This document shows positions 1-64,000 of a stretch of DNA of 64,000 bases, piece after piece. The notes under the pieces were generated by a model. That model was not told the origin of the DNA. It searched no databases and was given only the letters and a program-made list of their open reading frames with translations. Positions within the stretch are counted from its first letter, which is position 1. Each line of letters begins with the position of its first letter. Source of the stretch: Actinoallomurus bryophytorum (lineage in GTDB: Bacteria > Actinomycetota > Actinomycetes > Streptosporangiales > Streptosporangiaceae); NCBI RefSeq assembly GCF_006716425.1, contig NZ_VFOZ01000001.1, forward strand, positions 6,200,001 to 6,264,000. Reading direction: 5' to 3'. Made by a program: the position numbers and the translations under genes.

Positions 1-75
1 GAGCACGCGCACTCGGGGGAGGACTGGCCCGAGCTCGCCGCCCTCGCACGCGACCGCGGCTTCAAGACGTCCTAG
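1..75 (+). CDS. C-terminal end of an unidentified protein (partial)
   Basis: An open frame enters from the left edge and ends at TAG 73-75, giving the last 24 residues (ending in RGFKTS). The codons have strong third-position GC, like the neighbouring genes, which supports a real gene end. The fragment is too short and too featureless to assign a family. Confidence 0.55.
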   Translation, partial: EHAHSGEDWPELAALARDRGFKTS

Positions 76-100
76 TTCTGCGGCGATGGGTGCCCATTGA

Positions 101-106
101 CATAAT
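101..106 (+). promoter_or_regulatory. Possible -10 element of a leaderless transcript
   Basis: CATAAT lies 7 nt before GTG 113, and no ribosome binding site is present there. Leaderless mRNAs with this geometry are common in actinobacteria. The assignment is inferred from spacing only. Confidence 0.3.
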
Positions 107-112
107 CCGGCC

Positions 113-628
113 GTGGACGCGAGTACGAGGGTGGACGAGGTACAGGCGGGCCGGGTCGTGGCCGGCGTCGGGCCGGACCGGCCGCTCGGGTGGACGATGC
201 GCCCCGCGGAGCCGGCGGATGTGGAGGCGATCGCGGAGCTGCGGGCCGTGGTGATGCGCCCGGACCTGGAGCGGCTGGGGCGGTTCGACGAGCATCGGGT
301 CCGGCAGCGGCTGCGGAATTCCTTCACCCCGCAGCACACGTCGGTCATCGTGGCCGACGGTGTCTTCGCGGGCTCGGTCGCATTGCGGCCGGCCGAGGAC
401 GGGCAGTGGCTGGAGCATTTCTACCTCGCCCCACGTGTCCAGGGCCGGGGACTCGGTTCCACCGTCCTGCGAACACTGCTGGACCGGACCGACGCCGACG
501 GCGTACTCGTCCGCCTGAACGTCCTGCGGGGCAGCGCCGCCCGGCGGCTGTACGAGCGTCACGGGTTCACCGTGGAGGCCCAGGACCCGATCGACGTCTA
601 CATGGCGCGACCACCGCACACGGGCTGA
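113..628 (+). CDS. GNAT family N-acetyltransferase
   Basis: Predicted acetyl-CoA-dependent N-acetyltransferase of 171 residues; the substrate is unknown. The GNAT fold starts near residue 29 (MRPAEPADVEAIAEL), and the pyrophosphate-binding loop is seen as QGRGLGSTVL around residues 108-117, followed by the usual C-terminal YERHGF segment. The start is ambiguous. GTG 113 lies 7 nt after a CATAAT box at 101-106, which would suit a leaderless transcript, while ATG 197 falls exactly at the domain edge but has only a weak ribosome site. The gene stands alone before the DeoR regulator. Confidence 0.8.
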   Translation: MDASTRVDEVQAGRVVAGVGPDRPLGWTMRPAEPADVEAIAELRAVVMRPDLERLGRFDEHRVRQRLRNSFTPQHTSVIVADGVFAGSVALRPAEDGQWLEHFYLAPRVQGRGLGSTVLRTLLDRTDADGVLVRLNVLRGSAARRLYERHGFTVEAQDPIDVYMARPPHTG

Positions 629-766
629 GCCGGTGTCTCGGGCCGCGCCGACGCCGCGGTTCTGACCTTCTCGGCGGCGTACCGCGGATGTGACCACGGG
701 CGATGGCTGACTACGATCGGAACTGTTCGATTGTCTTCGCATCGTGGGCAGGACGTGGGGAGAACC

Positions 767-1579
767 GTGAGCGACCTCCAGGGAGCGGCGGACGGTCGCA
801 AGCCCGTCTTCGGTGCCGAGCGGCGCGTGCGGATCCTCGAGCTTCTCCGCGCGAACGGCACGTTGTCCCTGCGGCAGCTAGCCGAGGCCGTGCAGTCTTC
901 CGAGGTCACCGTGCGCCGCGACGTACGCGCGCTGGAGGCCGACGGGCTGCTGGACCGTCATCACGGCGGTGCGTCCCTGCCCGGCGAGTTGTCCCACGAG
1001 CCGACCCACCTGCAGAAGGCGCAGGTCGCGAAGGCGGAGAAGGGGGCGATCGCGGATCTCGCCGCCGCGCTCGTGGAGGACGGCGACGCCGTGGTGATCG
1101 GGCCGGGCACCACGACCCACGCGCTCGCGCAGCGGCTGACCGGTCACACCGATCTGACGGTCGTGACCAACTCGCTCCTCGTGGCGCAGGCCCTCTCGGC
1201 CTCGCCGCGCATCGAGGTGGTGATGACCGGCGGCACGCTGCGTGGCCCCGTCCAGGCCCTGGTGGGCAGCGCCGCCGAGCGATCGCTCGCCGGGCTGCGG
1301 GTGCGCCGCGCCTTCATCTCCGGCAACGGGCTCACCGCCGAACGCGGCCTCTCGACGCCGAGCATGCAGGTGGCCAGCACGGACAAGGCGCTCGCGGCAT
1401 CAGCCGAGGAGGTCGTGGTGCTCGCGGACCACACCAAGATCGGGGTGGACACCATGGTGCAGACGGTGGCCACGGACCGCATCGACCACCTGGTCACGGG
1501 CGACGCGGCGCCTCAGGAGGAGCTGCACGAGCTGGGGGTCCGCGGCGTACGCCTCCATGTCGCCCGCCCGCAGGCCTGA
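767..1579 (+). CDS. DeoR-family transcriptional regulator
   Basis: A 270-residue repressor-type regulator. The N-terminal DeoR winged helix spans about residues 17-72, with recognition-helix sequence SSEVTVRRDVRALEADGLL. It is followed by the sugar-phosphate sensing domain, with the phosphate-loop motif GPGTTTHALAQRL near residue 115. GTG 767 is preferred over the upstream TTG 731 because GTGGGGAG at 755-762 is a good ribosome site and the extra residues are not conserved in character. It sits directly upstream of sugar-ABC genes, so control of sugar uptake is the likely role. Members of this family usually respond to phosphorylated sugars. Confidence 0.88.
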   Translation: MSDLQGAADGRKPVFGAERRVRILELLRANGTLSLRQLAEAVQSSEVTVRRDVRALEADGLLDRHHGGASLPGELSHEPTHLQKAQVAKAEKGAIADLAAALVEDGDAVVIGPGTTTHALAQRLTGHTDLTVVTNSLLVAQALSASPRIEVVMTGGTLRGPVQALVGSAAERSLAGLRVRRAFISGNGLTAERGLSTPSMQVASTDKALAASAEEVVVLADHTKIGVDTMVQTVATDRIDHLVTGDAAPQEELHELGVRGVRLHVARPQA

Positions 1580-1626
1580 TCGAAAGTGATCGGGGCGGCT
1601 ATCGTTATCGGACCGTTTCTCGATGA

Positions 1627-1645
1627 CGTGACGACCCGCGTCACG
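1627..1645. promoter_or_regulatory. Inverted repeat upstream of the orphan ABC ATPase gene
   Basis: CGTGACG at 1627-1633 and CGTCACG at 1639-1645 form a perfect 7-bp inverted repeat with a 5-nt spacer. It lies between the DeoR gene and GTG 1683. It could be an operator for the neighbouring regulator or a short hairpin; no promoter boxes are obvious. Confidence 0.35.
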
Positions 1646-1682
1646 ATCGGGGCACGGACCGGGCGAACACGGGAGGAGTCTC

Positions 1683-3200
1683 GTGGTACACCAAGCCCTC
1701 GAAGCCGCCGCGGTCGTGAAGGCGTTTCCCGGCATGCTCGCCCTCGACCATGTCTCACTCTCCCTCGCCCGCGGCGAGGTGCACGCCCTCGCCGGTGAGA
1801 ACGGCGCGGGCAAGTCCACGCTCGTGAAGGTCCTCACCGGCGTCCATCGCCCGGACGGGGGGCGGCTCCGCCGCCTCGGCGAGCCGCTGCGGCTCGACGG
1901 CACCCTCGACGCGCGGCGGGCCGGGATCGGGGCCGTCTACCAGGACGACAACGCGATCCCCTCGATGAGCATCGCCCGCAACCTGTTCCTCGGTGACGAG
2001 CCCCGCGGCCGGTTCGGCCTCATCGACACCGCCCTTATGCACGAGCGGGCGGCCGCCATCCTGCGCGCGTACGGTGTGCCCGCCGACGTGCGCCGTCCGC
2101 TGGGATCGCTCGGCGCCGGCGCGCAGAAGCTCGTGGCGCTCGCCCGGGTGGTGACCGGCGGCGCGCAGGTGATCGTCATGGATGAGCCCACAGCCGTGAT
2201 GGAGCCGCCGGAGGTGCGGACGCTGTTCCGCGTCGTCTGTGAGCTGCGAGAACAGGGCCGGTCCGTGCTGTACGTGAGCCACCGGCTGGAGGAGCTGTAC
2301 GAGATCTGCGACCAGGTCACCCTCCTGCGGGAGGGCAGGGTCGTGCACACCGGTCCGCTGACCGCCCTCGGCCGCCGTGGCCTCGTGTCGCTCATGCTCG
2401 GCCGGCCTCCCGCCCGCCTGCCGGCGGCCCAGCAGGCCGGGGCGCACGAGCGCCCCGGCGACCCGCCCTACCTGCGGGCCACCGGGCTGACCCGGCGGCA
2501 CGCTCTCGCCGACGTCTCGATCGAGCTCCGCCAGGGCGAGGTGCTGGGGCTCGGCGGGCTCCTCGGCGCCGGCCGTACGGAGACGGCCAAGGCCATCGCG
2601 GGCGCGCTGACGCTCGACGCCGGGCAGGTGACGGTCGCGGGTGCCCCTCTGCGCAACCGCTCCATCACCGGGGCCATCCGCGCCGGCGTCAGTCTGCTCC
2701 CGGAGAACCGCAAGACCGAGGGCATCATCCCGAGCCTGTCGATCCGCGACAACATCAGCCTGGCCGCACTGCCGCGCCTGTCGCGGTTCGGTGTCGTCTC
2801 CGGCGCCCGCATCGACCGGATGGTCGACACCTTCATGCGGCGGCTGCAGATCAAGGCGACCTCGCCGCACCAGAAGGTCGCGGAGCTGTCCAGCGGCAAC
2901 CAGCAGAAGGTGCTCCTGGCCCGCTGGCTCGCCATGCGGCCCAAGGTCCTCCTGCTCGACGAGCCGACCCGCGGCATCGACGTCGGGGCGAAGGCCGAGC
3001 TTCAGGACCTCCTGGACGAGCTGGCCGTGGACGGCCTCGCGATCCTGCTGATCTCCTCGGACCTGGAGGAGCTCGTCAACGGCTGTGACCGCGTCGTCGT
3101 CCTGCGCGACGGCGCCGTCGCGGCCGAGCTCACCGGGCTCGACGTCACCGAGGAGGGCATCATCGCCGCGATGGCCTCGGCGGTTCCGCGACGCCGATGA
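1683..3200 (+). CDS. Sugar ABC transporter ATP-binding protein (RbsA/XylG-like), orphan
   Basis: A 505-residue fused double ATPase of the CUT2 sugar importer class. Domain 1 has Walker A GENGAGKST and Walker B VIVMDEPTA. Domain 2 has the usual degenerate P-loop (GGLLGAGRTETAK), signature LSSGNQQKVLLAR and Walker B VLLLDEPTRGID. The domain 1 signature is degenerate (LGSLGAGAQKLVALAR in place of the usual LSVGQQQ form). GTG 1683 is preceded by GGGAGGAG. No permease or binding protein is adjacent. It closely resembles the ATPase at 7656-9206 over its whole length and may be a duplicate of it or share its permeases. Its 3' end overlaps the convergent methyltransferase by 41 bp. Confidence 0.9.
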   Translation: MVHQALEAAAVVKAFPGMLALDHVSLSLARGEVHALAGENGAGKSTLVKVLTGVHRPDGGRLRRLGEPLRLDGTLDARRAGIGAVYQDDNAIPSMSIARNLFLGDEPRGRFGLIDTALMHERAAAILRAYGVPADVRRPLGSLGAGAQKLVALARVVTGGAQVIVMDEPTAVMEPPEVRTLFRVVCELREQGRSVLYVSHRLEELYEICDQVTLLREGRVVHTGPLTALGRRGLVSLMLGRPPARLPAAQQAGAHERPGDPPYLRATGLTRRHALADVSIELRQGEVLGLGGLLGAGRTETAKAIAGALTLDAGQVTVAGAPLRNRSITGAIRAGVSLLPENRKTEGIIPSLSIRDNISLAALPRLSRFGVVSGARIDRMVDTFMRRLQIKATSPHQKVAELSSGNQQKVLLARWLAMRPKVLLLDEPTRGIDVGAKAELQDLLDELAVDGLAILLISSDLEELVNGCDRVVVLRDGAVAAELTGLDVTEEGIIAAMASAVPRRR

Positions 3201-3819
3201 AGTCCCCGGCCATGGACCGGATCCGGACCGACCACCCCAGCGCCGTGAGGTCGTCCGTGAGCGGCCGGACATCGTGGAAGACCTTCACGACGCGATACTC
3301 ACTGCCGTCATCGAGCCGGCGCAGCACCGCCGGGGCCGGCTGGTCCGCCAGGACTTCCTCTTCCGCGGCTATGGCGGGGCCATTGTCGACGAAGATCGCT
3401 TTGCCGCCCGGCGCGAGCGCGGCGGCGACGGTGTTCCAGAAGGCGGGCAGCCGCGCCGGCGGGACATGGGAGAGCCAGAAGGCGAAGAAGACGGTGTCGT
3501 AGCGTCGTGGCGGCCGCCACGCGAACAGGTCGGCCTGGACGAACCGAACGGCGGGGGAGGCTGCGGTACGCGCGCGGGCGAGGGCCAGCACTTCGGCTGA
3601 GGCGTCCACTGCCGTCACCGAACGCGCCCGCGGGGCAAGCCTCGAGGTCCACTGGCCCGTTCCGCAGGCCAGCTCCAGCACGTCACCGGCGATCGGGAGT
3701 TCGTCGACGACGGCCAGCAACTTCCGCAGGCCTTCGTACTCGGCGTACTGCCGGTCGTATTCGGCCGCGCCCGCCTTGTAGTAGGCCAGCTGCTCCGCCA
3801 GGAGAGCGTCGTCATCCAT
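3160..3819 (-). CDS. Class I SAM-dependent methyltransferase
   Basis: A 219-residue small-molecule methyltransferase of Methyltransf_25/UbiE type. Motif I is VLELACGTGQWT near residue 48, the ribose-binding acidic residue is in VTAVDASAEVL, and motif II/III FVQADLFAW follows. The start is ATG 3819, preceded by AAAGGAA on the minus strand, rather than the upstream frame beginning at 3861. It converges on the orphan ABC ATPase with a 41-bp tail overlap. The substrate cannot be told from sequence. Confidence 0.82.
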   Translation of the reverse strand: MDDDALLAEQLAYYKAGAAEYDRQYAEYEGLRKLLAVVDELPIAGDVLELACGTGQWTSRLAPRARSVTAVDASAEVLALARARTAASPAVRFVQADLFAWRPPRRYDTVFFAFWLSHVPPARLPAFWNTVAAALAPGGKAIFVDNGPAIAAEEEVLADQPAPAVLRRLDDGSEYRVVKVFHDVRPLTDDLTALGWSVRIRSMAGDFIGVAEPPRPSRR

Positions 3820-3888
3820 GGGGGTTCCTTTCGGGTCGCCACGGACACTGTCGGGCTTCACCCTGGGGCAAGGTCAAGAATCGCGAGA

Positions 3889-3914
3889 GGAGGGGCCCGG
3901 CGAAGGGCCCCTCC
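3889..3914 (-). terminator. Hairpin terminator of the GH2 glycosidase gene
   Basis: A perfect 10-bp GC-rich stem (3889-3898 with 3905-3914) and 6-nt loop begins 7 nt after the glycosidase stop codon at 3921. There is no long T-run, as is usual for actinomycete terminators. Confidence 0.6.
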
Positions 3915-3920
3915 CGCGGA

Positions 3921-6470
3921 TCACTTCCCCGATTGGTAGAGCCGCCCGGCCTCGTCCGCCGACAGGGCGCGGTCGTAGACGTGCACCTGGTCGATGGCGC
4001 CGGGCCAGTAGTCGACCGGGTTCCCGCCGAACCGCCCACGGCCGATCACGGTGTGGCCGGTGGAGGCGTCACCGAGGCAGGCCGGTGCGCTGCCCGCCCT
4101 CTGCCCGTTCACATAGAGCGTGAGGGTGCCGCTCGCGGCGTCACGTACGCCGACGAGGTGGTACCACTGCCCGGTCTGCGGCGCGGTGGGCGCGAGCGCG
4201 CGTACGCCGGCGAAGCTGAACGCGAACCGGTCGTCGGCGCCGGAGTACTGCAGGTAGAAGGCGCTGTTGGTGTCACCGTCCTGGCTCACGGCCGTGGCGA
4301 AGGACCCGAGCCGCTCCAGCTTCACCCAGGCCGACACGCTGTAGTTCCCGGTCGTGTCCAGGATGGCCGCGCCGGTGTCGGCGTACTGGTCCGAGCCGTT
4401 GAACCGCAGAGCGGAGCCGGAGTGTCCGTCGGTCCACACGGGACCGTTCACGAGCGTCGCGTCGTGCCGGCCCGCGCCGTCCCCGGCGACCGTGCCGCTG
4501 CCCTCGTCGAGCGGGTAGAAGGCCACGCCGTCGAGTCCGGGCGTGCCCGGCGGGTACGTCGTCCCGCCACCCTCGCCGACCGAGCCCGACGCCTTGATCA
4601 GCGCGAGGTTCGCGGCGCGTACCTGGTCGGCGCCGGGCTTGAGCACCCGGCGGTCATAGGTGTACATGCCGTTGAGCTCGTCCTCGACGTCGGTGATCTG
4701 CGTGTAGACCGACGCCGAGACACCGCATCTCTTCTCGACCTGCAGCAACTGGCCCTGCAGCTCGGTGTAGCGCCGGGTGAGCGTGGCCGCGTCCGGCTCC
4801 ATCTCGTACGCGAAGCCGTTCTCCGGGTCGAACATGTGCCCGTCGACCCGCAGGCCGAGCCCGCCATACTCGCCGTCCACGGCCGCGCGAGCACCCTGCT
4901 GGCCCGGCGCGCCGGGCCCGACGTAGGTGTGGTTGTCGTAGATGTCGCCCTCGCCGTTGTCGGGGAGTGAGTCGCAGCAGTTGACGCCGCTGTCCGCGTT
5001 CACGAGACGGCTGGGGTCCCACGCCTTGATCTCACTCACGATGCGGCCGGGCTCGTACTCGCCCCAGCCCTCGTTGAACGGCACCCAGGTGATGATCGAC
5101 GGATGGCTGCGGTGCTGGTCGACGAGCGCGTGCAGCTGGGCCTCGAACGGTTCCTTCACCGACGCCGCCGGCGCATGCGAGGCGAACGTCGAGGGCATGT
5201 CCTGCCAGACGAGCAGGCCGAGCCGGTCCGCCCAGTAGTACCAGCGGTCGGGTTCGACCTTGACGTGCTTGCGGACCATGTTGAAGCCGAGCCTCTTGTG
5301 CGCCTCCAGGTCGAAGCGGAGCGCCGCGTCGGTCGGCGCGGTGTAGATGCCGTCCGGCCAGAAACCCTGGTCGAGCGTGCCGACCTGCATGACGAACCTG
5401 CCGTTGAGGAGGGTACGCACCTTGCCGTCCGGGCCCTTGCCGAGGCCGATCGAGCGCATCCCGAAGTACGACCCGGCGGCGTCGACGCTCCTGTGCCCAT
5501 CCAGGATCCGCACCTTCAGCGTGTACAGGTACGGGTCGTCGGGGCTCCACAGGTGGGGATGCGGCACGGGCAACATGAGCGAAGCGCCGGCCCGGCCCCG
5601 CACCTGCCCGACCTTCCGGTACCCGGCGTACGCGGTGGCCTCGACGGTCTGTGACGTGACGCCGGAGGCCCGTACGGTCAGCTTGAGTGCGCCGCCGGCC
5701 AGGTCGGGTGTCGTGTCGAGCCGGTCGATGTGCGCGGCGGCCACCGGTTCCATCCACACGGTCTGCCAGATGCCCGAGGACGGCGTGTAGAAGATGCCGT
5801 CGCCGGCCTGGCGCTGCTTGCCGACCGGCTGGCCGTCGATGTCGGTGGTGTCGTCGACGCCGACGATGACCTCCTGCGGGCCCGCGCCCTTCAGCGCGCC
5901 GGTCACGTCGGCGGTGAAGGAGTCATAGCCGCCGGTGTGCGTCGCGACCCGGACGCCGTTGACGTAGACGGCGGACTGGTAGTCCACGGCCTGGAAGTGC
6001 AGCAGCAGCCGGTCGCCGTGCCACGAGCGCGGCACGGTGAACGTCCGGCGGTACCACATGTGGTCGACGTGCCTCTGGATCCCGGACAGCGCGGACTCCA
6101 CCGGGTACGGGACGAGGATCCGGTCCGCCAGGTCCCTGCCCGCCGGAGGTGCATCGCCCGGGGACGCCTCGGCGAACTGCCAGCTGCCGTTGAGGTTCTG
6201 CCAGCGGGAACGCGTCAGCTGCGGGCGCGGGTAGTCCGGCAGGGCGTTCGCGGGGGAGACCTCGTGGGTCCACGGCGTCGTCAGCTGGGTCTGCGCCTCC
6301 GGCCGGGGCGCGGGCACGGCCGACGCTCCCGCCGGCACGAAGAGGACGGCCAGGAGCACGAGGGCGAGGCCGATGGCGGAGGCCGGGCCACGAGGGCGGG
6401 CCGTTCCGGGGGATCGCGGCGCGTACAAGGACGGGCTCCCATCTGCGCGGGGCGGAGACGGCCTCAGCAT
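3921..6470 (-). CDS. Secreted glycoside hydrolase family 2 protein with C-terminal LamG-like domain
   Basis: An 849-residue exo-type glycosidase, probably beta-galactosidase- or beta-glucuronidase-like. A signal peptide is clear: an Arg-rich n-region, then AIGLALVLLAVLFVPAGASA. GH2 sugar-binding, immunoglobulin-like and TIM-barrel domains follow. The acid/base glutamate lies in FNEGWGEYE (about residue 465) and the likely nucleophile in GEYGGLG (about 533). From about residue 643 a concanavalin/LamG-like domain runs to the end (FYPLDEGSGT through WPGAIDQVHVYDRALS). ATG 6470 is chosen over the TTG at 6494. The gene is divergent from a sugar ABC operon, so its released sugar may be what that transporter imports. 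Confidence 0.9.
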   Translation of the reverse strand: MLRPSPPRADGSPSLYAPRSPGTARPRGPASAIGLALVLLAVLFVPAGASAVPAPRPEAQTQLTTPWTHEVSPANALPDYPRPQLTRSRWQNLNGSWQFAEASPGDAPPAGRDLADRILVPYPVESALSGIQRHVDHMWYRRTFTVPRSWHGDRLLLHFQAVDYQSAVYVNGVRVATHTGGYDSFTADVTGALKGAGPQEVIVGVDDTTDIDGQPVGKQRQAGDGIFYTPSSGIWQTVWMEPVAAAHIDRLDTTPDLAGGALKLTVRASGVTSQTVEATAYAGYRKVGQVRGRAGASLMLPVPHPHLWSPDDPYLYTLKVRILDGHRSVDAAGSYFGMRSIGLGKGPDGKVRTLLNGRFVMQVGTLDQGFWPDGIYTAPTDAALRFDLEAHKRLGFNMVRKHVKVEPDRWYYWADRLGLLVWQDMPSTFASHAPAASVKEPFEAQLHALVDQHRSHPSIITWVPFNEGWGEYEPGRIVSEIKAWDPSRLVNADSGVNCCDSLPDNGEGDIYDNHTYVGPGAPGQQGARAAVDGEYGGLGLRVDGHMFDPENGFAYEMEPDAATLTRRYTELQGQLLQVEKRCGVSASVYTQITDVEDELNGMYTYDRRVLKPGADQVRAANLALIKASGSVGEGGGTTYPPGTPGLDGVAFYPLDEGSGTVAGDGAGRHDATLVNGPVWTDGHSGSALRFNGSDQYADTGAAILDTTGNYSVSAWVKLERLGSFATAVSQDGDTNSAFYLQYSGADDRFAFSFAGVRALAPTAPQTGQWYHLVGVRDAASGTLTLYVNGQRAGSAPACLGDASTGHTVIGRGRFGGNPVDYWPGAIDQVHVYDRALSADEAGRLYQSGK

Positions 6471-6491
6471 GGACGCCCATGACCACAATTG

Positions 6492-6511
6492 CAATATTCC
6501 GATCGATATTG
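6492..6511. promoter_or_regulatory. Palindromic operator candidate between glycosidase and ABC operon
   Basis: CAATAT (6492-6497) and ATATTG (6506-6511) form an inverted repeat around TCCGATCG. It is an unusually AT-rich patch in the divergent intergenic region (6471-6576). A single regulator, perhaps the DeoR protein at 767-1579, could control both directions from here; this is inference. Confidence 0.45.
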
Positions 6512-6576
6512 ACAGAAGCCGATCGCGAGTGGCTCAATACGGGTGCCTTCACCCCATCTCCGGGAAGGATCCGCCC

Positions 6577-7653
6577 ATGACCGTCCCTTCGCGCCGTGGC
6601 GTACGTGCCGCCGCGCTCGTCGCCGTACTGACCGTCGCCGCCGCCGGTTGCGCCAAGTCCGAGGACGACAAGCAGCCCGGCGCGCAGGACACGCAGGGTC
6701 AGCAGCAGGTCGTCCAGACCCCGTCGGGCAGCGCCCCGTCCTGCACGATCTCCAAGTTCGGGGCGACGAAGTTCGACCTGAAGAGCGGGACGGTCGGGTT
6801 CTCCCAGTCCGAGAAGGAGGCGAACCCGTTCCGCATCGCCGAGACCGCCTCGATCAAGGCCGAGGCGAAGAAGCTGGGCATCGGCGGCCTGAAGGCGACG
6901 AACGGGCAGTCGCAGTTCAACAAGCAGATCAGCGACGTGCAGCAGCTCATCGCGCAGGGGGCGCAGGCGCTCATCATCGCGCCGCTCAATTCCGACGGGT
7001 GGGAGCCGGTGCTCCAGCAGGCCTCCGCCAAGCACATCCCGATCATCACGGTCGACCGCCAGATCAACGCGACGGCGTGCAAGGACTACGTGACGTTCAT
7101 CGGGTCGAACTTCTACGAGCAGGGCAAGCGCGCGGCCGACCAGATGGCGAAGGCGCTCGGCGGGAAGGGCAAGGTCGCCATCCTGCTCGGCGCGTCGGGC
7201 AACAACGTCACCACGGACCGGACCAACGGCTTCAAGGACGAGATCAAGCAGAAGGCGCCCGGGATCCAGATCACCTTCCAGCAGACCGCCGAGTTCACCC
7301 GTGAGAAGGGCCAGCAGGTCACCGAGCAGCTGATCCAGAGCAACCCGGACGTGAACGGCCTCTACGCCGAGAACGACGAGATGGGCCTCGGCGCGGTGAC
7401 GGCTCTCAAGGGCGCCGGCAAGAAGGCCGGCCAGATCAAGATCGTGACGGTGGACGGCACCCGGCAGGCCGTGTCGCAGATCCCGAGCGGCTGGATCTCG
7501 GCCGTCATCGAGAGCAACCCGCGGTTCGGGCCGCTCGCCTTCCAGACACTGACGAGGTTCCTGGGCGGCGAGGCCATCCCCGACAAGGTCATCATCTCCG
7601 ACCGCGAGTACGACGCCTCCAACGCCGAGCAGTCCGTGTCCTCGGCGTTCTGA
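6577..7653 (+). CDS. Sugar ABC transporter substrate-binding lipoprotein
   Basis: A 358-residue periplasmic-binding-protein-like protein of the ribose/galactose (Peripla_BP_4) class. A lipoprotein signal peptide ends in VAAAGC with the lipidated cysteine at residue 25. The mature part shows the typical segments NGQSQFNKQISDVQQLIAQG, ALIIAPLNSDGW and GLYAENDEMGLGAVTALKGAG. ATG 6577 follows GGGAAGGAT. It is the first gene of a four-gene import operon and sits outside the membrane to deliver sugar to the permeases encoded at 9203-11178. The exact sugar is not evident. Confidence 0.92.
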   Translation: MTVPSRRGVRAAALVAVLTVAAAGCAKSEDDKQPGAQDTQGQQQVVQTPSGSAPSCTISKFGATKFDLKSGTVGFSQSEKEANPFRIAETASIKAEAKKLGIGGLKATNGQSQFNKQISDVQQLIAQGAQALIIAPLNSDGWEPVLQQASAKHIPIITVDRQINATACKDYVTFIGSNFYEQGKRAADQMAKALGGKGKVAILLGASGNNVTTDRTNGFKDEIKQKAPGIQITFQQTAEFTREKGQQVTEQLIQSNPDVNGLYAENDEMGLGAVTALKGAGKKAGQIKIVTVDGTRQAVSQIPSGWISAVIESNPRFGPLAFQTLTRFLGGEAIPDKVIISDREYDASNAEQSVSSAF

Positions 7654-7655
7654 CC

Positions 7656-9206
7656 GTGGCCGACCTGAACGCGGCGGACCCATTGCTCCAGGTGAGCGGC
7701 ATCGTCAAGCGCTTCACCGGAGTCGTCGCCCTCGACCGGGTGTCGGTCCGCCTGGCGCCCGGCGAGGTGCACGCCCTGGTCGGGGAGAACGGCGCCGGCA
7801 AGTCCACCCTGATCAAGGTGATCACCGGCGTCCACCGTCCCGACGAGGGCGAGGTACGTCTCGCCGGGCGGCGGGTGGACTTCGCCGGCGCGCTCGGCGC
7901 CCAGCGCGCCGGGATCCAGGCCGTCCACCAGGAGATCGGCCTGGTCCCGTCGATGAGCGTGGCACGCAACCTGTTCCTCGGCCGCGAACCGCGTCGCCGG
8001 TTCGGCCTCATCGACTTCGGCGGCATGCACCGGGAGGCCGAGCGCACCCTCGCGGCGTACGGCATCGACGTCGACGTCCGCAGCCCGCTGCGGACGCTGG
8101 GCGTCGGCGTCCAGCAGATGATCGCCCTGGCCCGCGCCGTCTCGGTCGACGCGCGGGTCGTCGTGATGGACGAGCCGACGTCCTCCCTCGAACCACGCGA
8201 GGTCGACACCCTCTTCGGGGTCATCGGCCGGCTCCGCGAGCGCGGCATCTCGGTGATCTACGTCAGCCACCGTCTGGACGAGCTGTACCGGATCTGCGAC
8301 GGTGTGACCGTGCTGCGCGACGGCCGGGTGGTCCACCAGGGCCCTCTCGCGGAGCTGGACCGGCTGCGCCTCGTCTCGCTGATGCTCGGCCGTCCCGTCT
8401 CCGACGTACGCACGGAGGGGGTCACCAAGTTCTCCGGATCCCACGACGCCGCGCGCGACACCCCGGTCATCGAGGCGTCCGGCCTCACTCGCCGGCACGT
8501 GCTGGACAACGTCTCGCTCGCGATCCGGCCCGGCGAGGTCGTCGGCCTCGGTGGCCTGCTCGGCGCCGGCCGTACCGAGACCGCGAAGGCCATCGCCGGC
8601 GCGCTGCGGCTCGACGGCGGGCGGGTGACCGTGGCCGGCGCGCCGCTGCGCCACGGGTCGGCAGCCGCCGCGATCAGGGCCGGCGTGGCCCTGTTGCCGG
8701 AGGACCGCAAGGCCGAGGGCATCATCGCGTCGCTGTCCGTACGGGAGAACATCGCGCTCGCGGCGCTGCCCCGGCTCTCCCGCGGAGGCGTCGTCTCCGA
8801 GGCGCGCATCGACCGGATCGTCGAGACGTTCATGCGGCGGCTGCGGATCAAGGCCGCCGGCCCGCACCAGCGGGTCGCCGAGCTGTCCGGCGGCAACCAG
8901 CAGAAGGTCCTGCTCGCCCGCTGGCTCGCCACCGAACCCAAGATCCTGCTCCTGGACGAGCCGACCCGCGGCATCGACGTCGGGGCCAAGGCCGAGGTCC
9001 AGGCGCTGATCGACGAGCTCGCCGAGGACGGGCTCGGGGTACTCCTGATCTCCGCGGACCTGGAGGAGCTGGTCGAGGGCTCCGACCGCGTCGTGGTGCT
9101 CAAGGACGGCACGGTCGTCGGCGAGCTCACCGGAGCCGACCTCACCGAGGAGGGCGTCATGACCACGATGGCGGCGAACACCGGCGACGGGGTGGCGTCC
9201 GGATGA
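7656..9206 (+). CDS. Sugar ABC transporter ATP-binding protein (RbsA-like)
   Basis: A 516-residue double-domain ATPase energising the CUT2 importer. Domain 1 has Walker A GENGAGKST, signature LGVGVQQMIALAR and Walker B VVVMDEPTS. Domain 2 has GGLLGAGRTETAK, LSGGNQQKVLLAR and ILLLDEPTRGID. GTG 7656 lies 2 nt after the binding-protein stop, which suggests translational coupling since no good ribosome site is visible. It overlaps the next permease gene by 4 nt. It is a close paralogue of the ATPase at 1683-3200, and its domain 1 signature is better preserved. Confidence 0.93.
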   Translation: MADLNAADPLLQVSGIVKRFTGVVALDRVSVRLAPGEVHALVGENGAGKSTLIKVITGVHRPDEGEVRLAGRRVDFAGALGAQRAGIQAVHQEIGLVPSMSVARNLFLGREPRRRFGLIDFGGMHREAERTLAAYGIDVDVRSPLRTLGVGVQQMIALARAVSVDARVVVMDEPTSSLEPREVDTLFGVIGRLRERGISVIYVSHRLDELYRICDGVTVLRDGRVVHQGPLAELDRLRLVSLMLGRPVSDVRTEGVTKFSGSHDAARDTPVIEASGLTRRHVLDNVSLAIRPGEVVGLGGLLGAGRTETAKAIAGALRLDGGRVTVAGAPLRHGSAAAAIRAGVALLPEDRKAEGIIASLSVRENIALAALPRLSRGGVVSEARIDRIVETFMRRLRIKAAGPHQRVAELSGGNQQKVLLARWLATEPKILLLDEPTRGIDVGAKAEVQALIDELAEDGLGVLLISADLEELVEGSDRVVVLKDGTVVGELTGADLTEEGVMTTMAANTGDGVASG

Positions 9207-10171
9207 CCGACACCGCCGCCCTGCCCGTCTCGCGGCTGGACCGCGACCGGGTCCTCGCCTGGCTGCAGGACTACGGCGTGTACGCGGCGATCGCCGCGCT
9301 CGTCGTCGTCAACATCGCGATCACGCCGCGTTTCCTGTCAGTGGAGAACCTGCGCACCCAGCTCGTCCAGGTGGCGCCGGTCGTCATCGTCTCGCTCGGC
9401 ATGGCCCTGGTGATCGGCACCGAGGGCGTCGACCTGTCGGTCGGCTCGGTGATGGCGCTCGCCACCGCGCTGATCCCTCTCTACCTCGGGTACGGCGTCG
9501 TGCCCGCCGTCGTCGCGGGGCTGCTCGGCGGCGTCGCGGTCGGGCTGGTCAACGGGTCCCTCGTCGCGTTCGTCGGCGTGCAGCCGATCGTCGCCACCCT
9601 CGCGCTCTTCGTGGGAGGCCGCGGGATCGCGCTCGTCGTCGCGGGCGGCCGGCTGAAGGACATCCAGAACCCCGGCCTGCTGAACCTCGGATCGTCCAGC
9701 GTCGCGGGCATCCCCCTGCCGGTCGTGGCCGCGGCCGTGCTGACCGTCGTGGTCATGGCGGTCGTGCGCCGCACGACGTTCGGCCGGCGGCTGGTCGCCA
9801 TCGGCGGCAACCGTACGGCGAGCGAGCTGTCCGGCCTGCCGGTCCGGCGGATCCTGCTCCTCGTGTACGTGGCGTCGGGCCTGCTCGCGGCGGCGGCCGG
9901 CATCCTCGCCACGGCACGGTTGCAGGCCAGCGACCCGTCGTCGCTCGGACTGCTGATGGAGCTGTCCGCCATCACGGCCGTCGTGGTCGGCGGAACCCCT
10001 CTCACCGGCGGCCGGGTCCGGGTGCTGGGCACCGTGGCCGGCGCGCTGCTGATCCAGCTCGTACGCGCGACGCTCATCAAGCACGACCTCGCGGACTCAC
10101 TCGCCCAGATGGTGCAGGCAGTGATCATCCTTGCCGCCGTGTACGCCGCACGAGGACGGACCGCGCGATGA
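9203..10171 (+). CDS. Sugar ABC transporter permease (BPD_transp_2)
   Basis: A 322-residue inner-membrane permease with about nine hydrophobic helices. The CUT2 permease hallmark is LVIGTEGVDLSVGSVMALA near residues 70-88, and the conserved GGTPLTGGRVRVLGT lies near the C terminus. ATG 9203 overlaps the ATPase stop as ATGA, and the gene ends in another ATGA overlap with the second permease. The pair likely forms a heterodimeric pore. Confidence 0.92.
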   Translation: MTDTAALPVSRLDRDRVLAWLQDYGVYAAIAALVVVNIAITPRFLSVENLRTQLVQVAPVVIVSLGMALVIGTEGVDLSVGSVMALATALIPLYLGYGVVPAVVAGLLGGVAVGLVNGSLVAFVGVQPIVATLALFVGGRGIALVVAGGRLKDIQNPGLLNLGSSSVAGIPLPVVAAAVLTVVVMAVVRRTTFGRRLVAIGGNRTASELSGLPVRRILLLVYVASGLLAAAAGILATARLQASDPSSLGLLMELSAITAVVVGGTPLTGGRVRVLGTVAGALLIQLVRATLIKHDLADSLAQMVQAVIILAAVYAARGRTAR

Positions 10172-11178
10172 CGGGACAGACGATGGCTGCGGCCGGTCCG
10201 GTCACCGATCCGCCGGGGGCCTCCGGCCGTGAGCGTGTCTTCGGGCTGATCCAGCGGCACGGCGCCGCCGCCGTACTGGTCCTGCTGGTCGCGATCGGGT
10301 CGTTCGCGTTCGACCGCTTCCCGACCGGGGACAACCTCGGCAACATCGCGATCACCTCGTCCTTCCTGGCGACGGTGGCCCTCGGCATGACCTTCGTGAT
10401 CATCACGGGCGGGATCGACCTGTCGGTCGGCTCGGTGTTCGCGCTCGGCGGGGTGCTGGCCGCGTACGGGGTGCGCTGGGGATCGCTCGCCGCGCTGCTG
10501 CTGCCGCTCGCGGTGTGCGGGGCGTTCGGCCTGGCGCAGGGCCTGCTGATCGCCCGGGTACGGCTCGCCCCGTTCATCGTCACGCTCGCGGGCCTGCTGG
10601 GCGCCCGCGGCCTGCTGCTGTCCATCTCCGACGAGGGCGCCAGGACGTACCTCATCCCGCACGGCTCGGTGCTCGCGCGGGTCGGCCAGGGCAGCGTCCT
10701 CGGCCTCGGGTACCCGGTCTACCTGACGCTCGCGCTGTTCGCCGCCGGCGCGGTGCTGCTCCAGCGGACGAGGTTCGGCCAGTGCGTGTACGCGGTCGGC
10801 GGCAGCGAGGACGCGGCCGACCTGATGGGCGTTCCGGTGGCGCGCACGAAGGTCGTCGTCTACGTGATGTCCGGCCTGCTGGCCGGCCTGGCCGGCGCGC
10901 TCAACGCGGCACGGCTGTCATCGGGAGTCACGATCCTGGGCACGGGCATGGAGCTCGACGTGATCGCCGCGGTCGTGATCGGCGGCACGCTGCTGACCGG
11001 CGGCGCCGGCTCGGTGAGCGGGACGGCCGCGGGCGTGCTCCTGCTGGGGGTGATCCAGAACCTCATCAACCAGATCGGGGACCTGTCCTCCTCCTACCAG
11101 CAGGTGGTGAGCGGTGCCTTCCTGGCCGCCGTGGTGGTCGTGCAGACCTACCTCAGCAGGGTCCAGCGGCTGCGATGA
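10168..11178 (+). CDS. Sugar ABC transporter permease (BPD_transp_2), second subunit
   Basis: A 336-residue multi-pass permease, related to its upstream partner but distinct. It carries TFVIITGGIDLSVGSVFALGG near residue 80 and GGTLLTGGAGSVSGTAAG near 275. ATG 10168 overlaps the first permease stop by 4 nt, so the order is binding protein, ATPase, permease, permease. It is the last gene of the operon; a convergent MarR gene follows 34 bp later. Confidence 0.92.
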   Translation: MTGQTMAAAGPVTDPPGASGRERVFGLIQRHGAAAVLVLLVAIGSFAFDRFPTGDNLGNIAITSSFLATVALGMTFVIITGGIDLSVGSVFALGGVLAAYGVRWGSLAALLLPLAVCGAFGLAQGLLIARVRLAPFIVTLAGLLGARGLLLSISDEGARTYLIPHGSVLARVGQGSVLGLGYPVYLTLALFAAGAVLLQRTRFGQCVYAVGGSEDAADLMGVPVARTKVVVYVMSGLLAGLAGALNAARLSSGVTILGTGMELDVIAAVVIGGTLLTGGAGSVSGTAAGVLLLGVIQNLINQIGDLSSSYQQVVSGAFLAAVVVVQTYLSRVQRLR

Positions 11179-11212
11179 GATCTGGTCACCACATGATCCG
11201 TCGGACGGGCTC

Positions 11213-11683
11213 TTAGGCCGCGCCGTCGCGCGGTTCTATGCGGTCGATCGTCTGCTCGCTCCATGCCCGGATGGCCGCGGCCTGCTCGGGCGTGAGCGAG
11301 TCGAAGAAGTGGTGGCGGATGTTGCCGGCGTGCACGAGGACGGCGCTCTGCGCGGCGTGGCGGCCCTTGGCGGTCAGCCCGATCCGGGTCCGGCGGCCGC
11401 CGGACCCGGACTCGGTCCGCTCCACGAAGCCGCGGTTCTCCATGCGCGTCAGCTGGTGGGAGACGCGGCTCTTCTCCCAGTCGAGCGACTCGGAGAGTTC
11501 GCCGACGCGCATCTCGCGGCCGGGTGCCTGCCACAGCGTCACCAGCACGCTGAACTCGGCCTTCGAGATGCCGGAGTCGCGCTGGAGACCGCGGTCGAGT
11601 TCCCGGGTGAGCAGGCGCTGCGCGCGCATCCAGGTGTCCCAGAGCTCCCATTCGTCGGGTTCGAGCGTACGGGTCTCCGCCAT
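11213..11683 (-). CDS. MarR-family transcriptional regulator
   Basis: A 156-residue winged-helix regulator. The recognition region is MRVGELSESLDWEKSRVSHQLTRMENRGF and the wing is SGSGGRRTRIGLTAKG; the first stretch is quoted only to show helix 3-4 and wing spacing in parts: MRVGELSESLDWEKSR then VSHQLTRMENRGF. ATG 11683 is chosen over upstream in-frame starts because it opens the conserved part and leaves the palindromes at 11709 and 11738 outside the gene. It diverges from an FMN reductase gene, and the twin palindromes between them suggest it represses both. It may sense an electrophile or quinone, as reductase-linked MarR proteins often do. Confidence 0.85.
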   Translation of the reverse strand: MAETRTLEPDEWELWDTWMRAQRLLTRELDRGLQRDSGISKAEFSVLVTLWQAPGREMRVGELSESLDWEKSRVSHQLTRMENRGFVERTESGSGGRRTRIGLTAKGRHAAQSAVLVHAGNIRHHFFDSLTPEQAAAIRAWSEQTIDRIEPRDGAA

Positions 11684-11708
11684 GGCGGGAATCATACCGG
11701 CGGACATC

Positions 11709-11724
11709 AGTTGACGTATCAACT
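11709..11724. promoter_or_regulatory. MarR operator 1
   Basis: AGTTGA and TCAACT flank a 4-bp centre (AGTTGACGTATCAACT). It is one of two near-identical boxes in the MarR/reductase intergenic region. Confidence 0.65.
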
Positions 11725-11737
11725 CCGTGGCTCCTAG

Positions 11738-11753
11738 AGTTGACGCGTCAACT
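11738..11753. promoter_or_regulatory. MarR operator 2
   Basis: AGTTGACGCGTCAACT is a perfect 16-bp palindrome, centred 29 bp from operator 1 and ending 16 nt before the reductase start codon. Confidence 0.7.
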
Positions 11754-11769
11754 CCTTGGGAAGGACATC

Positions 11770-12351
11770 ATGGCACTTCGCATCGGCATCATCCTCGGCA
11801 GCACACGACCCGGACGCCGGGGCGATCAGATCGCCTCCTGGGTGCTCGACACGGCGCGTGCCCACGGCGGCGCCGACTACGAGCCGATCGACCTCACTCA
11901 CCACGGCCTCGGCAACCTCGACGAGCGCGGCAATCCGAACCTCCAGGAGTACGAGCACGCGCACACCCGTGACTGGTCGCGGCTGGTCGACGCCTTCGAC
12001 GGCTTCGTGTTCCTCACCCCGGAGTACAACCACTCCTTCTCCGGCGCGCTCAAGAACGCTCTGGACTACGTCTACCGGGAGTGGAACGACAAGGCCGCCG
12101 GCATCGTCAGCTACGGCGGATGGGCCGCGGGGGTGCGGGCGGCCGAGGCGCTCCGGCTCGTGCTCGCCGAGCTCCAGGTGGCCACGGTCCGCGCACAGCC
12201 CGCCGTCGCCCTGATCCCCGCGTTCTCGACCGGCGTCTTCGTCCCGGCTGAGGGCCTCGACGTCGCGGTCCGCGGCATGCTCGACCAGGTCATCGCCTGG
12301 TCGGGTGCACTGCGCGGTGTACGCGAGGCCAAGGCGGGCGCGGCGGCCTAG
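11770..12351 (+). CDS. NADPH-dependent FMN reductase family protein
   Basis: A 193-residue flavodoxin-like reductase of the chromate/azo/quinone reductase family. The phosphate loop binding FMN is GSTRPGRRG near residue 9, and the conserved PEYNHSFSGALKNALD segment that contacts the flavin ring lies near residue 83. ATG 11770 follows GGGAAGGA. It is divergent from the MarR gene with two operators between, so expression is probably induced by a compound that releases MarR. The natural substrate is unknown; quinone or nitro-compound reduction is typical. Confidence 0.88.
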   Translation: MALRIGIILGSTRPGRRGDQIASWVLDTARAHGGADYEPIDLTHHGLGNLDERGNPNLQEYEHAHTRDWSRLVDAFDGFVFLTPEYNHSFSGALKNALDYVYREWNDKAAGIVSYGGWAAGVRAAEALRLVLAELQVATVRAQPAVALIPAFSTGVFVPAEGLDVAVRGMLDQVIAWSGALRGVREAKAGAAA

Positions 12352-12386
12352 AGATCCTCGGTGACAGGGATCTGTCAGACGCGCAT

Positions 12387-12460
12387 TAGGGCCTCATCCG
12401 AAGTCCCGTTGTCCCACTGCGTGCCGCTCGCTACGGACGGGGACTTCGGATGAGGCCCTA
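12387..12460. terminator. Long perfect hairpin between convergent genes (bidirectional terminator)
   Basis: A 21-bp perfect inverted repeat (12387-12407 with 12440-12460) encloses a 32-nt loop. The right arm includes the last codon bases and TAG stop of the minus-strand gene at 12458. It would form a strong stem in both transcripts. The arm length is unusual for a simple terminator. Confidence 0.6.
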
Positions 12461-13621
12461 CGCGACCAGCTCGCGTTCGAGCGGGGTGCGGAAGCGTGGA
12501 GTGACGCGGACCGGGCCGAGCCACTCACCGAGGCGGGCCGCCTCGGCCGTCACCGCGGCCGACGCCTCGGCGCCGATGTCCTCCAGGAGCCGGTGGACGA
12601 CCTCGCCGTCCGGGCGCTGGGCCCAGCCGCCGACGATCCGGCCGTCGGCCCAGACCGTGGGGCCGGCGTTGCCCGTCCGGTCGAACAGCGCCGTGCCGTG
12701 CCCGCCCAGGTACCACTCGCGGTCCTTCCAGCCCATCACGGTCGGGTCGAGCCCGGGCAGCAGGGCGACCCACGGGTCGGCCTGCGCCCCCGTGTCCTCG
12801 GCCAGGACCACGCCGGGCGTGCCGTCCAGGTCGGCCTCCTCGGCGCCGATCCGGGCCAGCGCCTTCCTGACCTGGGTGAGGTTCAGGCCGGTCCACCACT
12901 TGAGGTCGGCGACGGTGCCGGGGCCGTACGCCGTCAGCCAGCGGCGCACCAGCTCGGCCCGCGCCTCCTCGGCGGGCACGTCGGGGATCCCGCCGGGCAG
13001 CCAGGACTCCATCGGCGACCAGCGGAACTGACTGCTGATCCAGGACCCGCGCGGCCGGCCGCGTACGATCCGGCCCTCCGCGGCCAGGCCGAGCAGCACC
13101 CGGCTCGCGACGGCCGGCCATGACTCGTTCTTCGTCCCGTGGGCGAGTACGAGCCGTTCCCTCAGCCGCGGCTCGTCGGCGGACAGCTCCGCCGCGAACG
13201 CCGCGCCACGCTTCCGCAGGGCGCTCACCGTCGCGTCCTCGACCTCGCGCAGCCACGCCTCGCCACCGACACCGGCCTGTTCGAGGAACAGCAGCGTACG
13301 GCGGCGTTCGAGCCGCGCGACGTCGTTGGTGCAGGCGGCCTGCACGACCGGCACCAGCTCGGCCGGGACGGTGAAGACCGTCCGGCGCATGCAGAGCATC
13401 CGCACCAGCAGACGGTCGCAGTACATCGCACCCTCGATGGCCGCGACGTCGGGGGAGCGCATGCGCGCCGCGGCGGCGAGGTACACCGACGCGGGGTCCG
13501 TGCCGTGCAGCGCGACCAGGGAGCGCGCCACCTCCGGCGCCGTCTCGGCCCGCGCCGCCAGCCGGTGCCGTACGCCGAGCCGCGCCCGGCGCTCCGCGAC
13601 CGTGAACCGCCTCATCGTCAT
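12458..13621 (-). CDS. Winged-helix DNA-binding protein, AlkZ-like (HTH_42)
   Basis: A 387-residue protein of the winged-helix family that includes the AlkZ/YcaQ interstrand-crosslink DNA glycosylases. Visible family features are the N-terminal RLAARAETAPEVARSLVALH stretch, the VALHGTDPASVYLAAAAR segment at the catalytic-loop position, and the C-terminal LLPGLDPTVMGWKDREWYL motif. The classical Gln-X-Gln of E. coli YcaQ is not seen at that place (HGTD instead), so glycosylase activity is uncertain. The start is taken at 13621; an ATG two codons later is possible. It diverges from cydA. Confidence 0.75.
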   Translation of the reverse strand: MTMRRFTVAERRARLGVRHRLAARAETAPEVARSLVALHGTDPASVYLAAAARMRSPDVAAIEGAMYCDRLLVRMLCMRRTVFTVPAELVPVVQAACTNDVARLERRRTLLFLEQAGVGGEAWLREVEDATVSALRKRGAAFAAELSADEPRLRERLVLAHGTKNESWPAVASRVLLGLAAEGRIVRGRPRGSWISSQFRWSPMESWLPGGIPDVPAEEARAELVRRWLTAYGPGTVADLKWWTGLNLTQVRKALARIGAEEADLDGTPGVVLAEDTGAQADPWVALLPGLDPTVMGWKDREWYLGGHGTALFDRTGNAGPTVWADGRIVGGWAQRPDGEVVHRLLEDIGAEASAAVTAEAARLGEWLGPVRVTPRFRTPLERELVA

Positions 13622-13685
13622 CCGCTGAGTATCGCCCCAACCTGGGTATCACGGGCATGAGCTCATCGCCGGAAGGAGCCGATGC

Positions 13686-15026
13686 GTGCCGCACCTTCTC
13701 GCCGCCGCCGCGACGCCCGCAGACCTGTTCGCGGCGCGCGAGCAGATGGCGCTGTCCCTCGGCTGGCACATCATCCTGGCCTGTTTCGGCGTTGGAATGC
13801 CCGCGTTGACCGTCTTCGCCGAATGGCGCGGCCTGCGTACGGGCAACGACGACTACATTCGCTTGGCGCACCGCTGGGCGAAGGTGATGGGAGTGCTGTT
13901 CGCGGTCGGCGCGGTCTCGGGCACGATCCTGTCCTTCGAGATGGGCGTGCTGTGGCCCGGACTGATGTCGGTCTACGGGCAGGTGATCGGGCTGCCGTTC
14001 GCCCTGGAGGGGTTCGCGTTCTTCATCGAGGCGGTCTTCCTGGGCATCTACCTGTACGCCTGGGACCGGCTGCCGCCCCGGCGGCACGTCCTCACCGGGC
14101 TGCCGGTGTGCGTCGCCGGTGTCGCCTCGGCCTTCTTCGTCGTTTCGGCGAACTCCTGGATGAACCAGCCGCGCGGCTTCGACCTGGTGAACGGCACCGT
14201 CACCCGCGTACGGCCGTGGGCGGCGATGTTCAACCCGGCCATGCCGATGGAGACGCTGCACATGATCCTGGCGGCCTTCATGGTGGCCGGTTTCGGCGTC
14301 GCGAGCGTGTACGCGGCAGGGATGCTGCGAGGCCGCCGCGACCGCTACCACCGGCTGGGCTTCCTGGTGCCGTTCGTCACCGCGGCCGTCGTCACGCCCT
14401 TCCAGATCGTCGTGGGCGACAGCCTCGCGCGGATGCTCGCCTCACACCAGCCGCCCAAGCTCGCCGCCATCGAGGGCCTGAACCACACCGGCTCGCACGT
14501 CCCCATCTCGGTCGGTGGCGTGTACCTCGACGGGCGGATGCGGTACGCCCTGCGCGTCCCCGACGGCCTGTCCCTCCTCGTCGGCTACCGGCCGGGCACG
14601 GTCGTCCAGGGCCTGGACGACGTACCGCCCGCCGACCGGCCACCGATCAACCCGGTGCACCTGGGCTTCCAGTCGATGGTCGCGATCGGGTTCGGGCTGC
14701 TGGTGCTCGGCGCCTGGTTCGCCCTGTCGTGGTGGCGCCGGCGTGACCTGCCGCGTTCGCGCTGGTTCCTCCGGTTCGCCGCGGTCGCGGGCATCGCGTC
14801 GGTCGTCGCGCTCGAGATGGGCTGGGTCACCACCGAGGTCGGGCGCCAGCCCTGGATCGTCTGGCGGCACCAGCGCACCGCCGACGCGGTCAACCCGGCC
14901 CCCGGCCTGTGGGCCGGGCTCGTCGCGGTGCTCCTCGTCTATGTGGTGCTCACGGTCGCGACCGTGTACGTGCTGAACCGGCTTCGAACCGGCCCGGTCG
15001 GCGCCCCGCAGGAGGCGGAGTCGTGA
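13686..15026 (+). CDS. cydA: Cytochrome bd-type quinol oxidase subunit I
   Basis: A 446-residue membrane subunit binding the haems of a bd-family quinol oxidase. The N-terminal haem ligand region is SLGWHIILACFG (about residues 23-34), the conserved glutamates lie in ALEGFAFFIEAVFLG, the haem b558 histidine is probably in METLHMILAAF, and the invariant GRQPW motif is in TEVGRQPWIVW. The hydrophilic Q-loop is short, so it resembles the cyanide-insensitive CIO subgroup. GTG 13686 follows GGAAGGAG. The stop overlaps the cydB start as GTGA. Confidence 0.93.
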   Translation: MPHLLAAAATPADLFAAREQMALSLGWHIILACFGVGMPALTVFAEWRGLRTGNDDYIRLAHRWAKVMGVLFAVGAVSGTILSFEMGVLWPGLMSVYGQVIGLPFALEGFAFFIEAVFLGIYLYAWDRLPPRRHVLTGLPVCVAGVASAFFVVSANSWMNQPRGFDLVNGTVTRVRPWAAMFNPAMPMETLHMILAAFMVAGFGVASVYAAGMLRGRRDRYHRLGFLVPFVTAAVVTPFQIVVGDSLARMLASHQPPKLAAIEGLNHTGSHVPISVGGVYLDGRMRYALRVPDGLSLLVGYRPGTVVQGLDDVPPADRPPINPVHLGFQSMVAIGFGLLVLGAWFALSWWRRRDLPRSRWFLRFAAVAGIASVVALEMGWVTTEVGRQPWIVWRHQRTADAVNPAPGLWAGLVAVLLVYVVLTVATVYVLNRLRTGPVGAPQEAES

Positions 15027-16021
15027 CCGCCGCGCAGTGGCTACTGGTCCTCGGCTGGGCCGGGGTGACCCTGTACGCGCTGCTCGGCGGGGCCGACTTC
15101 GGCGGCGGGTTCTGGGACATGCTGGCGGGCGACGCCCGCCGCGGTCACTCCCAGCGCCGGCTCATCGAGAGTTCCATCGGGCCGGTGTGGGAGGCGAACC
15201 ACGTCTGGCTCATCTTCGTCATCGTGCTGTTCTGGACCTGCTTTCCCACGGTCTTCGCGGCCGTCGCCTCGACGCTGTACATCCCGCTGACCCTCGTCGC
15301 CCTCGGCATCATCGCCCGCGGGGCGGCGTTCGCCTTCCGCAAGGCCAGCACGGAGCTGTGGCAGCAACGCCTGTTCGGCGGGGGATTCGCACTGTCGTCG
15401 GTGCTGACGCCGTTCTTCCTCGGCACGGTGGCCGGCGGCGTGGCCTCCGGACGCGTACCTCCGGGCCTCGCCGCAGGTGACCTCCTCACCAGCTGGTGGA
15501 ACCCCACCTCGGTGCTGGCCGGTCTGCTCGCCATCGGGAGCACGGCCTACCTGGCGGCCGTCTTCCTCACCGGCGACGCACGCCGCAGCGGCGAGGCGGG
15601 CCTCGCCGAGGCGTTCCGGCGCCGTGCCCTGGTCACCGCCGCGGTCACCGGAGCCATCATGCTGGGCGGCATCCTCATCCTGCGTGACGACGCGCCGCGC
15701 CTCTACTCGGGGCTGACCGGGCGTGCCCTGCCCGTCGTCGTCATCTCCGCCGTGGCCGGGCTCGCCTCCCTCGCGCTGCTGATCACCCGCCGGTACGCCC
15801 TGACGCGCGTCACCGCCGCGCTCGCCGTCGCTGCCGTGCTGTGGGGGTGGGCGCTCGCGCAGTACCCGATGCTGCTGCCACCCGACGTCACGATCGAGCG
15901 CGCGGCGGCCTCGCCGTCGGTGCTGCACGCGACGCTGGGGGTGGTCATCGCCGGGATGATCGTGCTCGTGCCGTCGCTGCTGTGGCTGTACTCCCTTTTT
16001 CAGAGGCCGGTGCCGCGATGA
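15023..16021 (+). CDS. cydB: Cytochrome bd-type quinol oxidase subunit II
   Basis: A 332-residue subunit with eight or so hydrophobic helices, which partners CydA. Family features include LLGGADFGGGFWDMLAG near the N terminus and SIGPVWEANHVWLIF near residue 50. GTG 15023 overlaps the cydA stop and follows GGAGGCGGA; the longer upstream frame to 14909 is Arg-rich shadow. The assembly exporter genes cydDC, often linked in actinobacteria, are not adjacent. Confidence 0.93.
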   Translation: MTAAQWLLVLGWAGVTLYALLGGADFGGGFWDMLAGDARRGHSQRRLIESSIGPVWEANHVWLIFVIVLFWTCFPTVFAAVASTLYIPLTLVALGIIARGAAFAFRKASTELWQQRLFGGGFALSSVLTPFFLGTVAGGVASGRVPPGLAAGDLLTSWWNPTSVLAGLLAIGSTAYLAAVFLTGDARRSGEAGLAEAFRRRALVTAAVTGAIMLGGILILRDDAPRLYSGLTGRALPVVVISAVAGLASLALLITRRYALTRVTAALAVAAVLWGWALAQYPMLLPPDVTIERAAASPSVLHATLGVVIAGMIVLVPSLLWLYSLFQRPVPR

Positions 16022-16068
16022 CAGCATTCCGTACACGAACCGTCGCACTCTGTAACTAGGCTGTTCTC

Positions 16069-16860
16069 ATGAACATGACGGCGCGCACGTTCGTGGCCAA
16101 CGAGCTCCGCCAAGCGCGCGAAATGAAGAAGCTGAGCCGCGTGAAACTCGCGGACGAGATATTCGTCTCCGAGTCACTCATCGCGGCCTGGGAGCGCGGC
16201 CGGATCGTGCCGGGGGAGCAGCACCATCCGAGGCTCAAGGAAGTGCTGGACCTCCCGGACATGATCACCCGCGTCATCGGTGACCTGGTGACCAACGAGG
16301 TGTCCCCGGAATGGTTCGGTAAGTGGCCCCAGGTCGAACGCCAGGCCACGTCGCTATGGTCGTTCCAGCCGTGTCTGGTCCCTGGACTGCTCCAGACTCC
16401 CGACTATGCCCGCGCGGTCCTGGAAGCCGCCCACCTGGACATCGACCTGGAGGAGGCGCTGGCCACGAGGCTGGATCGGCAGCAGGTCCTCATCAAAGAG
16501 GACCCCCCGATGTTCGTAGCGCTCATCGCCGAAGCAATCCTCCGTCATCGGGTCAGCAACGACAAAGTCATGAATGACCAGTTAGTGCGCCTGGCGGAGA
16601 TGACCGAGCGTGAGAACGTCGTCGTCCAGGTAGTCCCAGCCGACTCCAAGGCGTGCGCCGGATTCATCGGTGGATTCGTGATCGCGAGCTTCGACGGGGA
16701 CGAAATCGGCTATATCGACAACCAGTTGGACGGGGATACCATCGAGGGCGCTGCCGGGGTGGCCCGGCTACGGCGATTCTTCGATGTCTTCAGAGCCGAC
16801 GCTATTAATCAACAAGAGTCGATCAACCTCATTCGAAGGGCGGCGGAGGAATGGAAATGA
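16069..16860 (+). CDS. Scr1-type XRE-family regulator with DUF5753 domain
   Basis: A 263-residue cytoplasmic DNA-binding protein. The N-terminal XRE helix-turn-helix covers about residues 8-62 (LRQAREMKKLSRVKLADEIF, then SESLIAAWERG). The DUF5753 effector domain follows, opening with WSFQPCLVPGLLQTPDYARAVL. Such proteins are nearly confined to actinomycetes and are usually encoded next to a small DUF397 protein that antagonises them. Here the stop overlaps the first of three DUF397 genes by 4 nt, which supports a regulator/antiregulator unit. The GC content is slightly lower than in neighbouring genes. Confidence 0.9.
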   Translation: MNMTARTFVANELRQAREMKKLSRVKLADEIFVSESLIAAWERGRIVPGEQHHPRLKEVLDLPDMITRVIGDLVTNEVSPEWFGKWPQVERQATSLWSFQPCLVPGLLQTPDYARAVLEAAHLDIDLEEALATRLDRQQVLIKEDPPMFVALIAEAILRHRVSNDKVMNDQLVRLAEMTERENVVVQVVPADSKACAGFIGGFVIASFDGDEIGYIDNQLDGDTIEGAAGVARLRRFFDVFRADAINQQESINLIRRAAEEWK

Positions 16861-16955
16861 TCGAACCGTGGCGGAAGTCGACCTGGACGGGCGCCAACGG
16901 AGGTGACTGCGTGGAACTCGCGGTCATCGAACGTGAGGAAACGACAGGCGAATGA
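16857..16955 (+). CDS. DUF397 small protein, copy 1
   Basis: A 32-residue peptide starting MIEPWRKSTWTGANGGDCVE and ending in a Glu-rich tail. The WRKSSxSGxxGxCVEVA pattern is the DUF397 hallmark. ATG 16857 overlaps the regulator stop (ATGA), and its own stop overlaps copy 2. It is shorter than typical DUF397 proteins (about 60 residues), lacking the C-terminal DSKDPxGPxLxF part. It probably binds the upstream regulator. Confidence 0.8.
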   Translation: MIEPWRKSTWTGANGGDCVELAVIEREETTGE

Positions 16956-17050
16956 TCGAGCCGTGGCGGAAGTCCTCCTGGTCAAGCGCCAACGGTGGCG
17001 ACTGCGTGGAGCTCGCGGTCGTCGTACGCGAGGTATCGCGAGGCAAATGA
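16952..17050 (+). CDS. DUF397 small protein, copy 2
   Basis: A 32-residue peptide MIEPWRKSSWSSANGGDCVE followed by LAVVVREVSRGK. It is clearly a tandem copy of the preceding gene, with the same length and an ATGA overlap at both ends. It also lacks the usual C-terminal half. Confidence 0.8.
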   Translation: MIEPWRKSSWSSANGGDCVELAVVVREVSRGK

Positions 17051-17157
17051 CCGGGCCGTGGCGGAAATCGTCTCGGTCGGGTGCCAATGGCGGTAACTGT
17101 GTGGAGCTGGCGGTCGTCGAACGTGGTGAGGACGGGGCGGACGCGGGCTGCGCATAG
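17047..17157 (+). CDS. DUF397 small protein, copy 3
   Basis: A 36-residue peptide MTGPWRKSSRSGANGGNCVE plus LAVVERGEDGADAGCA. It is the third tandem DUF397 copy, overlapping copy 2 by ATGA. This copy is closest to the WRKSSRSG consensus. Its tail diverges after the conserved half. The next gene starts 10 nt after its stop. Confidence 0.8.
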   Translation: MTGPWRKSSRSGANGGNCVELAVVERGEDGADAGCA

Positions 17158-17166
17158 GCTCGTCGC

Positions 17167-17778
17167 ATGAGCTCTGATGTCGAGGAGCAGCCCGGTGTGG
17201 GCCCGCATCCGCGTCCCTGGCCGGACGACCCGCGCCTCGACCCGGTGCTGCTCGAGGACGGCGACCGGCGCAACGTCGTCGACGAGTACCGCTACTGGAG
17301 CAACGAGGCGGTCGTCGCTGACCTGGACGCGCGCCGGCATCCGTTCCACGTCGCGATCGAGAACTGGCAGCACGACTTCAACATCGGCGCGGTCGTCCGC
17401 AACGCGAACGCGTTCCTGGCCGCCGAGGTGCACATCGTGGGCCGCCGCCGCTGGAACCGCCGCGGCGCCATGGTCACCGACCGCTACCAGCACGTACGCC
17501 ACCACCCGGAGACGACCGACCTGGTGAAGTGGTGCCGCGAGCGCGACCTGCCCGTCGTCGGCATCGACAACCTGCCGGGCTCGCGCCCGATCCAGACCGC
17601 CGACCTCCCGCGCGCCTGCCTGATGCTGTTCGGCCAGGAGGGACCCGGCCTGTCGGAGGAGGGCCGCGCCGCAGCCGACGTCGTCCTGCACATCCCGCAG
17701 TACGGCTCGACCCGCTCCATCAACGCCGGCGTCGCCAGCGGAGTGGCGATGTACGAGTGGGTACGCCGGTACGCCTAG
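17167..17778 (+). CDS. SpoU/TrmH-family RNA 2'-O-methyltransferase
   Basis: A 203-residue SPOUT methyltransferase acting on tRNA or rRNA ribose. The three SpoU motifs are present: motif 1 NIGAVVRNANAF (about residue 76), motif 2 LMLFGQEGPGLS (about 158) and motif 3 STRSINAGVASG (about 182). There is no extra N-terminal RNA-binding domain, so it resembles TrmH-like minimal enzymes. ATG 17167 begins 10 nt after the DUF397 chain; a shared transcript is possible but the function is unrelated. Confidence 0.87.
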   Translation: MSSDVEEQPGVGPHPRPWPDDPRLDPVLLEDGDRRNVVDEYRYWSNEAVVADLDARRHPFHVAIENWQHDFNIGAVVRNANAFLAAEVHIVGRRRWNRRGAMVTDRYQHVRHHPETTDLVKWCRERDLPVVGIDNLPGSRPIQTADLPRACLMLFGQEGPGLSEEGRAAADVVLHIPQYGSTRSINAGVASGVAMYEWVRRYA

Positions 17779-17877
17779 AGCGTGTCCGCCGGATGGGGTT
17801 CGTGGTGAGCGTGTCCAGGCGGCGCGTCGCAACCACGGTCACCCACCGCCCCACATCGCCACCAACGGCAGATCGTT

Positions 17878-18165
17878 CAGTACCAAGTCGACCGGCGTCT
17901 CCGGGCGGTACGCCTAATCGTGGGCGGCGCGGTCGCGGAGCCATCCCGGGGTGGCCGTGCCGGAGCGTGGCTGCTCAGTACCAAGTCGGCCGAGGTCACG
18001 GGGCGGTACGCCTGATCGTGGGTGGCATGGTCGCGGAGCCATTCCGGGGTGGCCGTGTCCGAGCGCGGCCGCTCAGTACCAAGTCGAGCGAGGTCACGGG
18101 GCGGTGCGCCTAATCGTGGGCGGCGCGGTCGCGGATCCACTCCAGGGCGGCCGTGCCCGATCGCA
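17878..18165. repeat. 98-bp tandem repeats duplicating the tail of the hydrolase gene
   Basis: Three units begin at 17878, 17976 and 18074 with CAGTACCAAGTCG, giving a 98-bp period. The third unit runs into the 3' end of the hydrolase gene (stop at 18110); the first two are diverged copies of that gene end (last 16 codons or so plus stop) and about 35 bp of downstream DNA. Read on the minus strand, the copies encode variants of GTAALEWIRDRAAHD. The remaining 17779-17877 shows nothing recognisable. Confidence 0.85.
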
Positions 18166-18955
18166 GGATCGAGATGTGCCCGTCCTCGGGGCTCAGCCGG
18201 AGTTCGGCCAGGGGGCAGCGGCTCGCGTTCCAGCGGCCGTGTGAGCCGGGGATCACCCGGTCCCGTTCGCCGTGCAGGAAAAGGACCGGCGCCGCGACCT
18301 GCGCGGGGTCGTACCCCCACGGCGCGACGTAGGCCAGGTCGTCGTCTATCAGCCCGGCCGGACCACCCGCCAGGGCCGGGCCGACGACGTCGCCGAACCA
18401 GGACCATTCGCCCGCCAGCGCGGCGTGATCGGCCGGGGTGAACATCTCCGGGTCGTACTCCGCACTCGCCTCGTAGCGTTCTTTCGCCGCGCGCCCCTCG
18501 GCGGCGGCGCTCAGGGAGGCCACGCTGGAGGCTCCCATGCCCGCGTGCCAGTCGAGCCCCTCGGCGCCGAACGGCGCCGGCCCGGCCGCACTGACCACAC
18601 CGAGGACCCGCTGAGGCAGCAGCGCGCCACAGGCCAGGGCGTGAGATCCGCCGCCCGAATGACCCATGACCGCGAACCGGCCGATCCCCAGAGCGTCGGC
18701 CACGAGGGCCGTGTCGGCGGCCGCCGAGGCCAGGTCCCGGCCCGTACGGGCGGTCGAGCCGCCGTACCCGGGCCGGTCGTAGGACACCCAGCGGATGCCG
18801 AGGCGTTCGGCGGCCGGGAACAGGGGCCGTGGAGGCGCGCCGATGTTGGGAGTCCCGTGGTGCCAGAAGACGGCGAGACGATCCGGCGGCCCGGTGTCGT
18901 AGACGTGCAGCCGGCGACCGCCGCCCGCGTCCAGATCGGTCTCGGTGACCTCCAT
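18110..18955 (-). CDS. Alpha/beta hydrolase
   Basis: A 281-residue cytosolic hydrolase. The oxyanion-hole motif is WHHGTPNIG (about residue 31), the nucleophile elbow MGHSGGGSHALA puts the serine near residue 96, the acid is in LHGERDRVIP and the histidine in EDGHISIL. ATG 18955 follows a GGAGGC-type site on the minus strand. The substrate is unknown. Its 3' end has been copied twice downstream as 98-bp tandem repeats, leaving two extra in-frame-like tails beyond the stop. Confidence 0.85.
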   Translation of the reverse strand: MEVTETDLDAGGGRRLHVYDTGPPDRLAVFWHHGTPNIGAPPRPLFPAAERLGIRWVSYDRPGYGGSTARTGRDLASAAADTALVADALGIGRFAVMGHSGGGSHALACGALLPQRVLGVVSAAGPAPFGAEGLDWHAGMGASSVASLSAAAEGRAAKERYEASAEYDPEMFTPADHAALAGEWSWFGDVVGPALAGGPAGLIDDDLAYVAPWGYDPAQVAAPVLFLHGERDRVIPGSHGRWNASRCPLAELRLSPEDGHISILRSGTAALEWIRDRAAHD

Positions 18956-18988
18956 GCCGCCTCCTTTGATGGCGCGCCGCCGCCGGTC

Positions 18989-19882
18989 TCAACGGCCATT
19001 GAGGTCCAGCAGGTGAAGCAGGCTCTCCCGCGTACGGACCAGCCGGTCTTTCGCCGGTGCCTCGACGCGCCGAATGGTCATCATATTGACGAAGTACAGC
19101 GAGAGCGCCACCGCCACCGTTCCTGTGATCCCCACCCGTATGACGATCGGAAAAGTGTCCCGGGAAGTGTAGATCGTGATCAGAGTGACGTAGGCAATGG
19201 CGAGAACGATACAGAAGATCGAGAAGCCGGTCGCCATTTCGAACATCCTGGCCGACCTGCGCTCGATCGCAGCGCGCAGCCGCGGCAGGCGGCGCATCGC
19301 CACGAAGATCAGCAGTGGTGACAGTGCCGGTGCCGTGCCCCACCACACCAGCCCCGAGGTGACCGGGTTCTGCGGCGTGAGCTCGATCGCCTGTACCGCG
19401 TCGAACACCGTCAGGGCGATGAACGTCCACGCGGCCAGCATCTCGACGACCATCAGCAGCTTCACCCAGATCACGGTGTGGCCCCCGATGCGGTGCGCCG
19501 CGAACAGCCAGCAGATGCTCAGGAACATCCCGGTGGCGCCGATTCCGAACAGAGCCCCCGCGGCCGCCCCCTCGGCGAACGCCCTTCCGCAGAGCTCCTC
19601 TCCGCTGACGACGGAGAACAGGAACGAGGCGAGCGACAGCGAGACGAACGAGCACAGCATCGTCACCAGCGCCCGCGAGGAGTAGCGATAGTGATCGGAG
19701 TCCTCCGAAGGCGGCGCCTGCTGGAAGAGCAGGATCACCCCCGTGAAGACGACGGCGGCGAAGACGCCGATGACCTGTGACGTCACCGGAGCCGCCGTCA
19801 CGATGGTCCAGTTGGAATTGTCCGGATGTGCGACTAAGGAATGACAGACATCGTCCACGCGTGTTTCCCCTCTGACTTTCAC
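18989..19882 (-). CDS. Hypothetical multi-pass membrane protein
   Basis: A 297-residue protein with roughly seven hydrophobic segments, the first near residue 35 (QVIGVFAAVVFTGVILLF) and the last near 240-260. An Arg/Lys-rich cytoplasmic tail (RRVEAPAKDRLVRTRESLL) follows. No family is recognised. It has somewhat lower GC than its neighbours. It lies 33 bp upstream of the alpha/beta hydrolase and could be co-transcribed. The 280 bp to the next gene (19883-20162) contain no feature I can support. Confidence 0.65.
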   Translation of the reverse strand: MKVRGETRVDDVCHSLVAHPDNSNWTIVTAAPVTSQVIGVFAAVVFTGVILLFQQAPPSEDSDHYRYSSRALVTMLCSFVSLSLASFLFSVVSGEELCGRAFAEGAAAGALFGIGATGMFLSICWLFAAHRIGGHTVIWVKLLMVVEMLAAWTFIALTVFDAVQAIELTPQNPVTSGLVWWGTAPALSPLLIFVAMRRLPRLRAAIERRSARMFEMATGFSIFCIVLAIAYVTLITIYTSRDTFPIVIRVGITGTVAVALSLYFVNMMTIRRVEAPAKDRLVRTRESLLHLLDLNGR

Positions 19883-20162
19883 GCTGGGTCGTCATCGAGC
19901 CTCGTGGTCGCGCGGCCTTTTCACAATCCCCGAACCCAGGGCCCGGATTTCAGCACAGGGGAAAGAGCGAGATCCGAAGGCCGCAGGGCCGGCGGCCGTC
20001 AGGTGGCGAACAACGGGCGTGAGAACTCGGCATTGACCCATTTCATGTGCGGGCGGCTTGAGTGACGCGGTGGTTCGCCGCCGTGCCGGACACGCCGACG
20101 GAGTCGACCAGGCCGGCGCACCTCGATCCCGCGCGGCGGGCGTCGTGGGAGGAAGCGGCCGC

Positions 20163-20558
20163 TCAGGCCGGTTCCCCACCGGACCGGACGCAGGGGGAGG
20201 TCGAGGTGAGGTAGAGCTCCCCGCGGTCGTTGGCCTGCGCGGCCATCTGGAAACCGTCCACCGCGTGCCGCACCCACACGTACAGCCCCCGCGGCCGGGC
20301 GTCGGTCAGCACGACGAACCCGTTGCCGGACCACCACGCCAGCAGGGCGTCGAGGCAACGGCCGTACTCCTCCGGTGGCACGTCGTGGATGCGGTAGTCG
20401 ACCGAGGCGACGAACCGCTCCACCGGCTCGTCGTCGGCGGACTCGTCGCAGGGCACCGGGCCACACGCGACACGCTCGGCCCGCACCCGCGCGGGAAGGC
20501 ACGTGAGGGCCGAACGGAGGTTGTCCTCGACGTGGCGGGTGGCCTGCTCCAGGTTCAC
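20163..20558 (-). CDS. Hypothetical protein paired with the DUF1023 hydrolase
   Basis: A 131-residue soluble protein of unknown function. It has a central VDYRIHDVPPEEYGRCLDAL segment and a C-terminal RGELYLTSTSPCVRSGG. GTG 20558 is chosen because GAAAGGG lies 9 nt upstream; the frame extends to a TTG at 20576 that overlaps the preceding stop. It starts 14 nt after the DUF1023 gene, so the two are co-translated or nearly so. It resembles small actinobacterial LppA-like proteins but lacks a lipobox. Confidence 0.65.
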   Translation of the reverse strand: MNLEQATRHVEDNLRSALTCLPARVRAERVACGPVPCDESADDEPVERFVASVDYRIHDVPPEEYGRCLDALLAWWSGNGFVVLTDARPRGLYVWVRHAVDGFQMAAQANDRGELYLTSTSPCVRSGGEPA

Positions 20559-20572
20559 GATGTCACACCCTT

Positions 20573-21670
20573 TCAAAAGCCCGGCAGGCCGGCCGCGATC
20601 CGGCCGATGTTGACCAGCGTGATGCTGCCGGGCGCGAAGTACGAGGCGTGCGCCCTGCCCGGATCGGTCGGTCTCCAGGGATCCGGGGAGACGAACTCCG
20701 ACTCGTACGCCCTACCGCCGAACGCCGGATCGGCCGGCTGGGGGCCGAAGATCCGCAGCCCGGCCACAGGGTCGTTCCGCACGATCACCGTGTGGACGTG
20801 CGCGCCGACGTCGTCGGCGGCCACCCCCGTCAGGTGCAGTGCGCCGGCGTGCTCGACGCCGACTCCCGGACTCGCGACGAACACCACGTCGTCGACGTTC
20901 AGCCCGACGTCTCTCGCCGTGACCCCCGCGACGAGCGAACCGTAGCTGTATCCCACCACGGTGTTGTGCGACGGCGGTCCCTCGTGCGTGGTCCGCAGGT
21001 CGTCCAGGAACCGGCCGAGATCGGCCTTGGCCCCGTCCGCGTACCGGGTGTGCAGCGCCTCCGGAACCAGTGACTGCGGGGCGCGATAGTCCGCCCAGTT
21101 GATCACGGCGGTCGAGGGCGAACCGGCCTTCGCCGCCGAGAGCGCGATCGCGTCGATCTTCTTGATGGCCCTGCCCTGACGGCCGAGCCGGGAGAAGGTG
21201 CCCGGTACGAAGGTCACCACGTTGGCGGCGGTGTCCGGGTCGCCCACCGAGATGATCACACGTCCGGTGCCCTCCGTACTGAACGACAGCAGGTACGGAC
21301 GGGGGTGCGCGAGGCTCGGCGGCTTCGCGAGCCGCTCCTCGATGGCGTTCACGCCCGCCAGCTTGTCGTTCAGCATGTTGATCCGGCTCGTCCTCGCCCC
21401 TCCGTCGTGCCATCGCCGCTCCGCGACGAGCCGATCGCGCTCTGCGGTCAACCGCGTCTTTCCCTCCGCGAGCAAGGACCGGTTCACCTGGTCCTTGGTC
21501 ACCGCGGGCGCACCGTCGAGCGCCGGCGAACTCTCAAGGCCCCGGGCGAAGGGGGCCTCGGCCTTCTCGACACCTGTGCGGGGTGTTCCGCGCAGAAAGG
21601 GTTTCGATTTGGCGAAAATACCCAGCAGACGTTCCGTAACCTCGGCGGCGGCTCTGCTCTTGCAGCTCAC
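20573..21670 (-). CDS. DUF1023 alpha/beta hydrolase
   Basis: A 365-residue protein with an N-terminal helical region rich in Arg/Glu (about residues 40-130) and a C-terminal alpha/beta-hydrolase domain. The nucleophile elbow is VVGYSYGSLVAG, VVFVASPGVGVEHA follows, and DPVAGLRIFGP carries a candidate acid. This is the layout of the actinobacterial DUF1023 family. GTG 21670 is supported by AAGGAGGG about 6 nt upstream, so the longer frame to 21757 is rejected. No signal peptide is obvious. The function is unknown. Confidence 0.8.
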   Translation of the reverse strand: MSCKSRAAAEVTERLLGIFAKSKPFLRGTPRTGVEKAEAPFARGLESSPALDGAPAVTKDQVNRSLLAEGKTRLTAERDRLVAERRWHDGGARTSRINMLNDKLAGVNAIEERLAKPPSLAHPRPYLLSFSTEGTGRVIISVGDPDTAANVVTFVPGTFSRLGRQGRAIKKIDAIALSAAKAGSPSTAVINWADYRAPQSLVPEALHTRYADGAKADLGRFLDDLRTTHEGPPSHNTVVGYSYGSLVAGVTARDVGLNVDDVVFVASPGVGVEHAGALHLTGVAADDVGAHVHTVIVRNDPVAGLRIFGPQPADPAFGGRAYESEFVSPDPWRPTDPGRAHASYFAPGSITLVNIGRIAAGLPGF

Positions 21671-21891
21671 CGGGGCCCTCCTTCTGTCACGCCCCCGATC
21701 GGCAGGGGTAGGTAATCGAGGCCTCCAGGGGAGAAGCCAACGGTTCTGAGGTCCCATGATCTTTTCGCATCAGGGGCTGGAGTGAGGACGGTCTCCGGGC
21801 TCTCCGGGTCGTCGGCGTGCGCACCGGTTCGGATGCGGCTCAGTCCCGGCGGTGGCGAATCCGGTCCCGCATTGGCTCTCCGGCCGGCAGA

Positions 21892-23901
21892 TCAGCCGCG
21901 GGAGTCGAGGCGGTACGCGCGGGCCTGGAGGCCGTACAACTCGCCGAAGACGCCGCCCGCCGCGAGGAGCTCCGCCGGCGGGCCCTGTTCGACCAGCCGT
22001 CCGCGGTCCAGGACGTACACCTGGTCGGCGTGGCGGACGCTGGCGAGCCGGTGGGTGATGAGCAGGACCGTACGCCCGTCGGCGTGTGCCCGGATGCGTT
22101 CGAACAGGGCGTGTTCGGCGCGGGCGTCGAGCGCGGCGGTGGGCTCGTCGCAGATCAGCAGCGCCGCGTCACGGTAGAAGCCGCGCGCCACCGCGATGCG
22201 CTGCCACTGGCCGCCCGACAGCTCGTGGCCGTCCTTGAACCGCCGGTCCAGCAGGGTGTCGTACCCGTACGGCAGGGCCGCGATCACGTCGTCGGCCCCC
22301 GACGCGGCGGCGGCCTCGGCGATCGGCTCCTCGTGTGGCTCCCGGCCCATGGCGATGTTGTGCCGCGCCGTCATCGGCCAGTGCGTGTAGTGCTGGGGGA
22401 TCATCGCGACGTTCTGCCGCAGCCGGTCGAGGTCGACGTCCCCCAGGTGGGTGCCGTCCCAGTGCACCTCGCCCTCGTCCGGGGCGTAGAGGCCGGCGAG
22501 GATCTTGGCGAGGGTGGTCTTGCCGGAGCCGTTCTCGCCGACCAGCGCGACGACCTGACCGGCGTGGATCTCCACGGACACGTCGTGCAGCGCGGGCCGG
22601 TCGGCGCCCGGATAGGTGAAGCCGACGTTCCGTGCGGTGATCACGTCGAAGCCGTCCGGCACCGGACGGTCGCGCGTCTCCGGGATGCGGTGTTCGGCGT
22701 CCCGGCAGAAGTCCAGGTAGTCGGAGAAGTACAGCCCGGACTCATAGCACCGGTTGACCGCGAACAGCAGGCTGGCCAGGGACGACTGCCCGGTACGGAT
22801 CGCCAGCACGGCGGTGCCCGCCACCGCGAGGGGTACGGCTCCGATGGCCAGCAGGACGCCGAGCGCGACGTAGACCGCGGCGGTGGCGACGCCGCCCGCC
22901 ATGTCGCCGAGGATCCGCACGACCGTCTGGCGCCGGGCCAGGTCCACGTGGATGTCGCGTTCGCGTACCGCGAGCCGGTCGTGCTCGCGGGCGAGGAAAG
23001 GGCGCATGGTGAACGCGCGGATCTCGGCCGCCGAGTCACGGTCGGCCATGAGGTCGGCGAGGATCCACTTGCGCCGGCGTACCGCCGACAGCACGAAGAT
23101 CGCGAGGTAGCGCATCCGCGCCGCTCGCGCCGCGGCCCAGCCGTCGGGGATCGCGGTGATCAGCAGCAGCGGCAGCAGCACGGGATGCAGCACTCCGAGC
23201 GCGCCGGCGGCCGCCACCAGCCCGATCACCCCGGTGAGGATGTCGATCGTCGCCTCGACCACCGGCGCCGCCTCCATCAGGCCGCGGTCGCGTGCCCGGT
23301 GCATCGAGTCGTGGAACTCGGTGTCGTCGAAGCAGGGCAGCTCGACCCGCGTGGTCAGGTCGAACAGGCGTTTCTCCACGAGATGGTCGACCCGTGGCTT
23401 CAGCCGCGCCTGCGCCCAGCCCGCGCCGGCCTGCAGCCCGGCGCGCAGTGCCGTGGCACCCGCCACCAGGGCGAGGGACGGGAGCGCCGCGCGTACGCGG
23501 TCCGGAGTCGCGCCCCCGGCGAACAGCGCGCGCAGCACTCCGGTCGTCGCGAGCAGGCCGTACGCGGTGAAGACGCCCGCGAGCAGATGCAGGATCACGG
23601 TCACGAGCGTGTCGGCGGGACTGGCACGCCACGCCAGCCGGGCGGCCGCGCAGATCAGGGTGGGAAGGCGGCGAGTCATGCCCGCCAGGCCGGCCGACGC
23701 CAGCGCCGCCAGGTGGGTCTGCCAGGGCGGGAGGTTCATCTCCGCCGCGTGCTCGGCCGGATCGGGAAGGCCGGTCCGCTTCAGGAAGAGACGCCGCGTC
23801 GCGCGTTCGACCCGCGGACGTCCCGGACCGTCCCGGTCCGGGTCGAGGCGTCGCGGACGGCCGGGCGGCCGGCCCACCGGCCGCCGGCGGCGCATCGTCA
23901 C
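21892..23901 (-). CDS. ABC exporter, fused permease-ATPase
   Basis: A 669-residue half-transporter that works as a dimer. About six membrane helices lie in residues 85-370. The ATPase domain has Walker A GENGSGKTT, signature ELSGGQWQRIAVARG, Walker B ALLICDEPTAALD and the H-loop ITHRLASVRHADQ. The N-terminal 54 residues are Arg/Pro-rich and may not be translated: an alternative ATG at 23739 (MNLPPWQTHL) is possible. Relatives are often encoded in lanthipeptide or other natural-product loci, but no biosynthetic gene is adjacent. It stands alone and downstream of the TetR gene on the same strand. Confidence 0.87.
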   Translation of the reverse strand: MTMRRRRPVGRPPGRPRRLDPDRDGPGRPRVERATRRLFLKRTGLPDPAEHAAEMNLPPWQTHLAALASAGLAGMTRRLPTLICAAARLAWRASPADTLVTVILHLLAGVFTAYGLLATTGVLRALFAGGATPDRVRAALPSLALVAGATALRAGLQAGAGWAQARLKPRVDHLVEKRLFDLTTRVELPCFDDTEFHDSMHRARDRGLMEAAPVVEATIDILTGVIGLVAAAGALGVLHPVLLPLLLITAIPDGWAAARAARMRYLAIFVLSAVRRRKWILADLMADRDSAAEIRAFTMRPFLAREHDRLAVRERDIHVDLARRQTVVRILGDMAGGVATAAVYVALGVLLAIGAVPLAVAGTAVLAIRTGQSSLASLLFAVNRCYESGLYFSDYLDFCRDAEHRIPETRDRPVPDGFDVITARNVGFTYPGADRPALHDVSVEIHAGQVVALVGENGSGKTTLAKILAGLYAPDEGEVHWDGTHLGDVDLDRLRQNVAMIPQHYTHWPMTARHNIAMGREPHEEPIAEAAAASGADDVIAALPYGYDTLLDRRFKDGHELSGGQWQRIAVARGFYRDAALLICDEPTAALDARAEHALFERIRAHADGRTVLLITHRLASVRHADQVYVLDRGRLVEQGPPAELLAAGGVFGELYGLQARAYRLDSRG

Positions 23902-24035
23902 GTGACGTCGATGAGGAGGTACGCGTCGATCACCATGGCTGAGTCATTCCCCGTCGGCGAAGAGAACATATCGCGATCATGAGACAACTTGGAGTAGCCG
24001 GACATTTGCCACGACCGCGTACGGCGTGATCGCAT

Positions 24036-24626
24036 TCAGCCGTTCGGCGGGGCCAGGCCGTTCCAGGTGAGGTCCATCATGTGCCGCGCCGCGTCCTCGA
24101 CGGTGACGTCCGGGTTGCGCGTACGCCAGAGCGCCAGGCGTTCGCAGGCGCCGACGATGATCTCGGCGTACGCCTCCAGCGCGCGGCGTGGCCGGTCCGG
24201 GGCGAGCGGCTCCATCTGGGAGATGATCAGGTCGGTCTGCTGCCGCCGGATCGCCTCGATCTCTCCGGCGGCGCCGCCGAGGACCGGCTCCTGGAGCAGC
24301 ACCAGCCAGGACCGGCGGTGCGCCTCGTTGAAGCGGAAGTAGGCCAGATAGCCGCTGTACAGCTTGTCCTCGGCCGATTCGGCCTCGCCCACCGCGCGTG
24401 CGGTGGCCTCGCCGAGCTCACTCCGCGCCCGCGCGATGGTGGAGAGCAACAGGCCCTCCTTCGAGCCGAAGTACTCGTACAGCATCGGCTTGGACACCCC
24501 GACGCGTACGGCGATCTCCTCCATGGACACGGCGCCGTACCCCTGCTCGGCGAAGACCTCCTCGGCGACGTCGAGCATCTGCCGCTCGCGGTCGGCGCGG
24601 GACATGCGCACGCGCTTGGTCTTCAC
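24036..24626 (-). CDS. TetR-family transcriptional regulator
   Basis: A 196-residue repressor. The N-terminal helix-turn-helix is seen in FAEQGYGAVSMEEIAVRVGV and SKPMLYEYFGSKEGL. GTG 24626 (VKTKRVRMSRADR) is preferred; the frame continues to a TTG at 24644. It is divergent from the monooxygenase gene, with symmetrical TACC/GGTA boxes between them, so it most likely represses that gene and itself. The ligand may be the monooxygenase substrate. Confidence 0.87.
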   Translation of the reverse strand: MKTKRVRMSRADRERQMLDVAEEVFAEQGYGAVSMEEIAVRVGVSKPMLYEYFGSKEGLLLSTIARARSELGEATARAVGEAESAEDKLYSGYLAYFRFNEAHRRSWLVLLQEPVLGGAAGEIEAIRRQQTDLIISQMEPLAPDRPRRALEAYAEIIVGACERLALWRTRNPDVTVEDAARHMMDLTWNGLAPPNG

Positions 24627-24645
24627 GTGTGAACCATATCTCAAT

Positions 24646-24688
24646 ACCTACCGCCGGTAACTTACCGTGGGTAACCTACCGGGAGTAG
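24646..24688. promoter_or_regulatory. Repeated TACC/GGTA palindromes between TetR and monooxygenase genes
   Basis: Three adjacent symmetrical boxes occur: TACCGCCGGTA (24649-24659), TTACCGTGGGTAA (24662-24674) and CCTACCGGGAGTAGG (24675-24689). They overlap the region expected to hold both divergent promoters and are good candidates for TetR binding. Confidence 0.5.
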
Positions 24689-24707
24689 GCAACGTACGGG
24701 AGGTCCC

Positions 24708-26156
24708 GTGAGACTCGTGATCATCGGCTCGGGCTTCGCCGGCCTGGGCATGGCGATTCAGCTGAAGAAGGCCGGCTACCACGACTTCGTCATCCTGGAG
24801 AAGGACGACGACCTCGGCGGCACGTGGCGCGACAACCGGTATCCGGGCTGCGCCTGTGACGTGCCCTCCCACATGTACTCCTTCTCCTACGAGCTCAACC
24901 CGGACTGGTCGCGGATGTTCGCCCCGCAGGAGGAGATCTGGGCCTATCTGCGCCGGTGTGCCGACAAGTACGAGCTGGCCTCCCATATCCGCTTCGGCAG
25001 CACGGTCGACGCGCTCGAATGGGACGACGAGGCCCGTCACTGGAACGTCGTGCTCGCCGACGGCACGATGCTGACTCCCAAGGCGGTCGTCTCGGGCATG
25101 GGGGCGCTGCACGTCCCCTCCCTACCGGCCATCCCCGGCGCGGAGCGGTTCGCGGGGACCGTGTTCCACTCCGCGCAGTGGGACCGGACCTGCGACCTGA
25201 CCGGAAAGCGGGTCGCGGTCATCGGCACCGGCGCGTCCGCCGTCCAGTTCGTCCCGAAGATCGCCGGGGACGCGGCGAGCCTGCGGGTCTTCCAGCGCAC
25301 TCCGCCGTGGGTCCAGCCCAAGCCCGACTTCGTCCTGCCCGGCTGGGCGCGAGGAGTGTTCCGGTACGTCCCGGGCGCCCAGCGGGCCTTCCGCAATGCG
25401 ATCTACTGGCTGCTGGAGACCCGGGCGGTGGGCTTCACGATCGACCCGAGGCTCATGGCCCCGCAGGAGAAGGTCGCCCGCGCGCACATCGCCCGCCAGG
25501 TGCCCGACCCCGTCCTGCGCGCCAAGGTCACCCCGGACTACACGATCGGCTGCAAGCGCATCCTGCTGTCCTCGGACTACTATCCGGCGCTGGCCAGGCC
25601 CAACGTCGATGTGGTCACCGAGGGCATCACCGAGATCACCGAGACCGGTCTGGTCACCGCGGACGGCACCGCCCACGACGTCGACGTCATCATCTACGGC
25701 ACCGGCTTCAAGGTCACCGACGCGCTCGCCGGACAGCACATCGTCGGCCGTGGCGGCCAGAAGATCCAGGACGCCTGGGCGGACGGCATCGAGGCCCACC
25801 ACGGGATCACGATCGCCGGCTTCCCCAACCTGTTCATGCTGCTCGGCCCCAACACCGGCCTTGGCCACAACTCGGTGGTCTTCATGATCGAGTCTCAGGT
25901 CCAGCACGTGCTGAGCTGCCTGCGGCTGTTGTCAGAGGAGAAGGCCGGGGAGATCGAGGTACGCCCCCGGGCGCAACGCCGCTTCAACGACCGCCTCCAC
26001 CGCCGTCTGCGCAAGGCGGTGTGGAACGAGGGCGGCTGCAAGAGCTGGTACCTGGACGAACACGGCGTCAACCGCACCATCTGGCCCGGCTTCTCCTTCG
26101 AGTACTGGGCACGTACGCGCCGTGCCCGGCGCCGCGACTACGCCCTGTCCCGCTGA
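24708..26156 (+). CDS. Flavin-containing (Baeyer-Villiger type) monooxygenase
   Basis: A 482-residue class B flavoprotein monooxygenase that probably inserts oxygen into a ketone or oxidises a heteroatom using FAD and NADPH. The FAD Rossmann motif is GSGFAGLG (residues 7-14), the Baeyer-Villiger fingerprint is FAGTVFHSAQWD (about 147-158), and the NADPH motif GTGASA comes about 20 residues later. GLGHNS near residue 385 is also typical. GTG 24708 follows ACGGGAGGT. The TetR gene is divergent, with palindromes between, so induction by substrate is likely. Confidence 0.92.
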   Translation: MRLVIIGSGFAGLGMAIQLKKAGYHDFVILEKDDDLGGTWRDNRYPGCACDVPSHMYSFSYELNPDWSRMFAPQEEIWAYLRRCADKYELASHIRFGSTVDALEWDDEARHWNVVLADGTMLTPKAVVSGMGALHVPSLPAIPGAERFAGTVFHSAQWDRTCDLTGKRVAVIGTGASAVQFVPKIAGDAASLRVFQRTPPWVQPKPDFVLPGWARGVFRYVPGAQRAFRNAIYWLLETRAVGFTIDPRLMAPQEKVARAHIARQVPDPVLRAKVTPDYTIGCKRILLSSDYYPALARPNVDVVTEGITEITETGLVTADGTAHDVDVIIYGTGFKVTDALAGQHIVGRGGQKIQDAWADGIEAHHGITIAGFPNLFMLLGPNTGLGHNSVVFMIESQVQHVLSCLRLLSEEKAGEIEVRPRAQRRFNDRLHRRLRKAVWNEGGCKSWYLDEHGVNRTIWPGFSFEYWARTRRARRRDYALSR

Positions 26157-26204
26157 CGCTTGGGCGGGTACGGCCGCCCGTACCCACCCAGGCCTGCGCC
26201 GTCG

Positions 26205-26678
26205 CTACGACCACTGACCGGGCTCGTAGTCGCCCGCCGGCTGCTGGACGATGACGTTCATGCGGTTGTAGGCGTTGATGAGGGCGATGAGGGACACCAG
26301 GGCGGCGAGCTGGTCGTCGTCGTAGTGCTTGGCGGCGTTGGCCCAGGCGTCGTCGGAGACTCCAGTGGAGGCGTCGGCGATGCGGGTGCCCTGCTCGGCG
26401 AGCTCCAGGGCGGCGCGCTCGGCTTCGGTGAAGACCTTCGCCTCCCGCCAGACCGCGACCAGGTTGAGCCGCAGTGAGGTCTCTCCGGCGTGCGCGGCGT
26501 CCTTGGTGTGCATGTCGGTGCAGTAGGCGCAGCCGTTGATCTGGCTGGCGCGGATCTTCACCAGCTCCTGCGTCGCGGCCGGCAGGGTCGAGTCGGTCAC
26601 GACCTTGCCCGCCGAGTTGATGTACTTCACGAAGTTCGCCGCGACGGTGCTGCCGAAGTAGTTGAGACGGGCTTCCAT
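26205..26678 (-). CDS. Carboxymuconolactone decarboxylase/AhpD-family protein
   Basis: A 157-residue alkylhydroperoxidase-like protein. The redox pair is in GCAYCTDMHTKDAAH (Cys49, Cys52 and His56 approximately), matching AhpD-type thiol peroxidases. ATG 26678 has AAGGAG 7 nt upstream; the long frame running to 27350 is not coding beyond this start. It converges on the monooxygenase gene. It may reduce peroxides or act on a small organic substrate. Confidence 0.88.
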   Translation of the reverse strand: MEARLNYFGSTVAANFVKYINSAGKVVTDSTLPAATQELVKIRASQINGCAYCTDMHTKDAAHAGETSLRLNLVAVWREAKVFTEAERAALELAEQGTRIADASTGVSDDAWANAAKHYDDDQLAALVSLIALINAYNRMNVIVQQPAGDYEPGQWS

Positions 26679-26789
26679 GGTGATCTCCTTGCCGTTCCTG
26701 CGGTTACACCTCCTTGACCGCGACGCGCGCCCGGATGTGACAGCCACCGGCCGAATGTGACGCCCGTCTCCCGGCGCCCGCCGCCTCCT

Positions 26790-27030
26790 CCGCGTGACTG
26801 GGGTGGTCTTCGTGGGCATCGGGCTGAGCGTGGCCGCCAGTGTCACCGTGACGCACCCGATCCCCACCGGCGGCGCGTTCAACCAGGCCTTCTGGCTCGG
26901 GGCCGGCGCCGCACTGCTCGCCGCGATCGCCGCCTCCCTCGTCCCCCGGAGCAGGGCACGAGGCAGTGCGGCGCCGGCTGCGGTCCCGGGGCGGGCCGTA
27001 GCCCTAGGGGAGAGGATGACCACGCGGGGA
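26790..27030 (+). pseudogene. Probable C-terminal remnant of an MFS transporter
   Basis: The frame around 26794-27020 encodes VVFVGIGLSVAASVTV, then GGAFNQAFWLGAGAALLAAI and ASLVPRSRARG. This looks like the last two helices and tail of a DHA2-type exporter. There is no ribosome site, no N-terminal part, and the frame runs into the terminator. I read it as a truncated gene end; a 105-residue small membrane protein is the alternative. Confidence 0.4.
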
Positions 27031-27073
27031 CGCAGTATCCCGCGGTGGCCTGTCCGGGCTTCGAGGCGTGGCA

Positions 27074-27106
27074 GCAAAAAGGCCCGTTGCGTGATCGCAA
27101 GGGGCC
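27074..27106 (-). terminator. Intrinsic terminator following the tRNA remnant
   Basis: On the minus strand GGCCC-C-TTGCG, loop ATCA, CGCAA-C-GGGCC is followed by five T residues. It is a textbook rho-independent terminator and lies just 3' of the tRNA 3'-end fragment, as expected for a former tRNA transcription unit. Confidence 0.75.
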
Positions 27107-27121
27107 TGTGAGCCGGGCGCA

Positions 27122-27157
27122 TGCCGGAGGAACTCGAACCGGCGACCTTCTCGCCCA
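27122..27157 (-). tRNA. tRNA 3'-end fragment (no 5' half)
   Basis: Minus strand reads GAAGGTCGCCGGTTCGAG then TTCCTCCGGCA: a variable loop, T-loop TTCGAGT and acceptor-like end. No D-arm or 5' acceptor strand is found upstream or downstream, and the T-stem does not pair properly. It resembles the tRNA 3' ends left at integrase attachment sites. It is a remnant, not a working tRNA. Confidence 0.55.
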
Positions 27158-27243
27158 TGGCCGACGATCGCACGCCCCAGGCGCCGCGCCCTTGGACGGC
27201 GGTGTGCGGTGCCCGGGATCGTGTGGCGTCGGCCGCGCCGAGA

Positions 27244-27417
27244 TCAGCCGGACCTGTGGAGGTCGGCCCGTGTCTCGTCCGCGATCTCGTGGATCTTCTC
27301 TTCGGTCTCGCGCAGTCTGGCCTCGGCCTGGGCGGTCCGCTCGGCGGCACGGCGCTCCCGTCCGGTCGGCTTGTGCTCCGTCCGGCCCCTTCGCTTCAAA
27401 CGGTCGAACAACCCCAT
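27244..27417 (-). CDS. Small charged hypothetical protein
   Basis: A 57-residue very hydrophilic protein beginning MGLFDRLKRRGRTEHKP and continuing as an Arg/Glu-rich probable helix (AERTAQAEARLRETEEKI). ATG 27417 has GAAGGAG 8-9 nt upstream, a good site. Small MGLFDRL-type proteins are common in actinomycetes but have no known function. It lies inside the decayed segment, facing left. Confidence 0.55.
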   Translation of the reverse strand: MGLFDRLKRRGRTEHKPTGRERRAAERTAQAEARLRETEEKIHEIADETRADLHRSG

Positions 27418-27696
27418 CACACTCACTCCTTCGGCGGCGCTGTGTCGTGCGACCGGTGGATCCCCCATATTTCACCGTTTATTCCAGATGGCGCTGATCA
27501 TCGAGAACCAGGCTGTTGCTCCTGGCACACCGATTGGCCCGCCACCGGGGGCCCGGCGAGCTCACGACGTCGCCCACGCCGCGCTGGTCTGACCGGCAGG
27601 CGGTCGTGCCAGTCGATGGGTAAGGTGCCACGCGTCGGCGCCTATCCCACGTGCATATCCTGCGAGCTGATTTTGAGCGAACATGAACGTATTCGC

Positions 27697-28091
27697 ATGG
27701 TCAGTGCTTTCTCGCTTCTGGCCCTGGCGGTCACGAGCTGCGGATCGACGTCGCCTCCCAGCGGCGGCGGGTCGCCGACGCCCGTCGACGGCGATCACTC
27801 GACCAGCGTTCCCGCAGTTCATACGACCTAGACGATGGTTGGGGCCATCGAGTTGGACCGTGGCCCGATCGGTACCTTGAACCCAAGCGGGCGAACATCG
27901 TTGTGACAAACGCCGCGCAGAAGGTCGTCAAGTCGACGACCATTACTTCCGGCAGCTTTAAGATCGCGCCTTCGGCTTGGGCGTACGAGGTGAGTGGCCG
28001 CGCGGATAATATTGAATGCGGGCGACCTCAACATATATCGATACCTTCGGATAAAGGCCTCAGCCTGCACTTCGTGTGTCCCATTCGATAA
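27697..28091 (+). pseudogene. Frameshifted lipoprotein gene
   Basis: Frame 27697-27831 gives a lipoprotein signal with lipobox (MVSAFSLLALAVTSCGSTS) and a Ser/Pro/Gly linker, then stops. The next frame over reads SSYDLDDGWGHRVGPWPDRY through VVTNAAQKVVKSTTITSG to a stop at 28091 without a start codon of its own until 27903. The two pieces make sense as one protein of about 130 residues with a single-base indel near 27800-27830. Base composition is less GC-rich than the surroundings. Expression of the N-terminal piece alone is possible. Confidence 0.45.
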
Positions 28092-28242
28092 AAGCCCGTG
28101 GCCGGTCCGGGTGTAGGCCAGGTCTCGTACGAGCTGGGCGCGGTGGCCGCAGCTCCCGGACTTCGGCGAGCACGGACGGAACGATCTCGGGGTTCGTGGG
28201 CTTTTCCCGGTCATCGAAGCGGTGACCTGGCCTTTCGTCGGA

Positions 28243-28281
28243 CGCCGCCGGGAGGGATTCGAACCCCCGGCCCTCTGATCC
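28243..28281 (-). tRNA. tRNA 3'-half fragment
   Basis: Minus strand carries GGATCAGAGGGCC, then a well-formed T-arm GGGGG-TTCGAAT-CCCTC (28252-28268) and CCGGCGGC. No D-arm, anticodon stem or 5' acceptor is found within 100 nt on either side. It is probably an attachment-site scar or a broken tRNA. The rest of 28092-28463 shows only the two operators listed separately. Confidence 0.6.
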
Positions 28282-28292
28282 GACGCCAAGGG

Positions 28293-28309
28293 GATAGAAC
28301 GTTCGGTAT
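28293..28309. promoter_or_regulatory. TetR-type operator, copy 1
   Basis: GATAGAACGTTCGGTAT contains the AACGTT core and matches, base for base, the box at 36216-36232 upstream of a TetR gene. Confidence 0.6.
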
Positions 28310-28344
28310 TGACGCCTCGGCGGAGCCATGCCATCGTTAGCCGC

Positions 28345-28359
28345 GATAGAACGTTCGGT
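28345..28359. promoter_or_regulatory. TetR-type operator, copy 2
   Basis: GATAGAACGTTCGGT repeats copy 1 with a 52-bp offset and lies about 105 bp upstream of the GTG at 28464. Tandem boxes suggest cooperative repression of the 28464-30462 operon. Confidence 0.6.
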
Positions 28360-28463
28360 CTCGTCAAATGGTCGCTCCCGTGGTGCGCACCTGATCGAGG
28401 AGGCCGGCAGCGGCCTCCGCTGACCCGCATAGTCCTGTTCGCTGATCGTTCGAGAGGATCGTC

Positions 28464-29021
28464 GTGACCACCGTTGCCTCATCCACCGCCCCCGGGCTCG
28501 CGCCGGCTCTGCGCCGGTTGTACTTCGTCCGGTTCGGGTTCGCCGTCGTGTGGGCCGTCCTGCTGTTCGCCGCCAAGTCGGACCTCGGCCCGGTCAGCAT
28601 CCCCCTGCTCGTTCTGTATCCCCTGTTCGACGCCGCCGCGGCGGTCGTGGACACGCGTTCGTCCGGCGCCTCCGGGCCGGCCCGCGGACTGCAGGTGAAC
28701 ATCGCGATCAGCCTGCTCGCCGCGATCGGCATCGCCGTCGCCTGCACGTCCGGTGTGCCGAGCGCCCTGCGCGTGTGGGGCGCCTGGGCGATCGTCTCCG
28801 GGCTCGTGCAGCTGATCGTGGGCGCCGCGCGCCGCAAGATGGGCGGCCAGTGGCCGATGATCATCAGCGGCGGCATCTCCGTGCTCGCCGGCGCTTCGTT
28901 CATCATGGCGGCCTCCAAGGCGAACCCGTCGCTGGCCAGCATCGCCGGCTACGCCGTACTGGGTGGCATCTTCTTCCTCATCTCGGCGCTGCGTCTCGGC
29001 CGCGCCGCGAAGAAACACTGA
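28464..29021 (+). CDS. DUF308-like membrane protein
   Basis: A 185-residue protein with six hydrophobic segments arranged in pairs, similar in layout to the DUF308/HdeD group. Recognisable stretches are LRRLYFVRFGFAVVWAVLLF and GGQWPMIISGGISVLAGASF. GTG 28464 follows GAGAGG. Two TetR-type boxes lie upstream and the oxidoreductase gene starts 1 nt after its stop, so the pair forms an operon. The function is unknown; membrane stress roles have been proposed for relatives. Confidence 0.75.
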   Translation: MTTVASSTAPGLAPALRRLYFVRFGFAVVWAVLLFAAKSDLGPVSIPLLVLYPLFDAAAAVVDTRSSGASGPARGLQVNIAISLLAAIGIAVACTSGVPSALRVWGAWAIVSGLVQLIVGAARRKMGGQWPMIISGGISVLAGASFIMAASKANPSLASIAGYAVLGGIFFLISALRLGRAAKKH

Positions 29022-29022
29022 C

Positions 29023-30462
29023 ATGCGCACCACGACGTACGACGTCGTCGTCATCGGCGCGGGTCCGGTCGGGGAGAACATCGCCGACCGGGTGGCGCAG
29101 GGCGGGCTGAGCGCCGCGATCGTCGAGCGGGAACTGGTCGGCGGTGAATGCTCCTACTGGGCCTGCATGCCGACCAAGGCGTTGCTGCGGAGCGCCGCCG
29201 CGCTCCGTGCGGCCCGGCGGCTGCCCGGCGCACGAGAGGCGGTGACGGGTGACCTGGACACGGCGGCCGTGCTCCGCCGTCGCGACTCCTTCGCCTCGAA
29301 CTGGAAGGACGACGGGCAGGTGTCCTGGCTCGGCCAGGCGGGGATCTCGCTGTACCGCGGACAGGGACGGATCAGCTCCGCACGGGTCGTCGAGGTGACC
29401 GGCGAGGACGGTGCGGCCACCTCGCTGACCGCACGGCACGCGGTCGTCATCGCGACCGGAAGCGGTGCGCTGCTCCCGGACGTCGCCGGTCTGCGCGAGG
29501 CGGCACCGTGGACCAGCCGGGAGGCGGCCGCCGCGAGCGCGGTCCCCGGCCGGCTCGCCATCATCGGCGGTGGCGTGGTCGCGTCGGAGATGGCGACCGC
29601 GTTCGCCGGTCTCGGAGCTTCGGTGACGATGCTGGCCCGCGACGGTGTGCTGCCCCTCGCGGAGCCGTTCGCCGGCGAGCGGGTCACCGGGTCGTTGCGG
29701 GACGCCGGTGTGTCGGTGCGCCTCGGTGCCGAGGCCGGATCCGTCAGGCGCGACGACGGCGGAACCGTGTCCGTCACTCTCACCGAGGGTGAACGGATCG
29801 AAGCCGACGAACTCCTCGTCGCGGTCGGCCGTACGCCGAACACCCAGGACATCGGCCTGGACGACATCGGTCTGACGCCGGGCGCCTGGCTCACGGTCGA
29901 TGACACGATGCGCGTCCTCGGGGACGACGGGGCGCCGATCGGTGACGGGTGGCTGTACGCCGCCGGGGACGTCAACCGGCGCGTGCTGCTGACGCACCAG
30001 GGGAAATACCAGGCCCGAGCCGCGGGGGACGTCATCGTGGCGCGCGCGAAAGGCGAAGCGGTCGAGGGCGGCCGATGGGGCCGGCACGCGGCGACGGCCG
30101 ACGAAAGCGCGGTGCCGCAGGTGGTCTTCACCGAACCGGAGATCGCATCGGTGGGGCTGACCGCGGCCGTCGCCGCGGCCTCCGGGCTGCGGATCCGGGT
30201 CGTCGACCACGACCTGGGCGCCGTCGCCGGATCCGCCCTGCACGCCGACGGATACCAGGGGCACGCGCGCATGGTCGTCGACGAGGACCGCAAGGTGATC
30301 GTCGGTTTCACGCTCGCCGGTCCCGATGTCGCCGAACTGCTGCACGCGGCGACGATCGCGGTGGTCGGGGAGGTTCCGCTGGACCGGCTCTGGCACGCGG
30401 TCCCCGCCTTCCCCACCGTCAGCGAAGTCTGGCTCCGGCTGCTCGAAGCCTACGGCCGCTGA
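29023..30462 (+). CDS. Pyridine nucleotide-disulfide oxidoreductase
   Basis: A 479-residue FAD flavoprotein of the dihydrolipoamide dehydrogenase/mercuric reductase class. FAD motif GAGPVGENIA lies at residue 12, the redox pair in GGECSYWACMPTK (Cys43 and Cys48), the NAD(P) motif in IIGGGVVASEMATAFAGLG, and the C-terminal catalytic Glu in HAVPAFPTVSE. In the last motif the usual His-Pro-Thr order is altered (HAVPAFPT), so catalysis may differ from lipoamide dehydrogenase. ATG 29023 is used; the upstream extension is a shadow of the DUF308 gene. Confidence 0.88.
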   Translation: MRTTTYDVVVIGAGPVGENIADRVAQGGLSAAIVERELVGGECSYWACMPTKALLRSAAALRAARRLPGAREAVTGDLDTAAVLRRRDSFASNWKDDGQVSWLGQAGISLYRGQGRISSARVVEVTGEDGAATSLTARHAVVIATGSGALLPDVAGLREAAPWTSREAAAASAVPGRLAIIGGGVVASEMATAFAGLGASVTMLARDGVLPLAEPFAGERVTGSLRDAGVSVRLGAEAGSVRRDDGGTVSVTLTEGERIEADELLVAVGRTPNTQDIGLDDIGLTPGAWLTVDDTMRVLGDDGAPIGDGWLYAAGDVNRRVLLTHQGKYQARAAGDVIVARAKGEAVEGGRWGRHAATADESAVPQVVFTEPEIASVGLTAAVAAASGLRIRVVDHDLGAVAGSALHADGYQGHARMVVDEDRKVIVGFTLAGPDVAELLHAATIAVVGEVPLDRLWHAVPAFPTVSEVWLRLLEAYGR

Positions 30463-30539
30463 CCGGCCGGCCGGGTACCCGTCGCGTCGCGGCGGGCCGA
30501 GACAACAGCACTGCAAACTCCCGAAAGGTTCGATCTGTC

Positions 30540-31328
30540 ATGCGTTCTCGCCTGTTCCGCCGCGCCGCGATCGTCGGCGTTACCGCACTCGGCCTGCTCA
30601 CGGCGTCCTTGTCGGCCGTGGCGGCCACTCCCGGCAAGCCGGACGACGGCCCGAAGCCGACCGTCGTACTCGTTCACGGAGCGTGGGCGGACTCCTCGAG
30701 CTGGGCTCCGGTCATCGAGCGGCTGACCCGCGACGGCTACCCCGTACGGGCCATCGCCGATCCGCTGCAGGGCCTGACCAGCGACACCGCCTACGTCAGC
30801 AGCTACCTGGCCACCATCGACGGTCCCAAGGTGCTCGTCGGCCACTCCTACGGTGGCGCCGTCATCACCAACGCCGCGACCTCCGTCCCCGACGTCAAAT
30901 CCCTGGTCTACATCGCCGCGTTCATCCCCGCCAAGGGCGAGACCATCGGTGAGCTCGCCGCCAAGTCGACCCCGGCGCTGCCGCTGGTCTCCACCCAGGT
31001 ACCCGGCGGCACGGAGGTCATCATCGACCCGGCGCGGTTCCGTACCGCCTTCGCCGGTGACCTCGACAAGGCCACCGCCAACGACCTCGCCATCACCCAG
31101 CGGCCCGCCGACACCAGGGCCGTCACCGACCCGAGCGTCGAAGAGGCCTTTCGCACCATTCCCTCCTGGGCCCTGGTCACCCGCCAGGACCACGCCATCA
31201 ACCCCGACGTGCAGCGCTTCATGACGAGCCGGGCCCACGCTCGTACCACCGAGGTGGACGCCTCCCACGCGGTCATGCTCAGCCGTCCCGACGCCGTCAC
31301 CAAGATCATCGAGCAGGCCGCACGTTGA
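30540..31328 (+). CDS. Secreted alpha/beta hydrolase
   Basis: A 262-residue exported hydrolase. The signal peptide runs from RSRLFRRAAIVGVTALGLL to about ALA at residue 29. The oxyanion-hole HG is in VLVHGAWADSSSW, the nucleophile in LVGHSYGGAVITNAA (Ser about 103), and the catalytic His in DASHAVMLSRP. The best match in style is the EstC/RutD-like salicylate-esterase group. ATG 30540 follows GAAAGG. It lies 77 bp after the oxidoreductase and may be part of the same TetR-controlled transcript. Confidence 0.85.
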   Translation: MRSRLFRRAAIVGVTALGLLTASLSAVAATPGKPDDGPKPTVVLVHGAWADSSSWAPVIERLTRDGYPVRAIADPLQGLTSDTAYVSSYLATIDGPKVLVGHSYGGAVITNAATSVPDVKSLVYIAAFIPAKGETIGELAAKSTPALPLVSTQVPGGTEVIIDPARFRTAFAGDLDKATANDLAITQRPADTRAVTDPSVEEAFRTIPSWALVTRQDHAINPDVQRFMTSRAHARTTEVDASHAVMLSRPDAVTKIIEQAAR

Positions 31329-31395
31329 CCTCCGCGCCCGGCGCCCGCCGTTCCGCCGGACGCCCGCCGACCATCGCGAACGGGCAAGGGGGATC

Positions 31396-32955
31396 ATGAC
31401 CGTCCAAGCCGACGCGACCGTACGCGCCGGGACCGTGCCGATGACTCGCGCGCAGATCGGGCAGGCCATGTCCGGCCTGTACATCAGCATCTTCGTGGCG
31501 ATCCTGTCGTCGACGATCGTCACGAACGCGCTGCCGACGATCGTGGCGGACCTGCATGCGGGGCAGAGCGTCTACACCTGGGTGATCACCGCGACGCTTC
31601 TCACCACGACCGTCTCCAGCCCGATCTGGGGGAAGCTGGCCGACCTGCTCAGCAAGAAACTGCTCATCCAGATCAGCTTGGTCATCTTCACCGCCGGCTC
31701 GGTGCTGTCCGGCCTCGCGTCGGACGCCGGCCTGCTCATCGCGGCCCGCGCGGTCCAGGGCATCGGCGCCGGCGGCCTCCTCGCGCTCATCCAGGTGATC
31801 ATCGCGACGATGATCTCGCCGCGGGAACGCGGTCGCTACAACGGCTACTTCGGTGCGTTGCTCGCGGTCGCGACCAGTGCCGGTCCGCTGATCGGCGGAT
31901 TCATCGTGGACACCGAGTGGCTCGGCTGGCGGTGGTGCTTCTTCGTCGGCGTCCCGTTCGCCGTCGCCGCCCTGATCGTGTTGCAGCGGACGCTGCACCT
32001 GCCGGCCGCCAAGGGCGACGTGCGGATCGACTGGGCCGGGGCCGCGTCGCTGGCGGCCGCCGCATCGCTTCTGCTGGTCTGGGTGACCTTCGCGGGCGAT
32101 GGGTTCGCGTGGCTTTCCTGGCAGTCTGCGGCCTTTGTCGGTGGCGCTCTGCTGCTCTCGCTCGCGTTCGTCGTCGCCGAACGGCACGCCAAGGACCCCG
32201 TCCTGCCGCTCTGGCTGTTCCGCACCCGTACCGTCATCCTGGCGATCACGGCGAGCCTCGTCATCGGCGTCGCCATCTACGCCGGATCGACCTATCTGAG
32301 TCAGTACTTCCAGCTGTCCGAAGGCAGGACGGCCACCCTTGCAGGCGTTTGCACCCTGCCGCTCGTCCTCGGCCTCGCGCTCGCCTCCACGGTCGGCGGC
32401 CGGATCGTCACCGCCACGGGTCGCTGGAAACCGCTTCTGGTCGTGGGAACCCTGCTGATCGCCGCGGGGCTCGCGCTGCTCGGTCTCACCCGGCACGACA
32501 CGCCGTACTGGAAGCTCGCACTGGCGATGGGCCTGCTCGGCGTCGGGCTCGGCGCGACCCTGCAGAACCTGGTCCTGGCCGTCCAGAACCAGGTGGGCCT
32601 GCGGGAGCTTGGGGCGGCCGGCTCGGCGGTGTCGTTCTTCCGCACGCTCGGCGGCACGATCGGGGTGTCGGCGCTCGGGGCCGTGCTGGCCGGCCGGGTC
32701 GGCCGCCTGACCGCCGACGGGTCGGCCCGGTCGGGCGTACGAGCCGTCGGCGGCTCGTCGATTCCGCGGCCGGCCGAGTTGCCCGCGCCGGTCCGTACGG
32801 TGATCGAGGACGCGTACGGGCACGCGACCGGTGACCTCTTCGTGTACACGGTGCCGCTGGCGCTGGTCGCGTTCGTATGCGTCCTCCTCATCCGCGAGGT
32901 GCCCCTCCGTACGTCCAACGCCGTGGGCCACGATGACGAGGACGGTTCGCGATGA
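31396..32955 (+). CDS. DHA2-family MFS exporter (EmrB/QacA type)
   Basis: A 519-residue transporter with 14 predicted helices. Motif A is WGKLADLLSKK (about residue 77) and motif C-like GPLIGGFIVDTEWLGWRWCF lies near 160. It likely uses the proton gradient to expel toxic organic compounds. ATG 31396 follows GGGGG-type purines. Its stop overlaps the MarR gene start as ATGA, the common exporter/MarR pairing. Confidence 0.9.
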   Translation: MTVQADATVRAGTVPMTRAQIGQAMSGLYISIFVAILSSTIVTNALPTIVADLHAGQSVYTWVITATLLTTTVSSPIWGKLADLLSKKLLIQISLVIFTAGSVLSGLASDAGLLIAARAVQGIGAGGLLALIQVIIATMISPRERGRYNGYFGALLAVATSAGPLIGGFIVDTEWLGWRWCFFVGVPFAVAALIVLQRTLHLPAAKGDVRIDWAGAASLAAAASLLLVWVTFAGDGFAWLSWQSAAFVGGALLLSLAFVVAERHAKDPVLPLWLFRTRTVILAITASLVIGVAIYAGSTYLSQYFQLSEGRTATLAGVCTLPLVLGLALASTVGGRIVTATGRWKPLLVVGTLLIAAGLALLGLTRHDTPYWKLALAMGLLGVGLGATLQNLVLAVQNQVGLRELGAAGSAVSFFRTLGGTIGVSALGAVLAGRVGRLTADGSARSGVRAVGGSSIPRPAELPAPVRTVIEDAYGHATGDLFVYTVPLALVAFVCVLLIREVPLRTSNAVGHDDEDGSR

Positions 32956-33431
32956 TTTCGGGCCGTACGATCGCGGACCTCGAGCGCGAGGTCGCCGTCT
33001 TCGTCCACCAGGAGCGCGCCGCGTCGGGACGGCTCGGCCGTGAGGCGCACCCGGATCTCACGGCCGCCACCTACGGCCTGCTGGCCCACCTGGCCGACCA
33101 CGGCCGGCACCGGCCCACCGAGATCGCCGAGCACATCGGCGTGGCCTCTTCCGTTGTCTCGCGCCGGCTCCAGCTGCTGGAAACGCTCGGTCTCATCGAG
33201 CGGCTTCCCGCGCCGGACGACCGCCGGGCGTATCTGGTGGGCCTCACCGACGAGGGCCGGCACCGCGTGTCCGAGGTCCAGGGCGTTCGCGGCAGGCGGC
33301 TGGGCGGGCTCGTCGAGTCGTGGCCGGAACGCGACGTCCGTACCCTCGCCGAGCTCCTCGCGAAGCTCAACGGGAGCGCTGCCGGGCCGGCCCGGCAGCG
33401 CGGGGAAACGGGCGGCGACGTCCGTGGGTGA
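32952..33431 (+). CDS. MarR-family transcriptional regulator
   Basis: A 159-residue winged-helix protein. The recognition helix region is ASSVVSRRLQLLETLGLIE and the wing APDDRRAYLVGLTDEG. ATG 32952 overlaps the exporter stop, and the gene end overlaps the next TetR gene by 8 nt, so three genes are translationally linked. It probably controls the exporter operon. Confidence 0.88.
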   Translation: MISGRTIADLEREVAVFVHQERAASGRLGREAHPDLTAATYGLLAHLADHGRHRPTEIAEHIGVASSVVSRRLQLLETLGLIERLPAPDDRRAYLVGLTDEGRHRVSEVQGVRGRRLGGLVESWPERDVRTLAELLAKLNGSAAGPARQRGETGGDVRG

Positions 33432-34005
33432 CCACTCCCCGGCGCGATCGCGGCTGCTCGGCACGGCGAGCCGGCTGTTCTACGCCGAGGGGCTTCACTC
33501 CGTCGGCATCGACCGGATCGTGGCCGAGGCACGGGTGACGCGCGCGACTCTCTACCGGCACTTCCCGAGCAAGGACCGGCTTGTCGTCGCCTACCTGACC
33601 GAGGTCGACGAGGCGGTTCGCGCCCGGCTGGCCGAGGCCGCCGGTCGGGAACAGTCCTCGGCAGACGTCGTACGAGCCGTCGGTGAGTCGATCGCCGCCG
33701 ATATCCGCGCTCCCGGGTTCCGCGGATGCGCCTTTCTCAACGCCGCGGCCGAATACCCCGATCCCGCACACCCCGTACGCCGAGCCGTTCTCGTTCACCG
33801 CGAGTGGTTCCTGCGCACGATCACCGATCTGCTGGCGCACGCCGGCGCCACAGCACCCGATCCCGCCGCGAGGCACTTCGTCATGCTGCGAGACGGTGCG
33901 ATGGCGGCGGGGTCACTCGCCGACCCGGAGCGGATCGGCCCTACGTTCCTCCGCGGGGTCGAAGGTCTGCTGAAGTACCGCAATGCCCACATGTTTTCGG
34001 AATGA
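33424..34005 (+). CDS. TetR-family regulator, paralogue 1
   Basis: A 193-residue regulator. The helix-turn-helix is YAEGLHSVGIDRIVAEARVT followed by RATLYRHFPSKDRLV. The C-terminal domain contains FRGCAFLNAAAEYPDPAHP and REWFLRTITDLL. GTG 33424 is the only in-frame start that keeps the whole DNA-binding domain; it overlaps the MarR gene. It is strikingly similar along its length to the TetR gene at 35600-36202, and the two flank the acyl-CoA synthetase gene. Confidence 0.88.
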   Translation: MGDHSPARSRLLGTASRLFYAEGLHSVGIDRIVAEARVTRATLYRHFPSKDRLVVAYLTEVDEAVRARLAEAAGREQSSADVVRAVGESIAADIRAPGFRGCAFLNAAAEYPDPAHPVRRAVLVHREWFLRTITDLLAHAGATAPDPAARHFVMLRDGAMAAGSLADPERIGPTFLRGVEGLLKYRNAHMFSE

Positions 34006-34018
34006 GAAGGAGACACCG

Positions 34019-35569
34019 ATGCCCCTAGGACCGTTCGGCGACGTCGATCCCGCACGCCCGGCGATCGTCGTCGAACCCTCCGGCGTGGTCGTCACCTACG
34101 CCGAGTTGGAGGCCCGCTCGAACCAGGCCGCGCACCTGCTGCGAGCGCGCGGTCTCGGTCCCGGCGACCGCGTGGCGATCCTCGCCGAGAATCGCGCCGA
34201 ATACCTCGAACTGGCCTGGGCGGCGCAGCGCGCCGGGCTCTACTACGTGGGAGTCAACAGCCACCTCACCCCTGGTGAGGTCGGCTACATCATCCGCGAC
34301 AGCGGCGCCCAGCTGGTGGTCGCGTCCGACAAGCTCGCCGACGTGGCCACCACCGCGCTGACCGACCCCACGCTCGCACCCGCCGGCCGGCTGATGTTCG
34401 GAAAACCCCACGACGGGTGGGAGAGCTACGACGACGAGGTCTCGGACTCGCCGCAGACACCGATCCCCGACGAGTCCGAAGGAGACTTCATGCTGTACTC
34501 CTCGGGCACCACCGGCCGACCCAAGGGCATCAGGCGGCCGCTACCCGGTGGGCCGCTGGGCACCTATCCGGACACGACCGGACGGTGGCTGCGCGAACTG
34601 CTCGGGTTCACGCCCGGCGACACCTATCTCTCGCCGGCTCCGCTCTACCACGCCGCCCCGCTCGCCTGGTGCATGAGCGTGCACCGGAACGGCGGGACCG
34701 TCGTGGTCCTCGAGAGTTTCGACGCGGAACTTGCACTCGCGGCCATCGAGCGGCACCGGGTGACCCACAGCCAGTGGGTCCCGACGATGTTCACCCGCCT
34801 GCTCAAGCTCCCCGACGAGACACGGGCCCGGTACGACCTGTCGAGCCTGCGCCACGCCGTCCACGCCGCCGCGCCGTGCCCGGTCGAAGTGAAGCGGTCG
34901 ATGATCCAGTGGTGGGGCCCGATCCTGTTCGAGTACTACTCGAGCACCGAAGCGATCGGCGCCACCGCCATCACCTCGGAGGAATGGCTCCGCAGACCGG
35001 GTTCGGTCGGCACCCCCATCCTCGGCCGGCCGTACATCACCGACGACGAGGGCAACGACCTGCCCGCCGGCGAGGTGGGCACGGTGTGGTTCGCCGGGGC
35101 GAGCGATTTCGCCTACCACGGTGATCCGGGCAAGACCGCCGCGGTACGCGACGGCCGCGGCGGAGCCTCGGTCGGCGACGTCGGCCACCTCGACGAGGAC
35201 GGGTATCTGTTCCTCAGCGACCGCAGGACCCACCTCATCATCTCAGGCGGAGTGAACATCTATCCGCGGGAGATCGAGGACGCCCTGCTCATGCACCCCG
35301 CCGTCGCCGACATCGCCGTCCTCGGCCTGCCCGATCCCGAGATGGGCGAACGCGTGGTCGCGATCGTGCGACCGGAGGACCCGGCCGCGGCCGGCCCCGA
35401 GCTGGCCGGGGAACTGGTCGCCTTCGCCCGTACGAAGCTCGCCGGTTTCAAAGTCCCTCGCGACATCCGGTTCGCCGGGGAACTGCCCCGTACACCCACC
35501 GGCAAGATGCGCAAACACGAGCTCAAGGAGCGGCTGTCGCGCCCGGAGACCGAGATCTCCGGCGACTGA
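34019..35569 (+). CDS. Acyl-CoA synthetase (AMP-binding)
   Basis: A 516-residue ANL-superfamily enzyme activating a carboxylic acid with ATP and CoA. The P-loop motif is LYSSGTTGRPKGIRR (about residue 158), the A5 motif EYYSSTEAIG (about 305), the A8 hinge region DRRTHLIISGGVNIYP, and the catalytic lysine is in TPTGKMRKHEL near the end. All core motifs are intact. ATG 34019 follows GAGAAGGAG. It begins 13 nt after the TetR gene. The substrate, a fatty or aromatic acid, cannot be told apart from sequence alone. Confidence 0.9.
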   Translation: MPLGPFGDVDPARPAIVVEPSGVVVTYAELEARSNQAAHLLRARGLGPGDRVAILAENRAEYLELAWAAQRAGLYYVGVNSHLTPGEVGYIIRDSGAQLVVASDKLADVATTALTDPTLAPAGRLMFGKPHDGWESYDDEVSDSPQTPIPDESEGDFMLYSSGTTGRPKGIRRPLPGGPLGTYPDTTGRWLRELLGFTPGDTYLSPAPLYHAAPLAWCMSVHRNGGTVVVLESFDAELALAAIERHRVTHSQWVPTMFTRLLKLPDETRARYDLSSLRHAVHAAAPCPVEVKRSMIQWWGPILFEYYSSTEAIGATAITSEEWLRRPGSVGTPILGRPYITDDEGNDLPAGEVGTVWFAGASDFAYHGDPGKTAAVRDGRGGASVGDVGHLDEDGYLFLSDRRTHLIISGGVNIYPREIEDALLMHPAVADIAVLGLPDPEMGERVVAIVRPEDPAAAGPELAGELVAFARTKLAGFKVPRDIRFAGELPRTPTGKMRKHELKERLSRPETEISGD

Positions 35570-35599
35570 GCCGTCGGTGCCCGCCGAAGGCCTTGGCCC

Positions 35600-36202
35600 T
35601 CAGGCGGTCTTCGCCCCGGACTCGATGCGGTGTTGCAGGATTCCGTCGACTCCTTGGAGAAACGTGTCGCAGACCTCCAGCGGGTCGGAGAGGCAGCCCT
35701 CGGCCATCGCGCCGTCCCGCAGCATGACGAAGTGCCGGCCCGCGAGCTCGGGTGGCGTCTCCCCGACCTGCGCGAGCACGTCGGTGATGGTGCGCAGGAA
35801 CCACTCGCGGTGAGCGAGGACGGCCTTGTGAACGGGATGCTCCGGATCCGGATACTCCGCGACGGCGTTGAGGAAGGCGCACCCGCGGAAGCCGGCCGAC
35901 TGGATGCCGTCGGCGATCGACCTGGCGATGGCTCGCAAGATGTCGGCGCCCGTTCGGCCGCTGCCGAGAACCTTGCCGACCTGATCGCGCTCGGCCTGGT
36001 GGACGGCCTGCAGGTACGCGACGACGAGGTCATCCTTGCCGGGAAAATGCCGGTAAAGCGTCGCGCGGGTCACCTTCGCCTCCGCGACGATCCGATCGAT
36101 CCCGACGGAGTGGATCCCCTCGGTGTAGAAGAGCCGGGTGGCGGTCTCGAGCAGCCGCGACCGCGCCTCGGAAACCTGACCTCGAGCGTTGTGCGCCATC
36201 AT
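35600..36202 (-). CDS. TetR-family regulator, paralogue 2
   Basis: A 200-residue regulator closely related to the one at 33424-34005 (shared blocks GIDRIVAEAKVTRATLYRHF, FRGCAFLNAVAEYPDP and RHFVMLRDGAMAEG). It converges on the acyl-CoA synthetase. An AACGTT-core operator lies 14-30 bp upstream of its start codon, indicating autoregulation; the same box occurs twice before the DUF308/oxidoreductase operon. Confidence 0.88.
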   Translation of the reverse strand: MMAHNARGQVSEARSRLLETATRLFYTEGIHSVGIDRIVAEAKVTRATLYRHFPGKDDLVVAYLQAVHQAERDQVGKVLGSGRTGADILRAIARSIADGIQSAGFRGCAFLNAVAEYPDPEHPVHKAVLAHREWFLRTITDVLAQVGETPPELAGRHFVMLRDGAMAEGCLSDPLEVCDTFLQGVDGILQHRIESGAKTA

Positions 36203-36215
36203 GACGAGTGTAACC

Positions 36216-36232
36216 GATAGAACGTTCGGTAT
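36216..36232. promoter_or_regulatory. TetR-type operator, copy 3
   Basis: GATAGAACGTTCGGTAT lies 14 bp upstream of the TetR start at 36202 and is identical to the box at 28293-28309. Confidence 0.65.
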
Positions 36233-36372
36233 ATGCCGAAGCCTCCGCCCGGCAGCTCCAGGGCCGCGTACGACGGTCGCTGTCAGCGAAAGCCGTCCAG
36301 GCTCGTCCTCTGAACTGGCGAGATGAGGACAGGTGCCGCGGTCGGCAGGAGCTGGAATGTTATCTTTTGAAC

Positions 36373-37161
36373 ATGTTCAGTGGATTACCGGATAGCGGTG
36401 GACTCCAGCGCTTAGTGTGGATGTCCCGGATCGGGACGACGCTGTTCGTGACGGTGATGTTGGCCCTGTTCGCCGCCTTCGGCCCTTTCGCCATCTTGGC
36501 GATCGTCCTGGTGGTGCCCGCTTTGATCACTGGGCTCGGCACTCACCTTCTGAGCCAGGGGCGCCTGGTGGGCGCGGCGGTGACTTTGACCGCGACCTTG
36601 CCGTGCGCGGCCCTTGCCGTCACGGTTCCGGAGGAGCACGCCTTCACGGGACCGGTCGCCGGCATCGGAAGCATGTTGTTGGTGCTGTCCTGTGCGCTAC
36701 TGGGCTTGACCACAGAGGAGATCGTTTCTCGACCTGGCCGCCGGCGTGACGGGACTGCGAGTGTCGCAATAACGTTCCTGGCCTGGACTTTTCTCGCCAG
36801 TACGGTCACGTTCGTGCTGGCGGTGGTGCTGGGCCCGGACGCTCGTGGCTGGATGGCTCCCGGCGCCGCGACGTGCGCGAGCCTGTTCGCGCTGGTGACG
36901 GCCGTGGTGTGCGTCGCTGTCCGGCGCCTGCGGGCGGGAGCGGTGTTCCTGGCGCTGACACTGTTGTACCCGGGCGTCTGGGGCGGCGTCGTCCTGGTCG
37001 CCCGGACCGTTCGAGAGGTCCCCTCTCCGACGTCACCTGCGCCGTTGACCTCACATGCGCCGTCCAGGTCACACGCGCCGACAACGTCGCGTGTGCCGTC
37101 GCCGGTGAAAAGCCATTGCGCGTGTTACAGCGGAAGGCCCTGCTCCTGCCCGGGCGGCTGA
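36373..37161 (+). CDS. Hypothetical membrane protein with Cys-rich tail
   Basis: A 262-residue protein with about six hydrophobic segments (the first, TTLFVTVMLALFAAFGPFAI, near residue 25), then a Ser/Pro-rich stretch and an unusual C terminus, HCACYSGRPCSCPGG, with four cysteines. ATG 36373 is used; a TTG two codons earlier is possible. No family is recognised. GC content is lower than in most neighbours, which would fit recent arrival. The Cys cluster might bind metal or form disulfides if exported. Confidence 0.55.
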   Translation: MFSGLPDSGGLQRLVWMSRIGTTLFVTVMLALFAAFGPFAILAIVLVVPALITGLGTHLLSQGRLVGAAVTLTATLPCAALAVTVPEEHAFTGPVAGIGSMLLVLSCALLGLTTEEIVSRPGRRRDGTASVAITFLAWTFLASTVTFVLAVVLGPDARGWMAPGAATCASLFALVTAVVCVAVRRLRAGAVFLALTLLYPGVWGGVVLVARTVREVPSPTSPAPLTSHAPSRSHAPTTSRVPSPVKSHCACYSGRPCSCPGG

Positions 37162-37237
37162 AACCGCGCTGCCTGATGCGCCCACACTGCTTCGGCCGCC
37201 GTCGGTCCGGTTGAGAACGCCTTGGCCTTGTCGAACC

Positions 37238-37702
37238 TCAGCGCTGAGTGGAGCCCTGGTTCGCGTCGTGCCGATAGGCGTAGTAGATGAGCCCCTTGTG
37301 GAAGTCGGCCACCTTGTCGTACAGCGCGCGAGCCGGGGCGTTGTCCAGGGTGTTCCAGTAAAGGCGGGGGAAGCCCTGCTCCTCGGCGTCCCTCGCCACC
37401 CACCTGATCATTGCCGTTGCGATGCCCCGCCGCCGTACGTCCGGGTCCACGAACAGGTCCGCCAGATAGCACCTCCCCCCGGCCCCCCAGATGCCGGCGT
37501 GGAACACGTAGTGCGCGATGCCGGCCATCTCGCCGTCCACCCGAGCGGCGATCCCGCGTATCCGCTCCCCGCCGAGCACACGTCGCCAGGTCTGCTCGTA
37601 ACCGTCGTCGCCGATCGCGGTCCCGAAGTAGGCATGGTGCCCACGAGCCAGCACTTCCCAGCCGGCGCGGTCGGATTCGGTCAGGGAGCTGATCTCCACC
37701 AT
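37238..37702 (-). CDS. GNAT family N-acetyltransferase
   Basis: A 154-residue acetyltransferase. The acetyl-CoA loop is VRRRGIATAMIRWVARDA (about residues 87-104), preceded by CYLADLFVDPD and followed by RLYWNTLDNAPARALYDKVA. This is the diamine/GCN5-like arrangement. ATG 37702 is chosen; another ATG lies three codons upstream at 37711. The substrate is unknown. The 290 bp to the next gene (37712-38001) hold nothing I can support. Confidence 0.82.
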   Translation of the reverse strand: MVEISSLTESDRAGWEVLARGHHAYFGTAIGDDGYEQTWRRVLGGERIRGIAARVDGEMAGIAHYVFHAGIWGAGGRCYLADLFVDPDVRRRGIATAMIRWVARDAEEQGFPRLYWNTLDNAPARALYDKVADFHKGLIYYAYRHDANQGSTQR

Positions 37703-38001
37703 GGCGCCCATCCTGTCCTACGGTCAGGTCGGCGGTGGGCGCGCATCAGGAAGCCGGTCAGCGTCGCGTCGAACGGCGCCCTCAGCTTGGGAATCAAATG
37801 GAGATCGGCCGTCAGCGTCCCTGACCTGCGGGGGACGTCAACCTACCCGGCGCGGCACCCGACGGTAGTGATGCGCCATTTCTCCGGCGGACGGGCGCGA
37901 CGGGCCGGGTGCGGCGGTCACGGTCGCGGCGGGGACGCTCTACGGCCGCCCTTGGTCGGTGACGGCGATGCCCTGTTCCGGAAAACAAGCCGTGCTTCCA
38001 G

Positions 38002-38931
38002 ATGCGCATGAGCGACAGGAACGGGGGATCCGTCAATCTTTCCAGCGCTCTCCTTTCCGCTCCCGTCGGGCCGGGCGAGTGGCACATGTACGGCCTCGAC
38101 GGCAGCCGTATCAACTTCGCGTTCGGCATAGCGGCTCCCGACGCCGTGCGTTATGAGTTGCGGTTCGCCGACGCCAATCCGGCACGGATCACGCCGGTCG
38201 CCTACGGCGGCGTACGGTATTTCGGATTCGCCTATTCGACCGATCGGCTCGCGAATTACGTTGAGACGGTGGCGGGGTATGACTCGAAGGGCCGGCGAGT
38301 CGTGGCCCTGGAGCCGTGGAGTGAGGGCAACCGGCGACCGCGTCCCCAGGTCTCCGCACTGCGAGCACCCGCGACGACGATCGGCTCGGGCGTGGTCGAC
38401 GGCGTTGCCTGGCGCGTGCAGAAGTTGCCGCCGAAATCGGAGGCCACCTACGCCAAGGCGGGGTTCGGACTCACGGAAATGGCCGGAGGGCTCCCCGCCG
38501 GCACCTTCACCTGCGATTCGGTGACCGTCGGAGGGACGAGTGATGCCCCGCAGTGCGGCTCTCTGCAGCCCACCGTAATCGCGCAGCCGAACATGCCGAT
38601 GAACGGAACGTGTATCGGCCGCGGTGTTTCGACGATCTGCAGCGGCGTCCTAGACCCGCAGGTCGACCGCCTGGTTCTCGTCCTCAGCGACGGCCGCAAG
38701 CAGACCTCGCGGCCCGTGATGTTCCACGGCCACCGCTTCACGGCGTTCGCGTACCCGGAGGATCATCCAGCACGCTCGCCCACGGCCTACAACGGCCACG
38801 GGGCCATGATCGCCTTTACCGACTTCACCACCGAGCAGTATTGCGCTGGACGCCCTCACTGCCGGCCATGGCGAATCGAACCGACGACCTGTTCATTACG
38901 AGTCAGAGGGTCGCCTGGTCCAGGGCCTTGA
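38002..38931 (+). CDS. Hypothetical protein, possibly N-terminally truncated
   Basis: A frame of up to 309 residues with beta-rich composition, for example GEWHMYGLDGSRINFAFGIA and LDPQVDRLVLVLSDGRKQ. There is no signal peptide, no clear ribosome site and no known domain, so the N terminus may be missing. The last 20 or so residues run across a tRNA-like fragment and the 3' end of hrpA, which suggests the original end has been replaced. Codon use and lower GC differ from neighbours. It could be a non-functional leftover of an accessory gene. Confidence 0.45.
   Translation: MRMSDRNGGSVNLSSALLSAPVGPGEWHMYGLDGSRINFAFGIAAPDAVRYELRFADANPARITPVAYGGVRYFGFAYSTDRLANYVETVAGYDSKGRRVVALEPWSEGNRRPRPQVSALRAPATTIGSGVVDGVAWRVQKLPPKSEATYAKAGFGLTEMAGGLPAGTFTCDSVTVGGTSDAPQCGSLQPTVIAQPNMPMNGTCIGRGVSTICSGVLDPQVDRLVLVLSDGRKQTSRPVMFHGHRFTAFAYPEDHPARSPTAYNGHGAMIAFTDFTTEQYCAGRPHCRPWRIEPTTCSLRVRGSPGPGP
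38872..38906 (-). tRNA. tRNA-Thr(CGT)-like 3'-half fragment at the end of hrpA
   Basis: Minus strand reads GACTCGTAATGAACAGG then TCGTCGGTTCGATTCG: an anticodon loop CTCGTAA, variable loop AGGTC and the first part of the T-arm, much like actinobacterial tRNA-Thr(CGT). The 5' half and the acceptor end are absent. It overlaps the hrpA stop by 4 nt. It resembles an integrase attachment core left after excision or decay. Confidence 0.55.
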
Positions 38932-41900
38932 GGATGCGCTTCTCCGAAACCGGGTACGCGGTGCCGAGCTGCTGCGCGAAGAAGCTGACCCGCAGTTCCT
39001 CGATCATCCACCGCACCTCGCGGACCTTCGGGTTGGACGGATGGGCGTCGCGGGTCCGGACGTACCGGGCCTCCACCTGCTGGATCTGCTGCATCCGCTC
39101 GCGGTCGCGGTACGGGTCGTCAGGCAGGCGTTCCAGGCGCCGGTCGATGGCGCGGAGGTAGCGGAGCATGTCCGGCAGGCGGGGGGCGCCCGCCGCCGTG
39201 ACGAAGCCCGGGAAGATCAGCCGGGAGAGCTGGGCGCGCACGTCCGTCAGTGACGAGGCCAGGGTCGGGCTGCCCAGGCTCTTCAGCCGGGCCTCGGCCT
39301 CGTGGGCGGCGGCCAGGAGGCGTTGCGCGTGCGCGAAGATGACCGAGGTGGTGTCGCTCAGCTCCGCGCGTACGTGGTCCTTCAGGCGGACGAAGGCCGC
39401 CTCGTCCCATGCCGGTCCGCCCGCCTCGGTGATCAGTTTGTCCGCGGCGCAGAGCACGCAGTCCTCCAGCAGCGCCGTGACGCTGCCGTGCGGGGTGCTG
39501 CTCAGCACCAGCTTGGCCTGGTTGCTGAGCTTCGACTGCAGCGACTTGACCGGCGACGGGGAGTTCAGCAGCACCAGGCGCCGGGTGCCGCGCCACATCG
39601 AGCGCTGCTGCTCCGCCTCGGTCGCGTACGTGCGGATGGCCACGCTGTCGCCCTCGTCGACGAGAGCCGGGTACGCCTTGACCCGTCCGCGCTCGTGGAG
39701 GCGGGGGAGCGTGCCGAAGTCCCAGGTCCGCAGGCCCTGCCGCGCGATGGCGTCCGAGGCGCGCGACAGCGTGTCCGACACCTTGGGCGCCAGCTGCCGT
39801 TTCAGCGAGGCCAGGTCCTTGCCCTCGGCCAGGGTGTTCCGGCGGTCCACCACCCGGTAGGTGATCTTCAGATGGTCGGGTACCCGGCTGAGGTCCCAGG
39901 CCGAGGGTGGTACCTCCACGCCGGTCATCGCCCGGAGTTCGCGCGACAGCGACTCCAGGAGCGGGCCGGATGACGGGTCGAGACGCGACAGCACCTGCCG
40001 GGCCACGTCGGGCGCGGGTACGAAGTTGACCCGCAGCCGCTTGGGCAGTGAGCGGATCAGCTCGGTGACCAGGTCCGAGCGCAGCCCGGGGATCTGCCAG
40101 TCGAACCCGGCGGCGTCCACCTGGTTGAGCACCGGCAGCGGGATCTGCACCGTCACGCCGTCGGCGTCCGTACCGGGCTCGAACTGGTACGACAGGGGCA
40201 GCCGCTGGCCGTCCGCCTGCCAGGCGTCGGGGTAGTCGGCCTGCTGTATCTCCTCGGCCACGTCGTTGACCAGCATCGACGTGGAGAAGGTGAGCAGGTC
40301 CGGCGTCTCGCGCCGTGCCTTCTTCCACCAGGAGTCGAAGTGGCGCGCCGACACCGCCGAGGCCGGGAGCCGCTCGTCGTAGAACTCGAACAGCGTCTCG
40401 TCGTCCACGACGATGCCGCGCCGGCGGGCCCGGTGTTCGAGCTCCTCGGCCTCTTCGAGGAGCCGCCGGTTGTCGCGCAGGAACTGGTGGTGGCTGTCCC
40501 AGTCACCCTCGACCAGGGCGTTGCGGATGAACAGGTCCCGGCACATCTCCGGGTCGATCCGCGCGTAGTTCACCTTGCGCTGCGCCACGATCGGGACGCC
40601 GTACAGCGTGACCTTCTCGTACGCCATCACGGCGCCCTGGTTCTTCTCCCAGTGCGGCTCGCTGTAGGTGCGCTTGACCAGATGCCCCGCGAGCGGCTCC
40701 ACCCACTCCGGCTCGATCCTGGCGGCGATCCGCGCCCAGAGCCGTGAGGTCTCCACCAGCTCCGCCGCCATGACCCAGCGCGGCGGCTTCTTGGCCAGCG
40801 CCGATCCCGGGAAGATGGCGAAACGGGCGCTCCGCGCGCCGTCGTACTCCCGCAGCCCCCGTCGCCGGTCCGGGGGGCCGCCGGAGTCCTTCTTGGTCTC
40901 GTCCATCAGCCCGATGTGCGACAGCAGCCCGGCCAGCAGAGAGACGTGCACCTGCTGCGGGTCGGCCGGGGTGGAGTTCAGCGTCACCCCGAGGTCCTTG
41001 CCGACCTGCCGGAGCTGCCCGAAGATGTCCTGCCACTCGCGTACGCGCAGGTAGTGCAGGTACTCCTGCTTGCACAGCCGCCGGAACTGGTTGCCCGACA
41101 GCTCCTTCTGGCGCTCTTGGAGGTAGGTCCACAGGTTGAGGTACGCGAGGAAGTCCGACTCCTTGTCGGCGAACCGCGCGTGCTGTTCGTCCGCCGCCTG
41201 CCGCTTCTCGGTGGGGCGCTCGCGCGGGTCCTGGATCGACAGCGCCGCGGCGATGACCATGACCTCGCGTACGCAGCCGTTCTTGTCGGCCTCCAGCACC
41301 ATGCGGGCGAGCCGGGGGTCGACGGGCAGCTGGGCCAGCTTACGGCCGAGCGGAGTGAGGCCGCCCGAGGCCAGGGCGCCGAGCTCCTCCAGGAGGTTCA
41401 CGCCGTCCTTGACGTTGCGCCGGTCGGGCGGGTCGATGAACGGGAAGTCGAGGATGTCGCCCAGGCCCAGGTTGGTCATCTGCAGGATGACGGAGGCCAG
41501 GTTGGTGCGCAGGATCTCCGCGTCGGTGAACTCCGGCCGGGCGAGGAAGTCCTCCTCGGAGTAGAGCCGGATGCACACCCCCTCCGACAGGCGCCCGCAG
41601 CGGCCCTTGCGCTGGTTGGCCGACGCCTGCGACACCGGCTCGATCGGCAGCCGCTGCACCTTGGTCCGGTGGCTGTAGCGCGAGATGCGGGCGGTGCCGG
41701 GGTCGATGACGTACTTGATGCCCGGGACGGTCAGCGAGGTCTCGGCGACGTTGGTGGCCAGCACGATGCGCCGGCCCCGGTGCGACTGGAACACCCGGTG
41801 CTGCTCGGCCACCGAGAGACGCGCGTACAGCGGGAGTACCTCCACGCCGCGCAGCTTCTGCTTCTCCAGCGCGTCCGCGGTGTCGCGGATCTCGCGCTCG

Positions 41901-42769
41901 CCGGACAGGAAGACCAGGACGTCACCGGGTGGTTCGAGGGCGAGCTCGTCCACGGCGTCCAGGATCGCCTGCGTCTGGTCGTCCTCCTCCTCGATCGGCC
42001 GGTAGCGGACCTCCACGGGGTACGTCCGGCCGGACACCTCGATGATCGGCGCGTCCGCGAAGTGCCGGGAGAAGCGCTCGGGATCGATCGTGGCCGAGGT
42101 GATGATCACCTTGAGGTCGGGCCGCCTGGGCAGCAGCTGCTTGACGTAGCCGAGGATGAAGTCGATGTTCAGGCTGCGCTCGTGGGCCTCGTCGATGATC
42201 AGCGTGTCGTACCGCCGCAGCATCCGGTCGCGGGTGAGCTCGTTCAGCAGGATGCCGTCGGTCATCACCTTGACCAGCGTGCTGTCGCCCGAGTGGTCGG
42301 CGAACCGCACCTGGTAGCCCACGGCCTCGCCGAGCGGGGTGTTCAGCTCCTCGGCGATCCGCTCCGCGACGGTACGGGCGGCGAGCCGGCGCGGCTGGGT
42401 GTGGCCGATCAGGCCCTTCACCCCCAGGCCCAGCTCCAGGCAGATCTTCGGCAGCTGCGTGGTCTTGCCGGACCCCGTCTCTCCGGCGACGATCACGACC
42501 TGGTTCTTCTCGATGGCGTCGCGGATCTCGTCCTTGCGCCTGCTGACCGGCAGCGCCTCGGGATAGGTGATCTCGGGCATGGCCTCGCGGCGCAGGGCGA
42601 CGCGGAGTTCGGCGGCCTCGACCTCGGCGGCGACCTTCGCGACGATCGCGTCGCGCGCGGCGGCGTCGCGTGCGCCGCGGATGCCGTCGAGACGGCGGCG
42701 CAGCCGATGCTGGTCGCGCAGCATCAACTCGGGCAGCCGTGACCGCACGTCAGAGAGCGAAGATCCCAT
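38903..42769 (-). CDS. hrpA: ATP-dependent RNA helicase HrpA
   Basis: A 1288-residue DEAH-box helicase, the usual length for bacterial HrpA. Walker A GETGSGKTT lies near residue 93, the DEAH box in LIIDEAHERSLNIDF near 190, motif III SATI near 225 and motif VI in QRKGRCGR near 385. Helicase-associated and OB-fold regions follow and then the long DUF3418 C-terminal domain. ATG 42769 (MGSSLSDVRSRLPEL) is preferred to the frame start at 42823. HrpA unwinds mRNA and helps rescue stalled ribosomes in E. coli. It stands alone. Confidence 0.93.
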   Translation of the reverse strand: MGSSLSDVRSRLPELMLRDQHRLRRRLDGIRGARDAAARDAIVAKVAAEVEAAELRVALRREAMPEITYPEALPVSRRKDEIRDAIEKNQVVIVAGETGSGKTTQLPKICLELGLGVKGLIGHTQPRRLAARTVAERIAEELNTPLGEAVGYQVRFADHSGDSTLVKVMTDGILLNELTRDRMLRRYDTLIIDEAHERSLNIDFILGYVKQLLPRRPDLKVIITSATIDPERFSRHFADAPIIEVSGRTYPVEVRYRPIEEEDDQTQAILDAVDELALEPPGDVLVFLSGEREIRDTADALEKQKLRGVEVLPLYARLSVAEQHRVFQSHRGRRIVLATNVAETSLTVPGIKYVIDPGTARISRYSHRTKVQRLPIEPVSQASANQRKGRCGRLSEGVCIRLYSEEDFLARPEFTDAEILRTNLASVILQMTNLGLGDILDFPFIDPPDRRNVKDGVNLLEELGALASGGLTPLGRKLAQLPVDPRLARMVLEADKNGCVREVMVIAAALSIQDPRERPTEKRQAADEQHARFADKESDFLAYLNLWTYLQERQKELSGNQFRRLCKQEYLHYLRVREWQDIFGQLRQVGKDLGVTLNSTPADPQQVHVSLLAGLLSHIGLMDETKKDSGGPPDRRRGLREYDGARSARFAIFPGSALAKKPPRWVMAAELVETSRLWARIAARIEPEWVEPLAGHLVKRTYSEPHWEKNQGAVMAYEKVTLYGVPIVAQRKVNYARIDPEMCRDLFIRNALVEGDWDSHHQFLRDNRRLLEEAEELEHRARRRGIVVDDETLFEFYDERLPASAVSARHFDSWWKKARRETPDLLTFSTSMLVNDVAEEIQQADYPDAWQADGQRLPLSYQFEPGTDADGVTVQIPLPVLNQVDAAGFDWQIPGLRSDLVTELIRSLPKRLRVNFVPAPDVARQVLSRLDPSSGPLLESLSRELRAMTGVEVPPSAWDLSRVPDHLKITYRVVDRRNTLAEGKDLASLKRQLAPKVSDTLSRASDAIARQGLRTWDFGTLPRLHERGRVKAYPALVDEGDSVAIRTYATEAEQQRSMWRGTRRLVLLNSPSPVKSLQSKLSNQAKLVLSSTPHGSVTALLEDCVLCAADKLITEAGGPAWDEAAFVRLKDHVRAELSDTTSVIFAHAQRLLAAAHEAEARLKSLGSPTLASSLTDVRAQLSRLIFPGFVTAAGAPRLPDMLRYLRAIDRRLERLPDDPYRDRERMQQIQQVEARYVRTRDAHPSNPKVREVRWMIEELRVSFFAQQLGTAYPVSEKRILKALDQATL

Positions 42770-42851
42770 ACAACCGGAAAGGATAGGCAAGCTGCCGGAC
42801 CACCCGGCGCCTGGGACCACCACCGTGCCCGATGATCAGGCCTCCCGCCAC

Positions 42852-43820
42852 TTATTTTCCCCGGTGGCTGGGCCCGTGCGACTCGCCGCAGTGCCGCTCG
42901 ATCGTGAGGAACTGCTCCGAGGCATGGTCGACCTGGAGCGTCGTGTGACTGATCCGGTAGTCCTCCGCCAGGACGCATTCGAGGTCCGCGCGTACGGCGT
43001 GGCAGTCCTCGCCGAGCGCGACGAGCACGTGCGCCGAGGCGGCCGGCATGCCGGAGGTGATCTGCCAGATGTGCAGGTCGTGCACCTCGACGACGTGCGG
43101 GCGGTCGGCCAGGGCGCGCCCGATCAGGTCGGGTACGAGGCCCGTGGGCGCGGCCTCCAGGAAGATGCGCCCCGAGTCGCGTACGAGACCGGCTCCGGCC
43201 TTGACCATCAGCGCGACGACGATGAGCGAGGCGATCGCGTCCGCTCGCGCGAAGCCGGTGAGGAGGACCACCAGGCCGGCGATCCCGGTGGCGACGAAGG
43301 CGTACAGGTCGGTCACGATGTGCTGGAAGACGCCCTCGATGTTGAGGCTGCCGCGGTTGGCCCGGCCGATCAGCCAGGTCGCGGCCAGGTTGATCACCAC
43401 CCCGGCGGCGGCCGTGGCGAGCACGAGGCCGCCGGTGACCTCGGGCGGGTGGATGAGGCGCCGGACCGCCTCGTAGGTCAGCCACGCCGACAGCAGCAGA
43501 AGGGTGATGCCGTTGGCCTGCGCGGACAGGATCTCGGTCCGGTTGAGCCCGTAGGTGTAGCCGCCACGCGGGGGTCTGGCGGCCAGGCGCATGGCCACCA
43601 GTGCCAGCACGATCGAGGCGGCGTCGGTGAGCATGTGCGCGGCGTCGGAGATCAGCGCGATCGAGTGGGCGAGCACCCCGAGGATGACCTCGCCCGCCAT
43701 GTACGCCAAGATCAGGGCCAGTGCCGCGCTGAGCAGCCGCTTGTCGGACTCGGCGTTCACACCATGCGTGTGGCCGGGACCGGTATGACCGTCTCCGTGC
43801 GCATGTCCGTCCGGCATCCG
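42852..43820 (-). CDS. Cation diffusion facilitator metal transporter
   Basis: A 322-residue CDF transporter, likely exporting Zn(II), Co(II) or Cd(II). The N terminus is His-rich (HAHGDGHTGPGHTHG). Six helices carry the two metal-site motifs: HMLTD in ALISDAAHMLTDAASI and HIVTD in GVFQHIVTDLYAF. The C-terminal cytoplasmic domain carries VHDLHIWQITSG. ATG 43820 has GAGGGG upstream. It lies 82 bp downstream of hrpA on the same strand, with a probably independent promoter for neither gene visible. Confidence 0.9.
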   Translation of the reverse strand, partial: RMPDGHAHGDGHTGPGHTHGVNAESDKRLLSAALALILAYMAGEVILGVLAHSIALISDAAHMLTDAASIVLALVAMRLAARPPRGGYTYGLNRTEILSAQANGITLLLLSAWLTYEAVRRLIHPPEVTGGLVLATAAAGVVINLAATWLIGRANRGSLNIEGVFQHIVTDLYAFVATGIAGLVVLLTGFARADAIASLIVVALMVKAGAGLVRDSGRIFLEAAPTGLVPDLIGRALADRPHVVEVHDLHIWQITSGMPAASAHVLVALGEDCHAVRADLECVLAEDYRISHTTLQVDHASEQFLTIERHCGESHGPSHRGK

Positions 43821-43924
43821 GTGCCCCTCCTCGTCCCCCGATCCCGACGTTACCAAGGGCAGGCGGGATCTCACGCCCGTCGTTGCCGCGACGCGGCGGC
43901 GGCGTGGCCGGGACGATCACGATT

Positions 43925-43941
43925 CTTCCGCTGAGCGGAAG
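43925..43941. promoter_or_regulatory. IclR-type operator before the pca operon
   Basis: CTTCCGCTGAGCGGAAG is a perfect 8-1-8 palindrome 43 bp before the pcaI start. A near-identical palindrome precedes pobA, and an IclR regulator is encoded in between. Confidence 0.7.
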
Positions 43942-43983
43942 ATCCATGGTGGACCGTCCGGCCGGCTTGGCAGTGTGGGGGCC

Positions 43984-44736
43984 ATGGACAAGGTGGTTGC
44001 CTCCGCGGCGGAGGCGGTCGCGGACATCGGCGACGGCGCGTCTGTCGCGGTCGGCGGGTTCGGGCTGTGCGGGGTGCCCTTCACGCTCATCGACGCGCTG
44101 TACGCGAGCGGTTCGGGTGAGCTGTCGATCGTCTCGAACAACTGCGGGACGATCGGTCTCGGGCTGGGACGCCTGCTCGACGCCGGCCGGATCGCCCGCG
44201 CGCGCGGCTCGTACGTCGGTGAGAACAAGGAGCTCGCCCGCCGCTACCTGAGCGGGGAGATCGAGCTGGAGCTGATGCCCCAGGGCACGCTGTCGGAGAA
44301 GCTCCGCGCGGGCGGCTGCGGCATCCCGGCGTTCTACACACCCGCCGGCGTGGGCACGCTGGTCGCCGAGGGCGGCCTGCCGTGGCGCTACGGCCCGGAC
44401 GGTGACGTGGCGGTGGCCTCACCGGCCAAGGAGGTACGGGAGTTCGCCGGCGAGGAGTACGTCCTGGAGGAGAGCATCACCACCGACTTCGCCCTCGTAC
44501 GCGCGGTCCGCGGCGACCGGCACGGCAACCTGGTCTTCGACAAGTCGGCGCGCAACTTCAACCCGCTGTGCGCGATGGCGGCGCGGGTCGCGGTGGCCGA
44601 GGTGGAGGAGCTCGTCGACGCGATCGACCCCGATGAGGTGCACCTACCCGGCATCTTCGTCCAGCGCGTGGTCGCCCTCACCCGGGAGCAGGCCGCCGAC
44701 AAGCCGATCGAAAAGCGGACGGTGACTCCTTCATGA
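43984..44736 (+). CDS. pcaI: 3-oxoadipate CoA-transferase subunit A
   Basis: A 250-residue alpha subunit that, with PcaJ, moves CoA from succinyl-CoA to beta-ketoadipate. The family start [17 protein letters not shown] and the phosphate-loop-like [15 protein letters not shown] are clear, and GYTPAG-type [14 protein letters not shown] lies mid-protein. ATG 43984 is used rather than GTG 43975. Its stop overlaps pcaJ by 4 nt. It is the first gene of the operon, which runs in the order I-J-H-G-B-D-C. Confidence 0.92.
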
Positions 44737-45392
44737 GCTGGTCCAGGGATGAGATCGCGGCTCGGGCGGCGCAGGAGCTTTCGGACGGCATGTACGTGAA
44801 CCTGGGAATCGGGCTGCCGACGCTGATCCCCGGTCATCTGCCGGACGACGTGGACGTCGTCATCCATTCCGAGAACGGGCTGCTGGGCGTCGGGCCGTAC
44901 CCGGCCGAGGACGCCGTCGACTCGGATCTGATCAATGCGGGCAAGGAGACGGTGACCGTACGGGCCGGCGCCTCCTACTTCGACTCGTCGCTGTCGTTCG
45001 GCATGATCCGCGGCGGCCACGTGGACGTCGCCGTCCTCGGCGCGATGCAGGTGTCGGCCCGCGGTGACCTGGCCAACTGGGCGGTCCCGGGCAAGATGAT
45101 CAAAGGCATGGGCGGCGCGATGGACCTCGTGCACGGCGCGCGACGGGTGATCGTGGTCATGGAGCACAACGCCAAGGACGGCGGCTCCAAGATCGTCGAG
45201 GAGTGCACGCTCCCGCTGACCGGCAAGGCGTGCGTCCAGCGGATCATCACCGACCTGGGTGTCCTCGACGTCACCCCGGACGGCCTGGTCCTCGTGGAGA
45301 CCGCGCCGGGCGTGACCGAGCAGGAGATACGCGACCGTACCGATCCGCCGCTCGGGGCGCGCGTGGGAAAGAAGACGAAGGAGACTCCGTGA
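44733..45392 (+). CDS. pcaJ: 3-oxoadipate CoA-transferase subunit B
   Basis: A 219-residue beta subunit. The catalytic glutamate lies in [16 protein letters not shown] (about residue 51), preceded by [34 protein letters not shown] is also diagnostic. ATG 44733 overlaps the pcaI stop (ATGA) and the gene end overlaps pcaH as GTGA, so the three are translationally coupled. Confidence 0.93.
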
Positions 45393-46060
45393 GCGATCCG
45401 CACCCTCCCTACCTCCACCCCCCGTACCGCAGCACGCCGCTGCGGGCCCCCTCGCAGCCGCTCGTGGTGCCCAAGTACGGGCCCGACGCCATCGAGCTGT
45501 CCGGTCCGGTGTTCGGCGAGGCCGAGCTGGGCCTGCTCGACAACGACCTGACCAAGCAGCACACCGGTGAGCCCCTGGGCGAGCGGATCGTCGTCACCGG
45601 CCGGGTGCTCGACTCCGATGGACGCCCGGTACCCCACACGCTCGTGGAGATCTGGCAGACGAACGCCGCCGGCCGCTACATCCACCTGCGCGACCAGCAC
45701 CCGGCGCCGCTCGACCCGAACTTCACCGGCGCCGGCCGCTGCCTCACGGACGCGGACGGACGGTACCGGTTCGTCACCATCAAGCCGGGTGCCTATCCGT
45801 GGCGCAACCACCACAACGCCTGGCGGCCCGCGCACATCCACTTCTCGGTGTTCGGCCGGGCGTTCGGCCAGCGCCTGGTGACCCAGATGTACTTCCCCGG
45901 CGACCCGCTGTTCGCCCACGACCCGATCTTCGGCTCGATCCCGGACGAGAAGGCCAGGGACCGCCTCGTCGCCCGTTTCGACATGGACACGACCGTGCCG
46001 GAGTGGGCGCTCGGCTACCAGTGGGACATCGTCCTCGGCGCGACCCCGATGGAGGACTGA
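45389..46060 (+). CDS. pcaH: Protocatechuate 3,4-dioxygenase beta subunit
   Basis: A 223-residue intradiol dioxygenase subunit that holds the catalytic Fe(III). The iron ligands are visible as the first tyrosine in [11 protein letters not shown] and the second in [11 protein letters not shown], with the two histidines in [12 protein letters not shown]. It cleaves the protocatechuate ring to 3-carboxy-cis,cis-muconate. GTG 45389 overlaps the pcaJ stop and follows AAGGAGA. Its stop overlaps the pcaG start by 1 nt. Confidence 0.95.
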
Positions 46061-46590
46061 TGAGCCAGGCCACCCCCTCACAGACGGTGGGTCCCTTCTT
46101 CGGCTACGCCCTCCCGTACGGCGATGGCCCCCGCGTCGTCCCCGAATGGCATCCGGACGCGATCCGGATCCACGGCCGGGTGCTGGACGGGGAGGGCGAG
46201 CCGCTGCCGGACGCGCTGCTGGAGATCTGGCAGGCCGGTCCCGACGGCGAGGTGCCCACCTCCGTCGGCGGCCTGCGGCGCGACGGGCACGACTTCGCCG
46301 GGTTCGGCCGCAGCGCCACCGACGCCGCGGGGCACTACTGGTTCTCCACGCTGAAGCCGGGCGGCCCGGTCCCGCACATCGCGGTGATCGTGTTCGCGCG
46401 CGGGCTGCTCAAGTCCGTCGCGACCCGGATCTACTTCCCCGGAGAGCCGGGGAACGCGGAGGACCCGGTGCTGTCCGGGGTCCCGGCCGACCGGCGCGAC
46501 ACCCTGGTCGCCGTACGGGAGGACGACCGGTCCTACCGCTTCGACGTGCACCTGCGGGGCGAACAGGAGACGGTCTTCTTTGCCGCCTGA
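46060..46590 (+). CDS. pcaG: Protocatechuate 3,4-dioxygenase alpha subunit
   Basis: A 176-residue alpha subunit with the intradiol dioxygenase beta-sandwich but no iron ligands. Characteristic stretches are TPSQTVGPFFGYALPY at the N terminus, ALLEIWQAGPDGE, and VATRIYFPGEPGNAEDPVL. ATG 46060 shares its first base with the pcaH stop (TGATG). It pairs with PcaH to form the active oligomer. Confidence 0.94.
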   Translation: MSQATPSQTVGPFFGYALPYGDGPRVVPEWHPDAIRIHGRVLDGEGEPLPDALLEIWQAGPDGEVPTSVGGLRRDGHDFAGFGRSATDAAGHYWFSTLKPGGPVPHIAVIVFARGLLKSVATRIYFPGEPGNAEDPVLSGVPADRRDTLVAVREDDRSYRFDVHLRGEQETVFFAA

Positions 46591-47815
46591 CCTGCTGTCA
46601 CCGGTCGCCGCCGGCACGGCGGCCGAGAAGGCGACCTCCGGCGAGGCGTGGCTGCGGGCCCTGCTCGACGCCGAGGCGGCGCTGGCCCGCGCCCAGGCAC
46701 GGCTCGGCATGATCCCGGACGGCGTCGCTGAGGCCATCGCCGGTGCGCGCGTCGACCTGGACGACCTGGCCGTACGGGCGCGGGGCGCCGGCAACCCGGT
46801 CGTGCCGCTGGTCGCCGACCTGCGGAAGGTCGCGGGCGAGCACGTCCACCACGGCGCCACGAGCCAGGACATCATGGACACCGCCGCGATGCTCGTCGCG
46901 GACCGGACCCGGCGGATCGTGCTGGCCGACCTCGCCCGCACGCTCGACGCCCTGGCCGGGCTGGCCGTACGCCACCGGGACACGCCCATGGCCGGCCGTA
47001 CGTTCGGGCAGCAGGCCGTGCCGACGACGTTCGGGCTGCGCGCGGCCGGCTGGCTGACCGCCGTCGCGCGGGCGCGTGACGTGCTCGCGGCCGTACCCCT
47101 GCCGGCCCAGCTCGGCGGCGCGGCCGGCACGCTGGCGGCGTTCGGCACGCTCGATCTGCTGCCGGTGTTCGCCGAGGAGACCGGGCTGGCCGAGCCCGTA
47201 CTGCCCTGGCACACCCTCCGCGCGCCCGTCGCCGAGCTGGGCGCGGCGCTGGCCCTCGTCGCCGGTGCCCTCGGGAAGTTCGCCGAGGATGTCGTGCTGC
47301 TGGCCCAGACCGAGATCGGCGAGGTCGCCGAGCCCGCCGCTCCCGGACGGGGCGGCTCGTCGGCGATGCCGCACAAGCGCAACCCCGTGCTTGCCGTCAT
47401 GATCCGTTCGGCCGCGCTGCGGGTGCCGGCGTACGCGCAGATCCTCTTCCAGTCGCAGACGGCGGGCCTGGAACGGCCCGCGGGGGAGTGGCACGCGGAG
47501 TGGCTGCCGCTCAATGACGGGCTGCGGCTGACCGGCGGCGCGGCCGAGACCGCGGCCGAGCTGGCCGGCGGGCTCGAGGTCTTCCCGGACCGGATGCGCG
47601 CCAACCTGCGCGACGAGCTCCTGTCCGAGCACGTCGTTGCCGAGCTGGCCAGGACCGGCGACCGGCGGAGCGCACGCGAGGCCGTCGACGAGGCACTGCG
47701 CTCGGGACGGCCGCTGGGTGATCTGGTGCCCGGCGGCGTGGACCCGGCCGACGTGGTCGGCTGTGCGGGTGAACTCGTCGACCGCGCCCTGGCGGCGTAC
47801 AGGGGGGCGACATGA
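46580..47815 (+). CDS. pcaB: 3-carboxy-cis,cis-muconate cycloisomerase
   Basis: A 411-residue member of the fumarase/aspartase superfamily, forming 4-carboxymuconolactone. The superfamily signature is GSSAMPHKRNPV (about residue 258), with HHGATSQDIMDTAAML near 92 carrying the conserved substrate-binding residues. The start is a TTG at 46580 that overlaps pcaG by 11 nt; no better ATG or GTG keeps the full N terminus. The length is a little short of typical 450-residue homologues. Confidence 0.92.
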   Translation: MPPDLLSPVAAGTAAEKATSGEAWLRALLDAEAALARAQARLGMIPDGVAEAIAGARVDLDDLAVRARGAGNPVVPLVADLRKVAGEHVHHGATSQDIMDTAAMLVADRTRRIVLADLARTLDALAGLAVRHRDTPMAGRTFGQQAVPTTFGLRAAGWLTAVARARDVLAAVPLPAQLGGAAGTLAAFGTLDLLPVFAEETGLAEPVLPWHTLRAPVAELGAALALVAGALGKFAEDVVLLAQTEIGEVAEPAAPGRGGSSAMPHKRNPVLAVMIRSAALRVPAYAQILFQSQTAGLERPAGEWHAEWLPLNDGLRLTGGAAETAAELAGGLEVFPDRMRANLRDELLSEHVVAELARTGDRRSAREAVDEALRSGRPLGDLVPGGVDPADVVGCAGELVDRALAAYRGAT

Positions 47816-48558
47816 CACGGCTGCACCATCGTCTCGACGGGCCGGAGGACGCGCCGGTGCTCGTGCTCGGCCCCTCGATCGGCACCACCATCGACCTGTG
47901 GGAGCCGCAGCTGGCGGCGCTCGCCGCCTCGTGGCGCGTGCTCCGCTACGACCTGCCCGGCCACGGCGGCTCCGAGGTGCTCCACGGCACCATGGGCGAC
48001 ATCGCCTCCGCGGTCGCCGCCCTGCTCGACACGCTCGGCCTGGAGCGGGTGGCGTACGGGGGCGTCTCGCTCGGCGGCGCGGTCGGCACGACGCTGGCAC
48101 TGGACCACCCCGGGCGGATCGGCGGCCTGATCCTGTGCTGCACCTCGGCGCGCTTCGGCGACCCGGCGACCTGGCACGACCGCGCCGCGAAGGTGCGTTC
48201 CGGTGGCCTCGGACCGCTCGCCGACATGTTCGTCGGCCGCTGGTTCACGCCGGGCTACACCGGGAGCGATTCCGCGCGGGAGATGCTCACGAAGGTGGAC
48301 GCCGAGGGGTACGCCGCGTGTTGTGAGGCCCTCGCCGCCTTCGACGTACGCGACCGGCTGGGCGAGGTACGCGCGCCGACGCTGGTGATCGCGGGCGCCG
48401 AGGACATCGCCACGCCGCTCGACCACGCCGAGACCCTCGCCCAGGGCATCCGCGGCGCGGAGCTGGTCGTCGTGCCCGGCGCCGCCCACCTGGCCAATCT
48501 CGAACGCCCCGAACCGGTGACGCACGCGATGCTCCGCCATCTCGAAAGGACGCCATGA
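47812..48558 (+). CDS. pcaD: 3-oxoadipate enol-lactonase
   Basis: A 248-residue alpha/beta hydrolase that opens the enol-lactone to beta-ketoadipate. The nucleophile elbow is YGGVSLGGAVGTTLAL (Ser about 86), the acid is in VIAGAEDIATPL and the histidine in VPGAAHLANLE. ATG 47812 overlaps the pcaB stop by 4 nt and its own stop overlaps pcaC. In many actinomycetes pcaD and pcaC are fused as pcaL; here they are separate, overlapping genes. Confidence 0.92.
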   Translation: MTRLHHRLDGPEDAPVLVLGPSIGTTIDLWEPQLAALAASWRVLRYDLPGHGGSEVLHGTMGDIASAVAALLDTLGLERVAYGGVSLGGAVGTTLALDHPGRIGGLILCCTSARFGDPATWHDRAAKVRSGGLGPLADMFVGRWFTPGYTGSDSAREMLTKVDAEGYAACCEALAAFDVRDRLGEVRAPTLVIAGAEDIATPLDHAETLAQGIRGAELVVVPGAAHLANLERPEPVTHAMLRHLERTP

Positions 48559-48932
48559 GCGAGGGAATGCAGGTACGCCGCGAGGTCCTCGGCGACGCGC
48601 ACGTCGACCGGGCCGAGGCGCGCAAGACCGGCTTCACGGCCGACTTCCAGGACTTCATCACCCGGTACGCCTGGGGAGAGATCTGGACCCGGCCGCTGCT
48701 GGACCGCCGCACTCGGAGCTGCATCACCCTGACCGCGCTGGTCGCCGGGGGACACCTGGAAGAGCTGGCCCTGCACGTACGCGGAGCGCTGCGGAACGGG
48801 CTCAGCGCCGACGAGATCAAGGAAGTTCTGCTCCAGGCCGCGGTCTACTGTGGCGTCCCCGCCGCCAACTCCGCCTTCGCCGTCGCCCAGCGCGTCCTGA
48901 TCGAGGACGGTGTGATCACTGGCAGTGATTGA
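48555..48932 (+). CDS. pcaC: 4-carboxymuconolactone decarboxylase
   Basis: A 125-residue decarboxylase yielding beta-ketoadipate enol-lactone. The family pattern is intact: RKTGFTADFQDFITRYAWGE, RSCITLTALVAGGHLEELALH and LLQAAVYCGVPAANSAF. It lacks the CxxC of AhpD relatives, as expected for a true decarboxylase. ATG 48555 overlaps the pcaD stop (ATGA). It is the last gene of the operon. Confidence 0.93.
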   Translation: MSEGMQVRREVLGDAHVDRAEARKTGFTADFQDFITRYAWGEIWTRPLLDRRTRSCITLTALVAGGHLEELALHVRGALRNGLSADEIKEVLLQAAVYCGVPAANSAFAVAQRVLIEDGVITGSD

Positions 48933-48949
48933 TCGATTTCTCTCCGTGC

Positions 48950-49028
48950 CCTAGGGGGGGTAATCTCCCCGTCACACCCCGTGTTCACCAGAGGTGTGAA
49001 CGAGTCTCCGGAACCCCCCGGGAGACCC
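48950..49028. terminator. Hairpin cluster after the pca operon
   Basis: Three short stems occur after the pcaC stop: GGGG/CCCC around TAATCT (48955-48970), GTTCAC/GTGAAC (48983-49001) and GTCTCC/GGAGAC (49004-49028 region). Together they probably terminate the operon, although one could be part of the leader of the next gene. Confidence 0.4.
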
Positions 49029-49048
49029 GATGGATGGGAGATAGGGTC

Positions 49049-49516
49049 ATGCACATGGCAGAGGCCGAGCGGCGGATAAACCAGGTCAAGAACGATGTAG
49101 ACGAGATCTGGGGCAAGCTGACCGATATCGGGAAGGTGCAAGCCGAGCACACGAAGCAGCTCCGAACGCTCAACGACAATGTCGCGAAGGTCTGGACGAC
49201 GCAGCAGCAGCACGGCGACCGGCTCAACGATCTCGACGCCGCCGTCGCCGGCCTGGACGAGAAGCTCACGGAGATGCGCGTCACGCAGCTGAGCCACGAG
49301 AGTCGTTTCACGAAGATCGACAACCGTTTCGCCCAGATCGACAACCGTTTCGCCCAGATCGACAAGCGCTTCGCCCAGATCGACGAACGCTTCGAGAAGA
49401 TCGACGAACGCTTCGCCCAGATCGACGAACGCTTCGAGAAGATCGACGAACGTCTGGTCACGCAGGACAAGAAGCTCGACCTGATCATGAAGGCGTTGAA
49501 CATCGGCGCCAACTGA
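49049..49516 (+). CDS. Heptad-repeat coiled-coil protein
   Basis: A 155-residue protein that is almost entirely alpha-helical coiled coil. From about residue 87 to 140 it consists of seven-residue units of type RFAQIDN/RFEKIDE, repeated about eight times and encoded by near-identical 21-bp DNA repeats (49310-49450). The N-terminal half (INQVKNDVDEIWGKL and VAGLDEKLTEMR) continues the helix. ATG 49049 has GGGAGATAGGG upstream. There are no membrane or enzymatic features. It sits between pcaC and the IclR gene; its role there is unknown and may be unrelated to aromatic catabolism. Confidence 0.75.
   Translation: MHMAEAERRINQVKNDVDEIWGKLTDIGKVQAEHTKQLRTLNDNVAKVWTTQQQHGDRLNDLDAAVAGLDEKLTEMRVTQLSHESRFTKIDNRFAQIDNRFAQIDKRFAQIDERFEKIDERFAQIDERFEKIDERLVTQDKKLDLIMKALNIGAN
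49313..49452 (+). repeat. 21-bp tandem repeats in the coiled-coil gene
   Basis: Units of 21 bp encoding FAQID or FEKID plus two polar residues recur head to tail. The near identity at DNA level implies recent expansion or contraction by slippage. Confidence 0.8.
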
Positions 49517-49597
49517 TCCGGCTCGGCGGCGCCTCGACCCATCCCGCAGGTGGGCCGGGGCGCCGCCCTATTGTTGAGGCCGGGCCGGGAGGCGTGC

Positions 49598-50380
49598 ATG
49601 GAGAGCGTGGACAGGCCGTCGAGTGTGGCGGGCAAGGTGATGGCGATCCTCGAGGCGTTCGCGCCCGGGGGAGTCCGCCTGACGCTCACCGAGGTCTGCC
49701 GCCGCGCCGGGCTGCCGCTCGCGACCGGGCACCGGCTCGTCGGCGAGCTGACCGGTGGTGGCTTCCTCGAACGCCTGCCCGACGGCTCGTACCGCGTCGG
49801 GATGCGGCTGTGGCGGATCGGCGCGCAGGCGTCGGCCGCGACCGCGCTGCGCGAGCTGGCGCTGCCGCACATGGAGGACCTCTACGAGGTGACCCACGAG
49901 AACGTCCAGCTCGCCGTCCTCAGCGAGCACAAGGCGCTCTACCTCGAACGCCTGCGCGGTCCCCGCTCGGTGCCGATCGTGACCAGAGTCGCCGCCGAAC
50001 TCCCGCTGCACGCGACCGGTGTGGGCCGGGTGCTCCTCGCCTACGCGCCCGAGGCGTTCGTCGACGAGGTGCTCGCCGAGGGCCTGAGCCCGCACACGCC
50101 GCACACCACCACCGACCCCGCCCGGCTGCGCGCCTGCCTGGCCGAGGTGCGCCGGACCGGGTACGCGGTCACCAACGAGGAGATGACCCTCGGCTCCTGC
50201 TCGGTCGCCGCGCCGGTGCGGGACGCCGGAGGCGAGGTGCTGGCCGCGTTGTCGCTGGTCACCCGCAGGCAGGGGGCGGACCTCCGCCGGCTCGTGCCGG
50301 CCGTGCTCGGCGCGGCGCGGGCGTTGTCGCACGATGTCGCCACCCATGGTGGTTCCACTGAGTGGAAGGATCTCGCCTGA
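49598..50380 (+). CDS. IclR-family regulator of the pca/pob genes
   Basis: A 260-residue regulator. The N-terminal winged helix is seen in AILEAFAPGGVRLTLTEVC and RRAGLPLATGHRLVGELTGG; the IclR effector domain follows (ALYLERLRGPRSVPIVTRVA, LPLHATGVGRVLLAY). ATG 49598 has GGGAGGC upstream. PcaR/PobR-type IclR proteins bind aromatic acids or beta-ketoadipate and regulate ring-cleavage genes. Matching palindromes at 43925 and 50353 (the latter inside its own 3' end) point to pcaI and pobA as targets. Confidence 0.88.
   Translation: MESVDRPSSVAGKVMAILEAFAPGGVRLTLTEVCRRAGLPLATGHRLVGELTGGGFLERLPDGSYRVGMRLWRIGAQASAATALRELALPHMEDLYEVTHENVQLAVLSEHKALYLERLRGPRSVPIVTRVAAELPLHATGVGRVLLAYAPEAFVDEVLAEGLSPHTPHTTTDPARLRACLAEVRRTGYAVTNEEMTLGSCSVAAPVRDAGGEVLAALSLVTRRQGADLRRLVPAVLGAARALSHDVATHGGSTEWKDLA
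50353..50367. promoter_or_regulatory. IclR-type operator before pobA
   Basis: TTCCACTGAGTGGAA is a 7-1-7 palindrome that lies in the last codons of the IclR gene, 65 bp before pobA. It matches the pcaI operator at the TTCC, CTGAG and GGAA positions, and a CCATGGTGG sequence flanks both. Confidence 0.65.
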
Positions 50381-50432
50381 CAGTCGCGATCGGGGCATCA
50401 GGATTCTTACGCGTCAGTGAAAGTAGGGACGG

Positions 50433-51596
50433 ATGCGCACCAAGGTCGCGATCGCCGGGGCGGGCCCCGCCGGTCTGTTGCTCTCTCATCTGCTGCACCT
50501 TCGCGGCATCGACTCGGTCGTCCTGGAGACCCGGGACCGCGGGTACGTCGAGAAACGGCAGCGGGCCGGCATGCTCGAGCAGGGCACGGTCGACGTGCTG
50601 CGGAGCAGCGGTGTGGGCCGGCGCCTCGACCGCGAGGGCCTGACCCACCACGGTCTCGAACTGCGGTTCGGCGGTGTCGCGCACCGCATCCCGCTGACCG
50701 AGCTGACCTCCGGGCGCACGGTCACCATCTACGCGCAGACCGAGATCGTGAAGGACCTGATCGCCGCCCGGCTGGCGGACGGCGGTGACATCCGCTTCGA
50801 CACCGAGGTGATCGGCGTCGACCCGGTCGCCCCGTCGGTGACCTACCGGCAGGACGGCGCGACGCACACCCTCGAATGCGACGTCATCGCGGGATGCGAC
50901 GGCTTCCACGGGGTGAGCCGCCACGCCGTGCCGGGACTGCGGACCTACGAGCGCGAGTACCCGTTCAGCTGGTTGGGTGTGCTCGCCGAGGTGCCGCCGT
51001 CGACCGAGGAGCTGATCTACGCCTACAGCGAGCGGGGCTTCGCGCTGCACAGCCTGCGCTCCGAGCGGATCAGCCGTCTCTACCTCCAGGTCGACACCGG
51101 CGACGACATCGAGGCCTGGCCCGACGACCGGATCTGGGCCGAGCTGCGCGCCAGGTTCGCGACCACCGACGGGTGGGAGCTGCGGGACGGGCCGATCCTG
51201 GAGAAGTCCATCACCCCGATGCGCAGCTTCGTCGCCGAGCCGATGCGGTACGAACGGCTGTTCCTCGCCGGGGACGCCGCGCACATCGTGCCGCCGACCG
51301 GAGCCAAGGGCCTCAACCTCGCCATCTCCGACGTCACCGTGCTGGCCGACGCGCTGGGCGCCTGGTACGACTCGGGCTCGGAGGCACTGCTCGACGCCTA
51401 CTCCGCCACGTGCCTGAAGCGCGTGTGGCGGGCCCAGCACTTCGCGTCGTGGATGACCACCCTGCTGCACAAGGACCCGGCGCAGGACGCCTTCGGGCAC
51501 CGCCAGCAGCTCTCCCACCTGGAGTACCTCGCGGCGTCGAAGGCCGCCGCGACCACCCTGGCGGAGAACTACGTCGGCGTGGCGCCCACGCTCTGA
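50433..51596 (+). CDS. pobA: 4-hydroxybenzoate 3-monooxygenase
   Basis: A 387-residue class A flavoprotein hydroxylase that converts 4-hydroxybenzoate to protocatechuate, feeding the pca operon. FAD motif GAGPAGLLLSHLL lies at residue 9, the DG motif in IAGCDGFHGVSR (about 155) and the GD motif in LAGDAAHIVPPTGAKGLNL (about 281). The length equals that of the Pseudomonas enzyme. ATG 50433 follows AGTAGGGACGG. An IclR-type palindrome lies upstream. Confidence 0.95.
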   Translation: MRTKVAIAGAGPAGLLLSHLLHLRGIDSVVLETRDRGYVEKRQRAGMLEQGTVDVLRSSGVGRRLDREGLTHHGLELRFGGVAHRIPLTELTSGRTVTIYAQTEIVKDLIAARLADGGDIRFDTEVIGVDPVAPSVTYRQDGATHTLECDVIAGCDGFHGVSRHAVPGLRTYEREYPFSWLGVLAEVPPSTEELIYAYSERGFALHSLRSERISRLYLQVDTGDDIEAWPDDRIWAELRARFATTDGWELRDGPILEKSITPMRSFVAEPMRYERLFLAGDAAHIVPPTGAKGLNLAISDVTVLADALGAWYDSGSEALLDAYSATCLKRVWRAQHFASWMTTLLHKDPAQDAFGHRQQLSHLEYLAASKAAATTLAENYVGVAPTL

Positions 51597-51599
51597 GAC

Positions 51600-51628
51600 G
51601 CGGGACCAGGAAAATCCCGTTGTCCCGC
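51600..51628 (+). terminator. Hairpin after pobA
   Basis: GCGGGAC (51600-51606) and GTCCCGC (51622-51628) form a perfect 7-bp stem 4 nt after the pobA stop. No T-run follows. Confidence 0.5.
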
Positions 51629-51656
51629 CATCCTGCGCGGACGTACCTTCGGACCC

Positions 51657-52292
51657 GTGATCTCCATGTCCCAGGCGCTGACCTTCGGCCTCGCCTCTCT
51701 GGTCATCATCGTGATCCCCGGCCCGAGCGTGCTCTTCGTGGTCGGCCGGGCTCTGGCGTACGGCCGCCGTACGGCTCTCGTCTCGGTCGTCGGCAACGAG
51801 GCGGGCGCCCTCGTCGTGGTCGTCGCCGTCGCGTTCGGCGTCGGCGCGGTGGTCGAACGCTCCGTGCTGGTCTTCACGGCGATCAAGCTGTGCGGCGCGG
51901 CGTACCTCGTCTTCCTCGGGGTCCGCGCGCTGCTGCGCGGCCGCGGCCACGCGGGCCCGCAGGAGGCGGCGGCCGAGCGCGGCGGCTGGCGGGCCGCCGC
52001 CGACGGGTTCCTGGTCGGGGTGGCCAACCCGAAGACCGTGGTGTTCTTCGCCGCGGTGCTTCCGCAGTTCGTCGACCGCGGCCGCGGCGGCGTCCCGGCG
52101 CAGATGCTCGTACTCGGCCTCATCTTCGTCATCATCGCGCTGGTCTGCGACTCGACCTGGAGCCTGGCCGCCAGCGGAGCACGCGACTGGTTCGGCCGCT
52201 CACCGCGGCGGCTGCGCCTGGTCGGGGGAGCGGGCGGCCTCGCCATGATCGGCCTCGGCATCGGTGTGGCCGTCACGGGCCGTAAGACCTGA
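51657..52292 (+). CDS. LysE/RhtB-family exporter
   Basis: A 211-residue membrane protein with six helices, likely exporting an amino acid or related small molecule. The family signature is ASLVIIVIPGPSVLFVVGRA near the N terminus and GFLVGVANPKTVVFFAAVLP in the middle. GTG 51657 and ATG 51666 are both possible starts; neither has a strong ribosome site. It follows pobA at 60 bp beyond a hairpin, so it is probably a separate transcript. Confidence 0.87.
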   Translation: MISMSQALTFGLASLVIIVIPGPSVLFVVGRALAYGRRTALVSVVGNEAGALVVVVAVAFGVGAVVERSVLVFTAIKLCGAAYLVFLGVRALLRGRGHAGPQEAAAERGGWRAAADGFLVGVANPKTVVFFAAVLPQFVDRGRGGVPAQMLVLGLIFVIIALVCDSTWSLAASGARDWFGRSPRRLRLVGGAGGLAMIGLGIGVAVTGRKT

Positions 52293-52322
52293 CCACGCCC
52301 AAGTCACCATCGAAGGGGTCGC

Positions 52323-52679
52323 ATGACACTCGCCGCGAAGGGCTCCCGGCAGATCACCGTTGATGGGGTCGCCTTCCGCCTCACCATGCCCTACGCGTGT
52401 CCGGACAACGGGATGCCCGCGGCGGCGGTGCTCCCCGGCACGGTCGCCTCGGCGATCATCCAGGCGCTGGCCGACTGCCGGCGGCCCCCGGCCCCGCGAC
52501 CGCCGTTCGCGCTGACGCCGGACGAGTGGGCGGTCCCGGCCATCCGATACCGCGACGAGCCGCGCCCGATCAGGCGGAGACGCCGTCGGGCGGGGTGGTG
52601 CCGGCCGGGCGGTCGCCGTCTCCGGCAGCACGACCTGACGGTCGTCAATCACCTGCGTCGCTACCGTCACAGGAGATAA
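52323..52679 (+). CDS. Hypothetical protein
   Basis: A 118-residue frame. The first part (MTLAAKGSRQITVDGVAFRL) looks like a real folded start, with GAAGGGG upstream of ATG 52323. The second half becomes very Arg-rich (RPIRRRRRRAG to HLRRYRHRR), which could be an RNA-binding tail or simply read-through of non-coding DNA. No family is recognised. It lies 27 bp upstream of the gene that precedes the permuted tRNA-like units. Confidence 0.5.
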   Translation: MTLAAKGSRQITVDGVAFRLTMPYACPDNGMPAAAVLPGTVASAIIQALADCRRPPAPRPPFALTPDEWAVPAIRYRDEPRPIRRRRRRAGWCRPGGRRLRQHDLTVVNHLRRYRHRR

Positions 52680-52706
52680 CGTGCGTTTCTCCTGAAAGGG
52701 GGCAAG

Positions 52707-53438
52707 GTGGCGAAGCTCAACCAGATCATCGCCGTGGAGAAGGGCGTCAAGAGCGGTGCCCTCCGCGACCTGACCGACGCGCACCATGGCCTGCAGAAGC
52801 CGGCGCTGCTGGCCGGTATCTCACGGGTCTACCAGCCCAAGGACGAAGAGGGAGAGCAGCTCCCGCCGGAGTCGACGCGGGTGCAGATCAAGGCCGACGA
52901 GGTCATCCGCCGGACCGCGTCGGTCATGACCAGGCTGTTCGACGTGACCGCCACCAAGGACTGGGCCAACTGCACCGCCAAGGCCGACGTCACCGTCGAC
53001 GGCCAGGCGATCCTGCGGGACGTCCCGGTGTCGTACCTGCTCTTCCTGGAGAAGCAGCTCACCGACCTGCACACGTTCGTCAAGAAGCTGCCGGTCCTGG
53101 ACGCGGCCGAGGCATGGGCGTTCGACGACTCGGCCGACTGCTGGAAGACCGAGCCGGTGCGTACGAACCGCACCAAGAAGGTCCCGCGTAACCACGTGAA
53201 GGCCGAGGCGACCGAGAAGCACCCGGCGCAGGTCGAGGTGTACTACGAGGACATCGCCGTCGGTTACTGGACCACGGTGAAGTTCTCCGGCGCGCTGCCC
53301 GCCAAGCGGATCAACGAGCTGCTGGACCGGGTGGAGCGGCTCCAGCGCGCGGTGAAGTTCGCCCGCGAGGAGGCCAACGGCGCCGAGGTCACCGACCAGC
53401 GCACCGGTGACGCGGTCTTCCGTTACCTGTTCGAGTAG
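52707..53438 (+). CDS. Conserved-looking protein of unknown function upstream of permuted tRNA-like RNAs
   Basis: A 243-residue soluble protein. It starts MAKLNQIIAVEKGVKSGALR, has a central ADVTVDGQAILRDVPVSYL beta-rich region, a helical LLFLEKQLTDLHTFVKKLPV segment, a basic patch (RTNRTKKVPRNH) and a C-terminal helix (KRINELLDRVERLQRAVKFA). GTG 52707 follows AAAGGGGGCAAGG. There is no transmembrane or enzymatic motif I can name. The basic patch would suit RNA binding. The two permuted tRNA-like units begin within 40-75 nt of its stop with no promoter visible between, so gene and RNAs probably share a transcript. Confidence 0.75.
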   Translation: MAKLNQIIAVEKGVKSGALRDLTDAHHGLQKPALLAGISRVYQPKDEEGEQLPPESTRVQIKADEVIRRTASVMTRLFDVTATKDWANCTAKADVTVDGQAILRDVPVSYLLFLEKQLTDLHTFVKKLPVLDAAEAWAFDDSADCWKTEPVRTNRTKKVPRNHVKAEATEKHPAQVEVYYEDIAVGYWTTVKFSGALPAKRINELLDRVERLQRAVKFAREEANGAEVTDQRTGDAVFRYLFE

Positions 53439-53449
53439 TCTCACAGACT

Positions 53450-53467
53450 CCCCCGCGCAGGCGGGGG
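53450..53467 (+). promoter_or_regulatory. GC hairpin between the unknown gene and tRNA-like unit A
   Basis: CCCCCGC and GCGGGGG form a perfect 7-bp stem with loop GCAG, 12 nt after the stop codon. It may be an RNA-processing or pausing element; no T-run follows, so termination here is unlikely. Confidence 0.5.
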
Positions 53468-53475
53468 AAGCGCAA

Positions 53476-53605
53476 GGAGCGCAAGCTGAAACTGAAGGTC
53501 AGCCTGAACAGCGGTGACAGTGGGGGTTCGAGTCCCTCTCCCGGCACGACGCGCCGGGATGGCCCAACCGGTAGAGGCAGCCGCTCAATCTCAGACTCTC
53601 GCTCC
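53476..53605 (+). tRNA. Circularly permuted tRNA-like unit A
   Basis: The 3' half comes first: anticodon-stem strand AGCGGT (53510-53515), T-arm GGGGG-TTCGAGT-CCCTC (53522-53538), acceptor strand TCCCGGC (53539-53545) and discriminator A. After CGACGC comes the 5' half: acceptor GCCGGGA (53553-53559, perfect 7-bp match), TG, a D-arm with GCC/GGC and GGTA loop, and anticodon strand GCCGCT (53580-53585), which pairs 6/6 with AGCGGT (one G-T). An outer helix GGAGCG (53476-53481)/CGCTCC (53600-53605) brings the ends together. CCA is not encoded. The 5' flank also contains a GCTGA/TCAGC hairpin. Confidence 0.75.
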
Positions 53606-53640
53606 AGATTCAGTATTCGCCACCGAACACCGGATCGACC

Positions 53641-53749
53641 GAGTGCGGACGAAACTCGCCGGGGTGCCGGTTCGAGCCCGGCATGCGGCTCCACGTGCCG
53701 CGTTAGCTCAATAGGTAGAGCACGACGATCTCAGGACTGATCCGCACTC
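53641..53749 (+). tRNA. Circularly permuted tRNA-like unit B
   Basis: The 3' half comes first: anticodon-stem strand CGCCG (53657-53661), T-arm GCCGG-TTCGAGC-CCGGC (53666-53682), acceptor strand ATGCGGC (53683-53689), then TCCA, so CCA is encoded. After CGT comes the 5' half: acceptor GCCGCGT (53697-53703, 7 bp with one G-T), TA, D-arm GCTC/GAGC with a GGTA loop (53706-53721) and anticodon strand CGACG (53723-53727; 4/5 pairs with CGCCG). A perfect 9-bp outer helix GAGTGCGGA (53641-53649)/TCCGCACTC (53741-53749) closes the unit. The right-hand loop ATCTCAG is shared with unit A. Confidence 0.8.
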
Positions 53750-53760
53750 TTAAACGTGCC

Positions 53761-53785
53761 GGTGTGCGCAACTGGGTGGCACACC
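53761..53785 (+). ncRNA. Stable hairpin after tRNA-like unit B
   Basis: GGTGTGC (53761-53767) and GCACACC (53779-53785) form a perfect 7-bp stem with an 11-nt loop, 11 nt after unit B and 1 nt before the terminator. It may mark the 3' end of the processed RNA. Confidence 0.4.
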
Positions 53786-53786
53786 A

Positions 53787-53820
53787 GGGGTCCGGAGGAT
53801 GGACAACGCCTCCGGACCCC
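53787..53820. terminator. Strong bidirectional hairpin terminator
   Basis: GGGGTCCGGAGG (53787-53798) and CCTCCGGACCCC (53809-53820) form a perfect 12-bp stem with a 10-nt loop. It can end the transcript with the tRNA-like units and, on the other strand, the convergent spermidine-synthase-like gene. Confidence 0.75.
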
Positions 53821-53831
53821 ACCACCCGCCG

Positions 53832-54680
53832 TCAGGCGAAGACGCCGTCGGGCGGGGGCGGTGACGGGCGTGCGGTCGCGTCGGTGACCGGTCGTGCTCC
53901 GGCGGTGAATCTCGTGAGCTCGTCCCCGTGCAGTACCCGGCCGGGGAAGGGGTCGCCCGCGGCCCTGCGGACCAGGCCGGCCACCGGTGGTTCGCCGTGC
54001 CCGGCGACCAGGACCAGGTTGCCGAACCTCCGGCCCCGCAGCACCGCCGGGTCGGCGATCAGACAGGCCTCCGGCAGGACCGTACGCAGCGTGGCCACCT
54101 GGGCGCGGGCGAAGGACAGGGGTGCGCCGTCGGCGAGGTTCGCCGCGAACAGGCCCCCGGCGCGCAGGGTGCGCGCGGCGGCGGTGAAGAACTCCACCGA
54201 CGTCAGGTGGGCCGGGGAGCGGCCGCCCGCGTACACATCGCTCACGACCAGGTCGAAGGCGTCCTCCGGTGCGCGCGTGAGGATCTCGCGGGCGTCGCCG
54301 GTACGGATCCGGACCCGGGCTCCGCGGTCCAGCGGAAGCCGCCGGCGTACGAGGTCGACGAGGGCGGCGTCGATCTCGATCACCTGCTGGGAGGAGCGCG
54401 GCCGGGTGGCGGCGACATAGCGTGCCAGGGTCAGCCCCCCGCCGCCGAGGTGCAGGACCCGCAGTGGCCGTCCGGCCGCCGCGGCCAGGTCGGTCACGTG
54501 GCCGAGCCGCCGGACGTACTCGAAGTCGAGATAGGCCGGGTCGTCGAGGTCGACGTGGGACTGTGGCGTGCCGTTCACCACGAGAGTCCACGAGCGCGGC
54601 CGGTCGGCGTCCGGGACGAGCTCGGCGACGCCCGAGTCGATCTTCTCCTCGACGCGGGCCGGGCGCTGTCGGTGTGCCAT
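53832..54680 (-). CDS. Spermidine synthase-like protein
   Basis: A 282-residue Rossmann-fold protein of the polyamine synthase/methyltransferase group. The nucleotide-binding loop is VLHLGGGGLTLARYV (about residue 74), the ribose-binding acid is in QQVIEIDAALVDLV, and DLVVSDVYAGGRSP is the catalytic-region motif. The typical polyamine-synthase active-site tyrosine cannot be confirmed, so it may be a methyltransferase instead. ATG 54680 begins MAHRQRPARVEEK. It converges on the tRNA-like units and stands alone. Confidence 0.8.
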   Translation of the reverse strand: MAHRQRPARVEEKIDSGVAELVPDADRPRSWTLVVNGTPQSHVDLDDPAYLDFEYVRRLGHVTDLAAAAGRPLRVLHLGGGGLTLARYVAATRPRSSQQVIEIDAALVDLVRRRLPLDRGARVRIRTGDAREILTRAPEDAFDLVVSDVYAGGRSPAHLTSVEFFTAAARTLRAGGLFAANLADGAPLSFARAQVATLRTVLPEACLIADPAVLRGRRFGNLVLVAGHGEPPVAGLVRRAAGDPFPGRVLHGDELTRFTAGARPVTDATARPSPPPPDGVFA

Positions 54681-54763
54681 CGCTCCAGTATCGACGACCT
54701 GCGAAGGCGTGAGTGCCTTGTCACACTCCGGAGGGATTGAGGAGACTCTCGGTAGGCGTATAG

Positions 54764-54777
54764 TTAGTTAGCACTAA
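54764..54777. promoter_or_regulatory. Operator/promoter candidate of the transporter-YceI operon
   Basis: TTAGT-TAGC-ACTAA is an inverted repeat in an AT-rich patch 39 nt before ATG 54816. It is a likely site for the MarR protein encoded by the second gene of the operon. Confidence 0.5.
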
Positions 54778-54815
54778 ACAACATTTAAAGTCACGACTTC
54801 AGGAGCCCGCCCTCC

Positions 54816-57167
54816 ATGACAACGCCCGCCCAGACGCACAGACGAGCGGAGCAGACGAAACCCCTCGGGCCGAGCTACAAGTGGATCGCCCTGTCGAACA
54901 CCACGCTCGGTGTCCTCATGGTGACGATCAACCAGTCGATCGTCCTCATCGCGCTGCCGAACATTTTTAACGGAATCGGGCTCAATCCCCTCGATTCCGG
55001 TAACACGAGTTACCTGCTGTGGATGATGATGGGCTTCTTGGTCGTCACCGCCGTCCTGGTGGTGTCGTTCGGCAAGCTCGGCGACATGTACGGCAGGGTC
55101 CGCATGTACAACCTCGGCTTCGCGGTGTTCACCGTCTGTTCCATCCTGCTCTCGGTCAGCTGGATGCATGGTGCGAACGCGGCGCTATGGCTGATCGGCT
55201 GGCGCATCGTCCAGGGAGTCGGCGGCGCGTTGCTGTTCGCGAACTCCACCGCGATCATCACCGACGCCTTCCCCGCCACCCGGCGTGGCACGGCGCTGGG
55301 CATCAACGCGATCGCGGCGATCGCCGGCTCGTTCATCGGCCTGATCCTCGGCGGTGTCCTGGGGCCGGTCAACTGGCACTGGATCTTCCTCGTCTCGGTG
55401 CCGGTCGGCGTCTTCGGCACGTTCTGGGCCTACATCAAGCTGCACGACACCGGCGTGCGGAAGAAGGCCAAGATCGACTGGTGGGGCAACGTGACCTTCG
55501 CGGTCGGCCTCATCTCCATACTCGTAGGCATCACGTACGGCCTCCAGCCGTACGGCGGTCACACGATGGGCTGGACCAACCCCGCGGTGCTGGGCGCACT
55601 CATCGGCGGCATCGTCATTCTGGTCGTCTTCCTGATCATCGAGAGCAAGGTCAAGGAGCCGCTGTTCCGGCTGTCGCTCTTCCGCGACCGGACCTTCGCC
55701 GCCGGCAACCTCGCCAGCCTGCTGACCGCCCTCGGCCGTGGTGGCCTGCAGTTCATGCTGATCATCTGGCTGCAGGGCATCTGGCTGCCGCAGCACGGCT
55801 ACAGCTTCGAGGACACCCCGCTGTGGGCGGGCATCTACATGATCCCGCTGACGGTCGGCTTCCTGCTGGCGGCGCCGCTGTCCGGCATGCTGTCGGACAA
55901 GCTCGGCCACCGGTACTTCACCGTGGGCGGCACGCTCATCACCGCGCTGAGCTTCGCGCTGCTGCTGGCCATCCCGGTGAACTTCTCCTATGGCGTCTTC
56001 GCCCTGCTGCTGGTCATCAACGGCATCGGCTCCGGCATGTTCGCCTCGCCCAACCGCGCGGAGATCATGAACGCGGTCCCGCCGGACCAGCGCGGCGTCG
56101 GGGCGGGCATGAACGCCACGTTCCAGAACTCCTCGATGGTGCTGTCCATCGGCATCTTCTTCAGCCTGATGGTCGTCGGCCTCTCCCACAGCCTGCCGAC
56201 GACGATGCACGACGGCCTGGTCGCGCAGGGTGTCCCGGACCAGGCGGCGCAGACGGTCTCCCACCTGCCGCCGATCGCCGTGCTGTTCGCCGCCTTCCTC
56301 GGCTACAACCCGATGAAGCAGCTTCTCGGCTCCCAGCTGGACCACCTCCCGCCGGGCCATGCCTCCTACCTGACCGGCCGGAGCTACTTCCCGCGCCTGA
56401 TCACGGAGCCGTTCCACCAGGGCCTGGTGATCGCCTTCCTGTTCGCCATCATCGCCTGCGTCATCGCCGCCTTCGCCTCGCTGCTGACCAAGCGCCGCAA
56501 GTCTCCCCAGCACGAGTCCGTCGGCTCGGAGCTGGCGGGTGTCGCGGGCGAGGCCGACGGCGGGATCGGCGAGCTCAACACGCCGCAGATGTCGCCGAAC
56601 GGTTACGGGCCCTTGCCCACAGAGTCGTTCGTGCACGAGGGCACCGGCAGTCAGGGCTCACACGGTGTCGAGGGATTCGTGCACGACGGCAGGGGAAACC
56701 CCGTGGCGTACGCGGCGATCACGATCGCCGGTCCGGACGGCCACCAGCTCGGGCGCACCAACACCGGTGAGGACGGGCGCTACGCGTTCCAGGCGCCCCC
56801 CGGGGACTATCTCGTGATCACGACCGCGCCCGGGTGGTCTCCGGAGGCGGCCACCGTCCTGGTCGGTTCCTTCGGGGCGGTGCAGGACTTCGTCCTCGTG
56901 CCCGACGAGACGGGCCCGACCGGTGAGATGCGGGGCGTCGTCCGGTCCCCGGACGGGATACCGCTCGGCGGCATCACGACCACGGTCACCGACGAGACCG
57001 GCGAGGTCGTCGCGACGACGACGACCGGTCCCGACGGGTCCTACCAGATCACCGGCCTCGCGGACGGGCACTACACGCTCGTCGCCGCCGGGCACCGGCC
57101 GGCGACGGTCGCGGTCCAGGTCGGCGGGGACGAGCCCGCCACCGTACGCGTGGCACTGGGCGAATGA
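54816..57167 (+). CDS. DHA2-family MFS exporter with two C-terminal carboxypeptidase-regulatory-like domains
   Basis: A 783-residue fusion. Residues 1-570 hold 14 helices of an EmrB/QacA-type exporter, with motif A at GKLGDMYGRVRM and AIAGSFIGLILGGVLGPVNW near 170. A linker (residues 580-610) leads to two transthyretin-like beta-sandwich domains: VEGFVHDGRGNPVAYAAITI (about 613) and MRGVVRSPDGIPLGGITTTV (about 702). The topology would place this tail in the cytoplasm if there are 14 helices. It is much longer than normal DHA2 proteins (about 500). Its stop overlaps the MarR gene as ATGA. Confidence 0.88.
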   Translation: MTTPAQTHRRAEQTKPLGPSYKWIALSNTTLGVLMVTINQSIVLIALPNIFNGIGLNPLDSGNTSYLLWMMMGFLVVTAVLVVSFGKLGDMYGRVRMYNLGFAVFTVCSILLSVSWMHGANAALWLIGWRIVQGVGGALLFANSTAIITDAFPATRRGTALGINAIAAIAGSFIGLILGGVLGPVNWHWIFLVSVPVGVFGTFWAYIKLHDTGVRKKAKIDWWGNVTFAVGLISILVGITYGLQPYGGHTMGWTNPAVLGALIGGIVILVVFLIIESKVKEPLFRLSLFRDRTFAAGNLASLLTALGRGGLQFMLIIWLQGIWLPQHGYSFEDTPLWAGIYMIPLTVGFLLAAPLSGMLSDKLGHRYFTVGGTLITALSFALLLAIPVNFSYGVFALLLVINGIGSGMFASPNRAEIMNAVPPDQRGVGAGMNATFQNSSMVLSIGIFFSLMVVGLSHSLPTTMHDGLVAQGVPDQAAQTVSHLPPIAVLFAAFLGYNPMKQLLGSQLDHLPPGHASYLTGRSYFPRLITEPFHQGLVIAFLFAIIACVIAAFASLLTKRRKSPQHESVGSELAGVAGEADGGIGELNTPQMSPNGYGPLPTESFVHEGTGSQGSHGVEGFVHDGRGNPVAYAAITIAGPDGHQLGRTNTGEDGRYAFQAPPGDYLVITTAPGWSPEAATVLVGSFGAVQDFVLVPDETGPTGEMRGVVRSPDGIPLGGITTTVTDETGEVVATTTTGPDGSYQITGLADGHYTLVAAGHRPATVAVQVGGDEPATVRVALGE

Positions 57168-57598
57168 ACATCGGACCGGAGCCGGCGGCGACGGCGGGGC
57201 GGCTCAAGCTCGCCATGACCGCTCTCACCCGCCGGCTCCGCAAGGACTGGCCGGACGAGCTGACCCCCAGCCGCGTGACCGCGCTGGCCACCGTGGCGGC
57301 GGGCGAGCCGCTCGCCGTCGGTGAGCTGGCCAAGCGCATGGGGGTCAGCACGCCGACGGTGTCCCACATCGTCGACGCACTGGACAAACAGGGCCTGATC
57401 GCCCGGCTGCCGGACCCACACGACCGGCGGATCTGCCGGCTCGCCACCAGCGATGCCGGCGCGGAGGTGCTGGAGGAGCTGAGCAGGCGCACCACCGGCA
57501 TCCTCGCGGACCGGATCCATCAGCTGCCGCCCGCCCAGCAGAGCGCCCTCGAGGCCGCGCTGCCCGCCCTCGAGGCCCTCGCGGCAGCCCCGGAATAG
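57164..57598 (+). CDS. MarR-family transcriptional regulator
   Basis: A 144-residue winged-helix regulator. The recognition helix lies in MGVSTPTVSHIVDALDKQGL and the wing in LPDPHDRRICRLATSDAG. ATG 57164 overlaps the exporter stop by 4 nt, so it probably controls its own operon through the inverted repeat at 54764-54777. Confidence 0.87.
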   Translation: MNIGPEPAATAGRLKLAMTALTRRLRKDWPDELTPSRVTALATVAAGEPLAVGELAKRMGVSTPTVSHIVDALDKQGLIARLPDPHDRRICRLATSDAGAEVLEELSRRTTGILADRIHQLPPAQQSALEAALPALEALAAAPE

Positions 57599-57621
57599 CC
57601 GAAATCGGAGGAAGAATATCT

Positions 57622-58398
57622 ATGGTGGAGAACACGGCGCTCCGTGAGACGCTCGTCGTCTTCGGCACCGTCCGGCGGACCGAGGGCCCCCCGGTTTCCG
57701 GGGCCGTGGTGACGCTGGCCGACATGGCCGGCCGCAAGATCGGTTCGGCCTACACCGGCCCGGACGGTGAATACCGCCTTACCGTCAGCACCGGCGGCAC
57801 GTACCTGATCATCGCCTCCGCGCTGGGGCACGAGCCGATCGCCTCTCTCGTCGCGGTCGGCGACGAGACGGTCCGTCACGACATGACCGTGGCCGGCGTC
57901 GGCGGGCTCACCGGGATGGTGCGCATCGCCGGCACCGGACGGCCGGTGGCCGACGCCACCATCACCGTCACCGATGTCCAGGGTGAGGTCGTCGGGACCG
58001 CGCGCACCGGAATGGAGGGGGGCTTCTCCTTCATCAGCCTGCCCGAGGGCATGTACACGCTGGTGGTCTCGGCCCCCTCCCATCAGCCGGCCGCCGCGGC
58101 GGTGACCATCCGCCAGGGCGCCCAGGCACGTCAGGACCTGGTGCTGGCCGCGCGCGGCTCGATGCACGGGGAGGTCTGGACGCACGATCGCCCGTACCCG
58201 GGCGCACGGGTCTCGCTGATGAACGAGGCAGGAAAGATCGTGGCGACTACGATGAGCGATTCCGACGGTTTGTTCGTCTTCGAGGACCTTCCGCTGGGGA
58301 CCTACACGCTCGTCGCCGCCGGCCATGGCCCGGCCGCCGTACCCGTCCAGGTGAAGGACGGCAACGCCGTCGACGCCGACGTCACGCTGACCGCCTGA
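57622..58398 (+). CDS. Protein of three carboxypeptidase-regulatory-like domains
   Basis: A 258-residue protein made of three successive beta-sandwich repeats, starting at about residues 12 (VFGTVRRTEGPPVSGAVVTL), 94 (LTGMVRIAGTGRPVADATIT) and 177 (MHGEVWTHDRPYPGARVSL). Each shows the TGPDGEYRL/SDSDGLFVF turn and ends in YTLVVSAPSHQP or YTLVAAGHGPA. There is no signal peptide or anchor, so it appears cytoplasmic, which is unusual for this fold. ATG 57622 has GGAGGAAG upstream. It lies 23 bp after the MarR gene. Confidence 0.82.
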   Translation: MVENTALRETLVVFGTVRRTEGPPVSGAVVTLADMAGRKIGSAYTGPDGEYRLTVSTGGTYLIIASALGHEPIASLVAVGDETVRHDMTVAGVGGLTGMVRIAGTGRPVADATITVTDVQGEVVGTARTGMEGGFSFISLPEGMYTLVVSAPSHQPAAAAVTIRQGAQARQDLVLAARGSMHGEVWTHDRPYPGARVSLMNEAGKIVATTMSDSDGLFVFEDLPLGTYTLVAAGHGPAAVPVQVKDGNAVDADVTLTA

Positions 58399-58412
58399 AA
58401 GGGGCGCCTCTC

Positions 58413-59213
58413 GTGAATCCCACTGTCAGTGTCCGGGTGATCGCTCCCGGCGGCTGGCCGGTCGAGCACGCGGTCCTCACACTCACGGACACGACCGGAC
58501 AGCAGATCGGCCGTACGACGGTGGACTCCGCCGGCCGTGCCGCGATCCCGCAGGTGCCACCCGGCGCGTACACGCTCATCATCGCCGCGCCCGGCCACCA
58601 GCCGGTCGCACGCTCCGCCGTCGTCGGTGCCGGAGGGCTCGACCTGGGTGAGGTCGAACTGACCGCCACCGGCGAGCTGAGACTGCCCGACCCCGGCGTC
58701 TGGGACATCGACCCGGTGCACTCCTCGGTACGCATCCGCGCGCGCCACATCGGCCTGGCGAGCGTGCACGGCCGGATCGCGGACTTCACGGGCTCGATCG
58801 TGGTGACCCACCCGGTGGAGAACTCCGTCGTGGAGGTCACGCTCCAGGCCGGCAGCGTCGACACCGGCAACTCCGACCGCGACACGCACCTGCGCAGCAA
58901 GGACTTCCTGCACACCGAGGCGTTCCCCGAGATCACCTTCCGCAGCAAGGGCCTGCGGCCGCTCGCCGAGGACCGCTGGGCGATGGACGGCGAGATCACC
59001 ATCCGCGGTGTGACCCGCCAGATCGTGCTCGACACCACCTACCTGGGCGTCGGCCCGGACCCCTGGGGCGGCGTGCGCGCCGCCTTCCACTCGGTGACCG
59101 AGCTGCGGCGAGAGGACTTTGCGATCGACTGGAACCAGGCGGTACGGGTCGGTATCGGCGTGGTCGGCGGCATTCTCCAGGTCGAGCTGGACATCGAGAT
59201 GGTACGCCGCTGA
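58413..59213 (+). CDS. YceI-family protein with N-terminal carboxypeptidase-regulatory-like domain
   Basis: A 266-residue fusion. Residues 1-85 are one more transthyretin-like domain (VRVIAPGGWPVEHAVLTL to YTLIIAAPGHQPV). Residues 92-266 are a complete YceI lipocalin-like domain: WDIDPVHSSVRIRARHIGL, SDRDTHLRSKDFLHTEAFPE and WNQAVRVGIGVVG. YceI proteins bind polyisoprenoids or other amphiphiles in a beta-barrel. No signal peptide is present. GTG 58413 has AAAGGGG upstream. It is the last gene of the four-gene operon. Confidence 0.88.
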   Translation: MNPTVSVRVIAPGGWPVEHAVLTLTDTTGQQIGRTTVDSAGRAAIPQVPPGAYTLIIAAPGHQPVARSAVVGAGGLDLGEVELTATGELRLPDPGVWDIDPVHSSVRIRARHIGLASVHGRIADFTGSIVVTHPVENSVVEVTLQAGSVDTGNSDRDTHLRSKDFLHTEAFPEITFRSKGLRPLAEDRWAMDGEITIRGVTRQIVLDTTYLGVGPDPWGGVRAAFHSVTELRREDFAIDWNQAVRVGIGVVGGILQVELDIEMVRR

Positions 59214-59219
59214 GGCCTT

Positions 59220-59238
59220 GTACTACCGGGCGTAGTAC
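59220..59238. promoter_or_regulatory. Perfect inverted repeat downstream of the YceI gene
   Basis: GTACTAC-CGGGC-GTAGTAC is a 7-5-7 palindrome between the YceI stop and GTG 59282. It could be an operator for the next gene or a short terminator; the central bases suit a protein-binding site. Confidence 0.45.
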
Positions 59239-59281
59239 TCTCTCGTCCGGTAAGGGTCGGGGTCGAGGGAAGGGCTGACGC

Positions 59282-59641
59282 GTGGTCGACGCGCTGGCGG
59301 CATCACTGATCGTCGGGATGCTGGCGCTCGCCGGCCTCTCTCTGGTGATGACCGCCCTGGACCGCCGGGTCGGCAGACTGCTGCTGGCCACCGCCGCGCT
59401 GGGTGAGGCCGGGCTGCTCGTGCAGGTGGTGTGGGCGGTCATGCGCCTCGCGGGCGGGCACCGCCCGGTCGGCGGGCTGGCCGTCTTCATCGGCTACCTC
59501 ATCGGCTCGCTGCTCATCCTGCCGGTCGCCGCCGCGTGGGGGCTGGGGGAGCGCACTCGCTGGGGCCCGGCAGTCCTGGCCGCGGGCTTCCTCGTCATGG
59601 CGGTGCTCATCGTCCGCATGCAGCAGGTGTGGCATGGCTGA
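59282..59641 (+). CDS. Small four-helix membrane protein
   Basis: A 119-residue protein with four hydrophobic helices, from LAASLIVGMLALAGLSLV to AAGFLVMAVLIVRM. GTG 59282 follows GAAGGGC. The gene overlaps the next by 8 nt. It resembles unannotated actinobacterial integral membrane proteins found near lipid-metabolism genes, but no function is known. Confidence 0.7.
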   Translation: MVDALAASLIVGMLALAGLSLVMTALDRRVGRLLLATAALGEAGLLVQVVWAVMRLAGGHRPVGGLAVFIGYLIGSLLILPVAAAWGLGERTRWGPAVLAAGFLVMAVLIVRMQQVWHG

Positions 59642-60098
59642 GGGCCCGGCTCCGGACGCGACTTCGGACACGGCTCCGGACGGCAGGCGGCGTAGCGGCC
59701 CCGGCCGCGTGCTCATCGCCGTCTACGGCGTGTTCGCGCTCGCCGCCGGCTCGCGGGCGGGCGTACAGATCGCTACCCGGTTCCACGAGGCTCCGGTGGC
59801 CTACCTGCTGTCGGCGTTCGCGGCGGCGGTCTACATCGTCGCGACGGTGACCCTGGCGCGGTCCGGCCGCACCTCCTACCGCATCGCCGTCACCTCGTGC
59901 ACGATCGAGCTGATCGGGGTCGTCGCCGTCGGCACGTACAGCCTCGCCGACTCCGCCGCCTTCCCCGACGCCACCGTGTGGTCGGAGTACGGCAACGGGT
60001 ACGGCTTCGTCCCGCTGGTGCTGCCGGTGATCGGCCTGTGGTGGCTGCGGCGGGTCCGGCACCGGACCGAGGTGGGGGAGACGAGCGGGCCGGGTTAG
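59634..60098 (+). CDS. Hypothetical membrane protein
   Basis: A 154-residue protein with four helices after a short charged N terminus. Recognisable parts are VLIAVYGVFALAAGSRAGVQ, VAYLLSAFAAAVYIVATVTL and GFVPLVLPVIGLWWL. The pattern matches a conserved actinobacterial small integral membrane family of unknown role. ATG 59634 overlaps the previous gene by 8 nt, so the two are likely partners. Confidence 0.75.
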   Translation: MAEGPAPDATSDTAPDGRRRSGPGRVLIAVYGVFALAAGSRAGVQIATRFHEAPVAYLLSAFAAAVYIVATVTLARSGRTSYRIAVTSCTIELIGVVAVGTYSLADSAAFPDATVWSEYGNGYGFVPLVLPVIGLWWLRRVRHRTEVGETSGPG

Positions 60099-60140
60099 GA
60101 TTCGGGCCGATACGGTCCACCGACGAGGAGGTCGGGTCCG

Positions 60141-62174
60141 ATGGCTCCGCTGTCCAGTTATGTGTCCGGGGCGTGGCACGTCCCCGCGGACGAGGGCGCG
60201 CCGCTACGCGACGCGGTGACGGGTGCGGAGATCGCCCGGATCTCGTCCACGGGCGTCGACTTCGGCGCCGCGCTCGACCACGGCAGGCGCGTCGGCGGCC
60301 CGGTCCTGCGCGAGCTGACCTTCCACCAGCGCGCCGCCCTGCTCAAGGCACTGGCGTCCGAGCTGCGCGGGCACCGCGACGAGCTGTACGACCTGTCGCT
60401 GCGCACCGGCGCCACGCTGGGAGACGCGAAGTTCGACGTCGACGGCGGCATCGGCGTGCTGTTCTCCTACGCGAGCAAGGGACGCCGCGAGCTGCCCGCC
60501 GGCACCGTGTACGTCGAGGGCGGCCTGGAGCCGCTCAGCAAGGGCGGCGGCTTCGTCGGCCAGCACATCTGCACACCGCTCCTGGGCGTCGCGGTGCAGA
60601 TCAACGCCTTCAACTTTCCGGTCTGGGGCCCGCTGGAGAAGCTCGCGCCGGCCTTCCTCGCCGGGGTGCCGAGCCTGGTCAAGCCGGCCGGCCAGACCGC
60701 CTACCTCACCGCGCGTCTCGTCGAGCTGATCATCGAGTCCGGCCTGCTGCCGGAGGGCTCGCTCCAGCTCGTCTGCGGCGACGCCGGTGACCTGCTCGAC
60801 CACCTCACCGAACAGGACCTGGTCGCCTTCACCGGGTCGGCCACGACCGCCGCCCTGCTGCGCGCACACCCCGTCGTGGTCGCGCGGTCGGTCCGGTTCA
60901 ACGCCGAGGCCGACTCGCTCAACTGCTCGATCCTCGGCCCGGACGTACGCCCCGGCGACCCGGAGTTCGAGGTCTTCGTCGGGCAGCTCGTCACGGAGAT
61001 GACGGTCAAGGCCGGCCAGAAGTGCACCGCGATCCGCCGCGCCCTCGTCCCGGCCGAGATCATCGACGAGGTCGAGCAGGCGGTGGCCGCGCGGCTCGCC
61101 GACGTCACCGTCGGCAACCCGGCCGACCCCGGCGTGAAGATGGGCGCCCTGGCCGGTCTGGGCCAGCGCGAGGAGGTACGCCGCTCGCTGAAGGCGCTGT
61201 CGGTGGCCACGCGCATGGTCTTCGGCGACCCCGACCGGGTGGAGGTCGTGGACGCCGACGCGGAGCTCGGCGCGTTCATGTCCCCGATCCTGCTGCGCGC
61301 CGACGACCCCGACCGGGACGAGCCGCACGAGGTGGAGGCGTTCGGTCCCGTCAGCACCCTGTTCCCGTACACCTCTCCCGGCCACGCCGTGGAGCTCGCG
61401 GCGCGTGGCCGTGGCAGCCTGGCCGGCTCGATCGTCACCGCCGACCCGGACTTCGCCCGCGACATGGTGCTCGGGGTCGCGCCCTGGCATGGGCGCCTGC
61501 TCGTCGTCGACGCGGAGACCGCGGGGGAGTCCACCGGGCACGGCTCGCCGATGCCGGCGCTGGTGCACGGCGGCCCCGGCCGTGCGGGCGGCGGCGAGGA
61601 GATGGGCGGCATCCGCGGCGTCCTGCACCACATGCAGCGCACGGCCGTCCAGGCGAGCCCGCGGATGCTCACCGCGCTCACCGGCCGCTGGACGCCGGGG
61701 ACCGAACGCCGTACGGGCGACGTCCATCCGTTCCGCAAGCACCTCGGCGAGCTCCGGGTGGGCGACACGGTCGTGGCCGGTCCCCGCACGGTCACCCTGG
61801 CCGACATCGAGCACTTCGCCGAGTTCACCGGCGACACCTTCTACGCCCACACCGACGATGAGGCCGCGCGCGCCAACCCGTTCTTCGACGGCCGGGTGGC
61901 GCACGGCTACCTCATCTTGTCGTTCGCGGCCGGGCTGTTCGTGCACCCCGACCCCGGACCGGTGCTCGCCAACTACGGGCTGGAGAACCTCCGCTTCCTC
62001 ACGCCCGTCTATCCGGGCGACGAGCTCACCGTGACGCTCACCGCCAAGCGGATCGAGCCCCGGCAGGGGGCCGACTACGGAGAGGTCCGCTGGGACGCCG
62101 ACGTGACGAAACAGGACGGGTCCTCGGTCGCCAAGTACGACGTGCTGACCCTGGTCGCCAACGGGGAGCAGTGA
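60141..62174 (+). CDS. paaZ: Bifunctional PaaZ: aldehyde dehydrogenase and oxepin-CoA hydrolase
   Basis: A 677-residue two-domain enzyme of aerobic phenylacetate degradation: the MaoC-like domain opens the oxepin-CoA ring and the dehydrogenase oxidises the resulting aldehyde. The N-terminal dehydrogenase carries the general base in RFNAEADSLNC (Glu about 256) and the nucleophile in KAGQKCTAIRR (Cys about 295). From about residue 530 the MaoC hot-dog domain follows (FAEFTGDTFYAHTDDEAA and GRVAHGYLILSFAAGL). ATG 60141 follows GAGGAGG. No other paa gene is in this window. The stop overlaps the GNAT gene. Confidence 0.93.
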   Translation: MAPLSSYVSGAWHVPADEGAPLRDAVTGAEIARISSTGVDFGAALDHGRRVGGPVLRELTFHQRAALLKALASELRGHRDELYDLSLRTGATLGDAKFDVDGGIGVLFSYASKGRRELPAGTVYVEGGLEPLSKGGGFVGQHICTPLLGVAVQINAFNFPVWGPLEKLAPAFLAGVPSLVKPAGQTAYLTARLVELIIESGLLPEGSLQLVCGDAGDLLDHLTEQDLVAFTGSATTAALLRAHPVVVARSVRFNAEADSLNCSILGPDVRPGDPEFEVFVGQLVTEMTVKAGQKCTAIRRALVPAEIIDEVEQAVAARLADVTVGNPADPGVKMGALAGLGQREEVRRSLKALSVATRMVFGDPDRVEVVDADAELGAFMSPILLRADDPDRDEPHEVEAFGPVSTLFPYTSPGHAVELAARGRGSLAGSIVTADPDFARDMVLGVAPWHGRLLVVDAETAGESTGHGSPMPALVHGGPGRAGGGEEMGGIRGVLHHMQRTAVQASPRMLTALTGRWTPGTERRTGDVHPFRKHLGELRVGDTVVAGPRTVTLADIEHFAEFTGDTFYAHTDDEAARANPFFDGRVAHGYLILSFAAGLFVHPDPGPVLANYGLENLRFLTPVYPGDELTVTLTAKRIEPRQGADYGEVRWDADVTKQDGSSVAKYDVLTLVANGEQ

Positions 62175-62710
62175 TGGCCCCTCTCGACATCTCGCTGCTG
62201 CCCGCCGAGGCGAGCGCGGACACCGACACCATGCGGGAGGTGGCGGACCTGGTCAACCGGGTCTACGCCACCGCGGAGAACGGGCAGTGGCTGCCGGGTA
62301 CCACCCGTACGACCGTCGAGGAGATCACGGAGCTCACCCGCGCCGGGCAGATCGTCGTGGCGCGGCTCGACGGCGCCGTCGTCGGGTCCATCCGCGTGCA
62401 GCACCTCGACGCCGAGACCGGGGAGTCCGGGATGCTGGTCGCCGACCCCGACCACCGCGGCATGGGGATCGGGCGGCGGCTACGGAGCTTTGTCATCGAC
62501 ATGCTCCGGCGGCAGGGGATCGGCACGCTGCAGATCGAGCTGCTCGTCCCCCGCGACTGGACCCAGGACTCGAAGGAGTTCATGGCCGGCTGGAACGAGC
62601 GGTCCGGCTACAAGGTGGTGCGCAAGGGGGCCTTCGAGGAGCAGTATCCCGACTTGGCTCCGCGGCTGGCCACGCCGTGCGACTTCGTCATCTACCACAA
62701 GGCGCTGTGA
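62174..62710 (+). CDS. GNAT family N-acetyltransferase
   Basis: A 178-residue acetyltransferase. The acetyl-CoA loop is DPDHRGMGIGRRLRSFVIDM (about residues 94-113), preceded by ETGESGMLVA. ATG 62174 shares a base with the paaZ stop (TGATG); GTG 62171 is the alternative. Coupling to paaZ hints at a linked role, but the substrate is unknown. Confidence 0.83.
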   Translation: MAPLDISLLPAEASADTDTMREVADLVNRVYATAENGQWLPGTTRTTVEEITELTRAGQIVVARLDGAVVGSIRVQHLDAETGESGMLVADPDHRGMGIGRRLRSFVIDMLRRQGIGTLQIELLVPRDWTQDSKEFMAGWNERSGYKVVRKGAFEEQYPDLAPRLATPCDFVIYHKAL

Positions 62711-62731
62711 GCTCGCCGCCGTCGCGCGTCC

Positions 62732-63847
62732 TCACAGACCGCCGCGGCGGCGCAGCCAGCGGGTGCTCAGGACGCCGGCGGGTACGGGGGCCCAGAAGGT
62801 CGTGACGCGAAAGAGGAGCACGCCGGTGGCCGCCTGGGCGGCGGGGATGTGCACGGTCGCCAGGGCCGCGATGAGCGCCGCCTCCGTGGATCCCACGCCT
62901 GCGGGCATGGGGACGGCGGAGCCCGCGGTGGCGCCGAGAAGGTAGAGCGCGACCAGCGAGCCGACGGACCCCGTCGGCACACCGGGGACGGCCATCACGC
63001 TCGTCGCGAAGGCCAGGGCCAGTGCCAGGTCGGCCGCGGTCGCGGCGGCGACCAGCGCCAGCAGGCAGCGGGGCCGCCGCAGCAGGTGCCGCAGGGAGCC
63101 CGCCACGCCGGCGAACACCGCACCGATCCGGAACGGGGGCTGCCGGCGTCGCCAGTACACCGCGACGACGACGAGCGCCGTCACCGCGACCACGGCGATG
63201 ATCACGGCGGGTACGAACATCCCCATGTGCCGGGACACGATCCGGCCGGCGTCGCCCGCGGGGCGCAGCGCGGGTCCCAGGCCGCCCCACAACGTGATGA
63301 CCAGCGTGACGAGCGCGAGCTTGGTCAACGCGCGTACGAGACCGACCACGGCCACCGTGGTGGTCGCGGCGCAGGCGGGCAGGCCGCGCCGGGTGAGGTA
63401 TCGGCAGGTCACGGCCGCGGTGCCGAGCCCGGCGGGCGCCAGCCGGTTCGCCGCGGCACCCGCGAACTGTGCGGTGGTGATCTCCCAGACACCGAGGCGC
63501 GCGATCGCGGGGGCGCCGGCGGTGGGCTTTCCGGCCGCGCCGGACGCGGTGGTGCGTACGCCGAGTGCCGAGGTCAGATAGTGCAGCGCGGTCAGCGCCG
63601 CGATCACCGGGACGAGCCCCCAGCGGATCCTCGCCGCTCCCTCGGAGAGCCAGTCCGCGCCGTTCCACAGACCGCCGGCCACATCGACGTTGGCCAGTCC
63701 CGCTCCGGCGAGCCCGGCGAGCAGTCCGGTCAGGACGAGCATCGAGACGATCCACGTACGGGCCGGGATGCGGGCCACGACGGACCCGCCGGCCTGAACC
63801 GTCACCAGGTCGGGCGGCGGCTGCCGTACGAGGGTGCTGCGATTCAT
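62732..63847 (-). CDS. Lysylphosphatidylglycerol synthase TM-region/UPF0104-like membrane protein
   Basis: A 371-residue protein with about eight helices. Family features are EITTAQFAGAAANRLAPAGL (about residue 122) and GATAGSAVPMPAGVGSTEAA (about 310), both diagnostic of the UPF0104/AglD/MprF membrane module. Such proteins act as lipid or glycolipid flippase-like factors. There is no C-terminal aminoacyl-transferase domain, so it is the membrane half only. The start is ATG 63847. It converges on the GNAT gene. Upstream DNA (63848-64000) shows no gene. Confidence 0.83.
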   Translation of the reverse strand: MNRSTLVRQPPPDLVTVQAGGSVVARIPARTWIVSMLVLTGLLAGLAGAGLANVDVAGGLWNGADWLSEGAARIRWGLVPVIAALTALHYLTSALGVRTTASGAAGKPTAGAPAIARLGVWEITTAQFAGAAANRLAPAGLGTAAVTCRYLTRRGLPACAATTTVAVVGLVRALTKLALVTLVITLWGGLGPALRPAGDAGRIVSRHMGMFVPAVIIAVVAVTALVVVAVYWRRRQPPFRIGAVFAGVAGSLRHLLRRPRCLLALVAAATAADLALALAFATSVMAVPGVPTGSVGSLVALYLLGATAGSAVPMPAGVGSTEAALIAALATVHIPAAQAATGVLLFRVTTFWAPVPAGVLSTRWLRRRGGL

Positions 63848-64000
63848 GGACTCAATGTCCCCTTAGCGGATCGACACCGATGGAACACAAGATGAAGAAC
63901 GCGGTCGGGAATCCGGGCGAAGAGACTTCAGTGCCTGCAGATGCTTCGCGGACCGGTCCTCGGACTGCGGTCCACGCTATTGGCGGTAGTGGGAAAGGCG

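Follow-up and report, generated by a model that had tools for sequence, protein, structure and literature searches.

To our knowledge, Ro60 is the protein with which bacterial Y-type permuted tRNA mimics have been associated until now. Among them, the bacterial Y RNA YrlA has been characterised as mimicking a tRNA in circularly permuted form (PMC11472068), a bacterial Y RNA is described as being modified by DusA and TruB and as tethering Rsr and PNPase (PMC8394870), and YrlA is mentioned as present in several phages (PMC7765460). Permuted two-piece tmRNA genes are likewise described in bacteria (PMC3978253). Hence, the opinion of the first-pass annotation of the present locus, that permuted tRNA-type genes have no well-established family in bacteria, does not stand. 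The locus studied here lies in Actinoallomurus bryophytorum and pairs a DUF7873 gene with two permuted tRNA-like units. A literature search returned no paper on DUF7873, and the titles and abstract openings found on permuted tRNAs or Y RNAs in bacteria and phages contained nothing on this arrangement. We propose, with a probability of roughly 0.6, that the locus encodes a ribonucleoprotein (RNP) made of DUF7873 and a double-headed permuted tRNA-mimic RNA of about 300 nt, which would act like Ro60-YrlA without Ro60.

Two permuted tRNA-like units downstream of DUF7873

The window (the whole stretch of DNA analysed, 64,000 nucleotides) carries on its plus strand the DUF7873 gene (PF25283; 52707-53438; full-length Pfam match of 399 bits) and, 3′ of it on the same strand, two genuine permuted tRNA-like units. 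Each is ordered as T-arm, 3′ acceptor strand, loop, 5′ acceptor strand and D-arm. The first-pass annotation had listed them as two consecutive units at 53510-53585 and 53657-53727; both are present and these intervals match their cores, but they are in fact the two heads of a single predicted RNA linked to DUF7873, and their outer helices reach to about 53475-53624 and 53626-53766. The core of unit 1 (53510-53585) was defined by pattern scan, stem pairing and covariation, and consists of an anticodon stem (53510-53515/53580-53585, AGCGGT with GCCGCT), a T-arm (53522-53538), an acceptor stem (53539-53545/53553-53559, TCCCGGC with GCCGGGA) closed by a loop at 53546-53552, and a D-arm (53560-53578). 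The 6/6 and 7/7 pairs first counted for its anticodon and acceptor strands were both confirmed. Duplex energy supports an outer helix around this core, whose 5′ strand (53475-53507) shows a 6-nt period, CTGAAACTGAAG, and whose 3′ strand (53590-53624) holds a conserved GCTCCAG / GCTCTAG core.

Unit 2 has its core at 53656-53728, as determined by the same three approaches and by an Rfam YrlA match. Its T-arm (53666-53682, T-stem 5/5), acceptor stem (53683-53689/53697-53703, 7/7 with one G-T pair) and D-arm (53704-53721, D-stem 4/4) agree with the earlier counts, while the pairing reported for the anticodon stem (53656-53661/53723-53728) exists with 5/6 rather than 4/5 pairs. The acceptor loop (53690-53696) reads TCCACGT. 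Covariation and a covariance model (alignment A2 and model R1, see below) extended this unit to 53628-53764 through helices H1 (53628-53633/53759-53764) and H2 (53641-53649/53741-53749), with an internal loop, ATCGACC / TTAAACGTG. At the borders of the RNA, the minimum free energy fold placed a hairpin directly 3′ of the DUF7873 stop codon (53449-53468); several phage loci, read by eye, have at this post-stop position a CCC..GGG hairpin whose loop resembles TTGAGC. Sequence and fold also revealed a 12-bp GC-rich hairpin lacking a T-run at 53787-53820, which is probably the 3′ end of the cassette, and a scan for T-tract terminators gave no match. The fold of 53439-53830 was more stable than that of shuffled sequences (z -4.0; 0/100 as good).

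Besides both units, the permuted-pattern scan of the window returned a single poor match. Random pairing or degenerate pieces of tRNA genes, for which nothing was found to speak, are an extremely improbable origin of the units and one already refuted by the homologues: dinucleotide shuffles of the 400-nt region yielded 0 units in 5000, the background in actinobacterial flanking DNA was 5 pattern units per 1,560,728 strand-bases, and the units covary and are conserved across actinobacteria and phages. ARAGORN detected no tRNA in the window. In both units, the acceptor, T, D and anticodon stems are canonically spaced, as they would be in permuted tRNA genes of the kind known from algae and one archaeon, whose transcripts undergo rearrangement to yield functional tRNAs; the first-pass annotation had called the units permuted tRNA-like genes. 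However, the anticodon stems open into further helices (covarying in unit 2, supported by energy in unit 1) and close no anticodon loop, so that no loop halves could be joined, and the splicing system for permuted tRNAs is, in the source that describes it, algal and archaeal (PMC3978253). We consider this explanation very unlikely. The best Rfam match between 50000 and 58000 (cmscan) was YrlA at 53642-53751, with 29.5 bits (E 0.0033) against an RF02553 gathering score of 69 bits. The same interval gave no match to GOLLD or ROOL and no row up to E 5 for the tmRNA model RF00023, with only the best of overlapping clan members being kept.

The window further contains an open frame in which RFAQIDERFEKIDE recurs in tandem as a coiled-coil-like repeat (48929-49516), a major-facilitator transporter fused to carboxypeptidase-regulatory-like domains (54816-57167) and a protein with three matches to such domains (57622-58398), all on the plus strand.

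Pairing and covariation in homologous loci

Homologous loci were then compared. Out of 127 two-unit loci, 96 had moderate loops, and 49 non-redundant loci were drawn from these; alignment A2 comprised 32 of the 49, the more divergent ones being dropped by choice, and model R1 was built on unit 2 from 25 of the 32, with loops longer than 16 nt excluded. The acceptor strands of unit 1 paired 7/7 with each other in 48 of the 49 loci, which is no independent test because the locus pattern demands 6/7 pairs. For this reason, the evidence lies in the variety of the acceptor pairs and not in the pairing rate: the 127 two-unit loci, with 7/7 pairs in 126 (unit 1) and 125 (unit 2), contained 47 and 65 distinct acceptor stems, respectively. 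When the acceptor strands of units 1 and 2 were crossed, pairing fell to a mean of 4.3/7, with six or more pairs in 7/49 and 5/49 loci, in agreement with the earlier statement that each half belongs with its own neighbour. Anticodon stems are outside the requirements of the pattern. They paired with their own partner (score of at least 4) in 47/49 loci for unit 2 (shuffled maximum 27) and in 35/49 for unit 1 (shuffled maximum 23), the other 14 loci having poorly pairing unit 1 stems.

Compensatory change in homologues had been named beforehand as a check on the units, and it proved to be heavy. RNAalifold found compensatory changes in 39 of 46 pairs across the 32 aligned loci. When the anticodon stem of unit 2 was included to give a structure of 52 pairs, 46 pairs showed changes on both sides, a value reached by 0/500 shuffles. 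Similarly, 93.5% of the cells in alignment A2 were paired compared to 69.1% after shuffling (0/500 shuffles reached 93.5%), cells with both-sided changes numbered 413 compared to 121, and sliding the partners by one column lowered pairing to 45-47%. The weakest helix of the structure was the unit 2 anticodon stem (69.8% paired). H1 and H2, neither of which is asked for by the locus pattern, presented both-sided changes in all of their pairs (6/6 and 9/9; 15/15 in alignment A2). The two heads and the outer helices of unit 2 are established from comparative sequence analysis.

For the outer helix around unit 1, the evidence is energetic. Its strands formed a duplex of -19.2 kcal/mol on average with their own partner, compared to -15.8 when partners were swapped and -14.2 when shuffled, and 42 of the 49 loci were below their own shuffled mean; this helix passed no covariation test, nor was it picked out by the column-pair scan. 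Coding was considered for the outer strands, the periodic strand of unit 1 reading K/R-L-K/R-L in one frame. A hidden peptide was rejected: the frame relative to DUF7873 varies between loci (by eye), TAG is frequent within that frame in the 3′ strand, and the outer strands differ in length by 1 nt between loci, which also argues against a tmRNA-type tag there. An imperfect helix is the better reading of the periodic strand. Regarding the relation between the heads, model R1 matched unit 2 with its helices (53626-53766) at 140.5 bits, the locus being a training member, and matched unit 1 (53490-53609) at 40.2 bits (E 7e-8). The latter match fits a shared origin of the two units and is no proof of it, because tRNA-likeness alone reaches such scores.

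Conservation and linkage of gene and RNA

The block formed by the gene and the RNA (from about 52675 to 53823-53840, where genus-wide conservation ends) aligned as a whole with same-genus loci of Actinoallomurus. Flanks were displaced in L089/L085, L091/L086 and L087, each pair looking like the same genome, and were collinear with the window in L088 and L090 (Actinomadura record). Compared to L089, the DUF7873 gene had a dN of 0.047 and a dS of 0.289, values that place it under purifying selection as judged from sequence. By protein, its closest named relatives were Actinoallomurus iriomotensis and Actinomadura sp. DC4 (92% identity each). An AlphaFold2 model (pLDDT 94.3, pTM 0.68) predicted long helices and two long adjacent strands; structure alignment A1 comprised 60 DUF7873 proteins from the loci. 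Foldseek retrieved nothing below E 0.001 from the PDB and no recognisable RNA-binding fold, its other results being weak matches to uncharacterised phage proteins, one viral protein reaching E 0.001. Moreover, DUF7873 had no sequence relative in the PDB at E 0.001 and belonged to no PHROGs, PADLOC or (above cut-off) NCBIfam family.

DUF7873 occurred in 6/296 Actinomycetota genomes, 71 IMG/VR loci, 73 GenBank phage records and, in named genomes of bacteria and archaea, at least 576 stretches, the best 80 of which were kept and were all actinobacterial. Of the 165 loci with enough downstream DNA, 127 had two units, 33 had one and 5 had none by pattern, so that 160 carried one or more in the 750 nt that follow the gene. 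This set retains redundancy, L001 and L006 being a single place and L030 and L079 apparently one phage. Units were found upstream in 7/163 loci and antisense in 0/165. The 160/165 figure is not blind, as viral loci were where the units were first spotted and the pattern was later relaxed on one occasion; the first, stricter pattern had given 156/165. Model R1 recovered the RNA in three of the five patternless loci, on the opposite strand in L035 and downstream in L051/L052. The other two (L018 and L019) are large phage contigs, probably of near-identical viruses, with DUF7873 at 60% identity and with no RNA detected by R1 in the DNA scanned around the gene.

Two further approaches came nearer to a blind test. 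A DUF7873-blind search of IMG/VR with a motif from the 3′ strand of the unit 1 outer helix retrieved 10 viral contigs, 5 of them new; nine of the ten stretches contained DUF7873 or part of it, and the tenth (L214) was on the contig of L021, which is DUF7873-positive. A second motif found one contig that was already known. The other approach scanned 60 relatives with R1, and matches above 60 bits were present in 12 genomes, exactly the 12 carrying DUF7873; among the 296 phylum genomes they were present in six, again the six with DUF7873. A match had to exceed 60 bits to be scored as this RNA, a threshold set after the tables had been seen, when the best match in a DUF7873-negative genome was 54.8 bits; R1 was trained on some of the scanned loci, and the stricter filters of both genome searches lose weak matches. 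Taken together, the sequence data establish a tight linkage between the RNA and DUF7873, which probably serves the RNA as its protein partner. In other genomes, several R1 matches scoring 30-55 bits were discarded as two adjacent ordinary tRNA genes, the first providing the T-arm and the second the D-arm (L175, L176 and L178). Such neighbouring genes are a trap for covariance searches of permuted tRNAs.

Among named phages, R1 scored 106 bits in both Arthrobacter phage Mimi and Gordonia phage GodonK (a training member) and 61 bits in Pseudanabaena phage Pam2. Scores in Rhizobium phage RHph_TM21B (39 bits), Klebsiella phage KpLz-2_45 (39 bits) and Vibrio phage D505 (29 bits) are in a range also reached by ordinary tRNA pairs, and DUF7873 of the Rhizobium phage found no viral relatives when used as query. 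In GodonK, Mimi and RHph_TM21B, the RNA was located within a tRNA array or next to one, and at least one tRNA was present in the DNA around 24 of the 48 two-unit viral loci, a proportion for which there is no baseline in phage loci at large. Among the tRNAs on the viral contig of L030 (2384-2912), one match was to tmRNA (90 bits) and another was tRNA-Sec-like.

Acceptor ends, Ro60 and the proposed particle

Both units preserve features of a tRNA 3′ end. C74 was present in at least 110/127 loci for unit 1 and 125/127 for unit 2, while N73 was A in 114/127 for unit 1 and T or G in 124/127 for unit 2. An encoded CCA was found in 28/48 (unit 1) and 20/48 (unit 2) of the two-unit viral loci, compared to 59/307 ordinary tRNAs from 71 viral loci, where CCA is uneven between contigs. 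These features hint that the acceptor end is recognised or cut, and they would fit a transcript cleaved in its acceptor loops, for example by RNase P, into pieces with free CCA ends that are perhaps aminoacylated, as in two-piece tmRNA. However, some of the loops are only 4 nt long, 16/48 viral loci lack CCA in both units, and in a few contigs (L042, L044, L049 and L066) the ordinary tRNAs carry CCA as well. In addition, no single synthetase identity is kept, because the first acceptor pairs vary freely among loci. Cleavage of this kind is a rather unlikely candidate.

As far as anatomy tells, the RNA would resemble YrlA, and its own genome (95.8% complete) gave no match to a TROVE (Ro60) gene. 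The locus could simply encode a pair of Ro60-binding Y RNAs, for which Ro60/Rsr would come from another place or from the host, DUF7873 being an additional component. In favour of this, YrlA was the best cmscan match, and the low score is weak evidence against it: Ro60-linked actinobacterial RNAs, which are sometimes paired, also fell below the Rfam gathering score when scanned, seven of nine distinct TROVE loci carrying a YrlA match with the best member at 34-56 bits. Furthermore, R1 matched Ro60-linked RNAs at 27-52 bits, TROVE was present in 5/12 DUF7873-positive relatives, in 4/6 DUF7873-positive genomes of the phylum sample and in 5/24 phage records, and the phage contig L042 has a TROVE frame (2362-3870) about 1.1 kb upstream of DUF7873 (5001-5735) and the RNA. 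In the five relatives and five phage records with TROVE, a link with Ro60 is possible. In contrast, besides its absence from the genome studied here, TROVE was missing from 7/12 positive relatives and from 19/24 phage records, including five of the six named phages (contigs may be fragments). All nine genomes with both genes (G107, G128, G161, G182, G321, G324, G336, G342 and G348) had a separate, weaker R1 match about 1.2 kb or less from TROVE, apart from the DUF7873 RNA, and two of the four phage TROVE loci scanned had R1 matches of their own (L221 and L222, as opposed to L223 and L224). A plain YrlA system is therefore unlikely. As a separate observation, TROVE-adjacent streptomycete RNAs (L203, L205, L206 and L208) are tandem pairs below the YrlA threshold, so Rfam may miss many of them.

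The reading that we favour remains a DUF7873 particle analogous to Ro60-YrlA. We infer that the RNA is expressed, is bound by DUF7873 and functions as an RNP. DUF7873 would bind the conserved outer helices and the internal loop, and the heads would reproduce the elbow of a tRNA (T-loop and D-loop) together with the acceptor stem and its discriminator-C74 end, without an anticodon loop. If the heads were thereby recognised by enzymes that normally handle tRNA, the particle would operate in the manner of Ro60-YrlA: DUF7873 would stand in for Ro60, and enzymes that bind tRNA would be tethered or decoyed. That the RNP often sits within phage tRNA arrays suggests that it may help the virus to handle host steps related to tRNA, or to protect them. 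A bolder version, which we put forward tentatively and hold to be possible but doubtful, is that these loci represent a second, Ro60-independent class of tRNA-mimic RNPs, in which RNase P opens the acceptor loops to leave free NCCA ends; phages would use these RNPs, and actinobacteria would have domesticated them, to capture or redirect tRNA enzymes. If the favoured reading is correct, tRNA mimicry in RNPs would be broader than Y RNAs, DUF7873 would gain a function, and the targeting of tRNA enzymes by phage RNA mimics would become testable.

Several known systems share part of this architecture. GOLLD and ROOL are large ornate phage RNAs near tRNA arrays; they resemble the present RNA as structured RNAs in such arrays and, presumably, differ from it in size and structure. 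Algal and archaeal permuted tRNA genes likewise place the 3′ half before the 5′ half and have full tRNA stems, but here there is no anticodon loop to join, the outer helices are conserved, a protein gene is linked and no tRNA product is expected. Two-piece tmRNA shares the permuted gene order of a bacterial tRNA-like domain, whereas two heads and D-stems are found here; tmRNA has a conserved G3-U70, and G-T at 3-70 was rare in our loci (1/47 distinct unit 1 stems and 2/65 unit 2 stems). The closest likeness is to YrlA (RF02553; PDB 6CU1; partner Ro60/Rsr), which is also permuted, with a T-arm, a closed acceptor hairpin and a D-arm, has an anticodon side that runs into a long basal stem and, beside TROVE in some streptomycetes, also includes YrlA-type RNAs arranged two in tandem. 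In contrast to YrlA, the partner gene here is DUF7873 instead of TROVE, the RNA is longer, with two heads and other conserved outer helices and loops, and N73-C74 is retained in most acceptor loops and CCA in many. What would be new is a double-headed version with a different protein partner, present in actinobacterial phages and probably also in phages that infect other bacteria.
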